Part shown: positions 1 to 64,000 of the stretch, in pieces | Layout: each line of letters starts with the position of its first letter | Position numbering within the stretch: the first letter of the stretch is position 1 | Assembly: GCF_000203795.2 (NCBI RefSeq) | Contig: NW_006281099.1 | Coordinates: forward strand, 1,615,774 to 1,679,773 | Direction: 5' to 3' | Source of the DNA: Batrachochytrium dendrobatidis JAM81 | Taxonomy: Eukaryota > Chytridiomycota > Chytridiomycetes > Rhizophydiales | Length of the DNA: 64,000 bases | Translations under genes and position numbers: made by a program | The notes under the pieces: generated by a model | The model's input: the letters and a program-made list of their open reading frames with translations, nothing else | What the model was told of the DNA's origin: nothing | The model's database searches: none

Positions 1-1595
1 GCGGTCTTTTTGGCCACTTTGGATTTCACTGTTGTCTTGACTGTTGTCTTGACTGCTTTGCCTTGAGATGGTACCGCGTCGGTACTCTCAGAAACCGGGT
101 TTGCTTTCTTTGTCAACTTTTCCTTGGCAGGCAATACCTTTTTGGGTGTCTTTATAGGCTCAACTGGCTCATCTGGCTCATCCTCAGCCATCTCACTTTC
201 AAAAATCTCCTCGATAGTTCTTTCTTTAATCGCCACCTCAGTACTTTCGTCATCCTTCTCAACATCTCCAGCAGGCTCGTCATGCAGAGCATTATAGATT
301 GGAAGCGCAACTGATGTGGTAGTCTTGATGTACACGGATTGAATGTTGTTCCATTTTCCGGGAAGCTTTTCAGCTGCTTTATTGACTACGGCCATAATAT
401 TCTCCACATTTTGCTCCTGTGACAGCTTTAATGAGCCTGTCTTTATAGAACTAGGTATATCAATCAAATTGTCAACAAGTCACTGATAAGTTCCAGTACA
501 GGTTGGTTGAATCAACTCTATCAAAACACTAAAGATAAAGTCGACTTACTTGCACACGCCTTTGTTAAGATGAAGATATGTAGAATGGATTGCACGTTCA
601 ATTTCAGACTTGACATCTTTTTTTGTAAGACTGACTGTTGCTGGGTGCCTATATCGTTTGATGAGAATATGGTCAATAAACAATGGATCTCGATCTTTTT
701 AATCGGCAGCCTTGTTGGCATCAAGACTTTACTCGCAAACTCATGCTTACTTTTTCTTGTTGAAAAAAGTTTTTCCAATTAATTTGGGAAGAAGAGGAAT
801 CACTCGCTCGTCGGCAAGAAACATATCATAGGCAGCACACAGCTGGCGCTTTGCCTCATATGGTATAAATTTGCTCTTGAGCTTGGATATACCAATAATC
901 TATTGCCAAAAGTTGTGTAAACTGCGTTAATCATTCACATATCTATCAAGTCAACCCACTGACATATCAAGTCTAATGATATACTTTAGAAACACGAGTA
1001 ACTCCAGCGTTCTTGATAAGATCTTTAAACTCTCTTTGAGGATCCTTGACAAACATACATATTTCAGCAGTATCTGACAAAATAGAATTTGGCAATCGAC
1101 TAAACAGATTATACAGACATTGTTGAGAAATAAGCAAATTAGCATCAATGGGTGCAACATGAAAGCGAGTTTAACTCGCTCATAAGGCTACAGCGATGTT
1201 ACATACATTGAAACTGGCTTGCTTTTAAATTTTTCTGGAATTTTCTTGGTGGTGATAATGGTCCAAACAACTTCACTGTTCAAGCCATCAGCATCACTTT
1301 CAGCAATAATATTTTCAGTGGTAGCCTTGTTCTTGACATCTAATTTGCGCATGCGAATGTGTGCAAGCAGAGCTTTTGTGGCTTTTTCAACCTATATATC
1401 CATCAGTGAGTTTGTTGAAGAAATTAGTACTAAGGAATATTTGATAATAAAATTATTCCATGTAAATGGGATTTGAATTCACAGTATACAGATAGCAAGA
1501 GCTACAGTCTGAAACCAAGTCATATACAGAAAATAGCAATCCAAGTCTCAAGTTGAGGATTGACTAAATATTTTCCTAACCTGAATCTGATCCAT
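1..1595 (-). CDS. Ribosomal L1-domain nucleolar protein (RSL1D1/CIC1/UTP30-like), 3' end outside window
   Basis: Likely a nucleolar ribosome-biogenesis protein of the RSL1D1/Cic1/Utp30 group. Six exons fit in phase: 1595-1581, 1391-1207, 1099-985, 899-751, 648-550 and 450 to the left edge. Exon 1 codes only MDQIQ. The joined protein shows the L1-domain pattern: VEKATKALLAHI near the start, the block EICMFVKDPQREFKDLI, then FLADERVIPLLPKLIGK, and near the end of the domain an IKTTTSVALPIYN block. After that comes an acidic stretch and a lysine-rich tail with VKTTVKT repeats that runs off the window. It is divergent from POL5 with 116 bp between the two ATGs. The L1-domain assignment is firm. 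Which of Cic1, Utp30 or RSL1D1 is the true counterpart cannot be decided from the sequence. Confidence 0.85.
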
Positions 1596-1613
1596 CGTAT
1601 GCAAGTATTTCAG

Positions 1614-1661
1614 GATTGGAATATAATATTCAATTCGAAAGAAAAAAAAATATTCCCAATC
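1614..1661. promoter_or_regulatory. Inverted repeat in the divergent L1-domain protein / POL5 promoter
   Basis: GATTGGAATAT (1614-1624) and ATATTCCCAATC (1650-1661) form an imperfect inverted repeat, with one extra base in the second arm. It sits between two ATGs only 116 bp apart that both serve nucleolar proteins. It could be a symmetric factor-binding site serving both directions. This is inference from position and symmetry only. Confidence 0.35.
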
Positions 1662-1711
1662 GATTAAAAAACTTTTAAATTGTTGAAAATTCTTTCTTGA
1701 ATTCAACACCA

Positions 1712-4700
1712 ATGTCGCCAGCAATGACAGACTCTTCTAAATCCCAACCACCTGTAGAAGCAGTCAAGATTGATCCAAAACAGAATATGGATCAGCAGAG
1801 CTCGACACTGGCTCATTATAGTCTTTTAGCCAGTTTAGATGCTCAAAAACGCCTGGAGTCAGCCGAGCAATTGATGCAGCTGCTTGTCAAATTCCAATCC
1901 GAAATGGATGCCCCGAATGCTGAACGTAACGAATCAGCATCCTCTGACTTGAATTCTTGCTATGCCACTGATGTGACTTATGGTCTTCGACGTCTGTTGC
2001 GCGGCCTTTCTTCCTCCAGAGACGCTGCTAGACAAGGCTTTTCTGTTGCATTGACCGAGGTTGGCATTTAATTCAATTATTTATTTTTATTTTTATCAAC
2101 GAGTTTGCTTGATATTGTTTATCCATCAAAAGTCGCAAATGATTCACATTGGCTTACATGATTACTGATCTTATTTAAACGTGCTATTTTGGAAATATAT
2201 TTTAAATGCTTTACCATGAACCGAGTATAGCTCTTGTCAAGTCTGCCCATGCTTGAGGTTTCTACTGTTCTCAAAATGCTTCATGATTGTACTCAAGAAA
2301 ATGGAAATCGTACTGGACAGGAAGAAAAGGAGCTGCATCTAGGTCGTATGTTTGGATATATGGCCATGTGCAAATCTGGCATGTTATCCCGCAAATCTAC
2401 CACATTGGAAAATGTGTTGGAAATTGTTACTGGTCTGTTGAAATGTGCTACCAAAAAATCATATTTTTCTCAAGCTGCCTATCAAGTTTTAATCGCAATT
2501 CTTAAAGAGGTTGGTTTGTATACTTTTTGATTGAAATTTAGTTTGCAAGGAATTCATTGTACTGATCCATTCTATCAGATTCAACAAACAGACCTATCAA
2601 AAAGTGTTTCAGAAGCCATGATTAGACTTGTTCTCAACAACGGGGTCACAAATGCTCAGGGGCTGTGGTTTGCTATAGAAGCTCAGCATTGTGCACCTAG
2701 CTTTGACAAATGGGATGAGATTATGATGGGATGGAAAAGCAAAAAAATTATTTTGCACCGTAAAAACAAGGATTTGATTGTCGATATTCTTAAAAATACA
2801 ACAGATTCTGGGCCTCGTGTGCACTCTGTCTGGACTACAATCATCAATCTTCTGGTCGAAAAAAACTCGCCACTTTCGTCTAAACAGCTTTCTATTGAAG
2901 AGTTCTGGGAATCTGTAGAAGGTGCGTTATAATAGATTTAATTTAAATAGCTGTTTTTTAACTAACAATTTATTGTTTTCAACCTATTTTACTCTAAAGC
3001 TACACTCTTTACTACTTCCCATGAACGCAAACACATTGGATTTCAAGTTTTCGAAGCCATTCTTTTGATTGTGGATGAAAAGCAGATTCCATTTTTGCTC
3101 ACTCCACACTTTTTGCACTGTCTGATTGATAGTCTTTCCAAAAAAAATGGCTATTTTTACAAACAAGCTCTTCATACTGCCACGAATTTATCCGAAATTG
3201 CTTCTGAAAAGCCCTTTATAGCCTTTCCACTTATGATGCGACTTGTCGGTAAAAACGGAAGCCTTCAGTTTGATACAGTGACCAAAACAAAAACGGTTGA
3301 AAACATCATCACTACACTAGACACAGATCAAATCGAATCATATATAGATTTTCTTGTTACTTCATTCACTGATCCTTCATCCATGTTGAATGACAGTTTG
3401 GTGGGAACTACCAGCTCTACTCGCGTTGAAAGTGTGCGTCGATGGATCTTGCAGCAAATGTTCCAGTTGGTAAGAATGGGCAGATTGCACAAGGAACAAG
3501 GATGGATCTCTTTGATTATTGAGTTTGTTGTTGTTCATGGATTTTTCAAGCCTTTGGAAGTAGATTCCAAGCAGGTATAACTTTTGATATTTGAAACAAT
3601 GTATTTTTTGAACATTCGTTTGATCTATTTTGCTGACACTAGTGCAATCAAAACAATTTTTTAGGAATTTGGAAAGGTATCGGATGACATCAGTACGCTT
3701 AGCAGAGAAAGATTGGTTTCGATCTTGGGTGCGCTTGGCAACATTTCACTCATTGATAGTTTAAAGGCCAATGAAGCTGAAGAATCGGTCGACGACGATT
3801 CAAACTTCAAAAAGTATGCACGCATACCTAGAGCTCATCTTGGTAAACGTCTTAATGGGGACACGTGGATCTACTATGTCTGTCAGCTTTTAAAAGAAAT
3901 GGAATCAAACAAGCAGCTTACACCTCTTGGAAAAAGTTCTTTAAATGCAAGTGCCCATGATGCTATTCAAACCTGTTATGACCTTGTAGAAACCATTCGC
4001 GAGCGCAAGGCTGCTACACCTGAAGAGAATGCCAGCCTATTGGAGGAGCTTAGTAGTTTCGAATCACTGGTGTTGCACATACTGCTTAACATATACTATG
4101 AACCAGAGGAATTCACTTTGCTTGCCAAGGAAATCAAAGACTGTTATACGCGTATGCATCCTCAGTCTGAAGCTAAACCGATTCAGGAATCAAAAAAGCG
4201 AAAGGCTGCCAACGCTCAGTCTACTGAAGCTACCGATGAAGACATGGAAGCATCTCCTGAGCCCATTGAAGTTATTGTTGATGTTTTGATTGGGCTTTTG
4301 GTCAAGCCTTGTACACTTTTGCGATCAATGGTATCGGACGTGTTTAGAGGATTTTGTAGTCGTATGACTTCTAAAGCCATTCAACTGATCCTTGATATAT
4401 TGTCCACTAAGAGTGGGGTTCAAGGCGCTAGTCAACTTTTTGAGACTGAAGGTGAAGAAATGAGCGACGATCAAGAAGATGACACAGAAGAAGAAAGTGA
4501 TGATGATGACAGCGATGATAACGAGGAAGAGGAAGAGGAAGATCTTAATGCACCCGTTGATGAAGAATTTCGTCGCAAAGTTGTCGAAACACTTGGCAAA
4601 GCAGCTTTATTCACAACTCAACAATCAAACGATGAGGAAGCTGAATCTGATGATGAGGGTATTGATGATGACGAAATGCAAATTTTTGACGATAAACTTG

Positions 4701-5949
4701 CCGAAATCTTCCGCCAGCGATATGACATCAAGCAGACGCATCGTAGTGTCAAGCAGAACGTGGTACATTTTAAATCGCGTGTGATGGATCTTCTTGATGT
4801 GTTTGTCAAGGAAGCTCCAACGAGTGCACTCATGATTCCAGTATGCAAATCGTTAATCGCTGTTGCGCAAAGTATCTACGACAACTCCAACGAGACGGGC
4901 TTATATACTCGTACCGAGTCAATTTTGAGCCAAAAAATATGCAAAGCCAAGGCTATTCCTATTGTTCCCATCAATGCTGCCATTGATGCATTGAAAGATG
5001 TTCATGAAAAGCTGATGGGTGCATCAGAAATCAAATTTGGCAAGTTATGTAACCTTTTATCCTTGTATTTGGTCAAAGTCATAAAGCATTCTAGTGATGA
5101 GATGAAGAGTACTACCACCGAAGCGTCTCAGCACAATGCTAAGCGAATCAAAAGCGAAAACGAAAACGATTCTTCTAATTCAGCCAATGCATCAATGACA
5201 TGTGCATCTGAAGTTGACCAAGTTTGTGATATATACATGTCTACTTTTACCGGAATGCTGAACAAAGACCTCCGAGTGCAAGAGCAAATGCTTCAGGGAT
5301 TTATTGTTCGATTTAGCGATCCTTATGCTGCAAAAATAGCTTTGCGTATTTCAAGTATGCTTTTATCAACATTCGACAAACCCTTAAACCTGCAAATCAA
5401 GACGTTTCCGCTGATCTGTGCCTTGAAGATCTTTTCTTTTGCATTTAAACACGTTGTCCAAACTGACGTGTGGTTAAATCAAGATGAGGAACAAGGTATA
5501 GCGGGAGGATGTAAGGCATTGACCGATTTTTTCAAGGTTGCGACTTTTGCTTTGGATAGGACAAAAAGTGAAGTGAAAGGGCCATTTTTCTTTTCAAACG
5601 ATCGAGTTTGTGAGTTGGTCAAGGAGATTTTGGTCGTATTGAAACGAGCCAAATTATATCTTAGACCTGCCAAGGTGAGTCCATGCACACTTGTGAATCG
5701 TATTTGAACCTATATCCATTCATCTCTATGATGCTGTTCATTGCTTTTTTGTACTTACTATTGCTTTTAATTTAGTTTGTGTCGGTGTGCTTGACAGAAG
5801 AACTTGCCACAATTGGCAAGGATCTGATTGCCGAGAAAAAGTTTAAAGACTTTAAAAGAGCTGTGCAAGTGATTTCTGAAATCAACAGAGTCTGTTTGAA
5901 TCAAGAATTCACTAAATCGAAAAAAAACAATTCCAAGTCTAAGAAATAA
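1712..5949 (+). CDS. POL5: DNA polymerase V / MYBBP1A-like nucleolar protein
   Basis: Pol5/MYBBP1A family: not a true polymerase but a large HEAT-like nucleolar protein needed for rRNA production in yeast. Model: 1712-2059, 2231-2509, 2579-2921, 3000-3574, 3665-5674, 5776-5949, with all phases closing, 1242 aa. The start is the first in-frame ATG (MSPAMTDSSK). Visible family features are the N-terminal RLLRGLSSSRDAARQGF block, helical repeats around LTPHFLHCLIDSL, a long acidic run (about 4455-4545: runs of D and E with Ser), a second acidic patch near 4625-4695, and a Lys/Ser-rich C-terminus (SKKNNSKSKK). Introns 1 and 2 use unusual GTTGGC and GTTGGT donors. For intron 2 I chose the 69-nt solution (2510-2578) because the alternatives need introns of 24-36 nt. 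Length sits between yeast Pol5 and human MYBBP1A. Confidence 0.85.
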
Positions 5950-6816
5950 ATCAGTAAGCAGATACATAAAAATAAATAGTATATTCCTATTCACGTAAAA
6001 TGGAGCACTAATCAAGGATGATAAAATACATAATAAGCAGCCAATCTCATGGAATGATAATTTCCACCCAATTCACTGAATATCGTGCCTTTGAATCCAT
6101 TTAAAAACAGTTTCTGGTTTTAGCATTCAAATATTTCATTTTACGTATAAATCTCTGAGAATCTTATATTGTCACGAAAACACATCAAATTATTGATGAT
6201 TGACAACTCTGTAGCCATCAACACTTGGACAACGAGACGTTGCAAGTGCAAATGTCTCGACCAATAATGTCAAGATTGTGTGCTTGATAGGATGGTCGGT
6301 GTGTTTGGAGATTAGTCAAGGGAATTGTCAAGGCTACAATATCTCGATTTTCTAAACAATGGCATGCAACATTTCCAAACACGCATGTTATTCTAGTAGT
6401 ATTTTACCCTAAAAGCAACTGTCTACTCAAACATGGTTGATCAATCATTCAACAAACGGCGCGAGGATTGTAATTCTATATTGTCCATTTTAAACTTTGC
6501 AGAAAATGACTCGAGTATGATAAAGGATGGGTTTGTTTGTCAAGCAATTCCAAACACTAAGGAACTGAAAATATTTATTCAAATCAATTTCTAATAGGAA
6601 AACACAACGAATAGTTAACGATTGTCTATTTCCAACCAGAATAAACAATGACTGCAAGATAAATCCAAGTTTGATTCCAAGTGAATGCAACTGTAGATGG
6701 CCGTAAGATCAATAAAGATTTAAAAGTGTAGTAATTTGTTTGAATTGTGAATTCAAGTCATACGACAATGTGTAGTACCTTTGAGTAAAAGCAAGGTTGG
6801 GATACGACTAATCTTA
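5950..6816. other. Intergenic stretch between two convergent 3' ends, with MITE-like ends
   Basis: No gene is supported here. Open frames are short and mostly lack ATG. The left part holds a possible inverted-repeat element (listed separately). Near 6680-6695 the complement reads TACAGTTGCATTCAC, which resembles the outer end of the same element family, so the whole stretch may be a decayed larger copy. Confidence 0.4.
5982..6155. mobile_element. Candidate short MITE (TA-flanked inverted ends)
   Basis: The left end reads TATTCACGTAAAATGGA. The right end, read on the other strand, gives TTATACGTAAAATG. The shared ACGTAAAATG core matches the ends of the better copies at 13.65, 20.34 and 34.34 kb. 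It is about 170 bp, has no coding capacity, and lies just after the POL5 stop. The right boundary is uncertain. Confidence 0.4.
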
Positions 6817-8555
6817 TCAATATCGACCAACGCCACTCATTAAATATTCGATGGCCTCTTCTCGATTATTTTGCTTAAACACCAATGCATCTCGAACATC
6901 CCCTGGTGGAAATCCAAGTTCGCTCACTGCAATAAACGCCTGTGAAAATTCAGCTTGTTTAATCACATTTTCTGGATACTGATTTATCGCCATGGAAAGA
7001 ACATCCAGCGGGATAGGCGTACCACACGCAGAACTAAGCTCAGCCATGCCAATGAGAAAATCTAGAATTTTTTTGTGAAGATCCTGTCCCTTTTTTTGTA
7101 ACGAAAAGCTTTCAGGATCTGTCGTAGTAAAATAGTGATTAATTGCATATGCAACTGTATCCGAGTCGAATCCCATTTGTGTGAAATCTGAATATAGTGC
7201 GTACTGAGCATCTGTGGTAAATCGTGGCGGACGTTTTGGGGTTTCAGGTTTAGAGTTTGGCAGTGATTGATGGCCAGTAACTCGGGTGGGGATCTGCGGT
7301 GGTTGTTGCTGAAGTGGGATTGGAACAGAGGCACCCTGATACATTGGCATGGATCCACTCGTGCATGGAACAGATGACAGACTATTAGCAGATCCAACTC
7401 GCATGCTTTCAAACAATGTAGTAGGAGCTTGGGGTGATGAATTATGCTGGAGTTGTGGTGGAGTAGCCGAGTACAATCTTTTTGATGCAGGCGACATTTC
7501 AGCTACAACAGGAATTGGTCTGCCCAGCGATTGCTGCAATGCAAAAGGCTGCGTGGATTCATAGACACGATCGCCTTTACCCATGACTTCTTTTAGCATT
7601 TTGAAATCATGGTCCTTGATATTGGCAGCAGTGTCCCATGGATCTGGTGGTGCCAGTCCTTGCTCAAATTCCGTATAGTCAATACTATTTGCTGTTGATG
7701 AATTTACCTTTTATAGCTAATTAGTAAAACACAGTATTCGTATGCATATATTGTTGAAAGTATTTTCAAATCAAGCAACTTCAATGCTTACATTTGATAT
7801 TGGAACAGTTTGAGAGCCTTTAAGCGTACCCTGTTTAGTTGGAACAGGTCTTTCTGGAAGTTGTTTTGTGACTTTGTCTTTTACTGGCGATCTGGACTCC
7901 TTTTTCAGCCCATTCGAATCTGTAGCTTCGACTGCCGACTTTGTTTGACGCTCTTTTATTTCAGAAACCAATTCATCCTCTTTAGCTATCTGATCAATAG
8001 ACTTTTGATACTCTGCCACAGCTGCTTTTTCAATAGCAAAATCGTATATTGCCTATGCATTCATATCCACAAAACCAGCATTGAGTTTAAAATGAATATT
8101 GAACAAAATTCTATCACCATCAATCACAAATAGTACAAGAATGGCATTTACAAGCGTGTCTAGTATATTATCGCTTATCTGATAGTAACTCTGTAGTAGA
8201 TTATATGCAAAATCAGCAACCATATGTTGACATCAAAATCAAAGTTAGTTTAGTATATATTAATACATTGACAGGGGAAATACTATGTATATTCATTTTT
8301 AATTATCATCAACATGAATGATCAAAAATGGTAGGGAATAAAACAATGGTATTATGCTAAAATTTGGTTGATGGATGAATGCGACTTATTTACCGATGAA
8401 GGATTCAGGTTTTGTGGATTGGTAGGTAAGACCGGGAGAGCCATGCTGGTTTTTAAAGAAATACCGACAAGCTCAGAATATACATTGGTAATAGTAGTAC
8501 TTCGAGGCAGCTGGCGCCGCTTTCCAGGAACAGGGGGAGGATTAACCATGGCCAT
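6817..8555 (-). CDS. UBAP1-like ESCRT-I subunit with tandem UBA domains
   Basis: Probable ubiquitin-binding ESCRT-I component. Exons 8555-8394, 8052-7792 and 7707-6817 join in phase, 437 aa. Residues 18-45 (VYSELVGISLK, then LPVLP) and the start of exon 2 (AIYDFAIEK) resemble the N-terminal UMA region of UBAP1, which docks on VPS37. The middle is Ser/Pro/Gln-rich and disordered. The C-terminus has two UBA-like units: FTQM-GFDSDTVAYAINHYF (about 315-340) and SELGFPPGDVRDALV with NNREEAIEYLMSG (about 398-433), like the overlapping SOUBA UBAs. The start is the first of two nearby ATGs (MAMVNPPPVP). Intron 1 is long for this window (341 nt). UBA domains are confident; the UBAP1 assignment rests on domain order and is moderate. 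Alternative: another UBA-domain adaptor. Confidence 0.6.
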
Positions 8556-9754
8556 GATGGAATAGGCAACTGTTTGCAAGATAAAGTTGGACAGCCAAAT
8601 TTACAGAATTTATTCGGATTTGGGCAAATTTATGGGATTTGTATAAAAACAATGGGATCTGTGTAGCAGTTGAGTTGATTTCAAGTGCTGGCCAACTGAG
8701 ATGAGATTATCAGAACAGTGGAATGCATATTTATTAAAGCCCATCAAACTTGTGAAAACTAGAGCTGTAGCGTAGATTTACGATATTATTTTATCAGACG
8801 GATCACACTAAAATGAAGCAAGATAATGAGCTAGATGGTTGTGTGTAATATTGAGTGATGTTCTGATAGTGTTGGATTGAAACTCGTACAAATGCAGCCA
8901 TTTGTAAAGGTTTGGGTTGTATGTCTGGGAAGACTTTGGTCGAGCATTTGGTCTCCAACTTTCCTGTAAGCGTGTCTGACCCTCAATTATCAGCTCTTAG
9001 TACACATTGCAGGTGAGCAGTTGTATTTATGCTATGTAAACACCGCTATTGATACTGCCACAGGTGTATCTTCTCTCTCTATAATCGGTACATGGCTTTG
9101 ACTACCTGTAGTCTGGTCTGATACCACTGTATTCTGTATCCAGCACACCATTTGCTTGTTGATGTTGTCGGTAACTTGACCATATTTGCTGTACACACTA
9201 AGAGTGTGGGCGGTGTCCTTTGTATAAGCATCCATGTGTGGATATTCTGAGATATATGTTCCCATCTACTTACTGCTGGGCTGGCTCTATCGCTACATGC
9301 CCAACTGTAATGCCTAGCCCCTTACTTGGCTACAGGCGCTAATAGTGAGCAGCATGGCGTTTTGGCTGATATTGAAACCAGCCAAAGTCTAGAGGGGAAT
9401 AATGAGGTCTTGTGCTTGCCATATCATCTATCACTGTATGCACTTTTTTACTCTCTCCCAACCCCAACCACCAGTTTATAACAATGGCTGGTGGCCTTCT
9501 TTGGATATTGATAATACGCCATGCGTTCGTGTCTTGTATTTGGCCAAATTTGGCTGACCGACTCCAAAAACACCTCGATTGGTCAAATATTCGGACATTT
9601 CTTTTCTTTCTTCCTGATATCTTCTATTGTTCTTGACTAGCTGTATAACTAACTACTCTGGTTATTTCTTGTCTTGCTATCTGCTTTATATTTAGCTACT
9701 CTAGCAACACCTTAACGTATATTCATATTATCAACTCTTTAATACACAACTGAC
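8556..9754. other. Intergenic region upstream of beta-tubulin
   Basis: About 1.2 kb with no supported gene. A 77-codon frame on the minus strand (9032-9265) has no recognisable features. The stretch should contain the promoters of the UBAP1-like gene and of beta-tubulin. The last 100 bases before the tubulin ATG are pyrimidine-rich, but I see no clear TATA box. Confidence 0.5.
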
Positions 9755-11390
<1,636 letters not shown>

Positions 11391-12429
11391 ACCAAGTATA
11401 ATCTTCTCGATGATATAGTTTTTAACCGAATTGTTTCTTTTTCCAATGTTTGTTTTATCTCGGGGTTTGATTTGTCTTTTTTGTTAATCCCATACCACTT
11501 CTTGATTCTTTTCCTCTCCTAACTGTTACTCGGTACGCCTGGGTATTACAAATAAAAAATCAAGAATAACAAAATGGACATGTCAGTGTGTTGCTTTTAT
11601 TGCGCAGACTGAGATGTGGGTGGTGTGGATTTGACTGGTTGTGCGGATATGTATTTGACTTTTAAATTAAATTAGAACTATCATTATGATGCTTATTGTA
11701 TTTGGTCAACTTTGCAAGATGCAGCAAATGGTATCCGTAGGCGATGCACTGATCTGGTCACACCAATGGATTACAACTATAGTTTAAAGTTTGACTAAAT
11801 ACTATCAATGCTGTTTGGTTGCGCAGGAGCACTGCTTGTGTTGACTGAATGCCAAGAAGGCTATCAGAAAAATTGAGACAAGTTCCCATACATTCATTTG
11901 ATAACTTTAAGCAATATACACCAATTGCAGTATTTTGATATAGGGAAGATACCCAACGCGCCAAGAGAGTTGCATTATTGAAAACATTCACTATGTTTTT
12001 TGAGAAGATGTGGTATTAAACTTTGCCGTCTACGCGCGGTAACTTTACACAAACTTCCAACCAATCCAATGTAAAGCAAGTTTAGCCACGCAGGGCTACA
12101 ATGCCACTATTGAAATGGAGATTGCAGAATTCATTCAGCCACACCAATATATAATGAGCAATAATCGTTCACAAAAGCACATTCTAGTACACTGCGCACC
12201 TGCTTGAGTGATTGCCACTGGTTATGTGATTGTAAAACATAGTGCTTTTTGTAAAGCACGATATATATTAATGTAATTCGATCTTTTCCTTTTCTAAACC
12301 AATCTTGCAGTTTAGTTTCGAGTCCATCGTTCTCTTGATACGCCTATTTGACAGTATACGTATCATTGATTTCAATCACTAACCTCGAACTTACTCTTTA
12401 GCTGTTGGCATCTTATTTCATCTACTTTG
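11391..12429. other. Intergenic region
   Basis: About 1 kb between the tubulin stop and the next ATG. No conserved protein, RNA gene or repeat could be recognised. Short frames (for example 11758-11991 minus) look random. Confidence 0.5.
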
Positions 12430-13620
12430 ATGCATCGCTCATCTAGTCAACGAGTCCATCCAACTTGGTATGTGACAAAAAATGAACCAACGCAGTCGCA
12501 GATTATCTGTCCAACCCTAACCACTGTTTCCCACGATCGTATTTTTAGGTCAGGCTCGTTTGAGCCTCTTCGTTGGTGGTTACATCAGCCAGACTACCTT
12601 TTAGAGGAAACAGTTGTGCAGCCTTTTCAAAAGGCATGCAATTCTGTTGCTTCTGTGAAAACTAAATCCATTTCACGATCTCGTCATTCCGATTTATTCG
12701 AGCCATCAGAAGCACGTTATCCCAGCACTGCCCATACATCCAACTCGTCACCTTCGTATCCCTCCTCGCGCAGTATTCGCTCGCTGCGTACTGGAAGCTA
12801 TACGTCAGTTCCAACCATCGTCGTGTATGGAGTGCCTCCAATTTCTGCTGAAGCAGAAGAACGCCAAGCGCTTCACCATGTTGTGTTTTCTGCAACTACT
12901 TTTCCCATCAGACTGCCGGATCCGTCCATTACTGCCACATTGCTATCGCTGAGATACTCGGACATTACCCAGTCGATCCGTGGTAAAATTTCTTTACTTA
13001 TCCCACCCAGCTCATGCCTGCGTTCCTCACAGCCATACGACAATGCAACTGAGGTATCTAATCCTTGTAGTGATACAAACCTTGATACCAGTAATGCAAC
13101 AGCCACTCCTATACCCATAACCGACCTGGCAGTTCGTATTCAATACCGCATTGATGCGACTGTTTCATCCGAGTCTGTTACTACTGTTTTGGACAGTCAT
13201 GTTTCTGCCAGCACAGCAAGTATACCTAAGCCGCTGATTTCCACCAAAACGAAAAGCGGCAATTCCCACTTGCATCCAGACCATGCACACACATGCATGA
13301 TTGACTTTGCGTTTCCTTTTGAAAAAGGGTTCATTATGGATCTTTACACAGCTATGCGGGCTTCGGGTATAGACACCACAGTTGACCACTTTGAGTTGGA
13401 CGGCTGCGTTTCATTTATTATCGACATCGTGTCAAAGCAATTACTTCAAGAGCCAGAGCAGCGGCTTAGTCAGGACAGCAAGGATAGTCGAGCCAAAAGG
13501 CTAGACCAGAAAGCAAACTTGATTAGCGAGGCTAGTATGGCCACAGTAGATTTTGAAGTAGATTTTGTGTTTGCCAAAAATCCTGTTTTGACAAACTGTG
13601 AGCTGCTGACACCTATATGA
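12430..13620 (+). CDS. Hypothetical protein, intronless, 396 aa
   Basis: Not recognised. One uninterrupted frame from ATG 12430 (the frame opens one codon earlier with TTG, which I discard). Composition is Ser/Thr-rich with a low-complexity linker (about residues 85-125). More ordered stretches alternate hydrophobic and charged residues: FEPLRWWLHQPDYLLEE, SIRGKISLLIP, DLAVRIQYRID and IDFAFPFEKGFIMDL. That pattern would suit a beta-sandwich, arrestin-like fold, but this is only an impression. Neither a signal peptide nor a membrane segment is visible. A copy of the 0.5-kb repeat begins about 35 bp after the stop. The long frame, sensible codon use and ATG make a real gene likely. Confidence 0.6.
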   Translation: MHRSSSQRVHPTWYVTKNEPTQSQIICPTLTTVSHDRIFRSGSFEPLRWWLHQPDYLLEETVVQPFQKACNSVASVKTKSISRSRHSDLFEPSEARYPSTAHTSNSSPSYPSSRSIRSLRTGSYTSVPTIVVYGVPPISAEAEERQALHHVVFSATTFPIRLPDPSITATLLSLRYSDITQSIRGKISLLIPPSSCLRSSQPYDNATEVSNPCSDTNLDTSNATATPIPITDLAVRIQYRIDATVSSESVTTVLDSHVSASTASIPKPLISTKTKSGNSHLHPDHAHTCMIDFAFPFEKGFIMDLYTAMRASGIDTTVDHFELDGCVSFIIDIVSKQLLQEPEQRLSQDSKDSRAKRLDQKANLISEASMATVDFEVDFVFAKNPVLTNCELLTPI

Positions 13621-13654
13621 TAATAAATAACTGAACGAGTGCAGGGCTAACGCT

Positions 13655-14203
13655 GCCACATTCACGTATAATGTAACCTGCATTGATCTTGCAGTGATGA
13701 TCTGGAATGGACAATGGTTGAATATCCATTGCACTTTTCTATTGGAGATTGATTTTGGTTTCTCGACTCGTTAAAACACAATGCTCGTCATACAAACTAT
13801 AGTTTGGAGCGTATCTTTGATCATTTTTGGTATAATCATGCATTGTACAGTCACCAAGATTGGAATCAAATGTTGGGCTTGACTGTTTTGATGTCAAACT
13901 CTGTAAAACTACTTGTGTTCAAATTCTGGCACGTTTTGACTCCAACAAATTGCACATGCTAGAGATGCAACAGTGGTCTCCAAATCGATTACTCGATATT
14001 TGATTTGGATGAAAAGGGAAGGAAATTGAACGAGTCTGGATTTATTGGAACTGTAAACATTTGTCCTGTTTTTTATACAAAAACAAACATGGAGAAAAAT
14101 CAACTTTTGCCAAGAAAATTAGAGTCCTGACCAGTATATTTAATGGGAACTATTGTGAGACTGTCTGCTTGAATCCACATTTAATGTTATGTGAATATGG
14201 CTG
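13655..14203. mobile_element. MITE-like element, copy A of the 0.5-kb repeat
   Basis: The first 509 bp (13655-14163) match 20339-20847 without indels. I count seven base differences by eye. The left end reads GCCACATTCACGTATAATG. The right end on the other strand reads CAGCCATATTCACATAAC, giving imperfect terminal inverted repeats. Both sides are next to TA, as for Tc1/mariner-type elements. The last 40 bp differ from copy B. No transposase is encoded: the only open frame is 64 codons and starts with TTG. It lies between an unknown gene and a Zn2Cys6 factor. Confidence 0.75.
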
Positions 14204-14295
14204 TAAGGCAAGCCACACCCGGCGCTGCAGCCAGAATGTTTTGAGCGAGTCCAGCCCACAGTGGAATGATACCAACTAAGTGGTAAGGCCACATT

Positions 14296-14303
14296 TCACG
14301 TGA
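14296..14303. promoter_or_regulatory. E-box palindrome TCACGTGA upstream of the Zn2Cys6 factor
   Basis: A perfect 8-bp palindrome with a CACGTG core, 83 bp before the ATG at 14386. This is the consensus of bHLH factors such as Cbf1, USF and SREBP-type proteins. A TATA-like TTATAAAA follows at 14342-14349. Function is inferred from position. Confidence 0.4.
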
Positions 14304-14341
14304 CCGTCTCGGCCGAATAAATGGCCGTAAAGTGTGATTTG

Positions 14342-14349
14342 TTATAAAA
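14342..14349 (+). promoter_or_regulatory. TATA-like box of the Zn2Cys6 factor gene
   Basis: TTATAAAA lies about 40 bp before the chosen ATG, a plausible core promoter position. Confidence 0.4.
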
Positions 14350-14385
14350 CTGCGACGAGCAGCTCGAAGCTGGCCGACTTATTCA

Positions 14386-16931
14386 ATGGACATTTCAGAT
14401 GAAAATTGCAATGGAAGCACTTTTGATACCATGAGTGTTTCTAAGCCAAATGGTCACGATTCTCTTATGGCATCCCATCCCCGCCCATCTCGAGCTACCC
14501 CTGCTTCGACAAGAAGATCGAAACATGCCGCATCCGCTTTACCTCAGACCCGCAAGGCCTGTGAATCTTGTCGACAAAAGGTTGGCATATAATATGCTCA
14601 ATAAAAGGTTGACTCGTGCAACCCGATAAATGTCATTTATCATTCGAGCACTGTCTGTCCCAGCAGAGACAAGACTGTTGCTGATACCATTCTTTGAATT
14701 GCATGCTAACTTTTCAATGTTTACTAGAAAGTACGATGTGAAGGCGGTCGTCCATCCTGCACTGAATGCATTGCTCGACAGTTGGTTTGCATTTATTCAG
14801 TACAGCAACGTCGTAACAACCATCAGCAACGCAAAACACCTGCCTGGACTCCATCTCCAAATCATATGCAAACCATGAGGGTCATGGAACAAAGACTCTT
14901 GGAACTTGAGCTTAAGCTCAATCAAGTAGCGCCCGAAAATCAAAATGGTCTTGCGCCTACTTCTATGAATCCTGCATTCGCCATGTCACATCAACCTTCC
15001 TTGCTACAACCAAGCCATTCCAGGTCACCTTCTGCAACCCAACATTCCGCCAGTCCATCCATCAGCACTGATCAATCTACTCTATCCGACCATTCACTTT
15101 TTCAAGATAGTACAACCCAGTCACAACAATTGCAAGAATGTGCGTCGTCGTATTTTCAATCTCATCCCATACCATCTATACCCGACGCATCTTCTGTTGA
15201 TGACCTGCCTCGATTCAGTTTTGAAGTATACACTATTCTCCATCAACATATCTGTTCGGCCTTTCCTCTTCTTACGGTAGACAATCCCTATATCTCTCTC
15301 AACAGTCCGTTTATTTTGAATGCAGCCCATGCTGTTACAGCACGCTATACCACCAGACCTCGGCGTGGTGCTCCTCTCTACCACAAGGGCAAAGCTTATT
15401 TCGAGCGGGCTATAAATATGATGGGTGATGTGTTGTTGGAAGGTCCTTCTTATACAAACATTCTAGGCATGCTACTACTGTCATGGTGGTGTGTTGGTAA
15501 GCTTTGGCCTATTTTTCTTGCATTAATCTTGAATTCCTCGCACTCTACTGATGCAATTTTTTAACCTCGATAGGTATTGGATGGTGTGACAAGGCTTGGT
15601 TATGCACAAATAATGCCGTGTCAATGGCCCATTTACTTGGATTGCACAACGAAGTACGCTATCCAAGCAATGTATCCCCTTTAGAGCAGCAGCTTCGACG
15701 CACTATTTGGTGGATTTTGTACGAGTGTGATCGTGAAGGTGCAATTTCTAACCGAATGCCTTTTAGCATTCAAGAGTCAAGCCCAAAGCTTGTTCCCTAC
15801 CCTGCGGATCTAAGCTTCATTACCGCCAATCGTGAAAGTCAGGAATCTGAATGGGAGATGGGCATCAAGCGTAAAGACAATTCTTTTTTATTGTCCAAAC
15901 CTACTATGACTAAAAGTTCTCCCTGCCTTTCTATGGGAGAAAAAGCTGCTGATTCAGAGCCGGTCCTTGTTGCTATTTATGATGAACACCAAAACAAAAC
16001 TTTTGCCTTGCCAGATACGTTTTTTGGAAATATCGATCGTTTATCAGAGCTGCTTCATATCACAACTCGATTACACAAGCTTTGTATTTTTGAAGCTGAA
16101 TTGGACCCACTAAACTCTTCAATCAATATTCTCAACAAGATTTCAGCTGACAGACATGAAATTCATAACGATCTGCATAGTTGGCTAGCCCAACTTCCTA
16201 AACTCTTGCAACATCCACACTCCATCTACTTTCCACAACCCAAGTTATTGTTTAGACAAACCTGGCGCGATGCATACATTCTCGCTCTATACCACTCATC
16301 ATTGATTGAGTTGCACTTGCCAAATCTAGCACGAATGGCGGATCTGGGTTTGCACAGTGTTGTGTGCTCCGATCCTATCTTTTCCATCTGTGTTGACTCG
16401 GCACTTGTAGTTGAGCGTATTGTTACCACCATGCTAGTGCATAATCGATATGGTTTGTATATGCCACCAGGATTCCATTGCACGATTCTTCCAGCAGCAA
16501 AACTTATATGGATTGTAGCTCGAGTTGGATATAAGCCTCACGAAGCTCATTTACACTACCAGGCCGGACTACACACTCAATCTGGCATTGACACCATTCA
16601 CGAAAAGTTTATCCAGTTCATAGAAAATTGTCTAGTCTATTGGTGTGTTTTACACAAGCACTTGGATATGCTACGCATGTTACGACGAACGTTTACTCCA
16701 TTGCTTACTGCACCGATATATAATGGCGAATGTGGGTCTAAATCTATTGAATCTACTTTTCAGAATGTTGCGTCGCTATCCCATCATACCTATACCAAGG
16801 CTACTGGAAGCGGCTGTGTTAGCTTGGGCTTGAGAAATGTTGATGATGGCGATAAAATTGGTGCTGATTTGGCTCAACCTTTTGATTTGCAGCCTACAGC
16901 TGAAAAGCTGTTTGGATTCGACCCATTTTAA
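14386..16931 (+). CDS. Zn2Cys6 binuclear-cluster transcription factor
   Basis: DNA-binding regulator of the fungal Gal4 class. Exons 14386-14580, 14728-15496 and 15574-16931 give 773 aa. The zinc cluster spans the first intron: Cys 59, 62, 69, 76, 79 and 86, with the canonical C-x2-C-x6-C-x6-C-x2-C-x6-C spacing. A short helix (MRVMEQRLLELELKLN) follows as a dimerisation coil, then a Ser/Gln-rich linker. The middle domain of fungal transcription factors follows, with hallmarks FPLLTVDNPYISL, SMAHLLGLHNE and RRTIWWILYECDR. Target genes cannot be read from the sequence. Intron 1 starts with GTTGGCAT, almost identical to the start of POL5 intron 1. No obvious regulon partner lies next to it. Family assignment is sure. 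Confidence 0.92.
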
Positions 16932-17276
16932 AATGCTGAATACATATCGACAGTGATTTGATTGAATTTTAGCCTAGTCTGGCATCTAATAGATCTGGTC
17001 TGAATATACTATCAGCAAATAAGCCAATAGTTGGATTACCGCTTTTTTCAATATCAATTGCTTGCCATTTCATCATGCTTAACTACAACATCATCCAACT
17101 ACTGATTGAACATGCAGCCAACCTATACTCCACATCTACTTGTGTAATAAACAATCCGACATTTTCTCATAGCGACCGTTGTGATTTGTGAAATGAGTAA
17201 ATATTTGAAATGTTGCGTTGAAAATCTATTCCAATACTTGACCTCCGAGTCTAGTGTATCTAGAAAGCCAGTGCCC
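16932..17276. other. Short intergenic region before VPS25
   Basis: 345 bp between two genes on the same strand. Nothing recognisable. A minus-strand frame here (17123-17365) overlaps VPS25 exon 1 and is a shadow. Confidence 0.5.
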
Positions 17277-18106
17277 ATGTCATCGCAGTTTGAGTACCCA
17301 TCCGTATACAGCTTTCCTCCTTTTTTTACGTAAGTGTATACTGCAATCCTATTCAAGCATACCATACTGTGGGTTAACTTGAAGCCCGATAGGGAAAGGC
17401 AGTCATCAGCCTACACTGGATACATGGCATAAACAGCGACAGCTATGGTGTGACCTTGTTCTCTCACACTCCCAGCACACCCGCACATTTATAATCGATG
17501 TAAACGAATCGGTTGGAAAGCTTGAACCGTTTCATAACCCCAAGATCCAAAGTATGTTGGTCATTGTTGTCTACACTGCTTGGTGGGTCAAGATCAATAC
17601 ATTGGATCTGATCGAGTCGTTTTTGGCTAGGATCGTTGTCGAGAGAGTCGTTGGTATTGATTTTGGATCACCTTGTTAGTGTTATGAAGATGGCCGAGTG
17701 GGAATCGAAAGATAAAAACAGATGTTTAATCTACTGGCGAACGCCTGAAGAATGGGCGAGTCAGGTGTATACATGGGTAAGCTTTTTAAATGGTACATTC
17801 ATGTGTGCAGCATTGACTCGTGTGTTGTGTAGGTTTTTAATACTGGGCGGACAGGAACAGTGTGCACTACCTACGAAGTCTTTTGTGGAGACGAAACAGA
17901 GGGCGAATGTAAGTTGTATTATATCTCGAATATCAATCCATGGCTTCTAACAATCTGCAAAAACTCTTTCAATCCCATTTCATAATCTAGCATTTCATGG
18001 TATTCCTGAAGAAATCATCAAAAAAGTATTGGATGTTCTTGCCAAACAGGGCAAAGCGCAGATATTCAACAGCAATGACGGCAATACTGGAATAAAGTTT
18101 ATCTAA
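17277..18106 (+). CDS. VPS25: ESCRT-II subunit VPS25
   Basis: ESCRT-II component that joins the ESCRT-I/II complex to ESCRT-III (VPS20) in multivesicular-body sorting. Five exons (17277-17329, 17403-17551, 17631-17776, 17833-17908, 17991-18106) close in phase to 179 aa, close to the human 176. The family pattern is complete: an N-terminal aromatic-proline stretch (YPSVYSFPPFFT), the first winged helix with LEPFHNPKIQRSLSRESL, the IYWRTPEEWASQVYTW block, then the second winged helix (FHGIPEEIIKKVLDVLAKQGKAQ) ending in GIKFI. Intron 1 could be spliced at several AGs; the one at 17401-17402 is the only one giving the conserved frame. Another ESCRT gene (UBAP1-like) lies 9 kb to the left. Confidence 0.95.
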
Positions 18107-18312
18107 AGTATATTTTCATTTAAAACTACTGGCTAAGCTATACCACCGGACCATTTAGACTGGACAAACGGTGGTAAGAAACTCAAGTCAAACTTGACGA
18201 GATCCAATAGCGTGTTTAGCTGAGCAGAAACCTGCATAGTTTAATTCATATCGCGTAGCCATAGTATCAATGAGTATAGCGACTTGATGGCACAACCACA
18301 ACCAAATTAGTC

Positions 18313-19270
18313 TTACATTTTAACAGCAAACAGTTCTTTTGGGAATCCAGATTGCGTTTCCTGCTTGACAATCGTGAGTCCAGCACGATGCATGATTTCA
18401 ACAAGAATCTCCTCACATCTGGTCATACTGCTGTCCTCTTTGTCAATCAGAATGCCTTGGTGCGCAATATTTTCCTTAACACCAATCATACCATTTGGCT
18501 TGAGACCCTTTTTGCATCGCTGAAAAAAACTTACTAGATCATCTATGTTGTAGAGTTAGCATGCGTTGGCAAGTCAGACTATAGGGTTGAGGTAATCAGT
18601 GATCAAAAATACCATCTTTAAGATGTCCAAGTACCCACTGACACCAAATCAGGTCATATTGACCTTCCTACAACCATGAATGAATACATGAGTCAGTTTA
18701 GCAAAACACAGTCCAATTGGCAAAGCTAGATACCTCTGGAGAAAATTCCTGCAGTCCTAAAGGGATATATGCATCCACACGATTGTCCAAACCATTTTCT
18801 TTAAAATTGGCTTTGGCTGTATTTAAAAACTGTGCATTTTGCTCCACCAAGTCTACTCTGTCAAATGTCTTTAATAAAAACGTTTCTGATACTCGACCAA
18901 TGCCAGCACCACAGTCTAATATAAATAGCGTGAATATACGGTTTTTGCTTGGCATGATTTCAGTGTTGATACTTGCCACATGCTTTCTTGGTATCGAGCC
19001 TTGGTGGAGAGTCAGTGTCTGAAGCGACAAACTCGGAAATAAACGAAGATGATCCTTTTGCATCAATATGAGTCAGAAATCCAAATCCTCCCAGCATGCC
19101 TTGGACTGTAGCTAAATATACCAACCATTATAGTTTCAATAAAAGCAGGATAATTGGCAATATATGTGCAACGAAAGCATACGTTCGATCTGTTCCCAGT
19201 AGCTGGCAGCATCAGTGTACCATTCATTACGACTGTTGATGTACACATCAGCCTCCTCTGTATCAATCAT
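18313..19270 (-). CDS. NTMT1: Protein N-terminal methyltransferase (NTMT1/Tae1)
   Basis: AdoMet-dependent alpha-N-methyltransferase that methylates proteins starting with an X-Pro-Lys/Arg motif after Met removal. Exons 19270-19183, 19111-18977, 18915-18734, 18667-18613 and 18542-18313 give 229 aa (human 223). Diagnostic blocks are EWYTDAASYWEQIE, PTVQGMLGGFG, motif I DCGAGIGRVS, FDRVDLVEQN, YDLIWCQWVLGHL and KENIAHQG. Intron 2 begins GCAAGT rather than GT. Only the GC donor restores the Asp of motif I; the GT alternative two bases upstream would replace it with Tyr. It is head to head with ETFA, about 140 bp between presumed starts, and convergent with VPS25. Confidence 0.93.
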
Positions 19271-19413
19271 AGTAGTAATAGTGAGCAATCAAGGCGATCC
19301 GACAGAATATCAATTGTTCAAGGGAAACTTTTAAAATCAAAAACTGATGAATTACAACCCGATTCTTGGCTTCACCATTTACATTCAGATCTGCTGTCAG
19401 GACCATTCAAGCC

Positions 19414-21583
<2,170 letters not shown>

Positions 21584-21901
21584 AGGAATTGATATCATAC
21601 TTGAATCTTGAAATATACTGCTTAGAATCCAACTGTTCTGTATCCTCAACCCTTTTGATCCACAGCCTTGATGCATTGCTGAGATTCTAAACCCTACACG
21701 GACTCAACCTCGAATGCATTCGAATCTCACCATTTCAAATTATTTTCAGCAAACACATTTTTTATTGAGCTGGTAAACCACTTTCAAATCACAAGAGTCC
21801 ATAAGCCATAGCCCTTTATAGTGTGGAAAGATTTAGGCAGGACTGCATTCACGATTCATAGTAATATACCACTCTTATACTGCTGACAAATCAATATGCA
21901 A
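21584..21901. other. Intergenic region between convergent genes
   Basis: 318 bp between the ETFA stop and the stop of the next minus-strand gene. Nothing recognisable. Confidence 0.5.
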
Positions 21902-23571
21902 TTATCGCATAGACCTAAGGGCTGATATGGGCTTGGGTTTACGCGCAGGCTTTGGCTTTCCTAAAGCTTCATTTGAGGGATGAAGCCTTTTTGTCGTATC
22001 TTCACCTTCCTTGGTTACTTGAAAAGATTTATGCACATGTACCGCGTTTTTCAAAAGCGGTTGACGTGTGGTTTGCCCAGCAGATGCTCGTACAAGCCTA
22101 GATACAGTTTGTTTTTGAGGGGGTGCAGATGCAGTGGATATTGCAGGGTTCGATTTGAGAGGTAAATGCACAGGTGGACAGATTGAGTCTTGATGATTAG
22201 GCTCAGTAGCAACCTGGACATACAGTAAAAAGTGTTAATTGGAATCAAGGCATTGATGATACAAGCAAGAGTGAGTATAAATGAGAATTAGGACAAGTAG
22301 GAGCTCACCTTGAGGGTGGAGGACTGTGATGACACTTGAAATGGGTTAGTGTTTCCGTGTCCACAATGCACATTTTCTGCATTACTGTTATAAGCAACCA
22401 CGCCATTATCGTATTCATCCATTGAAAAAGTAGTATAGTCAGAACTTCCAGTATAGCGAGATGCCTGCATACGCCGAGTGATATCAGCCAATGGAACACG
22501 ATCCACATTGCCTAAATTCTTATTGTCGCTGCTATGTTGAAAACTGGCCTTGATTTTTACCCGCCTGCTTCTGGTCCGATCTGTAGAATACACTTTTCTG
22601 ATAGCGTCCCAGTTTTCTTTGTTGCTATGATGTGCAGCCAAACCATCTGTAATTAATTCAGGTTGCAATTTCAAAGGAGTAGGATAGGCTTCGTTTGAAG
22701 TGGTTAGATGGACCACTAGGGAAGTAGATTCCGGGTTAGAGATGGTACTTGAAGATGAGGATTTGGAGGGTTGTGAAGCTAATGGGGTTGAAAGTGAGGT
22801 GGTGTGTGGAATAAGAGAAAGAGATGCAGGTTGAGTAAGATTGGCGTTACTTGTAACAGATGGCTGGGTGGGAGTGTAGGGATGGCGGCAAATGGAGAGT
22901 GTCCAAGATGCTGCAAGTGGGGTAGATCCGATGCAAGGCGATGATTCTAGGGATTGCTGAACATCACCAAAGTTGCGTTTTGGAGAAGAGTGCGGAATGG
23001 TGATTGGGTCACTTGCAGTAGTGCTATTCGAGGCAAGCGACAACAGTGACTTGATGCATGTCTGAGTAGGTCTGACATGAGCAGTAGATGCAAGATCCAA
23101 GCCTTTATTGAGCAGCGCGTCCGACAACAATGGCATTGAGATGGACTGCATATGAATGGCAGGATCGGTAAAAGCAGTCCAATGTTTCTGACAAGGCAAC
23201 GACATTGAGCGTTTCAGTAAGACCGTAGATGGCCTCAAGCCTTGTCTGCGAGCAGACACAACTGCAAGGGCCGAGTCTGGATCTGACCATTCTGGATGAG
23301 TGTGAGGGGTGGTAAGCTGTTCTGTACTGTCTGCTGCTGGCTTTAATGACAGTGCATTGTGGTCAGCAATAGAATGGCTCTCTGTGTCTGTAGCTGCGCA
23401 GTGGTCCATGCTTGGCGTGGCAACATGCACTAATTCATCTCTAAACACTTTAAATGACCCCATTGAAAGAATAGTAAGGAATAGTTGCAGTGTTGGTAGA
23501 GCAATAGTTGATGGCAACAGCAGTTTGCCAACTCTTGAATTTTCACTTTTATCGACTTCACTTTTGTTCAT
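21902..23571 (-). CDS. Hypothetical disordered Ser/Thr/Pro-rich protein, 524 aa
   Basis: Not recognised. Two exons, 23571-22309 and 22213-21902, join in phase with a GTGAGC donor and CCAG acceptor. The protein is largely low-complexity Ser/Thr/Pro with basic patches. Linear motifs stand out rather than domains: many SP/TP sites (for example HSSPKRNF, KRSMSLP), a NKENWDAIRK stretch, a VPLADITRRM stretch, and a very basic C-terminus (KPKPARKPKPISALRSMR). PLxDIT-like and KEN-like motifs are typical of cell-cycle proteins degraded by the APC/C. A cell-cycle or cytoskeletal regulator is therefore a guess, not a finding. The start is the first ATG of the frame (MNKSEVDKSE). The conserved phase across the intron supports a real gene. 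Confidence 0.6.
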
Positions 23572-23730
23572 TCATTGTAACGCTTCCAACTTTGCTTCAA
23601 CCCGCTTTGACAATTCATTCAAAGCAAACATCCATATGAGAAAGATTTCATTTTGACAACAGTCTATGCACCAATTTTCTCGTTTTAATCCTCATGGCAT
23701 GTAAGATACTAATAGACTTGTGTTTGCGAT

Positions 23731-24828
23731 CTAATGAGTCTTGGCCTTGACAAGGGATCCGCCACTCTTGGATGCGGTAGATTTCTTTGGAGACTTGAGA
23801 GGCGAAATTGGCTTTCGCTTGTTACGGATTTCCTTGACAGCCGCACGCTTCAGAATCTATTTCCAAGAGTTGTTTGAACAATTATGGGTCAACAGATTTG
23901 TATTGATATAAATGACCCTACACTTTAAAAACTCACCTCAGTGTTGACAGCAATTTTGGCTGGGGCAATCCTAGCACGAGCTTTAATCACAGATGGAGCG
24001 GGAAGTTTTCCCTTACCAAGCTTTTGAATCTCAGAGGCAACAGTTTTTGTTACTTTTTTGCGCATAGTTGTAGGTGAAACTCCTTTGGAGCGCGGAGTAG
24101 CAGCTTTTTTCCCTACACGTCCGATAACAAGAGCAGTTGGTGCTGTGTTGCGACGAGATTGAGTGACAAACCCAACATCAACCCCAGTCTTGACAGAGTT
24201 AGTTGTGAGCAGCTTCATTGGATTTCCTCCCTAGATATTGTTGACAAGGTCAAATGGTTAGTTTGATGTCGCGTACTCTAATCCGACTCCATGCATAGTA
24301 CATGAATACATTTATACAGTTGTTGGGTAAATATGTCAATCAAGATAAAAGTATGAACTCGATAGTATGAGTATCGATAGTTTAAAGCTATTGTTTAAAC
24401 ATAATCACAATTCCATTACCGCAAACCACTTTTCTCAGTAGCCATATCTAATCAAACACGCTCTAAACCATCCAAAGATGTACACATCTACTCACCATCT
24501 TTCTAATCTCGTTAACAACCGCGCGGTTTCTGACTTGGGCAGCAACAGCCTTGCGTTTATTTATGTCTTTTTTGGGAACATCTATGGTGAGCTCACGGAC
24601 GATCCGAGCACTGACTGCGCTCGACATTTGGTGCTTCTTGGCTATTTTACTGGATGAAGGAAAGGTTTTTTTGCCTGTGAGTTGAGAGGTGACGTTTGGG
24701 CCCATTTTTGAGATACTGGCAACGACCGTTTTATGAATGGCAGCGTAGTCGGAAGCTGCTAAAGACTTTGCATTTGGAGATGTAGGTTTAATGGTATCGC
24801 TTTTGCGGGTACGAAGATAGGGAGCCAT
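23731..24828 (-). CDS. Lysine/alanine-rich basic protein, 250 aa
   Basis: Not recognised. Three exons, 24828-24496, 24230-23937 and 23856-23731, join exactly in phase. The product is very basic (Lys, Arg, Ala, Thr, Val) and has almost no acidic residues. It carries a loose internal repeat with the core V-x-x-E-I-x-K: VVASISKMG, VVNEIRKM, VASEIQKLGKG and VKEIRNKRK. The C-terminus (SPLKSPKKST) has SPKK-type DNA-minor-groove motifs, as in H1-like proteins. A chromatin or nucleolar role is inferred from composition only. No globular H1 domain is visible. The start is MAPYLRTRKS; an upstream in-frame extension lacks an ATG advantage. Confidence 0.6.
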
Positions 24829-25156
24829 TTCCAAAAGTGACGGTGTTGAGATAGTTTCTTTTGTAGATAAGTTTCAACTAGCAAGATTGGGCAGGTTGGC
24901 GTGTTTGTCTTTTATAAAGTGGCGAATTGAAGCAATTTGTTTGTCGGCATGCCATTTTTCAATCCCAATAAAACTTGTAACAGAATGTATGATGGAGATG
25001 ATATTTGTGTAAGCCCACCCACTTTCATGAAAGGATGAGAACATCTCATGCCAGGAGATAAATGTTTATTATCCTATATTCGCGAGTCTTTATAGTCACA
25101 ATAGGTTGAGTCATGGTATTCAAGACATTGAATCAAATGAACAGCCAAAAATTCAA
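24829..25156. other. Intergenic region
   Basis: 328 bp between the 5' end of the basic protein gene and the SUGCT stop. Nothing recognisable apart from A/T-rich stretches. Confidence 0.5.
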
Positions 25157-26957
25157 TCAAACCACTCCTTTAGCTTTAAGCTCATCCACCTCGGCATCAC
25201 TAAATCCAAGATCATCCACCAAAACATTCCTAGTATGCTGTCCCAGTAGCGGAGGTGGAAGTCGAACACTTGGTTTCGTGTCGCTGTACTTGACAGGAAC
25301 ACCAACCAGTTTGATCTTGCCAGATTTAGGATGATCCACCTCAACAACCATCTTACGATGCAGCACTTGTGGATGAGAGAATGTTTGTTCGAGATTATTG
25401 ACTGGTCCAAAAGGAATGCCTAGAGTGTCGAGCATATCCAGCATTTCCTGCCTCGTATACTTTTTTACCAATGGACAAAGAATATCCAGCTACATATACA
25501 GCATAGTTGAATGTCAATATACTATTAGTTGGCTTTACAGTCTGCCTCGATACATTAGTTACCAGCTCTTTACGGTTCTGAACACGGCTGCGATTGGTTG
25601 CAAATTTTTCCTCGAAAGCTAAATCTGGCTGTTTCAAGGCCTCGCATAGCTTTGCAAACTGTTTATCGTTGCCTACACCAATAACAACGTCACCGTCTTG
25701 GGTAGGAAAGGCTTGATAAGGCACAATTGCCGAGTGTTGCGTTCCCCATCGTTTGGCTTCTTGGCCTGCAACAAGATAGTTGTGGGCAATGTTAGCCAGC
25801 GCAGCAACTTGGCATTCCTACATAGTATATCGTGTTAGCCAAAACATCAAAAAAACAATGTATTGGGCTAAACTCACCAACAATGAACTATCGATTTTCT
25901 GGCCACGTCCAGTACGGTTGCGAGCCATCAATGCAGCCAAGATCGCACCATGGGTATATAATCCAGTGATGATGTCTGTTACAGCCACACCCACCTTTAC
26001 TGGGGGGCCATCTTGCTCACCAGTAATATGCATCAATCCAGCCTCAGCCTCAATAATCAGATCGTATCCTGCATGAGACTTGTATGGTCCATCAGGGCCA
26101 TAGCCAGTGATCGAGGCATACACCAATCTGGGGTTGATTTTTTGCATTGCCTCGTAGCCTAATCCTATGGCATCAAGTTTTCCTGGAATATAATTTTCCA
26201 CAAGAACGTCTGCTGACGCTGCAAGCTTTTTAATGATGGCTAAGCCTTGCGGAGTTTTAAAATTGACCTGAATCGACTTTTTGTTGCGATTGACGCCTAA
26301 AAAGTAAGCCGACTCTTGATTTGTAGTAGATCCGTCTTTGTTGGGAGCAAACGGTGGACCCTAAAGAGGTTGGATATTGTAGAAATTAGAATGGTATTGG
26401 TATAGACCATTGGTTGAATGAAACTTGATACGATTTATACATACCCATGTGCGAGTATCATCGCCCGATCCAGTATTTTCGACCTTGATGACTTCCGCTC
26501 TATGTATTTAAAAACAAAGGTCAAGATTCATTTAAAAATACAACTAGAAATATACAAGCAATTTACCCCATATCTCCCAAGATCATTGCTATTTAAGCAG
26601 GTTGTTTATGATTAGTTTTAAAATATGCAAAAAAATAGTACCAAACATATCAAGTATGGGTGGCAAAATACACATCGGGATTAAATTATCCACTCAACTG
26701 CAATAAGGGCCAGCAAGAACTCTAGACAAGTCCAAGATACGAATACCGCTAAGAGGACCATTGGTGGTAGTCGATTTAGATGGGATGTCAATAGGTGCAG
26801 AGGACAAGACGGTAGTAGAGAATCCTCTCGATGATCTGAGCCATTGAGTCGAGTTTAGAGGATTAAAAAGGCTCACGCTAGCACAGATGAATGCTGGCCT
26901 AGCTCGAACGCAAACAGATGGCAATCGAGAAGCAATTTTGGTGGTTATTCGCGACAT
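25157..26957 (-). CDS. SUGCT: Mitochondrial class III CoA-transferase (SUGCT/CaiB-type)
   Basis: Family III acyl-CoA transferase, closest in pattern to succinyl-CoA:glutarate CoA-transferase, acting on dicarboxylates in mitochondria. Six exons (26957-26699, 26588-26567, 26499-26445, 26360-25878, 25817-25563, 25489-25157) give 468 aa. The first 60 residues are Arg/Ser-rich without acidic residues, a typical presequence. Domain blocks are [25 protein letters not shown], the [10 protein letters not shown] block, the catalytic-Asp region [26 protein letters not shown] and [13 protein letters not shown]. Exon 2 is only 22 nt and carries the conserved GDMG. It is divergent from TFB1M (218 bp between ATGs), another mitochondrial gene. 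The exact acyl substrate is inferred. Confidence 0.9.
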
Positions 26958-27175
26958 GATGGAAAATCGAGAAGGCTTGAATTCAGATGTTTTGGGATGG
27001 TTATTTATACACTGGAAGTTGCTTTGAATATTCATTAAGAATTCATGTTCTCATGCTTGGTCTTTAAACTTGTATTCGAGTTGTTTTGCTTGCACTATCG
27101 AGAATTTTTGCGTTTATCCACTTGTAGAGTTTTATTTCCAACTCATCAGCAGCCTCATTTAAATTTTATCCTGAA

Positions 27176-28659
27176 ATGGCTCTACCCAAACTACCTCAGC
27201 TAATATCCATATACAATGTTCATGCAAAAAAGGCACTTGGTCAAAACTTTCTTCTCCGGCCGGGTGTTACCGGTACTGGATCAACTCGACCTATTCCAGT
27301 TCGACTCGAATGTGTTTTGACTGACTTTTGGAATCATGGCTCATATAGATAGTATTGCTCAACATGCCGTAGCCAAAAAGAGAGATGGAAAAACTCTTCA
27401 TGTAGAAGTGGGTCCAGGCCCGGGTGGTTTAACTAGAAGTCTTCTTAAATTGGGTGTTACACATCTCGTCGCTGTCGAAAAAGATGCATCAGTAGCTCCA
27501 ATGCTTCAAGTAATTTATCCGCTGTATTCACACTTGATACATTGCCGCTGCTCTATGATGTAACATGTGCTGTTTAAATATATTCGATCGTCATGGCTTG
27601 CATTCGACAGATACTCCAAGCATCTGTGCCAAGTCGGTTTAGATTCTTGTTGGGAGATATGCTTGAAAGTGATCAGCAGGTGCTATTCAATCAGATCATG
27701 ACAGAGGCTGTTGAATGCGATCGTCTGAGTCAACCCAATTCCAATTCCAATCCAGGTATTGGATCTTACTTTTCTGTAGTGTGTTTTTAATTACAAAATC
27801 AAAGTTTTATTGCTGACAAGATACATACTAGATAATCAACCCCACTTTGACAAAGTGCATATCGTTGGAAACCTTCCGTATTCCATTTCGTCGCCTCTGC
27901 TGCATATGTGGATAAAACAAGCAGCTACGGAAAAATATTTGTTTTCCTTTCCCAAGACTGAAATGACTTTAATGCTACAGCGCGAGGTGTGCGAGGTAAG
28001 TGGCAGCCCATAGATTCACAGCCTGATCGATTGCAAGATTTATGCCGAATTGCTGTTATTCATCTATATTGTAGAGGATTGCAGCACCCGTGGGAACAAA
28101 GGTGCGAGGAAGATTGTCCGTTTTGTGTCAGGCTTTCTTTGATGTCAAGATGTTATCCGTTGTAGATCGTAAACTCTTTCGACCTGTTCCAAAAGTAAAT
28201 CATAAGCTTGATATACAGTATATCCGTTTTTAAATAATGACTCATTTTTAACCTGTATGTTTTGATATTAGGTAGATGGAGGAATTCTTCAATTCAAACC
28301 ACACGCTGAAAACAGACTCAAAGGTAGTTGATAAAGACTATAATCAAGCAATGTGTTGAAATCGTTTGGTAATAACCTTGTATATGCAACTGATTATCCA
28401 ATGGCTTTTTTGAATAGATGTGCCGTATGAGACATTTGCACATTTGGTCAAAGTGTTGCATCATCACCCAAATTCAATGATTAGGGCAATTCTAAAACGA
28501 CACAACCTGGGAAAAGTGATTGATGTTTTAACCGAATGTGGGATTGATCCTACATCCCGATCGTTTATGGTTGATGTGGATTCATATATTCGCTTAGCGC
28601 GACGATGCACGCATGATCGCATTCAACTAAATACTGCAGTTATACCACCAATAAAATAG
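27176..28659 (+). CDS. TFB1M: Mitochondrial rRNA adenine dimethyltransferase (TFB1M/KsgA type)
   Basis: Dimethylates two adjacent adenines in the 3' loop of small-subunit rRNA, most likely mitochondrial. Seven exons (27176-27263, 27349-27509, 27611-27755, 27832-27995, 28075-28194, 28272-28323, 28418-28659) close in phase to 323 aa. Signatures are [10 protein letters not shown] at the N-terminus, AdoMet motif GPGPGGLTR, the acidic VAVEKD, and the catalytic [11 protein letters not shown]. The C-terminal helical part ends in SYIRLARRC. Mitochondrial rather than nucleolar (Dim1) type is judged from the TFB1M-like [13 protein letters not shown] start and the [17 protein letters not shown] block. 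It ends 54 bp from the convergent RPP40 stop. Confidence 0.9.
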
Positions 28660-28713
28660 ATTTATTTGTATTGATCGAGTATTTAAAATGCAAGTAGTTT
28701 GTATTACCAATTA

Positions 28714-30268
28714 TTATTTATGAGCGACAAGAGATTCCATCGTATATGATATACACGAAGTAGTGGCTATTGATTTGTGGGTAAAAATAAGCATATAGTC
28801 ATTGATACCACCTGCAAGTATACTATGATTGCGATGATTCCACGATACAGGTGCATGAATATCTCCTGCAACATGGAGTGCGACCCATGCTGTAGATTTC
28901 GATATCTCTGTTATACTTTTTGAAATGCATTGGCTATATATGCATCGTACAAAGTGTTGAGTATGCTGATATATGTTGAAAATCAAACAAAAAACTCACT
29001 CTGCAGCATCCACAATTCTAGAAATGAATAATGGAGGAATGAAGCCCTTGTACGTGATCATTACCAAATCACCCAAAACAGAGGGTTCGTACAATCCAAC
29101 CATGGCTATAAACGAATCAACGCTATCTGTTGCAGACAATCTACATTGTATCCAGTATTGCATTTAGAAGATTTCAAACAATACAGATGCATGGCTACTC
29201 AATCTGATTAAAGTCTACCTTTGTGATCGAATACTCGCCATGCCGACCCATTCTAATAGCTCTATGGCAATCCTAGAGGAATCATCATCTGAAGAATCGA
29301 ATCCTGGAACAAGACCAGTGGACAAATCTGGAATATAGATATTGTTCATATGCATCATTTGACGCGAGATGAACAGTTCCTTGACTTGAGCATCCATTGG
29401 AAACACAATCTGTTTTGTTTGAATCAATGATGATGCACCTAGAGTTATTATACATAGAATCAGATATTGAGTATGCATGATTCAAACACGAGTTTGGCAA
29501 CAAAGCAATTCAAAGTCCAGTTAATTGTGGTAGAATTCATCTATTTGCTTACTGGATGATTCAAGTGATGTCTTGATGGATATGATGTTAAACTTGAATG
29601 TCGCTGTGATTGAATGCATGAATACCCAACTGATCCGATCGTACATCTTATTTCCCTTTGAGAAAGTGTTTTGGGTAAGATCGATAGTAACAACTATGAA
29701 AGATTGCCAATCCAAAAATACATTCAGTCAGTAGCAATGTTGATGTCAAAAGAATGGCGAGTTGATGGATTACCATATCTAGATTTAGTTGGATCAGTTT
29801 TGCATTTGTGACCAGTAAGCCCAGCACTTTCATAGGTATCTTTTGTAAGTGAGAGAACTAAATGGCCAGGCTCGATCAATGCAACACAGTCGTCCACATC
29901 GATTCTAGTATCTATACTGGAAGCAATGCATGAGCCTATACATTGATACACAAGATTAGTGAATATCGTTTTCAAGAAACATTCGAGAAATACTGACCTG
30001 ACTTGATGTGTGAATCGATAAACTCGGATGAGATGAAAAAGGACAGCGGGAGTCTTGCATGGTAATATGGGATGGAGTCGGGCAGTTGCAGAGCCAAGGA
30101 AGAGTTATCGAGACTGGTAGATGGCAGAAACAGACGGACTGAAGAGTTGAATGGATGCGTATCAACAAGCGATTTAACAGCGGGATTAAAGTCTTTAGAG
30201 GCATGAATGGTTAGACGATCGGTTGCAGAGACGATGCTGCCAGCAGGCAGCAGCTTGATCATGGACAT
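28714..30268 (-). CDS. RPP40: RNase P/MRP protein subunit RPP40-like
   Basis: Subunit of nuclear RNase P (tRNA 5' maturation) and likely RNase MRP. Six exons (30268-29998, 29935-29774, 29693-29553, 29438-29219, 29140-29000, 28933-28714) give 384 aa (human 363). Recognised by the RPP40 pattern: LVLSLTKDTYESAGLTG, a YDRISWVF block, IVFPMDAQ, IELLEWVGMASI, and the C-terminal AWVALHVAGD, HAPVSW and ILAGGINDYML. Yeasts of the Saccharomyces type do not have an easily recognisable RPP40, so its presence fits an early-diverging fungus. The start is MSMIKLLPAG. A small extra upstream exon cannot be excluded. It is divergent from kinesin-1 with 107 bp between ATGs. Confidence 0.85.
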
Positions 30269-30310
30269 GACGACCAAGTGTCTGCAAAACAAGCGCACAT
30301 AAACCTATTC

Positions 30311-30316
30311 CACGTG
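30311..30316. promoter_or_regulatory. E-box CACGTG in the RPP40 / kinesin-1 divergent promoter
   Basis: CACGTG sits inside a 107-bp space between two divergent ATGs. It is close to TCACGTGA upstream of the Zn2Cys6 factor and to the palindrome in the TAF7/DCTN5 promoter. This suggests, but does not prove, a shared bHLH-type regulator. Confidence 0.35.
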
Positions 30317-30375
30317 ACTGCCGTTGCCAGTCAGAAACCCAAAAATCTTACTTTCCAACTCAACAACACGGCATT

Positions 30376-33300
30376 ATGGGTGGTGAGTCCAAGTGTTATG
30401 AACGAGTGATGATGATTTGCATTCCGCTGATTCATTCGAGTTTATCTTGCAACATGTACTGTAGATACCAACATTCGAGTTGTTTGTCGCTTTAGACCCC
30501 AAAACAAGCGAGAGATTGCAGAAGGCGGTGAGCACATTGTGACTTTTGATGATGACATGACATCAGTAAAATGCGAAGTAGGTTTTATTCAGATTGCAAT
30601 CTACTGTTAATCAGAAATGCATACTATCGATGCGAATTGCTGTAACAGCAATAAGAAAATCATGTCCAACAATATCGGAATGATAACGAACAACGCTCCG
30701 CAATACCGTATTCTTTTGATTGATGAATGGCGGCGTGCATGCTGCACTCAACAATATTGCTCTTGCCATATTCGTAAAAAGAATTCTATTTTATTCTGGA
30801 CATGTTGATACTAACGTCTGATTCTACCAACTTGACATCCCAATTTTGAATCCTTCGATGCTGTCCAAACGCCACCTTTGATGTCCTAACACTGCCGACT
30901 TATTTCATCGCTATGCCATCCTGCAATGGTATTAGAGCAAGGAGTATCCTGGTGTATTCAATTTCGACAAAATCTTCGATTGGGCTACTACCCAAGACCA
31001 GGTCTTTGGCTATTCGGCCGGTTCCATCGTCAATGATATTATGAATGGCTACAATGGCACCATCTTTGCGTATGGTCAGACCGGCTCTGGTAAAACTCAT
31101 ACTATGATGGGTGATATGGAAAGCTCAGAGTTCAAGGGTCTTACTCCTCGTATTGTCGAGCATATTTTCGATACTATTCTCAACTCTCCCTCCAATCTGG
31201 AATTCACTGTCAAGGTTTCATTTATGGAGATTTACATGGAAAAGATTCGTGATTTACTGAATCGTAAGTTGATTCATCCTTGCAGTGATCTAGATCCACG
31301 ATCGATTTGACTCATTCAACATGTTTAGCTACTAATGACAATCTCCCTGTACACGAGGACAAGGGTAGAGGTGTTTATGTCAAGGGACTCTTGGAAGTTT
31401 TTGTTGGATCTGTAGATGAAGTGTACGAAGCTATGCGTCGTGGCCAGGGTGCCCGTGTCGTTGCATATACAAGTATGTTTGCTATATTCATGTCAAATTC
31501 ATACGTTGCATTAATTCATTCTCTATAAACCTATGGTTTTGGTTAGACATGAATGCCGAGTCTTCTCGCAGTCACTCTATTTTTGTTCTTCAAATTACAC
31601 AAAAAAATCTTAATGATGGAAGTATCAAAACCGGAAAACTTTCTTTGGTCGATTTGGCCGGCTCAGAAAAAGTAAAATGATTTTATTGAAACATCATGCT
31701 TTGCTGTGATATGCATACTCATGTACTTTTTTACACTTGCGTTTTTTGAATTAGGTAGGTAAAACTGGTGCTACTGGTCAAACTCTCGAAGAGGCAAAAA
31801 AAATCAACAAATCCTTGTCTGCACTGGGAATGGTGATCAACTCTTTAACTGACGGAAAGTCCTCCCATATTCCCTATCGTGACTCCAAGCTTACTCGTAT
31901 CTTGCAAGAATCGCTTGGTGGTAACTCGCGTACTACACTCATCATCAATTGCTCACCATCATCATTTAATGAAGCCGAAACAATATCCACACTGCGTTTT
32001 GGTATGCGTGCCAAGACGATCAAGAATAAGGCCAAGATCAATGCTGAGCTAAGTCCCAACGAGCTTAAAACTCTTTTGAAAAAAGCAAAGATTGAGACTG
32101 CCGAGCTTGAATCTCAGATTGTCTCTATCGAGAAGGAGCTGGTTTCTTGGCGTGCAGGTCAAACTGTACCTGAATCTGAATGGGTCACGTTATCAGGAAA
32201 AACTGCTTCTGCTGGATTATCTCCTGCAACAGTTGCGCCTGCACTTTTGGATATTGCAGTCTCTCGAGCTAGCGCTACCACTCCATCCAGCACCACTGCT
32301 TTGGCAATTTCAGACGATGATCGTGAAGAGTTTCTTCGTCGCGAGAACGAGCTGGCTGACCAGCTTGCCGAAAAGGAAATGGAGCTCAAAAAGCAACAAA
32401 CTCTTGTTGAAGAGCTTCAAGAAGAACTTAATTTCATCAAAACCCGTGAGGCCGAGATTGCTCAAGAGAACAAGATCCTTGGATCCAACATGACGGAAAT
32501 GCAGCTTCAACTCGAAAAAGTCATGTTTGAAAATAAGGAGAGTCTTATTACTGTAGATACACTCAAGGAATCCAAAAATGAGCTGGAGCGTACATTGGAC
32601 TCTCTCAAGAAACAGATTTTGGAATTGCAGGCCACTAAAATGCCTGAAACTAAAGACGACAACGAAAAGGAAAAGCGGAAACAAGAGAAGATGGCGCAGA
32701 TGATGGCAGAGTTTGATCCCACTGCAGTGATGGACGACAAGGAAAGACAGATGCGCGAAACTCTTGTAAAACTTTCTCACATGAAGGAAACTTCTAAACC
32801 ACCCACCGATACAGAGGAGATTGCATCGCAACACTTTGAGCTTTTGGACGTCAAGACTCAGCTTGCACATCACCAGGTAGAGATCACTGAGTTGAGTGGG
32901 CTTGCTGCTAGTCGTGAAGCAGAAATTTCTACTCTACGTGCACGCAAAGAGGAAGTGGAAACCAAACTTGCTGCCCTTGAGAGCGAGTACGAACAGCTTC
33001 TTGAAAAAACCATCCAGGAGGAGGAGCAGCATTTTGGAGGCGAGACTTCAAATGTTGTTCAGGATCTCAAATCCAAGCTTGAAGTTCAATATGGTGCTAA
33101 GCGTGACATTCAAGAAAAGGAAATCGAGGAGTTACACGCTGCCAATATTCAAAAGGAAGAGGACATTGCTCGCTTGCAACGGTAAGCCATTATGAATCAA
33201 ACTTTATGTTTTGAGACTAGAGGCTAATTTGAGATGCTTTGATTAGATTGGTTTCTGAAAAAACCAAGGAAAACCAGGAGTTGTTGTCGTCAGTTGATAC

Positions 33301-34240
33301 ACTACGCAAGACACCAGGTACAACTAGCGGCTTGTCTACCGAAGAAGGCAGGACGCCCGCTCTTCCAGCTTTAGATGTGGCTACAACAGAAGAAATTGAA
33401 AAGATGCGTAAAACTATGGCCACTCAACTTATCGAATTTGATGCCATGAAGAAAAAGCTTATGCGCGACCTTCAAAACCGATGTGAAAAAGTAGTCGAGC
33501 TGGAAATTTCTTTAGACGAAACTCGGGAGCAATACAATAATATTCTTCGCAATAGCAACAGTCGAGCTCAGCAACAAAAAATGGCTGTTCTAGAGCATAA
33601 TCTGGAGCAGTTGAAAACCGTTCAAAAGGGAATATGCCAAGCTAACGAGACCTTGAAAAAGGATCTAGCAGTTGCAGATCGAAAACTGAGCACCAGAAAC
33701 GAGCGTATCCAGAACTTGGAATCTCTTTTACAAGAATCTCAAGTCAAGATTGAAACTCAAAATCAAAAGTATATTTTTTAATTATATGTCCGCCTGGTGG
33801 TTGGTGTCGGACCGTTCAACTAATAATTTTTTGCTTGTCACAAACGTTTAGATACGAGGCTCAAATCAGTTCCATGCGAGAAAAGCTTCGTCAAGCCCAA
33901 GGTAAACTACATGTATCTGGCATGTGATGCAAACTTTTGCCACGTTATATTTATTGAAATGTTGATGTTTTAGCTCAACAAGCCGAATGGGGTTCTTCAT
34001 GGGTTCAGTCTAGCCGTATCGCTAAGCCTCTACGAGGTGGCGGAGCAGCTCATGTTGCTGGCGAAGATGCTGACGAGAGCGACACACGTAAGCTATAATA
34101 TTAGATTGTTGAACTATAATGTAGAGGATACATGAATTCTTAGTTTTTTGATCATGTAATTTTGAATAGCTGACACGGTGTCGTCACAGACACTAAATCC
34201 TAAGCGGTCATCGTGGTATGTGAGCCTGTTGAAAAAATAA
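30376..34240 (+). CDS. Kinesin-1 heavy chain (conventional fungal kinesin)
   Basis: Plus-end-directed microtubule motor. Ten exons: 30376-30382, 30465-30577, 30936-31263, 31329-31472, 31547-31671, 31755-33181, 33247-33768, 33852-33901, 33974-34087 and 34170-34240, all in phase, 966 aa. The first exon is 7 nt (Met-Gly plus one base). Motor motifs are [14 protein letters not shown]-loop [11 protein letters not shown], switch [12 protein letters not shown] and switch [11 protein letters not shown]. The neck [14 protein letters not shown] is followed by a long coiled coil. The tail has the autoinhibitory IAK motif ([10 protein letters not shown]), and the C-terminus [12 protein letters not shown] resembles fungal kinesin-1 ends. 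Intron 2 is long (358 nt); I used the acceptor at 30935, giving [14 protein letters not shown]. Confidence 0.93.
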
Positions 34241-34341
34241 ATAAATGAAACATTATTTTGTGAATGATTTACTCGATATGCCATCTGCGTTTAAATCTGA
34301 AAGTCCATGCATTGGTGGTTTATAGAGGATATAGTAGCATA
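34241..34341. other. Space between kinesin-1 and the MITE
   Basis: About 100 bp of A/T-rich sequence after the kinesin stop; probably the 3' UTR. Nothing else seen. Confidence 0.4.
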
Positions 34342-34689
34342 CACTGCGTCCGTACTCACGTAAAGTGGAATACTAAAGAATGCAAACATATCAGTTTTTA
34401 GGATGCAGAAGTTGTGTTGAAAATAGTCAAACCCAATATCTGAGTTGCAAAGATAAGTCTGGCAATCGTACAATGCATGGTTATGCCAAAAAAAGAAAAG
34501 GCAGATTCAAAAAAACCAGTTCAAAATTATAGTTTAATTGTGTGCATCATGTGATAAACGTTGTGTTTTGAAAAATTGAAAATGCCTAGTGAAATAATCA
34601 ATCTCTAATAGAAAAGTATGACAAATATTCAAAGTGTCTATTCCAATGCAAAATAAATACAAATGTTCCATTTTACATGAATACGACTG
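34342..34689. mobile_element. MITE-like element with TA flanks between kinesin-1 and TAF7
   Basis: The left end is CACTGCGTCCGTACTCACG then TAAAGTGGAAT. The right end on the other strand is CAGTCGTATTCATG then TAAAATGGAAC. The ends are inverted relative to each other and both directly abut TA. Length is about 348 bp with no coding capacity. The termini match copies A and B, but the interior is different. The right end lies 11 bp from the TAF7 stop codon, so it may supply the TAF7 3' UTR. Confidence 0.65.
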
Positions 34690-34700
34690 TAATATTCGAG

Positions 34701-36574
34701 TTAAACGGGTTCATCTTGATCCATCTGATCCTCTTGCTCGTCTTGATCTATCTGATCAAGTATTTTATCCAAAGGATCATCTCCATCGTTCTCCACAAGT
34801 TCTGCCTGAATAGTTTCGAGTTGCTGGTGTTTGATATCGAGTTCACTTGTCAATTTGCCAACAATTTCCTCGAACCGTTTCTAAACAATCAACAGTTTGG
34901 TTTTAGATTCATCACCAGAAACAGTAAAAATAATAAACAACGTACTCTCATGATTGGATTGACTTGACTAGCTGCCTGTGCATTCTTTTCAAAGAGTTTT
35001 CGCTCCAAATCCTGGATCTCGTGCTGCAAGAGATTTGCTTGCTTTTTCAAATGTGCATCTCCTTCTTCTCCTTCTACATCTTCCTCTTGTCCACCATCGT
35101 CGCTCTCGTTATCACCATCACCTTGTTGTTCGTCCCCGTCTTCTTCCTCCTCTTCATCATCTTCCGACTCCTTTTCCTCACCCTCTTGACTGTTAGCATC
35201 GTCATCAGCATCAAGAGCTTCTTGAATTTCAGCAGCAAGATCCGAGTCATGGTCGTCCATGTCGGCAATAGACTCGGATGCATGATGGCCACTACGAGAT
35301 CCAGTTTGATCACCTGCTTGAGAGTCGTGACCAGTCTGTGATAACATATCGTTGTCTGCCATTTCACTGCCCTCGGGTAGTTCAGCTATACTTCCATCGT
35401 CCATAGTTGAGCCTTCTCCATCGCGGCGATCGTGTACATCTAATCCCATTATATTCCCAATTTATCAAAATTTAGACAAGTGTGCATACATGACTGGGGT
35501 ATTAAAACCCATTTCCCACGTATCTGTCACTCCAATTGATAAAATAAACAAATTACCATATTTTACATCTACAGCAGCTGCATCAGCAAGTAAAAGCCGC
35601 TCAATCTCCTGCTCGACATCTTCGATTGCTTTTTTTGAAATACGCTTACGAAACCGTCGTTTTCTTACATTTTTAAATGGTGGACTGATTCCATCTGGCC
35701 ATGACCCATCGCTGGATGGTTTGATTTTAGTTGAAGCGGGGTCAGTGGGATCAGTCACAACCACCATTTGAGCCACGTCGGCGATTTTATAAAATTGTTT
35801 GTTGTCGATGGTTTTGAGCGATTCAAGTATACAAGGGAGATCAACGAGCTGGACTGGAAGTGTTACGGGAGTCAAATGGTTGGGATTGCTTCCTAGTCCA
35901 ACAAATGTTGCTTCACCCTTTCTCGCATCAGTAAACTTTAAAGTGAATGCGGATGGGTTCAGATCTCGTTTCTGAACATGCAAGCGGAGTTGTGGAGCAA
36001 TGGAAGCAGGCACACGCAATATCAAGTGCTCTTCTAAAGGTGCTTCAGATAAAGCCTCGTCATCTTTTGATAGTGGTTTGTGTCTGGAAGACGGGTGAGT
36101 GGTTGTGGATGAGGTTGGAAATGAAGGCGATATTGCTGACGAGGGTGCTGATACGGATTTTTTGTTGGCTGTAGATCCACCTCGACCGCCTCGAGATCCA
36201 CTTCCACGACCGCCTCTTCCTGTACGACCACCTCTGCTTCCTCTCCCTCCACGACTGCCTCTACCGGATCCTGAAGGTGTAGATTTGGCTCCAAATGGTT
36301 TTGATGCAGATTGGGAAGCTGATAAAGGTAAATCAAGTGAAGGGATTCCGGAAGGTGTCTTGAACGATGTGCTTTGTGCTGCAGATGGTGCTGGAGTAGA
36401 TGAAGGATTTGAGTCGGTCATTGCATTGGATGATGATTTTAGGGTTGGTGATAATGAAGATCCAAAAGCATCTGCATTTGTGTGTGCACTTGTGTGTGCA
36501 GGAGATGATTGAGCATTGTTTAATGCAGCATTGGCTTCAGCAGCAGCTCGCACCTTGAACACAAACGACACCAT
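34701..36574 (-). CDS. TAF7: TFIID subunit TAF7
   Basis: General transcription factor TFIID subunit that contacts TAF1. Three exons, 36574-35557, 35439-34946 and 34880-34701, give 563 aa. The TAFII55 domain is clear from about residue 180: LEEHLILRVP, the ATFVGLG block, VDLPCILESLKTIDNKQFYKIADVAQM, and DGISPPFKNVRKRRFR. The C-terminal half is strongly acidic (long E/D runs) followed by a coiled coil (HLKKQANLLQHEIQDLERKLF). Unlike most TAF7 proteins, the domain is preceded by about 175 disordered residues with an RGG box (repeated SRGGRG around residues 100-135). It is divergent from DCTN5 across a 181-bp promoter holding a 20-bp palindrome. Confidence 0.92.
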
Positions 36575-36652
36575 CCACTCTTGCCCACAACAATCCGTCC
36601 AGTAATTTGTCCTTCAGTCGAGTTTCTGTTCAAATGAAATTCCAATTTAAAC

Positions 36653-36672
36653 ATCACATGATATCATGTGAT
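36653..36672. promoter_or_regulatory. Perfect 20-bp palindrome in the TAF7/DCTN5 divergent promoter
   Basis: Two head-to-head copies of ATCACATGAT form a perfect palindrome. Each half fits the RTCACRTGAY consensus of Cbf1/USF-type bHLH factors. It lies 79 bp before the TAF7 ATG and 83 bp before the DCTN5 ATG, almost exactly in the middle. Likely a bidirectional binding site (inference). Confidence 0.5.
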
Positions 36673-36755
36673 ACAATGGCTTATTGCTATTGGTTACAAA
36701 TGGCCATCTGGCAACTTGCATTATAATCTACAGCAGATTTAACTGAACGGTCTTG

Positions 36756-37736
36756 ATGGAACCTGCCGTTCAGTACTATCACAAGCCAGATTACATTGAA
36801 ACTGTATGTACACATTCATTTCCTTCAATACTATTTGATCTCTATCTAAACCTCCATATTTTACTTGCTACTCATCACTATTTGGTCTTTTGTAGGATAC
36901 TGGAAATAAAGTCAGTAGAAAGGCTCATATATATGGCATTCAAAATATAGTTCTTGGAGGAAAAACTATTATTCAAGATAATGCTGTATTAAGAGGTGAT
37001 TTGCGACGGGCCGGTGCTGGTCACTCTGTTGCAATTACTACTGGTCGGTTATGCCAAATTCATTCCAATGTAATTATCCGGCCACCATATAAACTTTATA
37101 AAGGGTAAATGCGACTTTCATTGCATATCGTGGTTTGACTATCGAGATGTTGATTGTTTTGGATTGTGCTGGACCTTTAGATCGTTTAGCTACTACCCAA
37201 TGAAAATGGGTAGGATAGATTTGCATGCACTTTTATTTATTGATCAAATCATATCTGGATAGTTTCTGATACCATTGGGTTGCTAGGTGACCATGTCATA
37301 ATTGAGCATGGCTCAATTGTTGAAGCAAGCAGTATTGGATCGTACATCCACATTGGAAAAGACTGTGTGATAGTAAAGATTTCATTCAACACTCAAATCT
37401 GTTTATTTCACTAAATGATTCAAGCTAATCTAATCGAATATTCGGTAGGGTCGATTTGTTGTGATCAAAGACTGTACACGGATTCTAGATGGTGCGGTTG
37501 TGCCTGCTAATACAGTCATACCTCCTTTTTCTGTATTTGGAGGAAATCCTGGTCTGTATCATTTTGATGTCTATTTTAGCACTTTTATGCTATACTGAGA
37601 TTTTAATTGTTATCAAATTATTTTAGCTACATTTGTTGAAGAATGGACAGATTCAGCACAAGACATCATGCAAGAAATGACTACTCGACATTATTATTGT
37701 GAATTTTTGTCCGATGAATTAAATAATACATCATAA
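36756..37736 (+). CDS. DCTN5: Dynactin subunit 5 (p25)
   Basis: Pointed-end subunit of dynactin, the dynein cofactor used for cargo binding. Six exons (36756-36803, 36896-37104, 37181-37209, 37287-37372, 37449-37551, 37627-37736) close to 194 aa. It is a left-handed beta-helix protein of the gamma-carbonic-anhydrase type: hexapeptide-like turns run through [44 protein letters not shown] and [20 protein letters not shown]. Family-specific landmarks are the N-terminal [15 protein letters not shown] and the [17 protein letters not shown] end. Exon 3 is only 29 nt. Together with kinesin-1 and beta-tubulin it makes three microtubule-transport genes in the window, though they are not adjacent. Confidence 0.95.
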
Positions 37737-37941
37737 TGTAGATAGGTGTTTACCATTGTTCGTGTATATTAAAGTAAATAGATGCATTAGTATGTGAGGT
37801 TTAATAGAATATACTATAAAGGTTGATTTTAAAGCAAGATAAAGGCAGTGATTGAGATGCAAGGTAATGCATTGTATTGAACACGACTGTAATCAAAGGT
37901 TTGCAACTAAAGACCAATTTATTCAATATAAACAGTGACCA

Positions 37942-39006
37942 TTAATATAGTTTAAATTCACCAGATACTTGATCCACAAGATCGACCGGACCTAAATCAA
38001 ATCTAGTGTCAATGGTAGTGATCAGTACATGATGTTGAATAACTACGTAAACAACTTGCCAGGTCCAATTGCCAAGACTGTCCTCGATCCAGCAGCGATT
38101 TGTGTATGGCCAGCATCACAGATACTCTTTGCTGGTAGTCCAATGCTTCTAGCCTTTTTCTGCATATCCAACCTAACCCAAAAATTAGTCCTACTTGTAT
38201 CGACAAAAAATGACAAGCATCCAGATCCAAATTCCAATAGTTTAGATTCCTACATTGTGGCTTCGTCGGGACATTTTAAAGTGATTTTTGCCTGTCCCAG
38301 TCGTTCCCAAGCCTTGAGCCATTCTCTCGTCTATATTCCAAAACATCATTAGAGTTGAACCGTGAAATGGGATTGTGTTTGGCATAGTAGTGTAATCAGT
38401 ATGTATAGACTACCTGACTGTTTTTGGATTTGGCGATCAAATAAGCAGCCAATGCAGCATGACAACACTGAGCAGCAACCTTTCCTTTTGTCATTCCTAA
38501 ATCTATACGTACAAGTAATATCTATAAAATATATCATGAGCTAGAGTGGATTTGAGAAACGGGTTGGCATAGTAGCTTCACTTGCCATTTTACAGTGGGG
38601 CAGCGATTCATCATCAGAGCTTTGACTGATAGTATCGTCTTCCTCAGTAAGTTCTGCATGACTAGTATTGCTGTCGCATTCATCCTTCAATCTAGTCTAT
38701 TCATTCCAAATTGTACATTAAATACTCCAAGAGCTGATACAATCAAGGCTAAATATGACCAACAGTATGCTACTGAAACTATCCTTGCCGAGTAGTGATA
38801 GATACCTTGATAGATTCAGCAGCGTTTCTTCCAGCCGCTACCTTTGCTCTGACTCGATTGGGCTCAGTTATCTTTGTCAGAAGCTTCAAGGGAATAAAAA
38901 TCAGCAATGAGCATATCACTCCTGCCAGCCAACCGTATATGAACAACCGTTGAGGTTCGTTGGTTTCCCCTAAACTTGCCCATAGGATCCATACTGCCGA
39001 CGACAT
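37942..39006 (-). CDS. PTH2: Peptidyl-tRNA hydrolase 2 (PTH2/Bit1), membrane-anchored
   Basis: Releases tRNA from stalled peptidyl-tRNA. Six exons (39006-38806, 38696-38586, 38521-38414, 38330-38254, 38172-38060, 37991-37942) give 219 aa. An N-terminal membrane segment (LFIYGWLAGVICSLLIFIP, residues 21-39) and an acidic linker (EEDDTISQSSDDE) precede the catalytic domain. Domain blocks are KMILLVRIDLGMTKGKVAAQ, then CCHAALAAY, EWLKAWERLGQAKI, CDAGHTQIAAGSRTVLAIGP and VDLVDQVSGEFKL. The layout matches the mitochondrial-outer-membrane form in animals. Introns 2 and 5 both start with GCAAGT (GC-AG introns); no GT donor gives the conserved frame. It is convergent with DCTN5. Confidence 0.92.
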
Positions 39007-39164
39007 GATTAAATGTTTAAATCCAAAACTATTTGGCGTTAATGTGTCGATAGTAAAGTTGTGGTTTCATTTACTCCAATCTAAAAAACTCGATTTCCAT
39101 CTTCAGATTCAATTTTAAAACTGCTTCACTCACCAAAACTCTTGATGTATTTCTGAATTTGGTT

Positions 39165-42100
39165 TTAATTATCACCAAGAAAGTGTGAAATGTCCTTGTT
39201 ATTCGACTCTCCGTTCCAGCCTTCTTGGTTATTAGATTTAGCAATTTCTTTTTCAACAACATCGTGGTACCGAGTCTCGTCATTTATGCCAGATAGGCCT
39301 TTACTCGGCTTTTTTTCCTGAATCAAGCACCTTCCCTCTTTATCCAAAGTCCACAGTCCATGCTTTTTAAGTGTGTAAGACACATCCACATGGGTTCCGC
39401 CGGTATGAATCACCTGGAATCCGGTGTAATCTACTGGCAGAAGCTTATGGTTACCAAAATACAAATCTCCCGACACAAATTCAATCTGATCCAAAAAATG
39501 AACACGAGTGCGACCATCATCCACCGCTTCATCTTTTGAGAGAAAAGCCAGTCGGAAAAACTCGGCAAAGTTGCCTGAAAATAGCCCGCCATTGTTTTTA
39601 GACGAAGTTGCTGACTGGGGATGAAGTAAACTCTTGCTCGTTGAATCTTGAGTCGATGGATCAGCGTTGGGGTGTAAAGGTAAGCCAACTCCAGTCCAAA
39701 TAACGTTCCGCGTCTGAGCGACTGCTTCCCTGACAGCTTCTTGATCATCCAAGATCAAATCTAGCCCTTGCCGTTTAATGACATCCTCAATAAATCGTTT
39801 GGAGCCAGGAGTATTACGGAAATACATGATCCCCGTCATAGCTTTGGGAAGAGTCGAGGTGGTGATATGGTCTGTCGGTGCTATCACTAATTGTTGAGGA
39901 TCGGTTTCACCATTCCATGCATCCCCTTGAATAGCTAAAAGAACATCTGCACGAGCTGAAAACAAGTCTCCCACACCGCCACTCACAAGTTTCCGCATTG
40001 TATCACGGAAATCCTTTGTTACGACCAAATCAGCATCCAGGTAGACTACATGGAACCCGGCATCCAAGAGCCGTTGAATTACTTTGGGTTTATGTCTTAG
40101 TATTTTGTTGAAAGTAGGAGTTCCACTGACATATCTGTTGGGTCCTCCTTTTATATTGGGCATAAAGAATGACATGAACCCAGCTTCGATAAGTTTGTCG
40201 TGTGTTTGGATATCGATTGCCCAGTGTAGAATGTTACGCATGCCAAATTTAAGCAATGAACACCGGAGGTTTTCAACAACAGGAATGAAATCCAGATTGA
40301 CAGGAATCAGAATCAATTCGTTGTTTTCAGCAATTGTCGCAGCAATTTCCTCTAGACACTCATCACGATATCCCAATTGATCGCGATAGCATGGCTGCTT
40401 TGGATCAATTGTTAGGTGATTGACACGAATCCACTCGATAAGCTTGGTCTCGCCAAAGAATTCGCCCAAAACATTGAATGGCCGAAGAAAAATAAATTCT
40501 GGATCGGTCTGCGAAGGACGGAAAATGTGCCGATCTGACCATCCAATCCAAGGTGGACTGGAGTGATCATATGGAGATCGTACATACCGCTTCTTGTCAC
40601 GTTTTAAAAACGAACTGAGTTTGGAATTCACTAGAGCTATACACCAGTTTCCCATCATTATTTCATGATCCGAGTCGTTAGTAAGAAGATAAAGTAGGTA
40701 GAATAAATCATGAATGCATTTGAACAGCTTACCTGTAGCAAAAAACGATTCCTCTGGCAGCAATGTATGCTCCATGAATGCTAAATAATTGATTGCGTGC
40801 TTATCCTTTCGAAAAAATTGTACTGCTTCTCTGGTCAATACCATCCACTGCATCTGTTTATAAGCTCTCCAATGAGAAAATGGCCAGCTGGTGATACTCA
40901 ACTCTGGGGGATGATATACTGTAGAGTGATCAGCTCTCGCTAGATGAGGTCTCAAAAACCGATCGGCAATCGCTTCTGTATCGTTCCAGTAATCAATCCA
41001 ACTGAATCGGGGATAGAGGGATAAAGCAGCATGCATGTCAACATTGTTCCGAAGCGGCCAGTCGTAGTTGGATAAATTAACAATATAGTCCCAATCGGCT
41101 AGATCCACAAGCTCCCAAAACCCGCTGAGCTGGGTGTAGACCAAAGAGATATGGCCCCAGGTGTTGGCGAAACGGTTTTGCGCAAGAAAAAGATTTCCCT
41201 TTGGAGCAGTGCTGCTATAGCTACGATCAGCCAGATATTCCGAAATGCGGATATAAAGATCTTGAGCTGATTTGTCTACGTGAATTAGAATGATGGCGTT
41301 TCCATCGTCCAATAAATCAATGAGCATTTTAAGTTGATGCAACCCAGCATCTTCGTGAACCATGATAAGGAATGCCACGAGGTATCGTTTTTTTGATGGG
41401 GTAACTAAAGGAGCAGTTGGACGGATGGAGGGCAATGCAGTATGGAAGAATTCGTTGGGATCAAAACTAACGACAAAACGAACATCTGTTAAATTTGCAG
41501 AAGGGTTATTACCCTCTGCAACTGCATAGCACGCGTACCGATGTGCTTCCTAGTTGTTTTATAGAGATTGGTCAAGATGAAATATAAAAATAGGATGAGT
41601 AAATCAAAGCAGGTGCATAACATATGTTCAACTCCTTCAACGGTAAAAATGCAACCTCAATGTATACAAATGATTATAGCATACCAATACATCAACAGTT
41701 TCAAACTTGATCTTGATAAACTCGGTAATTTTCTCAGCAGTATCGTCTAGCAGAGATATTACAGTTTTGACCAGAGGATTAAGCGTAGCGATGGATCCTT
41801 TTAAAGGATGAAGATAAACCATGGCATTGAAAATCGATCCATCCAACATTTTGCAGTAATTGAATCCAGTGATTTTGATTTTGCTAAGTTTTAAAGCCGT
41901 GGTGATTTTCGAAGACATGCCAGATGTAAAGTATGCTTGACCTCGTTCAAGATCAGGTGGAGTTCGTTGTGGAATAGTCTGTAGAAATCGACGCTGTTCA
42001 TATGTGAGTTTCGGTTTAGGTGGAGTCGTATTTTGAATGTGAAAGTCTTTAAGAATCTGATTAGAATAAATCAATCAGTTGAATAACATAAAATGCATAG

Positions 42101-42909
42101 ATGAAAAGTGAGTGAAATGAATAAATACAAAAGGTTGAGGATATACAAGAGTCATTCCAATGAGAATACAGCAAGACTTTTAAAAATCAGGCAAAAACAG
42201 ATATATGGATAGCTGAAGATTTGCCAAACGTGAAAGGGTTCAAAGCAGTGTCATGGCAATGTTCATCCGACATGGATGCAAGTATTTTTGTAGGGCGGAG
42301 TTACAAAATGAAGCATAATATAACGATCCGAAACTCAATATGTGCGAGTGATGATGCTATTATGTATTCTGGGAATAAACCAAAACACATGGCTGAGATG
42401 AAAGATCCTTGACAGAGCAACTGACAGATGGTGGATAGATATAATTGATTTACTCAAATATCGTATCAGGACGTTGAAATATGGCAAGGTATCTGCATCC
42501 AGTGCATATTATGCAAGTGCATGTTTTGGTATAGAAAAGTCGACAACTTTGATAGTGCCTATTACAGTGCTATCCTCTAGAGTCTTGAATTCAACTTGCT
42601 CAGATAATATATTGAGCAATTGAAGTGATGCATTCCAATGAAACTCACCACTCTACGGCCATCATCAGTAGAAGAGTCGAAGCTCTTTTCCTTGGTATTA
42701 GAGTTTTTCAAAACAGTCGAGTCTGCATTGTTGGCAGTCCCAACACCACTGCGTTCTAGTAGAAGAAGACCCAATGCAATGACCAACAGCAACAGAATCA
42801 GACGGGTAGAGGACAAGCCCCATCTCCACCATCGCTGCCGTCGTTTGAGCAAACTGCTTCCTTGAGAGCGAGAGCTGTTGGAGCTGCGCTGATTGTTGGT
42901 GCTCGGCAT
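39165..42909 (-). CDS. Two-domain Golgi glycosyltransferase (GT14-like plus GT77-like)
   Basis: Type II membrane enzyme of 1005 aa from three exons, 42909-42649, 42056-41685 and 41549-39165. Exon 1 codes a short basic cytoplasmic head and one membrane anchor (LILLLLVIALGLLLL). Exon 2 forms a stem region. From about residue 265 the core-2/I-branching (xylosyltransferase, GT14) fold is visible: YLVAFLIMVHED, NAIILIHVDKSA, DYIVNLSNYDWPL and LPEESFFAT. From about 630 a second catalytic domain of the nucleotide-diphospho-sugar transferase type (GT77, PF03407-like) begins: ILIPVNLDFIPVVENL, AGFHVVYLDADLVV (DxD metal site) and MTGIMYFRNTPGSKRF. Acceptors and donors are unknown. Two GT domains in one chain suggest successive sugar additions to one wall or proteoglycan-like acceptor (inference). 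Confidence 0.85.
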
Positions 42910-43489
42910 TTATATATGCTGTAATAATAATAGTTGGTGAAAATGCCACAAACCGAGTTTAATCAATTGAATTCGAGACCAACTGACAGACAGTATCTTG
43001 CAAGACATTCTAATCCACAACTGAACACGCAGTCGAATGATGGAGAAACGATCTGTGGTTATTGTGACTGTCAATATCCATGGCTCGAAACGTGTATTGT
43101 GCACAAAATAACTCGTAACTAGACTGGCTGTTATGCATCAAGATAAACTGATACTGTCTAGTCTTTGTGAATTCACTCATTTTAAAACTACAAGTTAGGA
43201 TTCATGAACTGATACAGTCGTTTACATGTCATTTAGTTGATAGAAATAATTACTCGATACTCTAAATGTCTTGTCTTGATGCTCTGCTTTAATGTCATTC
43301 GACTCTTGAGTATTTCAAATAAATCATATCAATGCTTGTTTACTGTAGATTAAAGTATAAATTATCGATACTGCGATTCATCAAGCCAATAATCTGCATC
43401 ACACTCAAGACTCGTCAGGGCGGTTGGGAATCCATACAATTCTATCTCTGCTCATCAACATTGTGGGTTTCAGCAGACATTCGAATTGA
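42910..43489. other. Divergent promoter region between the glycosyltransferase and site-2 protease genes
   Basis: 580 bp. Short frames on both strands show no known features. One plus frame (43332-43541) overlaps the start of the protease gene in another frame. Nothing else seen. Confidence 0.5.
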
Positions 43490-45307
43490 ATGCCAACATT
43501 CATTTCTCAACCAGCAGAAAGACGACTTATGCATAGACTAATAGAGTGGATAAAACCACTTGTCAGCATATTCTACTTTCATTTATCAACAACAGTTTTT
43601 AATGTGTTCATCCATCAAGTAGGATCTAAATTATCTCTACTCCTGCAAGTGTGGTTCACAGTTGGATTCGTTATTGTATTGGCAAGCATTGGCATGGTCA
43701 TGTATACTGTCATGGTGTATGCTGCACAACTGTTCATCACAACCATGGCTGGAATCAACGCTATAGATGGATGGTGGGAAGAAAGATTAACAGAAAACAC
43801 TATATATTCATTTGGTCCAGTTCCAGGTGTTCCCATCACCACTTCCAACGTATCCATCATGGCTCTGGTAAAATCTACATGCTTTGAATATTCTCAATGA
43901 TCTTGTATTATTTAAATATCTGTACAATGTGATAGATTCCTGGTATAAATTTGGATTTCATTGGATGTACATATCTCTTTATTGCAACATTTATCTCTGC
44001 AGTGATTCATGAACTCGGACATGCATTGTGTGCATCAAGGTACACGTAGATCCAAAACTGATTCAACAGCTTAATTTTAGCTTTTTCAACTCATTGTTCT
44101 AACCTAATTATGTCTTTGATCAAATCAATTCAACTAGTTTAAAAGTCTCTCTGGTATCAGCAGGAGCTGCTTTGTTTTTCATTTGGCCAAGTGCATTTGT
44201 CGAGCTAGATTCAAAACTGCTGGCAAAAGTGTCGCCTTTGTCTAGACTGAAAATATCAAGTGCAGGAATATGGCACAATATAGTTCTGGCTACAGCGTCG
44301 TATGGTGTGCTGCTCAATTTGCCATTGTTTTTGTTGCAGTTTGGGTATACTCACACTGCAATGGGACCTCATTATACCCAAGGTATAGTTGTTGTTGCTG
44401 TGAGCGATCAACTGAAAACAAGCATCCGTGTCGGAGATGTGATTAGACAAATGAACGGAAAGTTGGTGGGTGGTGCAAATCAATGGCGAGACTTGATTCA
44501 TGAAACGACTCGTCAAGATGCTTTTGGCAGAGGATTCCGAGGTCGGTGTATTCCACGAAACCGTATCGATCTTGGTGAGTACAAGGTTACTGTTATATAT
44601 GCATTAGGGGCTAAAAGCTAATTATGGATTTTGGTTAGAGCAAGAATATCGATGCTGTTCATATTCTAAAATACGGGAAAATGCCGAGTTGAAATGTTTA
44701 TGGAACATTGAAGCATTTGAATATGAAGGTTTATCTCCCATGGTAAAAAAATAGGTTTTGGTTGTATGGATTGATGTTTAGGCTATAGTTTCTAATGTCC
44801 TTTGATTTCTACTCATTAACATGGACTAATCCAAGAGATGCGCGTCCATATCAGCGATGGAATTTGGAGCAATAAAGTGCGAGTTTGCAAGAGATTGTCC
44901 ATACGGACAAGTGTGCATGGCACCAAAAGGACTGGCGTCTGACGACAAAGTAGTGGAGCTAACGGTTGTTAGAAATGGACCAACAAAATCGACAAATATG
45001 ATCATGTTTGTAGGAGATACACGCAGTCTTGTAGAGAAAGGTAAAATGCATGCTTGTGTGATGAGATGAATACAAGCAATAATGTAATGTATATCTAGTT
45101 TTAGTATCCGAGTTTATATTCCAAGCAAAAGAATCAGACGGTAGATATCTATGGATTCCGATTATTCTGGAAACGTTTTTAAGATACATGATAACGGTGA
45201 ATATAGGATTTGGGTTGATGAATGCGATTCCATTGAAAGGGATGGACGGAGGATGGATGCTCATGGAGGGAAAGAGAGTGTTGAGAATAAGAGATTCAAA
45301 CTTGTGA
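43490..45307 (+). CDS. MBTPS2: Site-2 protease (MBTPS2 family, M50)
   Basis: Intramembrane zinc metalloprotease that in other eukaryotes releases SREBP-type transcription factors. Six exons (43490-43867, 43936-44039, 44138-44574, 44639-44742, 44836-45040, 45099-45307) give 478 aa. The zinc motif HELGH (residues about 151-155) lies within a membrane helix (FIATFISAVIHELGHALCAS). Downstream are a PDZ-like stretch (VVVAVSDQLK, IRVGDVIRQMNGK), a Cys-rich region (EYRCCSYSK, CEFARDCPYGQVC), and the second conserved membrane motif GLMNAIPLKGMDGG with the metal-binding Asp. The start ATG follows an in-frame stop directly. The acceptor of exon 5 (44835) is the least certain splice. The stop lies 38 bp before the MVD1 ATG on the same strand. 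Confidence 0.9.
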
Positions 45308-45345
45308 TTTGAATTCATTGCGATTCCCAACAACTGCACTCAACT

Positions 45346-46641
45346 ATGACCACTATCGAGTCTACTGGATTGCAGGTCACTTGCTCGGCTCCTGTTAATA
45401 TTGCTGTTGTCAAATACTGGGGAAAGCGGGACACTCAGCTATTACTGCCAACCAACTCGTCCTTGTCCGTCACTCTCTCTCAGGATCATCTGAGATCCAC
45501 AACTACTATTCATACAGCTACGGACGCATCCTTGGAGAGAGATCGTCTATGGCTCAACCACTCTGAAGTCAACATTGCTGCATCCAGTCGTTTACGCAAT
45601 GTTCTTGCAGAGGCCAGACGACTTAGACGGACTGTAGAAGAAGCCAATCCAACACTTCCCATACTCTCGACTTGTCCCTTGCACATTGCTTCTGTCAACA
45701 ACTTTCCAACTGCTGCTGGTTTGGCTTCGTCTGCTAGTGGTTTCGCTTGCATGGTCTATGCCTTGGATCAACTGTTTGAGTTGAATGGCCCAAACACTCA
45801 GACTGCTGATCTACAGACTCGCCATCTCTCCGACCTCTCTCGTCTTGCTCGCATTGGGTCTGGCTCTGCTTGCAGATCACTCTTTGGCGGCTTTGTCGCT
45901 TGGGATATGGGCGACCGTCTCGATGGACTCGACTCGGTTGCTGTTCAAGTCGATACCGAGTTGCATTGGCCTGACCTTGAGGCTCTGATCTTGGTTGTCT
46001 CGGATGCTCAAAAAGACACTGGCTCCACTGTCGGTATGCAGCGTACTGTCGAAACCTCGGCTCTGCTGCAGCATCGCATTCATCATGTTGTTCCCGATCG
46101 GATGGTTGAAATGACCAATGCCATTCACTGCAAGGATTTCGATACCTTTGCCAAACTCACCATGCAAGACTCGAACCAGTTCCATGCTGTCTGTCTTGAC
46201 ACCTTCCCTCCCATCTCATACATGAATGATATTTCGAGAGCCATTGTTCGCTTGATCACAGCTTACAATGATCTTTTCACTGTCGAGTCTGGCACTGCTA
46301 AAGGCTATCGTGTCGCTTACACATTCGATGCTGGTCCAAATGCTGTCCTGTATCTTCCAAGAAAGCATGTTGCTGAAGTTCTTGGCTTGATCAATCACTT
46401 TTTTCCACAGCCTACCACTGCTTTCAATCCTACTCATTACTTTGGTCGTGCCGCAGAGTATCTTCCTCAAGTTGATTCAACCAAGATCGCTTCCATCGCT
46501 GAAAAAATCAGTTTCTCTGCTTACCCTGCTGGCTCTCTCCAGCGTATCATCAGCACTCATGTTGGTGATGGACCTAGACTTCTTGCCCGCGGCTTTGATC
46601 CAAAGGTTTCGCTTTTGGATCAATCCGGCAATTTGATTTAA
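45346..46641 (+). CDS. MVD1: Diphosphomevalonate decarboxylase
   Basis: Converts mevalonate diphosphate to isopentenyl diphosphate using ATP, the last step of the mevalonate route to sterols. Intronless, 431 aa, in a neighbourhood where nearly all genes are split. Signatures are NIAVVKYWGKRD, the GHMP-kinase ATP loop NNFPTAAGLASSASGFACM, GSGSACRSLFGGFVAW, VSDAQKDTGST and the catalytic-Asp region TFDAGPNA. Codons favour C endings, suggesting strong expression. Only 38 bp separate it from the upstream site-2 protease, so its promoter must lie within that gene or the two are read together. Assignment is firm. Confidence 0.98.
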   Translation: MTTIESTGLQVTCSAPVNIAVVKYWGKRDTQLLLPTNSSLSVTLSQDHLRSTTTIHTATDASLERDRLWLNHSEVNIAASSRLRNVLAEARRLRRTVEEANPTLPILSTCPLHIASVNNFPTAAGLASSASGFACMVYALDQLFELNGPNTQTADLQTRHLSDLSRLARIGSGSACRSLFGGFVAWDMGDRLDGLDSVAVQVDTELHWPDLEALILVVSDAQKDTGSTVGMQRTVETSALLQHRIHHVVPDRMVEMTNAIHCKDFDTFAKLTMQDSNQFHAVCLDTFPPISYMNDISRAIVRLITAYNDLFTVESGTAKGYRVAYTFDAGPNAVLYLPRKHVAEVLGLINHFFPQPTTAFNPTHYFGRAAEYLPQVDSTKIASIAEKISFSAYPAGSLQRIISTHVGDGPRLLARGFDPKVSLLDQSGNLI

Positions 46642-46842
46642 ACCCATTCTTTAATTGTATTGCATCCTGTGCTTTCAACCCAAATCTGTGTTTTTGAAAA
46701 ATTAAGCTTTATGATCTTGGTTTGATTGTTATTTCTATGGTTGAAAAGGTGTGTTTACAGAGATGCAAGGTTTAGTGTATGTCCAACACACAAGTTTAAT
46801 GTTTAAAAGTCCAATCTATTTTCATTGCAATAATAAACCATT

Positions 46843-48490
46843 TTAAATGACATCAGTGCCCGACCAGCCTTTAAACCATGATCCAAACCCCCATCCTTGT
46901 TCAAGGTGTTTGCTTTTACTCAACGACTCCTTGGCTTCTTTCAAAGCTTCGATACGATTCAAACATTCGATGATGGTCCCTTGCACTTCTTTAGCATTAT
47001 ACACTCCTCTAAATTCCACTGATGCTAAAAGATGAGATGCTCCTTCCTCATAAACATCAATGGTTTTTTTCAAAGCCCTTTCTGCATTATCGGCAGTGGT
47101 ATTGGGTGACATCTTTTGCATTTGTTCATCATATATCCGTGCTTTTTGGATCAACTCGGTTCCCTTTTGAAAAGAAAGCTCACAAGGTAGATGAGCAAGA
47201 TCAATGTACTCATGGTTAAACAATCTTTCAAACGTGATTCGATTATTGGGTAAAGGCTGTAAAAGTTCTTGCAAAATCTGTCTAGTTTCTGCTGATAGGG
47301 TGATTCCAACACGAGGACTGAGTGCATCTGTCGGTATGTTTAAAATGCATTTCATCAATGTGGTTGTGGATTGGGCATATGCTGCAAAAGGCGTATGACC
47401 AACTAGCATCTCTACACAGTTATAGATAATTAGAGGTTTTGTCAAAGATGGCTAGCAGAAACAAGATCAATACCGTAAAACATAACACCAATCGACCAGA
47501 TATCGCATCGATTATCGTATGAAGTGTCACAAAGAACTTCGGGTGCCATGTATCTACAACCACAATAGCTCAATTACAATGTATGACTTGACCAATTCCA
47601 AGCAAATCGGTTAAATTCAGAACAAGACTCACAGTAATGTACCAATACGATCTCGTAACACTCTTTCAGAGCCGTGGGGTTCTAAAGATGTATCTTGTAA
47701 AGTTTCGTCGTAGTGTGTTGTAAGCTGCGAGTCTGCAATGCCAAAATCACCAATCTTGAGTATAGGCACATTGTATTGATTCTTTTTCATGAATATATTG
47801 TGTGCTGACAATGCATTTAGAGTAATGAGAAATCGTCAAACATTCACGAGATTTTCAGTATGAATGAGTACTATACATTTCAAGTCTCTATGTATTATAT
47901 GATGATCAAAAAGAAACTTCATGCCTAAACAAGTAATACATTTTAAAATATTAGCACCATTGGTAAACTGCTGAATAAAATAACATCCAGTCGGTTTCAA
48001 ACATATTCAGGATTACTAGCAATCGCTAAAGTTGATGCATGTGAGTAGCAAACCTGCCTGCAACGATTTGTCGTAAAAACCGCTTCGATATGTGCTCAGG
48101 CAAACGATGTGCTTGATGATTTGAAATGTATTCCGAGAGTGTGTGCATATCGCAATACTCGAACACCAGATATACAAACAACGAGTCCCACTAACAAAGA
48201 ATCAGCTGTCTTTACTACTGGGTTGAATAGTATATGGCAGAGCTGAAGCTTACTTGGAAATCAATCAGTTGCACAACATGATCATTACACAGTTGTTTAA
48301 GCAGAGCAATCTCATGCAGAAGCCGAGACTGGTTTAAACGGGAGTGCAGTCGCTGTTTCTTGATGGTTTTTATTGCTACAAGATGTGTGGGTTGTGCTGA
48401 TGGAGATGCTAGATATACTTTGCTGGTTGTTCCTGTACCTAGCTTGCGAATCAACGTATAGGACGGAGGTGAGGCTTTGATGGTTGCCAT
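46843..48490 (-). CDS. ULK3-like Ser/Thr protein kinase with C-terminal MIT-like region
   Basis: Six exons (48490-48254, 48190-48058, 47924-47877, 47804-47633, 47553-47474, 47411-46843) give 412 aa. All kinase landmarks are present: GTGTTSKVYLA glycine loop, VAIKTIKKQ, HRDLKSHNIFM catalytic loop, KIGDFGIAD and YMAPEVL. The C-terminal helical segment (FQKGTELIQKARIYDEQ, then ERALKKTIDVYEEGASHLL) resembles a MIT domain, which binds ESCRT-III tails. Kinase plus MIT is the architecture of ULK3. Intron 2 uses a GC donor (GCAGGT); only this donor gives the conserved AG-MKFL frame. The start is the ATG of MATIKASPPS; the frame extends further but without an ATG. Substrate unknown. Confidence 0.8.
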
Positions 48491-48646
48491 CAAGGTCAAG
48501 TTTCGGAATGAAGCAAGCTTTGATATTTGAGTGTCTGGATTGATACACAATCATTCAGCTACAACACTGTTAGACACTCGAATATGGAGTCAGCATTGAT
48601 ATTGTAATAATTCTTTATTGCTAATTGTCAATAGTCTTGCATAGAC

Positions 48647-50763
48647 TCATTCGTTCATGCCAGCTGCAAACACTTCGCCTTTTCCTATGGCTAGATCGTA
48701 TAACATGAACTCAATAGTCAGATTTGGAGCAACTAAAAACAATTTAAAATAGCTTCCAAAAACTTACTTTCTGATGGAACAATTTGCTCAGCTCCCACTC
48801 GGCAATCTTTCAACAAAGCATGTGCACCAACTTTTGCATTGTTGCATACAACACTTTCGTCAATCTTTACTCCGTCTTCAATATGCACGTAATCCATAAT
48901 AATACTGTTGGTGATCTTGACGTTTTTACCAATCTTGCAGTGGTTTCCTATAACAGATTTTTTTACACTGCATCGTTCATCGATTTTGGTTCCTTCTCCT
49001 ACAAGTGAATCATGTCCGACCTATATATTAAATGTCATTGGTGTATAGTGAAGCATGAGATACATGATACTATTTCAAAATGCAACCCTCCTTTAACAAC
49101 TACAATTTGGATGGTAGAACAGCAAGGATCAAGACTCACTTGAGCCTTGGCATTGACTTCTGCACTGGCCTGCACTCTCGACTCTGTCATATGCTTTACA
49201 ACGTGTCGATTTAATTCTGAATAACTCCAAACAGTATTTCCTCGTGCAGTAAAACCATCCCGGTATACGACTGCATTGCACGTTACATTCTGTGGTGTTG
49301 GCTCATGACCAGAAGTAGAGTACATCAAAGCTCGAGCAAATAAATCCGAGTTTCCTGCAGCCATCACTTGCAGAAAAATATCACATTAGCCCACGGAAAA
49401 AGTCAATTAGAAAACCTCTTATTAATCATTGAAAAAAGATCAAAGATGGCTCACATTTGTCGATCCCTTCACGTTTTAAAACAGACTCTCTGTGCTGGCA
49501 CTCTAAAAGCAGGGGAACCAAATCATTCTTTATGCTCGAAAGGTTTTTGTTTTTAGAAACAAGATCCAGCACCCATTTGCGGAAAATATACAGATGTGCA
49601 TCACGCAGTTGGGAATGCAGGTGTACTACAGGAAATCTGAAATCCAAGCTTATTAGTCATCAAAAACCTTGTTTCACTCAGAAACGCAACCATCAACTCA
49701 CTTGGCAATCATTGACACTCTCAATTCCAAATCGTCATCCAAATCAGCTTTACTAGCCATGATCAACACACGAGACGATTGATCGTCGATACCAATAAAC
49801 TCGCCCAAGCCATCATCTTTTGCTGCAGGTCGATCTGTGCTTGCTTCAAGATTTCCAGCATCATAAAAAAATGCTGTCATGGTTGGGTTTTGTAATCTGA
49901 ATGAATTAATAAGATAATGCACCGGAATATCTGTAATCAGATCACAAGAAATAACGATAAAGTCGGTCTACAAGACCAACAGTATGCCATGCAAAACATG
50001 CTGTTAGTGTCAATACTAAACATTAACACAGCAAACAGAGTTTACCTTGATCTTGGTCTTGATAGTTCGTAAAGCATCTGCCGACCCACTATTTTCAGGC
50101 ACTTCAACAATTTGGACTTTTGTTCCAGTCGAGCCTTCCAAAAGACTTTGAACAACGCCGTTAATCTTGCCTCTTGCTCCAGGATATGCTGCAATAATAA
50201 TATCTACCAAAATATATGTTCGAGGTGAATCAAACAGGTGTTGAAGGATCTGGTAGACAAGGTCTGTACCTCTAATATTGGCTTCCTCAAGCCAGTCGAG
50301 TTGGTAAGCGATCATGGGACGATTAGCAATGGGAAGCAAGGCTTTTGGAACTGAATCTCCATCAGCTAATGGATACAATCTATCATTTTATGCATAGATT
50401 CGTTCAAGTCAATGGTTTGCATGGCAATCTAAAATCAGATGGTCGACTGCATATCAAGATTGTGGTTTTGGCGACTTTGCATTTACCTGCTTCCAAATCC
50501 GGCCAAAATAACTGCCTAGGATGAGTGGACGGACATGCATAAGATGAGTTTGTGACGTTAGTAAAGTGTTGACTGGTCCATATATAATACTCATGAGTAC
50601 TGGTTTCAGTGTCCAAAACAACGATCTTATTCAAACTAAAGAATCCAAATCAGTTATATTGAGTAGGTCCGGAATGAATTGCATAATGTAGATAGTTGTA
50701 CTCATTGCAGTCACACTTGTCTATCATATAAAAACATACTTGAAACTCTGGAGTGGTCAGCAT
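48647..50763 (-). CDS. GCD1: Translation initiation factor eIF2B subunit gamma
   Basis: Part of the guanine-nucleotide exchange factor that recycles eIF2-GDP. Nine exons (50763-50740, 50515-50487, 50379-50270, 50203-50046, 49967-49702, 49636-49455, 49366-49140, 49020-48768, 48732-48647) close to 444 aa. The first two coding exons are 24 and 29 nt. The N-terminal nucleotidyltransferase-like domain begins FQAVILAGFGSRLYPL and continues VPKALLPIANRPMIAYQLDWL, then FIVISCDLITDIPV. The C-terminal left-handed beta helix shows hexapeptide turns (VIGNHCKIGKNVKITNSIIM, CNNAKVGAHALLKDCRVG) and ends FMLYDLAIGKGEVFAAG. It lies 156 bp upstream of the kinase gene on the same strand. Confidence 0.93.
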
Positions 50764-51046
50764 CGTCGAGTACTGGAAAGAAATTTTAGTTGCAAGATAT
50801 TCCAACGCAATTCAAATTCGAGTCTGAATGTGTTGTGCCGGCCTTGTCACTGCTATATAATGAAATAGTTGATCATGTTTCTTTATTATGCCATTCAATT
50901 TATCACCATCATATTTTCCCCAGTATCTATAAACCCACAGTATTATGCCAGGTAGAATGATTCATTCCATGCAAGTAAATGAATGTGATTTTAAAAAGTA
51001 AATGATACTCGAACCGTATTATGAAGTGGATAGCTTAGTATTGGAT

Positions 51047-51960
51047 TTAAATATAGTCGTCATCATCAAACGCCACGCCGGCAAACGTGTTGTCAATATC
51101 AGGTACCATGAGTCGAGGATCTATCCCACTAACTGAATCAATATCAATATTACGGGTGCGTGTAGACAGGCTTGTTCGATTTCTAAATGATTTTAAACAT
51201 GGTTTCGGAAATGTTAATAAACATGGCTGAACTTCAAGATCTAACCTATAAGGATTCAATACTTTTTCATCATCAGCACTAATCGTGAAAACTGGATGCC
51301 ATTACGAAATATAAGAAGGATTTCTTCAGCGACGGCTTCTTTGCGTTTTGTGGCATCGCATTCACCACCAACCACTACTACAAAGGCAAAAATGCAAAAC
51401 AAGACCATAACAATGTCCAGAATATTCCATGCCGAGTGCCAGTATTTCTATACAATATGTAAATTGTAAGCAGGAAGGTATGAATCATAAAGTGGGAATC
51501 AGCCAAATACCAGATTATGATGGATCTTGAACCAACACAACAAAATACATCGTGGCCAAACAAGTCTTACATTTCTATATGCGAGAAATCTCACGCCAAC
51601 CTCCACTACAAGTGATACGATAATTAGACATTCGAGAACATAAAACCATCCTGGAGGACTATAAAGATTATAAAGTCAATCCCAAGATAAAATGCAGTTT
51701 AATTTTATCCAATTGACAAGATTTGAACTTGGTTTACCATTTATGGGTCATTGACTAGAACAAATATGGACATGGTTAGTGTTTATCAATAGATTCTATC
51801 CCCATACCAACACCAGAATCTACAGTAATAAGCTTACCACCGCCAAGCAAGCTAATGACAGAATGGCCATGGCGACATAGAAAACTTGATAAGCAGTACT
51901 ATGCAACAGCCTACTAGCCAAAGAATGTATAATCTCCTGTCTATTGAAGCTAGTTGTCAT
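51047..51960 (-). CDS. Four-helix voltage-sensor-like membrane protein
   Basis: Small membrane protein, 182 aa from the ATG at 51960. Exons are 51960-51838, 51754-51738 (17 nt), 51658-51571, 51447-51263 and 51182-51047, in phase. Four predicted helices resemble S1-S4 of the ion-transport voltage sensor: S1 YQVFYVAMAILSLACLAV, S2 FYVLECLIIVSLVVEVGVRF (acidic residues inside), S3 AWNILDIVMVLFCIFAF with the conserved Asp, S4 ILLIFRNGIQFSRLVLMMKK with basic residues. There is no pore module after S4. The C-terminus is acidic (VAFDDDDYI). Relatives could be Hv1-type proton channels or other stand-alone voltage sensors, but S4 spacing differs from the R-x-x-R of Hv1. The N-terminus is uncertain: the frame stays open to about 52030 without an ATG, so a further 5' exon may exist. 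Confidence 0.65.
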
Positions 51961-53302
51961 GGCCGGATTGGCAATAATGCCATTACTTGACGTGGGCAAT
52001 ATGGGAGCATTAGATTGGAATTGAAACTGTGAAAGCAAGCCTCTGGAGTATTATCGGACCAAAATCGGTGATGTATGAATGCATTTGACAAGGTTGTAGT
52101 TCAAGACGGAGTAGAAGTTAGTCATGGTGCTTTACAAGTTTATTGTCTGATATTGAATGCTTTACTGCAGTCCTTTTGGCATTAGAAATGGTGAGATCAA
52201 TTAGAAAAGCACTCATGTGTTTGGGATAAATGGAGATATACTTGCTCTGATGCCGAGTCCGTGGATATAGGTATTCCACCTTCCATGCCAACTAGTCGCC
52301 GTAACATCATATATTGCACCTGAGTGTTGGTGTGGTGATGTTTCAAAATATCAATACACAAACATCTCCTCAGGACAGCTAGTCAAAAATGTAATACAGT
52401 TCATTCCAATAACTTGGGAAATGGTCAAGTTCGGTATTAGTCGATCGTTTGTTGCGACATTTGTATTCATGTAAAATGAAGTATTGAATAAGATTCAAAT
52501 TGCACAAACATCCAGTTTACACCAATCTTACTAAACATCATTGTGCCATTCGAACCATCAAGTTTTCTAGTCTTTGTTCATTTTTACAAAAAGCTGAGCA
52601 AATGCTCACATCTGTTTTAATACATTCCACACTTGTTTAATCTCCAACTCTCGTATAAAGCATTGGGTGATTGACATGGAAACAATAGGTGCAATTTTGT
52701 TGAGTTTAGGTTACAATAATCTGACACTCATTATTTCATGAGACTGTTTATTATGTATTTTAGCTTATTTAATGTTTCATTCTGTATGAATACAGATGTG
52801 TAGGATGGTTTGTACACTAAAAATACTTTTGCATCATAGCAACACCAGCAAGTTTTTTATACCGTATTGTTTAAATCTAAATGTATAAACTGCTTTAAGC
52901 GCATAAATGGATGTTGCAGAACATGGTAATGATGGCACCACCGTTGTGTACAATAGAAAAATTAAGCTTTTTTCGCGAAAATGGCAAGATAATGTATTGA
53001 AATTAGACTAATTTACTCCTGCTATGGGAACGTCCATGTGTGGGGTGGAGAAAATGTGCGCACCCCACAGAGTAACAGAACCCACCCCTGATTGGTCCGA
53101 TTCATCCTGTCTACATCGATTCGCCATGTCTAGCGAATATATGTACACTGATTCCTCCCACAAAAAATTACGTTTTTCTTGCTTTTCTATCGACTGCGCT
53201 ATCCAAGCTACAAACTCAACTTCAATATCCTGCAATACATTGCTGATACAAAGAGGTATTCCTGTCACTGAGCCACGCTTCTTATTTTTTGTGCTCTTCA
53301 AC
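51961..53302. other. Intergenic region with a MITE-like element
   Basis: 1.3 kb between divergent genes. It holds one candidate inverted-repeat element (listed separately). The plus frame that runs from 53024 into the next gene's first exon shows no conserved features upstream of 53303 and is treated as 5' leader. Confidence 0.5.
52455..52800. mobile_element. Candidate MITE (divergent ends)
   Basis: The left end GACATTTGTATTCATG then TAAAATGAA, and the right end on the other strand CACATCTGTATTCATA then CAGAATGAA, match at about 20 of 25 positions. The right end abuts TA. Length about 346 bp, similar to the element at 34.34 kb. No coding capacity. Ends are more decayed than in the other copies. 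Confidence 0.45.
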
Positions 53303-56300
53303 ATGTGGCCAACTATGAGCACTTTGACCTGGCTCACTGGTCTCCTGGCAGCCAGCGCTGCAATTAATCCGACATTTGTTACCGCTTATGATACTGTCAA
53401 TTCCAACGACAAAAATACCCAATTATGCGAACACAATATTACTATTATCATTTCTGGTAATTTCATGCCATTGGCTTTGCCTGGCAGTCAATCAACTGTT
53501 TAATTATCAAATATGTGTTCTAATTCGATTGATTTGTAATCTATATGGTCACGCATTGATTTGATGTTCATACTACAATTTGGAATTATTCGCTGCAATG
53601 TTCCAACCATTTTCGCCCGTCTTCTACTGTATCATATCCACGACAATGTGCCTCCACTTTTAATTGTTGAACACGACATTTATAGCCGACAACATCTTTA
53701 ATCTCAATCTTGCTGGACAATATATTCGTGGTCCTTTCGACTCTCCTCTAGTAGACACCCAAGCATGGAAAAAAATAAACACTTACACTCAGACGGTCAA
53801 AGGAAATAACTCTTTTCATGTTTCTGTCGATGTGGCCGATTTTGGCAACGTTGCTGGTCTTCTCGCTGCCGTATACGTTGATGACAAGCTCTATGCTGAC
53901 ACTGGTGTTTTAAACAACAAATGGATTGTTACTGAACAGCCACCAGAATCCGAGTGCTGGTGGACAGACGAAGATTTTAAAGCTGATTCCCTGTGGCATA
54001 CAAATGTTCATGCTTTGTGCAATGATCCTTCCAACTCATGGGGCGATCATGTATCGCGTTTCCATAGCCAGGCACCCAACTCTAAAGCAGAGTTTATGTG
54101 GTATGCAAACTGTCACAACACAGGAAACCGAACGACATTCAAGCACAACTACTTTAGAATAGATATTGATCTGCGATCAAATATTACTGTCCCTGTTCCT
54201 ACTTCGACATTAGCTATTGCATCCACTTCTGAATGCACTGATATCACCTCAAGTGTTGCATCCGCTAGCACAGCTTCTACCAGTGTTGGAACCACCATTT
54301 ACGCAATAACTACTACCAGTGCTGCATCTACCACTAAGGCGATAACTACTGGTGCTGCAACCACTACCACCGACGCGATGACTACTGGTGCTGCATCTAC
54401 CACTACCGACGCGATGACCACTGGTGCTGCATCTACCACTACCGATGCAATGACTACCGGTGCTGCATCTACCACTACTGATGCTGCCACTACCAGTGCT
54501 GCAACCACTACTACCGACGCGATGACTACTGGTGCTGCATCTACCACTACCGACGCGATGACTACTGGTGCTGCATCTACCACTACTGATGCAATGACCA
54601 CTGGTGCTGCATCTACCACTACTGGAGCAATCACTACCAGTGCTGCATCTACCACTACTGATGCTGCCACTACCAGTGCTGCAACCACTACTACCGACGC
54701 GATGACTACTGGTGCTGCATCTACCACTACCGACGCGATGACTACCGGTGTTGCATCTACCACTACTGATGCAATGACCACTGGTGCTGCATCTACCACT
54801 ACTGATGCTGCCACTACTAGTGTTGCAACCACTACCACCGACGCGATGACTACCGGTGTTGCATCTACTACCACCGACGCGATGACTACTGGTGTTGCAT
54901 CTACCACTACTGATGCTGTCACTACCGGTGTTGCATCTACCACTACCGATGCAATGACTACCGGTGCTGCATCTACCACTACTGATGCTGCCACTACCAG
55001 TGCTGCAACCACTACCACCGACGCGATGACCACTGGTGCTGCATCTACCACTACTGATGCTGTCACTACCGGTGTTGCATCTACCACTACTGATGCTGCC
55101 ACTACCAGTGCTGCATCTACCACTACTGATGCTGCCACTACCAGTGCTGCAACCACTACCACCGACGCGATGACCACTGGTGCTGCATCTACCACTACTG
55201 ATGCAATGACCACTGGTGTTGCATCTACCACTACCACCGACGCGATGACTACCGGTGTTGCATCTACTACCACCGACGCGATGACTACTGGTGTTGCATC
55301 TACCACTACTGATGCTGCCACTACCAGTGCTGCATCTACCACTACTGATGCTGTCACTACCGGTGTTGCATCTACCACTACTGATGCTGCATCTACCACT
55401 ACCGATGCAATGACTACCGGTGCTGCATCTACCACTACTGATGCTGCCACTACCAGTGCTGCAACCACTACTACCGACGCGATGACTACTGGTGCTGCAT
55501 CTACCACTACTGATGCAATGACCACTGGTGTTGCATCTACCACTACCACCGACGCGATGACCACTGGTGTTGCATCTACCACCACCGACGCGATGACTAC
55601 TGGTGCTGCATCTACCACTACTGATGCTGTCACTACCAGTGCTGCAACCACTACCACCGACGCGATGACCACTGGTGCTGCATCTACCACTACTGATGCT
55701 GTCACTACCAGTGCTGCAACCACTACCACCGACGCGATGACCACTGGTGCTGCATCTACCACTACTGATGCTGCCACTACCAGTGTTGCAACCACTACTA
55801 CCGACGCGATGACCACTGGTGCTGCATCTACCACTACTGATGCTGTCACTACTAGTGCTACCACTACCACTGATGCTGCATCTACCACTACTGACGCGAT
55901 GACTACTGATGCTACTACTACCGAGTCTTCATTCTCGATTATACCCTACTATACATCTACATTTGTAGCTGAATCTTCAGTTGAGACTACTTCTACCGCT
56001 GATGCTATCACTACCGAGTCTTCATTCTCGATTATACCCTACTATACATCTACATTCGTAGCTGAATCTTCAACTGAAATCACTTCTACGACTGCTGTTT
56101 TCGCAAGCACATCCACCACTACTGAAGCCTCTAGCTCTTGGGCCGGTTACAACTCACCTGTCATTTCATCTTCTACTTTTGACTTTACTAGCAGTTCCTT
56201 ATCAGAGCTTGCCGCCCCTTCGATTACTTCAGGTACATCTAGCATAGAGGTGACTAGAACGTATTACTCGGGCTCTGCATCTGCCACTTCAACATCCAAC

Positions 56301-56639
56301 TCCACATCAGGCAATCAAACAGCTGCTAATTCATCATCAGATAGTCCAAAAGGAAGCAGTAGCACCACCAACAGTGGTGTTTATGCAGGCGCGGGTGCTG
56401 CAGCTGCAGCCGTGGCAGCTGTCTTCATGTGGCGCCGTCGTAGCCTTTCGCTACGTAGTGCTGCAATCACTCCAAGCTTCCCTGAAAGCTCCAACATGAA
56501 CCCATTGTATGAGGGTAGTGCACTTCCCGACAACCCACTTTATGAAGCTCCAGGTGGAAATAATGGTGATTTCTCAAATGCACCAGTTGAAGATGGATTT
56601 GCCAATGACCTTGATGCTATTGATACCGTTCATGCCTAA
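53303..56639 (+). CDS. Mucin-like type I membrane protein with tandem NPLY cytoplasmic motifs
   Basis: Predicted cell-surface protein, 1035 aa, exons 53303-53456 and 53686-56639. The N-terminus is a signal peptide (STLTWLTGLLAASAAI). Residues about 50-225 form an ordered extracellular domain with four Cys and several N-glycosylation sites (for example KGNNSFHVSVDV, ECWWTDEDF); its family is not recognised. Then come about 550 residues of Thr-rich 11-13-residue repeats, a Ser/Thr stalk with two copies of ESSFSIIPYYTSTFVAESS, a membrane helix (YAGAGAAAAAVAAVFMW) and an RRRS stop-transfer. The about 70-residue tail has two NPLYE motifs 11 residues apart, plus acidic residues. NPxY motifs in animal receptors bind PTB or clathrin-adaptor proteins. 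An adhesin or receptor role is inferred. Confidence 0.75.
54300..55915 (+). repeat. Tandem 33-39-bp repeats coding the Thr-rich mucin region
   Basis: About 45 imperfect in-frame units, mostly 36 bp, coding variants of TTTDAMTTGAAS (also TTTDAATTSAAT and TTTDAVTTGVAS). Units occur in higher-order blocks, which points to expansion by unequal exchange. All lengths are multiples of 3. The same DNA is free of stops on the other strand for 529 codons, a by-product of the repeat. Confidence 0.9.
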
Positions 56640-57141
56640 TTGACATTAAACCTTTTTGTGATATGAATAAACTATGATTATTACAATCTATATGTTTATT
56701 TCCAAGTTGTCAAACTTGACCTTTTACAACTAGTAACAAAGGATGAGAATGGAGAAATAAATGAGATTGTTGACAGCCATCACCATTGATGTTGTTTTGA
56801 AAATATCAATAGATTATTGATTTACATGCCAGAAACATCTGTTGCTTGTGCCTCATGTACCATGACAATCTGGCTTGCTGGTACAGTCAATTTGCTGATC
56901 CTTACAATTCAACAAGACAACGTTCCTCATTTGGTCTTGTCCTGACGCGAGTTCAGCGTTCCATCTATTAGTTTATGCTAACCTAAACCAATCGTGGAAT
57001 GTTACAAACGGAAAACTCTTGTTTTTAAAGTGCTGCAACAATAGTTTGATTAATGCCATCAGAATATCTTCAAAGCATGATAAAATTGGAGTTTTCCATA
57101 TAACCAAAAAATATATTTTCCTTGCATTGTCAATAGTCGTA
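56640..57141. other. Intergenic region before the SS18-like gene
   Basis: 502 bp on the same strand between two genes. No repeat, RNA or gene recognised. The in-frame extension upstream of the chosen ATG (from 57019) begins without ATG and is not conserved-looking. Confidence 0.5.
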
Positions 57142-59695
57142 ATGTCAAATCATACTGGATCTATGCCAATCAACGCTGCCGCTGGGTTTCAACAGAAGCA
57201 GCAACGACTATTACAGCAACAGATGAACATGCAACCTCAGCCCCAGACACAGCTGTTGCAGCAACAACAAATGTTGCAACAGCTACAGAGTCTACAGTCC
57301 ATGGGACTGACTCCATTACAGATACAGGCAGTGATTCAACAGCAACAGCAGCAACTGCATCAGCAGATGCAACAAGCCCAACAGAACCAACAGCAGATGT
57401 ATTCGCAATTACAACCAGCTGTTTCATTGCCATCGCTTCATCAACAGCAATCCTTGTATTCTAATAACAGATCCGCTAGTCCAGTTGAATCTGCCAATAG
57501 TGCTGGAATCAATATGGCAGCAACCACCCCTACCAATACTAGCACAGTAGTCAATACCAGCAGAATAGGGTCTATATCCAACTTGGCTCCAGTTGCCCAA
57601 AAACAAACCTTGGATCAACTTGTTTCTATGCAACAGCTCAAGAATGGTCAGGCAGATACGGCAGTCATGATCCCACAAGTTAATCACAATATTGTTCAAT
57701 CGGTACGCTTTATGGGGTTTTCTTGCTGGAGTTTAAAGTTTTATGAAAGAGTAACTAACCAACTGGACAAATTATGCTCGATTCAATTCAATAATATTGA
57801 ATTGACTGCCAAAGATTTTGGATATCAATAAGCAGCTGATTAGAATTTTGGTCGAATATCAGAACAATGGGTGGATTGGAGAGCCCGAACAAAAGATGTA
57901 ATGTACTTTGTGCAAATGTCTGTCACATCGAGCTGTCTAGATATGCTAACTTTGACTCGTTGATGTAGATATCAGCAGCGTCTGCAGACAAATCTGACGT
58001 ATTTGGCTACACTGGCCGATGCGGTTCAAAAAAATGTATGTTTTTGCTAGTAGTATCCATGAGTTGATTGATACTACAGACTTGTATCAAGTAATCGATT
58101 ATTTTGTATCAATCTAATTATAGAAACCAGCTGCTCTGGCTGGTCAAACTCCGGATATATCTCAAGTAGATTACCCTTCAAAGCTTGCACACTTGCAACC
58201 AGGACAAGCTAATACTGCCCAATCCATCAAGTCAGATGCTGATCTAGCTAAAGGGGTGAAGCAGGAGAATGCTCAAGGGCCGCTATCTAGTAAAGTATCA
58301 ACGAATTTACCGGCATTATCCGAGCCGGATATCGAATTGGACAATGCCAAACCTACACAATCTATACAACACAAACGTCACAGTGTTCACGAGCCGCAAA
58401 GTATGCCTTTGACAACACCAGCCATGACACCCATAAATCCAGCTGTACCAATAATTTCAAATCTTCCCCAGCTACAGCCTGTTTTATCGGAAGCACCAAC
58501 TTCACTACAACCATATGTAGTGACTGTAGCCGAGATGAAGGCGTTGCCCCTGGATAGAGATACCTTGATTGAATCTGTAGCTCCACCAGTGCTTATTCTC
58601 GATCCAAATCATGGCTCATCTAAACCGGATCCAAGTACATATATTCCTGTTCCTCCTTTTTTGGGTGACAGCAACGACTCTATGACAAACCCAACAAAAA
58701 CACTACCTGGGTTTAGCGTGCTAGATGCGAATGCTGCCCGTGATATTCTAAGGCAGCGATTGAGTGCTCCCGGAGATAGTGGTCGTGGGGTCGGAAAATC
58801 CAATTTGGGTGTTGTTGATATTGAAGGCGAATATCGAGATAGCGATGTTGGTGGACTGCGAGATGGAGGTGTGTATGCCAATGTTGTGTCCAACACAGAT
58901 ACCATCACTACCTGTGGTGAGTTTCCCAATGCCACTCGCACCATTTCTCATGCAATGAATGTTGAAGCAACATCCGCTTTCGAGGTCGACGCTACTCCTG
59001 TACCAGTTGATCCAGTTTCAAATACTCGGGAGCATATTTTGATGCCTTCCTCAACCGTGGTTTCAAGCATGCCAATCCCTACACCCTCAAACTTGCCAAG
59101 CCACATTAAACAAGCATTGCTGCCATCCATTACTGATGCAGTTCGTGTCCAAAGGAATCATACATCTGGAGAAACAACCAATCAGGGAGCCCCTGATGAA
59201 GAGGAAGATGATGATGATTACATTCCTGAGCAACATGATGTGGAGGAGGACGAGGAAGAAGATGGTGAAGACAATGATGATATGCTTGCTACAGATGGTG
59301 TGGAGGATGATGCGTGCACAGACCATAGAGCGAATGATTCTAAACCAAGTCTTTTTAGTGACGAGGATGTGTTTTTCCAGCATGAGCAATCACTGTCTCA
59401 GCTCAGCCAGCAGCCAGACTATTCCAACACTCGACATCATCTACAGTTTGATTTAGTCGAGTCTCAAAGTAACACCACTGGAATGGCTGCACCAAGTCGA
59501 CCAGCCACTCACTCTGGTCCCAAACTTGCTATGCAAACCAATGCATTTGTGTACGGAAACTCCGACTCTGGAGAGATAGTTTCTGCTGCTGTCGGTCCAG
59601 ACAATCAATCAAAAGCAACTAGTCAAGACTTTGAAACTCAGGCTGCTCAAGCTAGCTTTGATATTTTTGGTGGAGAGACCGACTGGGGAAAATAG
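57142..59695 (+). CDS. SS18/SSXT-domain protein, putative SWI/SNF subunit
   Basis: Four exons, 57142-57702, 57815-57897, 57969-58035 and 58124-59695, 760 aa. The N-terminal 190 residues are Gln-rich. Residues about 188-237 form an SSXT-like helix pair: ILDINKQLIRILVEYQNNGW then YQQRLQTNLTYLATLADAVQ, the pattern of SS18, plant GIF/AN3 and yeast Snf11. In those families it docks on the Brahma/Snf2 ATPase. The long C-terminal part is disordered with a strong acidic run (DEEEDDDDYIPE, EEDEEEDGEDNDD) and ends FDIFGGETDWGK. Intron 1 acceptor choice (57814) is fixed by phase and by the conserved LDxN. Chromatin-remodelling role is by family. Confidence 0.75.
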
Positions 59696-60141
59696 GTGTT
59701 GAACGAGTAGATCTTGAACTGATATGCACAAATAAAGCCAATCTCGACCATGTGCTGTGTAGCATTGCATTGTATGTAGATGATGGCCATCGTGGCTTTG
59801 AGTAGCATTGAGGCAGGTTTTCAGCTTTTTTCGACTTTTTTATAAATATCTTGGCAACAGCAAACCAGATATTCCAACCTTGCTGAATTCTTTAGTTGTA
59901 TATCGTACTTGCCAAATTAGTCCATCCAAGCCAGCGTTTTTAATCAATGCATATTTTCAGTATTAAAACACACTCCGCTCGGGCTAGTTCTGACCAAAAC
60001 AGTCTATTTTGTAAGTGAACTCGCTTCGAAAGCTTGATAATGCAATTCATCATGCATGTGTACTGCTTCCGAATAGCTGATGTACAATACAATAAATTCG
60101 GCACTTTTGTACCTATCAAATGGTATTATACTCATTGTTGA
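59696..60141. other. Intergenic region
   Basis: 446 bp between the SS18-like stop and the open frame of the mannosyltransferase. Probably holds the latter's promoter and perhaps its first exon, which I could not fix. Confidence 0.4.
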
Positions 60142-61971
60142 GCTGAAAATATTATTTCTTGGCACCTTTACTTTATTACCTCCCTATACGAGCTAGCCAT
60201 AGCCCCACCTGACACTGTTATTAACCCCTACTACGAATGCGAAATCTTAGATTTGACTCGCTCATGGGCTTGTGTGAATAAACGACAATTTCGGCTATTT
60301 CTGCGACTATCTAGTGCTTTTTTGTTGGCATTACTAACCTATCTTGGTAAGCTGCGTAAAATAGTCTTTAATGGATCTTGTATCTGCACAGTCAACCAGC
60401 TGATTCACACCAATATGTTTTATTTGCTTTATACTTAGCATCAGTCAAGCATTTATTCTTTGATAGGACATTGCTGGATACAAAGTGTGTTGGGTTTTAT
60501 GTGAATACGGTTGATTCTATTATGTTGAGCAATTACACATTACACTTGATTCTAGTGCGCTAACCAATAATTTTCAATTTCAAGACCAACTTGGAATATT
60601 ACATCAATTCAGATCAATACTCTAATATCTAAACTAGAAAACATCAATGCACAAGGCTACATTCCAGAAATGACTGATATTTATGGCGTTGGAAATCTCG
60701 CTCGTGATTATAAGGAAGCATATGATATCTACCATCAATTATTAGCTCATAATTATGAAAGCGACACTGTGCTGAGGGTCGAAAAAGAGTTTTTCGCATT
60801 TGAAGCCAGACTATTTCCTTGGGTAATCAAGGGCAAAAAGTACAGGTCGGCTATAGATATGCTACTGAATACTACAGGTCGTGGAATTGCAATAACTACT
60901 GGGTCAAAGTATGCATTGGTAGCTAAACTTGTCGTCACTATGCTTCATGAGATTGGTAGCACGCTCCCAATTGAAATATTCTACTGTGGAAAAGACGATC
61001 TTGGGACAAATGAGCTTGAAATGTTTTCTGCTTTTCCAAACGTAAAACTGGCGGATATGCAGGATATACTAGGAATAGATCAATGTAGTAGAGGATATGA
61101 AAACAAGCCATTTGCAGTTCTGGCATCGAGTTTTCGAGAGGTGATTATGATAGACGCTGATGTTTTATTTTTTCAACCGCCAGAAGTCATTTTTGAATCA
61201 GCCGGCTACAAGGAGATGGGTGCTGTCATTTTTCGTGATAGAACACTTGAATATGGAACTTGGAATCATGGACCATCTTTGAAACGTCTTGTAGAGGAAA
61301 TCGCGCATCCGTACTTGAGTAATCTTATTTATCCCGAAGCTCGAGTTATGCGCAAGAAAACTGCCCAGGAAATTGATGCTGGTGTAGTTGTTTGGGATAA
61401 AATGCGAACCATGCCTGCCATACTCCTTACTTGTCTGCTCAATAGTTCTCCATACAAACATTGGATTTATGATCGAACTCTTGGTATGTCATGAATGCAT
61501 TTGATACATGACAAACTGTCTACTCTGATGCCAATTTATTTTTGCTGATTAAACATTTGTATAGGCGACAAAGAAACATTCTGGCTTTCCCACGAGGCAT
61601 TACACTTGCCTCTTTATGTCCCAAAAGACAATGGTGGTTCGATTGGAAGGCTGACCGAAAGTCGCGGCACTTATGCTGTCTGTGGTAAGCTATATCATCA
61701 AGATGAGGAAGGAAAACCGCTGTGGTTTAATGGTGGCGTTGGGCTGCGTGTTCCATCCAAAGATTTAAAAATGGTTCAGCTCACTCATTGGGCAACGGAA
61801 AGCTCCGCCGACAACGTCTATTGGGATCTCACAACCGAGCCGTTTTGCCTTATTGCCAAGTTGGATGCACCTTCTGGATACACAGACCCTCACATTGGAA
61901 GTTTGGATCCTGCTGAAGTAGCTCTTACTCAGAAAATGTCAGATCTATGGAAAGAGTATTTTCAATTATAA
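60142..61971 (+). CDS. MNN1-like alpha-1,3-mannosyltransferase (GT71), 5' end unresolved
   Basis: Golgi mannosyltransferase family. Exons that fit in phase: within 60142-60346, 60439-60484, 60585-61483 and 61565-61971. The first carries a basic patch and membrane anchor (RQFRLFLRLSSAFLLALLTYL), as in type II Golgi enzymes. The catalytic part shows TTGSKYALVAKLVVTMLHEI, LPIEIFYCGKDD, KPFAVLASSFREVIMIDADV (DxD site) and ALHLPLYVPKDNGGSIG. No ATG is in frame with the first exon after the stop at 60139-60141, so a further upstream exon or an error must exist; the true start is unknown. Likely modifies N- or O-linked mannans of secreted proteins such as its surface-protein neighbours (inference). 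Confidence 0.8.
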
Positions 61972-62520
61972 TAAAGCTAAACTTGGCTGAATGATTTTGC
62001 AGACTGTTTCTTTGCAAGTGTCTTTAAAAACTACCGTAGAGCCATCCGCTCTAAATGCCAGCCATGGCTAATAACCATATACTGGTTACAAGTATCAATT
62101 CGAGGTCTTGCATTCAATTTTCAGCTTACATGACTGCTACATCAGCATTTCACTGGTAGAAGGAATTGTAGTTTTCTCGCCCATATTGCTTGGAAGGGTG
62201 GTGCTGTGTCTTATTAGGAAAAGGAATCCAAAAATGAATAATTTAGGTTTCAAATCCTAAATTTACAAGCCATGAGGGATGACTAGCCCAACAATCAGGA
62301 TGGAATTAAGGAAGTTTTAACTATTATAGCTTTATCAACTAATGCCACCATTAAAATTTAGGTTTTTTTTCATAGCAATGCTTCCTAAGGTGTACCGTCC
62401 TTAATCTAGGATTTGAGCGGGCTGATTGACCTATCTTCCTTAATGGCCACCATCAATCATTATAAAATGGGTGTATTCATCCTCTAATATTATCATCATC
62501 CTATCAGCAACTCTCATTCA
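61972..62520. other. Intergenic region upstream of the Cys-repeat protein
   Basis: 549 bp. Contains a small inverted repeat AATTTAGG / CCTAAATT (62241-62264, 8-bp arms and 8-bp loop) and the TATA box listed separately. No gene seen. Confidence 0.5.
62461..62468 (+). promoter_or_regulatory. TATA box of the secreted Cys-repeat gene
   Basis: TATAAAAT lies 60 bp upstream of the ATG at 62521, with pyrimidine-rich sequence between. This is one of the clearest TATA boxes in the window and fits a strongly or conditionally expressed secreted protein. Confidence 0.5.
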
Positions 62521-64000
62521 ATGCAATTCACATCTGCTCTTGTTCTTGCTACTCTTGCAGCCTCTGCTGCCGCGTACCCCAAATGTCCAGGTGGCAGTTG
62601 TGCTCTCACCCAGCAGCCCGCTGCCGAGCAGAATGGTGCTCCTTTGCCTGATGTCGTTGAAGAGGTTCCTACTGAGCAACCTAGCACCACCTGCGCTGGA
62701 GGTGTTTGCCCATTGACTGCTAAATCGGTTCAAGAGGATCCTGCTCCAATTGTTCAGGAGGCCGGTACCACCTGTGCTGGAGGTGTCTGCCCATTGACTA
62801 CCAAACAGCCTGAAATTCCCGCCAAGAAGTCTTGCACTGGAACCGGCTGCAATTCTACAAAGCAGCCCGAGGCACCCCAAGAGCCTGAAGAAGAACCCCA
62901 AGAGTACCAAGACCCCGCACCTCCCGCCAAGAAGTCTTGCACTGGAACCGGCTGCAACTCTACAAAGCAGCCCGAGGCACCCCAAGAGCCTGAAGAAGAA
63001 CCCCAAGAGTACCAAGACCCCGCACCTCCCGCCAAGAAGTCTTGCACTGGAACTGGCTGCAATTCCAAGAAGCCCGAAACTCCTGAATCTGAGGACGAGA
63101 CTGAGGAGGATCCCGACCTTGAGGAGGATGAATATGAGCCCCCTGCCAAGAAGTCTTGCACTGGAACTGGCTGCAATTCCAAGAAGCCCGAAACCCCTCA
63201 GACTCCTGAAGAGCCTGAAGAAGAACTCCAGGAGTACCAAGATCCCGCACCTCCCGCCAAGAAGTCTTGCACTGGAACCGGCTGCAATTCCAAGAAGCCC
63301 GAAACTCCTGAATCTGAGGATGAGACTGAGGAGGATCCCGACCTTGAGGAGGATGAATATGAGCCCCCTGCCAAGAAGTCTTGCACTGGAACTGGCTGCA
63401 CTTCTACAAAGCAGCCCCAGACTCCCCAGACTCCTCAGACTCCCCAGCAACCCCAGACTCCCCAGACTCCTGGAGATGATTCCCAGGTGTACCAAGATCC
63501 CGCACCACCCGCCAAGAAGTCTTGCACTGGAACCAGCTGCACTTATACAAAGCAGCCCGAGACACCCCAGACTCCTCAGACTCCCCAGCAACCTCAGACT
63601 CCCCAGCAACCCCAGACTCCCCAGACTCCTGGAGATGATTCCCAGGTGTACCAAGATCCCGCACCACCCGCCAAGAGTACCGGTAAATCGTGCACATCTG
63701 CCAATCCACCTTCCGCTGGTCAGACTACTGGTAAATCATGCACATCTACCACTCCACCTTCCTCTGGTCAAACCACTGGTCAGACTACTGGTAAATCGTG
63801 CACATCTGCCAATCCACCTTCCGCTGGTCAGACTACTGGTAAATCGTGCACATCTGCCAATCCACCTTCCGCTGGTCAGACTACTGGTAAATCGTGCACA
63901 TCTACCACTCCACCTTCCGCTGGTCAGACTACCGGTAAATCGTGCACATCTGCCAATCCACCTTCCGCTGGTCAGACTACCGGTAAATCGTGCACATCTA
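62521..64000 (+). CDS. Secreted Cys-repeat protein, 3' end outside window
   Basis: Open from ATG 62521 to the right edge (493 codons, no intron, no stop). The first 19 residues (MQFTSALVLATLAASAAAY) are a signal peptide. The mature part begins with C-x4-C motifs: CPGGSC, then CAGGVCPLT twice, then about seven units ending KKSCTGTGC separated by acidic Pro/Glu linkers. After about 63690 the repeat changes to GKSCTSANPPSAGQTT units with a single Cys. Family unknown. A wall or matrix protein cross-linked by disulfides, or a secreted host-contact protein, are possible readings. The minus-strand frames here (for example 62518-63654) are shadows created by the repeats. Confidence 0.8.
   Translation, partial: MQFTSALVLATLAASAAAYPKCPGGSCALTQQPAAEQNGAPLPDVVEEVPTEQPSTTCAGGVCPLTAKSVQEDPAPIVQEAGTTCAGGVCPLTTKQPEIPAKKSCTGTGCNSTKQPEAPQEPEEEPQEYQDPAPPAKKSCTGTGCNSTKQPEAPQEPEEEPQEYQDPAPPAKKSCTGTGCNSKKPETPESEDETEEDPDLEEDEYEPPAKKSCTGTGCNSKKPETPQTPEEPEEELQEYQDPAPPAKKSCTGTGCNSKKPETPESEDETEEDPDLEEDEYEPPAKKSCTGTGCTSTKQPQTPQTPQTPQQPQTPQTPGDDSQVYQDPAPPAKKSCTGTSCTYTKQPETPQTPQTPQQPQTPQQPQTPQTPGDDSQVYQDPAPPAKSTGKSCTSANPPSAGQTTGKSCTSTTPPSSGQTTGQTTGKSCTSANPPSAGQTTGKSCTSANPPSAGQTTGKSCTSTTPPSAGQTTGKSCTSANPPSAGQTTGKSCTS
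62815..64000 (+). repeat. Two adjoining families of coding tandem repeats
   Basis: First block (about 62815-63680): units of roughly 90-135 bp carrying KKSCTGTGC and Pro/Glu linkers; several neighbouring units are nearly identical. Second block (about 63680-64000 and beyond): 48-bp units coding GKSCTSANPPSAGQTT, with Ala/Asn or Thr/Thr variants. The second block continues past the window edge. Confidence 0.85.

What the first reader, a model, noticed from the sequence alone, without database searches (positions are those of the whole stretch)
53303..56639. Fungal surface mucin with an integrin-like double NPxY tail
A signal peptide, an ordered extracellular domain, about 550 residues of Thr-rich repeats, one membrane helix and then a tail with two NPLYE motifs 11 residues apart. 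NPxY pairs are the hallmark of integrin-beta and LDL-receptor-type tails, where they recruit PTB-domain or clathrin adaptors. Finding them in a repeat-stalk wall-spanning protein suggests a direct link from the outside to endocytosis or actin, possibly in the wall-less zoospore.
Basis: partly seen in the sequence, partly recalled or inferred. Interest (0 to 1): 0.75.

Follow-up and report, generated by a model that had tools for sequence, protein, structure and literature searches.

The report
Chytrid surface protein with integrin-like tail
A frog-killing chytrid fungus, which has the cell-anchoring protein talin but no recognised integrin for it to hold, encodes a sugar-binding-like surface protein whose inner tail carries the kind of paired motif that talin grips in animals and amoebae, making it a testable candidate for the missing partner.

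The parts
53303..53456 (+). exon 1: start Met (53303, or 53315), hydrophobic signal sequence (to about 53386), first strand of the ectodomain (HNITIIIS)
   Evidence: same region and junction in P0004-P0006 (P0004 and P0006 start further upstream); signal sequence by eye
53457..53685 (+). GT-AG intron, phase 1; C10 paralogues have one at the same place (by eye)
   Evidence: junction as in models P0004-P0006
53686..54179 (+). rest of the lectin-like beta-sandwich ectodomain
   Evidence: 18 further domain matches in the genome, alignments A2/A4, AlphaFold models and fold searches
54312..55922 (+). 12-residue (36-bp) Thr/Ala/Ser/Asp repeat stalk
55906..56089 (+). two copies of a 93-bp repeat (ESSFSIIPYYTSTFVAESS)
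56090..56372 (+). Ser/Thr-rich juxtamembrane stretch
56373..56429 (+). single membrane helix SGVYAGAGAAAAAVAAVFM (contains a GxxxG)
   Evidence: hydropathy maximum
56430..56636 (+). cytosolic tail beginning W-RRR; homologous to the tail of a vWA-like protein on contig C32
56499..56513 (+). first NPLYE motif
56532..56546 (+). second NPLYE motif, 11 residues after the first
56637..56639 (+). stop codon

Best explanation
The protein is a single-pass adhesion receptor: a carbohydrate-binding-type beta-sandwich is held away from the membrane by a long Thr-rich, presumably O-glycosylated stalk, and the cytosolic tail presents two NPLY motifs to the F3 (PTB-fold) domain of the fungus's own talin, whose rod binds vinculin and actin. 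A sister receptor on contig C32 does the same with a vWA-like ectodomain. Shown: gene, architecture, homologous tails, a talin with a well conserved F3, a vinculin-family gene. Inferred: sugar binding, glycosylation, talin binding, force coupling, and use during attachment of the wall-less zoospore or in rhizoids.
For: Double NPLY tail after a basic stop-transfer; homologous tail on an unrelated ectodomain (E 8.4e-5 and 2.7e-4; 0 of 20,000 shuffles of either tail, 6 of 20,000 shuffles of one tail with the basic part removed); that ectodomain is vWA-like (VWA_2 E 1e-5, just under its cut-off; Integrin_beta 0.017), as in SibA and integrin beta. One frame with FERM_M, IRS/PTB, Talin_middle, R4, IBS2B and I_LWEQ above cut-off; F2-F3 54% identical to a talin-1 chain (1y19) over 167 columns, R358, W359, A360, Y377 and I396 kept (numbering anchored by me on W359); roles of R358, W359 and I396 seen in passages of PMC2958305. 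Vinculin-family matches on C15. Of 98 NP[FLIMV][YF]E sites in the genome 58 were read; only the window gene and C32 have a TM before the motif in a long frame. In Dictyostelium SibA binds talin through a membrane-proximal NPxY without integrins (passages of PMC9197732 and PMC9453864). Fold matches to sugar-binding modules from two models.
Against: No binding data. Neither tail has the Trp five residues before the first N that the R358 pocket holds in integrin beta3, so the conserved R358 and W359 may only reflect a conserved fold or another partner; PMC2958305 itself calls W359 mainly structural. C32 has F for Y and NA for NP in the second motif. Talin L325, which meets the integrin membrane-proximal helix, is Ala here. 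Models from three B. dendrobatidis assemblies and one B. salamandrivorans end inside the repeat, so the tail is seen in one assembly only and its conservation across species is unknown. The tail search of the protein database found nothing (lengths about 570-1,811 only). In print, scaffold genes of a relative, Orpinomyces, were not raised by growth on solid cellulose, and its authors lean to non-adhesion roles (PMC5042518, passages). The repeat-frame test does not separate the two strands.
Confidence: 0.5

Rival explanations
1. Ordinary surface mucin with a nonfunctional tail: the NPLY pair arose by local duplication and has no partner.
For: Low-complexity Ala/Pro/Gly-rich tail; two or more NPx[YF] appear in 818 of 1,000,000 shuffles of the tail; no cross-species tail sequence in hand.
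Against: A homologous tail with the same 11-residue spacing on a different ectodomain; NPLYE copies differ only at three silent sites.
Confidence: 0.2
2. Endocytic or sorting receptor: the NPxY motifs recruit a clathrin-type or other PTB adaptor, not talin.
For: NPxY is also an endocytic signal (general knowledge).
Against: No FxNPxY and no YxxPhi (sequence); no PID domain found (no positive control); the talin frame is the only IRS/PTB match listed.
Confidence: 0.15
3. The protein is truncated or secreted: the message is spliced or shifted inside the repeat, so the tail is not part of it.
For: Database models P0004 (446 aa), P0005 (379 aa) and P0006 (503 aa), and the B. salamandrivorans homologue P0007 (307 aa), all end in the repeat; the other three ectodomain loci read as secreted.
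Against: In this assembly one open frame runs through; the listed repeat periods are multiples of three and the coding frame is the most silent of the three forward frames; the downstream TM-tail resembles another gene's TM-tail in the same frame. Repeats are where assemblies and gene callers often fail (general knowledge).
Confidence: 0.1

Closest known systems
SibA/Sib family of Dictyostelium (talin-binding, integrin-beta-like)
   Same: Type I single-pass surface protein, small-residue-rich TM with GxxxG, two NPxY motifs in the tail, a genome with talin and no recognised integrin; the C32 sister also has a vWA-like domain (Sib features from passages of PMC9453864 and PMC9197732)
   Different: The window protein has a lectin-like domain and Thr-rich stalk in place of vWA and Cys-rich region; no talin binding shown; C32 motifs are NPIF/NAIF; no direct sequence comparison with SibA was run
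Integrin beta tails
   Same: NPLY as membrane-proximal motif (beta3, PMC2958305), second motif nearby (11 residues here, 12 in beta1/beta3, recalled)
   Different: No vWA/I-like domain, no upstream Trp, no HDRxE helix (recalled motif); works presumably without an alpha subunit
Acanthamoeba mannose-binding protein and Entamoeba Gal/GalNAc lectin
   Same: Lectin with an integrin-like or NPxY tail in organisms with talin and no classical integrin (as described in PMC12686525, discussion)
   Different: Different organisms and lectins; no sequence comparison made here
SaRha78A carbohydrate module (CBM67); Pleurotus ostreatus lectin
   Different: No significant sequence match; ligand and metal sites not compared
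Fungal signalling mucins such as Msb2 (recalled)
   Same: Signal sequence, Ser/Thr-rich stalk, single TM, short tail (recalled)
   Different: Different tail and ectodomain (recalled); no comparison run

Membership tests
Integrin beta | vWA-type (beta-I) domain | tested here: not met
   No Pfam match in the window protein; ectodomain models match carbohydrate-module-type sandwiches best
Integrin beta | Two NPxY/F motifs in a cytosolic tail | tested here: met
   56499 and 56532; cytosolic side inferred from the W-RRR after the TM
Integrin beta | Trp five residues before the proximal NPxY (as in beta3) | tested here: not met
   Glu at that place (sequence)
Sib (SibA-E) | vWA ectodomain (window protein) | tested here: not met
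Sib (SibA-E) | vWA ectodomain (C32 sister protein) | tested here: inconclusive
   VWA_2 E 1e-5, 26.6 bits against cut-off 27; VWA 0.0025; Integrin_beta 0.017
Sib (SibA-E) | GxxxG in the TM helix | tested here: met
   G-V-Y-A-G at the start of the helix; weak, as the helix is Gly/Ala-rich
Sib (SibA-E) | tail binds talin | not testable with these tools
   needs a binding assay
LDL-receptor-type endocytic tail | FxNPxY (recalled motif) | tested here: not met
   residue two before N is N (first motif) and P (second) (sequence)
Talin (the proposed partner, C1:2484451 onward) | FERM F2 and PTB-type F3, rod with integrin-binding site, I/LWEQ | tested here: met
   best solved relatives are talin-2 and talin-1; N-terminal F0-F1 not looked for; the VBS2 match is under its cut-off
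CBM67/lectin | sequence family match | tested here: inconclusive
   No lectin or carbohydrate-module family among the seven weak families listed for 14 domain copies (best FlgK_2nd, 0.0058); I did not check that Pfam holds a CBM67 model
CBM67/lectin | fold | tested here: inconclusive
GPI-anchored wall protein | hydrophobic C-terminus as the last element | tested here: not met
   69 residues, mostly hydrophilic, follow the TM

The most novel reading that the evidence does not exclude
Chytrid fungi lost integrins but kept talin because a separate set of receptors, built by putting one NPxY tail under different ectodomains (a lectin here, a vWA domain on C32), took over as talin's membrane anchors; this protein would be the first talin receptor proposed in fungi, as far as my paper searches show, and would couple surface sugars to the actin cortex of the wall-less zoospore.
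Probability: 0.35. Interest if true: 0.85.

Novelty: new variant of a known kind. Interest (0 to 1): 0.7.

Why it matters
Basal fungi keep talin, vinculin and other focal-adhesion scaffolds without a recognised integrin, and a 2016 paper calls what these scaffolds do there unclear and suggests that proteins not homologous to integrin could stand in (PMC5042518, passages); a 2025 study argues that talin force coupling predates integrins (PMC12686525, abstract and discussion). Two candidate anchors in one chytrid genome make the question testable with a single peptide-binding experiment. It also adds a lectin-like surface protein to a genus in which B. salamandrivorans zoospores attach through skin sugars (PMC8490390, passages).

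Tried and rejected
GPI anchoring: rejected, a mostly hydrophilic tail follows the TM. LDL-receptor-type endocytic signal: rejected, no FxNPxY. Sla1-type NPFxD signal (recalled): rejected, the residues do not fit. Common fungal tail module: the NP[FLIMV][YF]E scan gives 98 sites against 73 for the reversed pattern; among the 58 of 98 that I could read only three sites in two genes follow a TM in a long frame (60 rows, two of them repeats of the window sites). The 40 unread sites, motifs split by introns, and NPxY without the following Glu remain open. Five of the 58 have a stretch of mean hydropathy 1.4 or more before the motif in frames with only 27-55 codons upstream and were not followed. 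Protein-database searches: tail only, no hit among 5,296 candidates; ectodomain profile, two B. salamandrivorans proteins and one short unnamed one; repeat-free query, four, with only 7,992 candidates scored. Family searches without a match: PF00640 and PF00362; neither had a positive control, so neither shows absence. Not among the 50 rows that VIA-align shows for each model: an integrin or a vWA chain. Viral structure library: no match at 0.001 or less. My first codon count picked units by a protein pattern and so favoured silent changes; I repeated it without the pattern and use that.

Full report
WHAT IS THERE. The window lies in a 23.49-Mb genome of 33 contigs. The encoded protein is 100% identical over the aligned 55-59% of a repeat-free query to hypothetical proteins of Batrachochytrium dendrobatidis (RTP6_000607, QVD99_001415, BDV3_001077), so I take the source to be that species, the amphibian chytrid; the contig lengths given there differ from this genome's, so these are other assemblies. 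The gene has two exons, 53303-53456 and 53686-56639, and encodes 1,035 residues. The junction agrees with the three database models and aligns with a B. salamandrivorans homologue (P0007, 58% identity over 36% of the query), and by eye the intron lies where C10 domains have theirs. The order is signal sequence, ectodomain, 12-residue Thr/Ala/Ser/Asp repeats, two 31-residue repeats, Ser/Thr-rich stretch, one TM helix, W-RRR, and a tail with NPLYE at 56499 and 56532.

IS THE FRAME REAL THROUGH THE REPEAT? Minus-strand frames of 559 and 548 codons also stay open over the repeat, so an open frame alone proves little. The listed repeat periods in the array are multiples of three. Cutting 29 consecutive 36-base units by position, 73 of 139 codon differences from the consensus are silent in the coding frame (53%, 29% expected) against 16 of 146 and 12 of 145 in the other forward frames; but one antisense frame reaches 90 of 157 (57%; 31% expected), so this fixes the codon phase and not the strand, and copies are not independent. 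A first count on 41 units picked by a protein pattern gave 111 of 164, which is biased by the pick. The strand is fixed by the TM and tail after the repeat, which match another gene in the same frame, and by the ectodomain before it. Against this, P0004, P0005, P0006 and P0007 all end inside the repeat. Whether that is assembly, gene calling or biology I could not tell; it also means that the tail is absent from the four database models that I saw.

THE TAIL IS A MODULE. Searching the genome with 108 C-terminal residues gives one other place, C32:1010684-1010917 (E 8.4e-5), and the reverse search returns the window gene (E 2.7e-4). The C32 tail reads NPIFE...NAIF with the same 11-residue spacing. 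With the TM and stalk left out the local alignment score of 70 is reached by 0 of 20,000 shuffles of either tail (best 59 and 55), and with the basic start also removed by 6 of 20,000 shuffles of the C32 tail. Spliced by eye from L031, the C32 protein has 573 residues: signal sequence, a vWA-like domain (VWA_2 E 1e-5, just under its cut-off; VWA 0.0025; Integrin_beta 0.017), a Ser/Thr/Pro stretch, a TM, FRR, tail. A search with its ectodomain listed only its own three exons.

HOW RARE IS IT? The pattern for NP[FLIMV][YF]E has 98 places in the genome and its reversed control 73, so most may be chance. I could read 58 of 98. Three sites, in these two genes, follow a TM in a long frame.

THE PARTNER. 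The family search for the IRS/PTB domain lists one place, in a 2,472-codon frame. That frame is a talin: I/LWEQ, IBS2B, rod segment, IRS, Talin_middle, FERM_M and R4 above their cut-offs, VBS2 below; I did not look for the N-terminal F0-F1. Its F2-F3 region is 54% identical to a talin-1 chain over 167 columns, and R358, W359, A360, Y377 and I396 are kept while L325 is Ala. PMC2958305 (passages) gives R358A and W359A as changes that reduce binding of the WDTANNPLYDE stretch, R358 as part of the pocket for the integrin Trp, W359 and I396 as a surface met by the residues just before NPLY (W359 also as mainly structural), and L325 as the contact to the membrane-proximal helix. So the groove is kept and the integrin-activating contact is not, as one would expect if the partner has an NPxY tail but no integrin helix; but the chytrid tails lack the Trp, and single conserved positions in a conserved fold are weak evidence. 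Vinculin-family matches lie on C15 (the family may include relatives of vinculin). A second FERM_M match on C21, over its cut-off, has eight stops inside and I take it for spurious. Integrin beta gave nothing, but that search had no positive control; absence in this species rests on PMC5042518, which includes it in its survey and states that integrin is absent and scaffolds present in basal fungal lineages (passages).

HOW IT WOULD WORK. Ectodomain binds a surface glycan or the fungus's own coat; the stalk lifts it through the coat; the tail's first NPLY lies 22 residues after the first Arg and inserts in talin F3; talin's rod takes vinculin and actin. The model is SibA of Dictyostelium, which lacks integrins, and where the membrane-proximal NPxY is essential for talin A binding (PMC9197732, passages). 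Lectins with integrin-like tails in Entamoeba and Acanthamoeba are discussed in the same light in PMC12686525 (discussion read). The steps from glycan to actin are all untested here.

VERDICT. Real, not a one-off, and in a genome with a plausible adaptor. It is not an integrin and not shown to be a Sib protein; it may work like one. The missing evidence is the tail sequence in a second species and a binding assay.

Noticed in passing
G000:C32:1008940-1010935 (L031:2940-4935): A second single-pass protein with a vWA-like domain and a homologous NPIFE/NAIF tail; arguably the more integrin-like of the two and worth a finding of its own.
   Followed up: yes
G000:C10:87820-94035, C26:493838-498294, C33:111657-113012: Loci with 8, 8 and 2 matches to the same lectin-like domain, for which Pfam gave no convincing family; they read as secreted, and some C10 copies are nearly identical.
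   Followed up: partly
P0004, P0005, P0006, P0007: Database models of this gene from three B. dendrobatidis assemblies and one B. salamandrivorans end within the repeat, and the repeat region differs between assemblies.
   Followed up: partly
window 62521-63999 (+): Another likely secreted repeat protein with Cys-containing repeats (SCTGTGCNS, 105- and 225-bp tandem units) that runs off the window end; no Pfam match.
   Followed up: no
window 39168-41549 (-): One frame with both a Core-2/I-branching and a nucleotide-diphospho-sugar transferase match; whether this pairing is common was not checked.
   Followed up: no
window 54252-55945 (-): Two long antisense frames (559 and 548 codons) over the repeat; probably a by-product of the repeat, though one antisense frame is as silent as the coding frame.
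   Followed up: partly
window 57100-59692 (+): Further frames directly downstream, the first Gln-rich; the 58124-59692 frame has no Pfam match, the 56899-57828 frame was not scanned.
   Followed up: no
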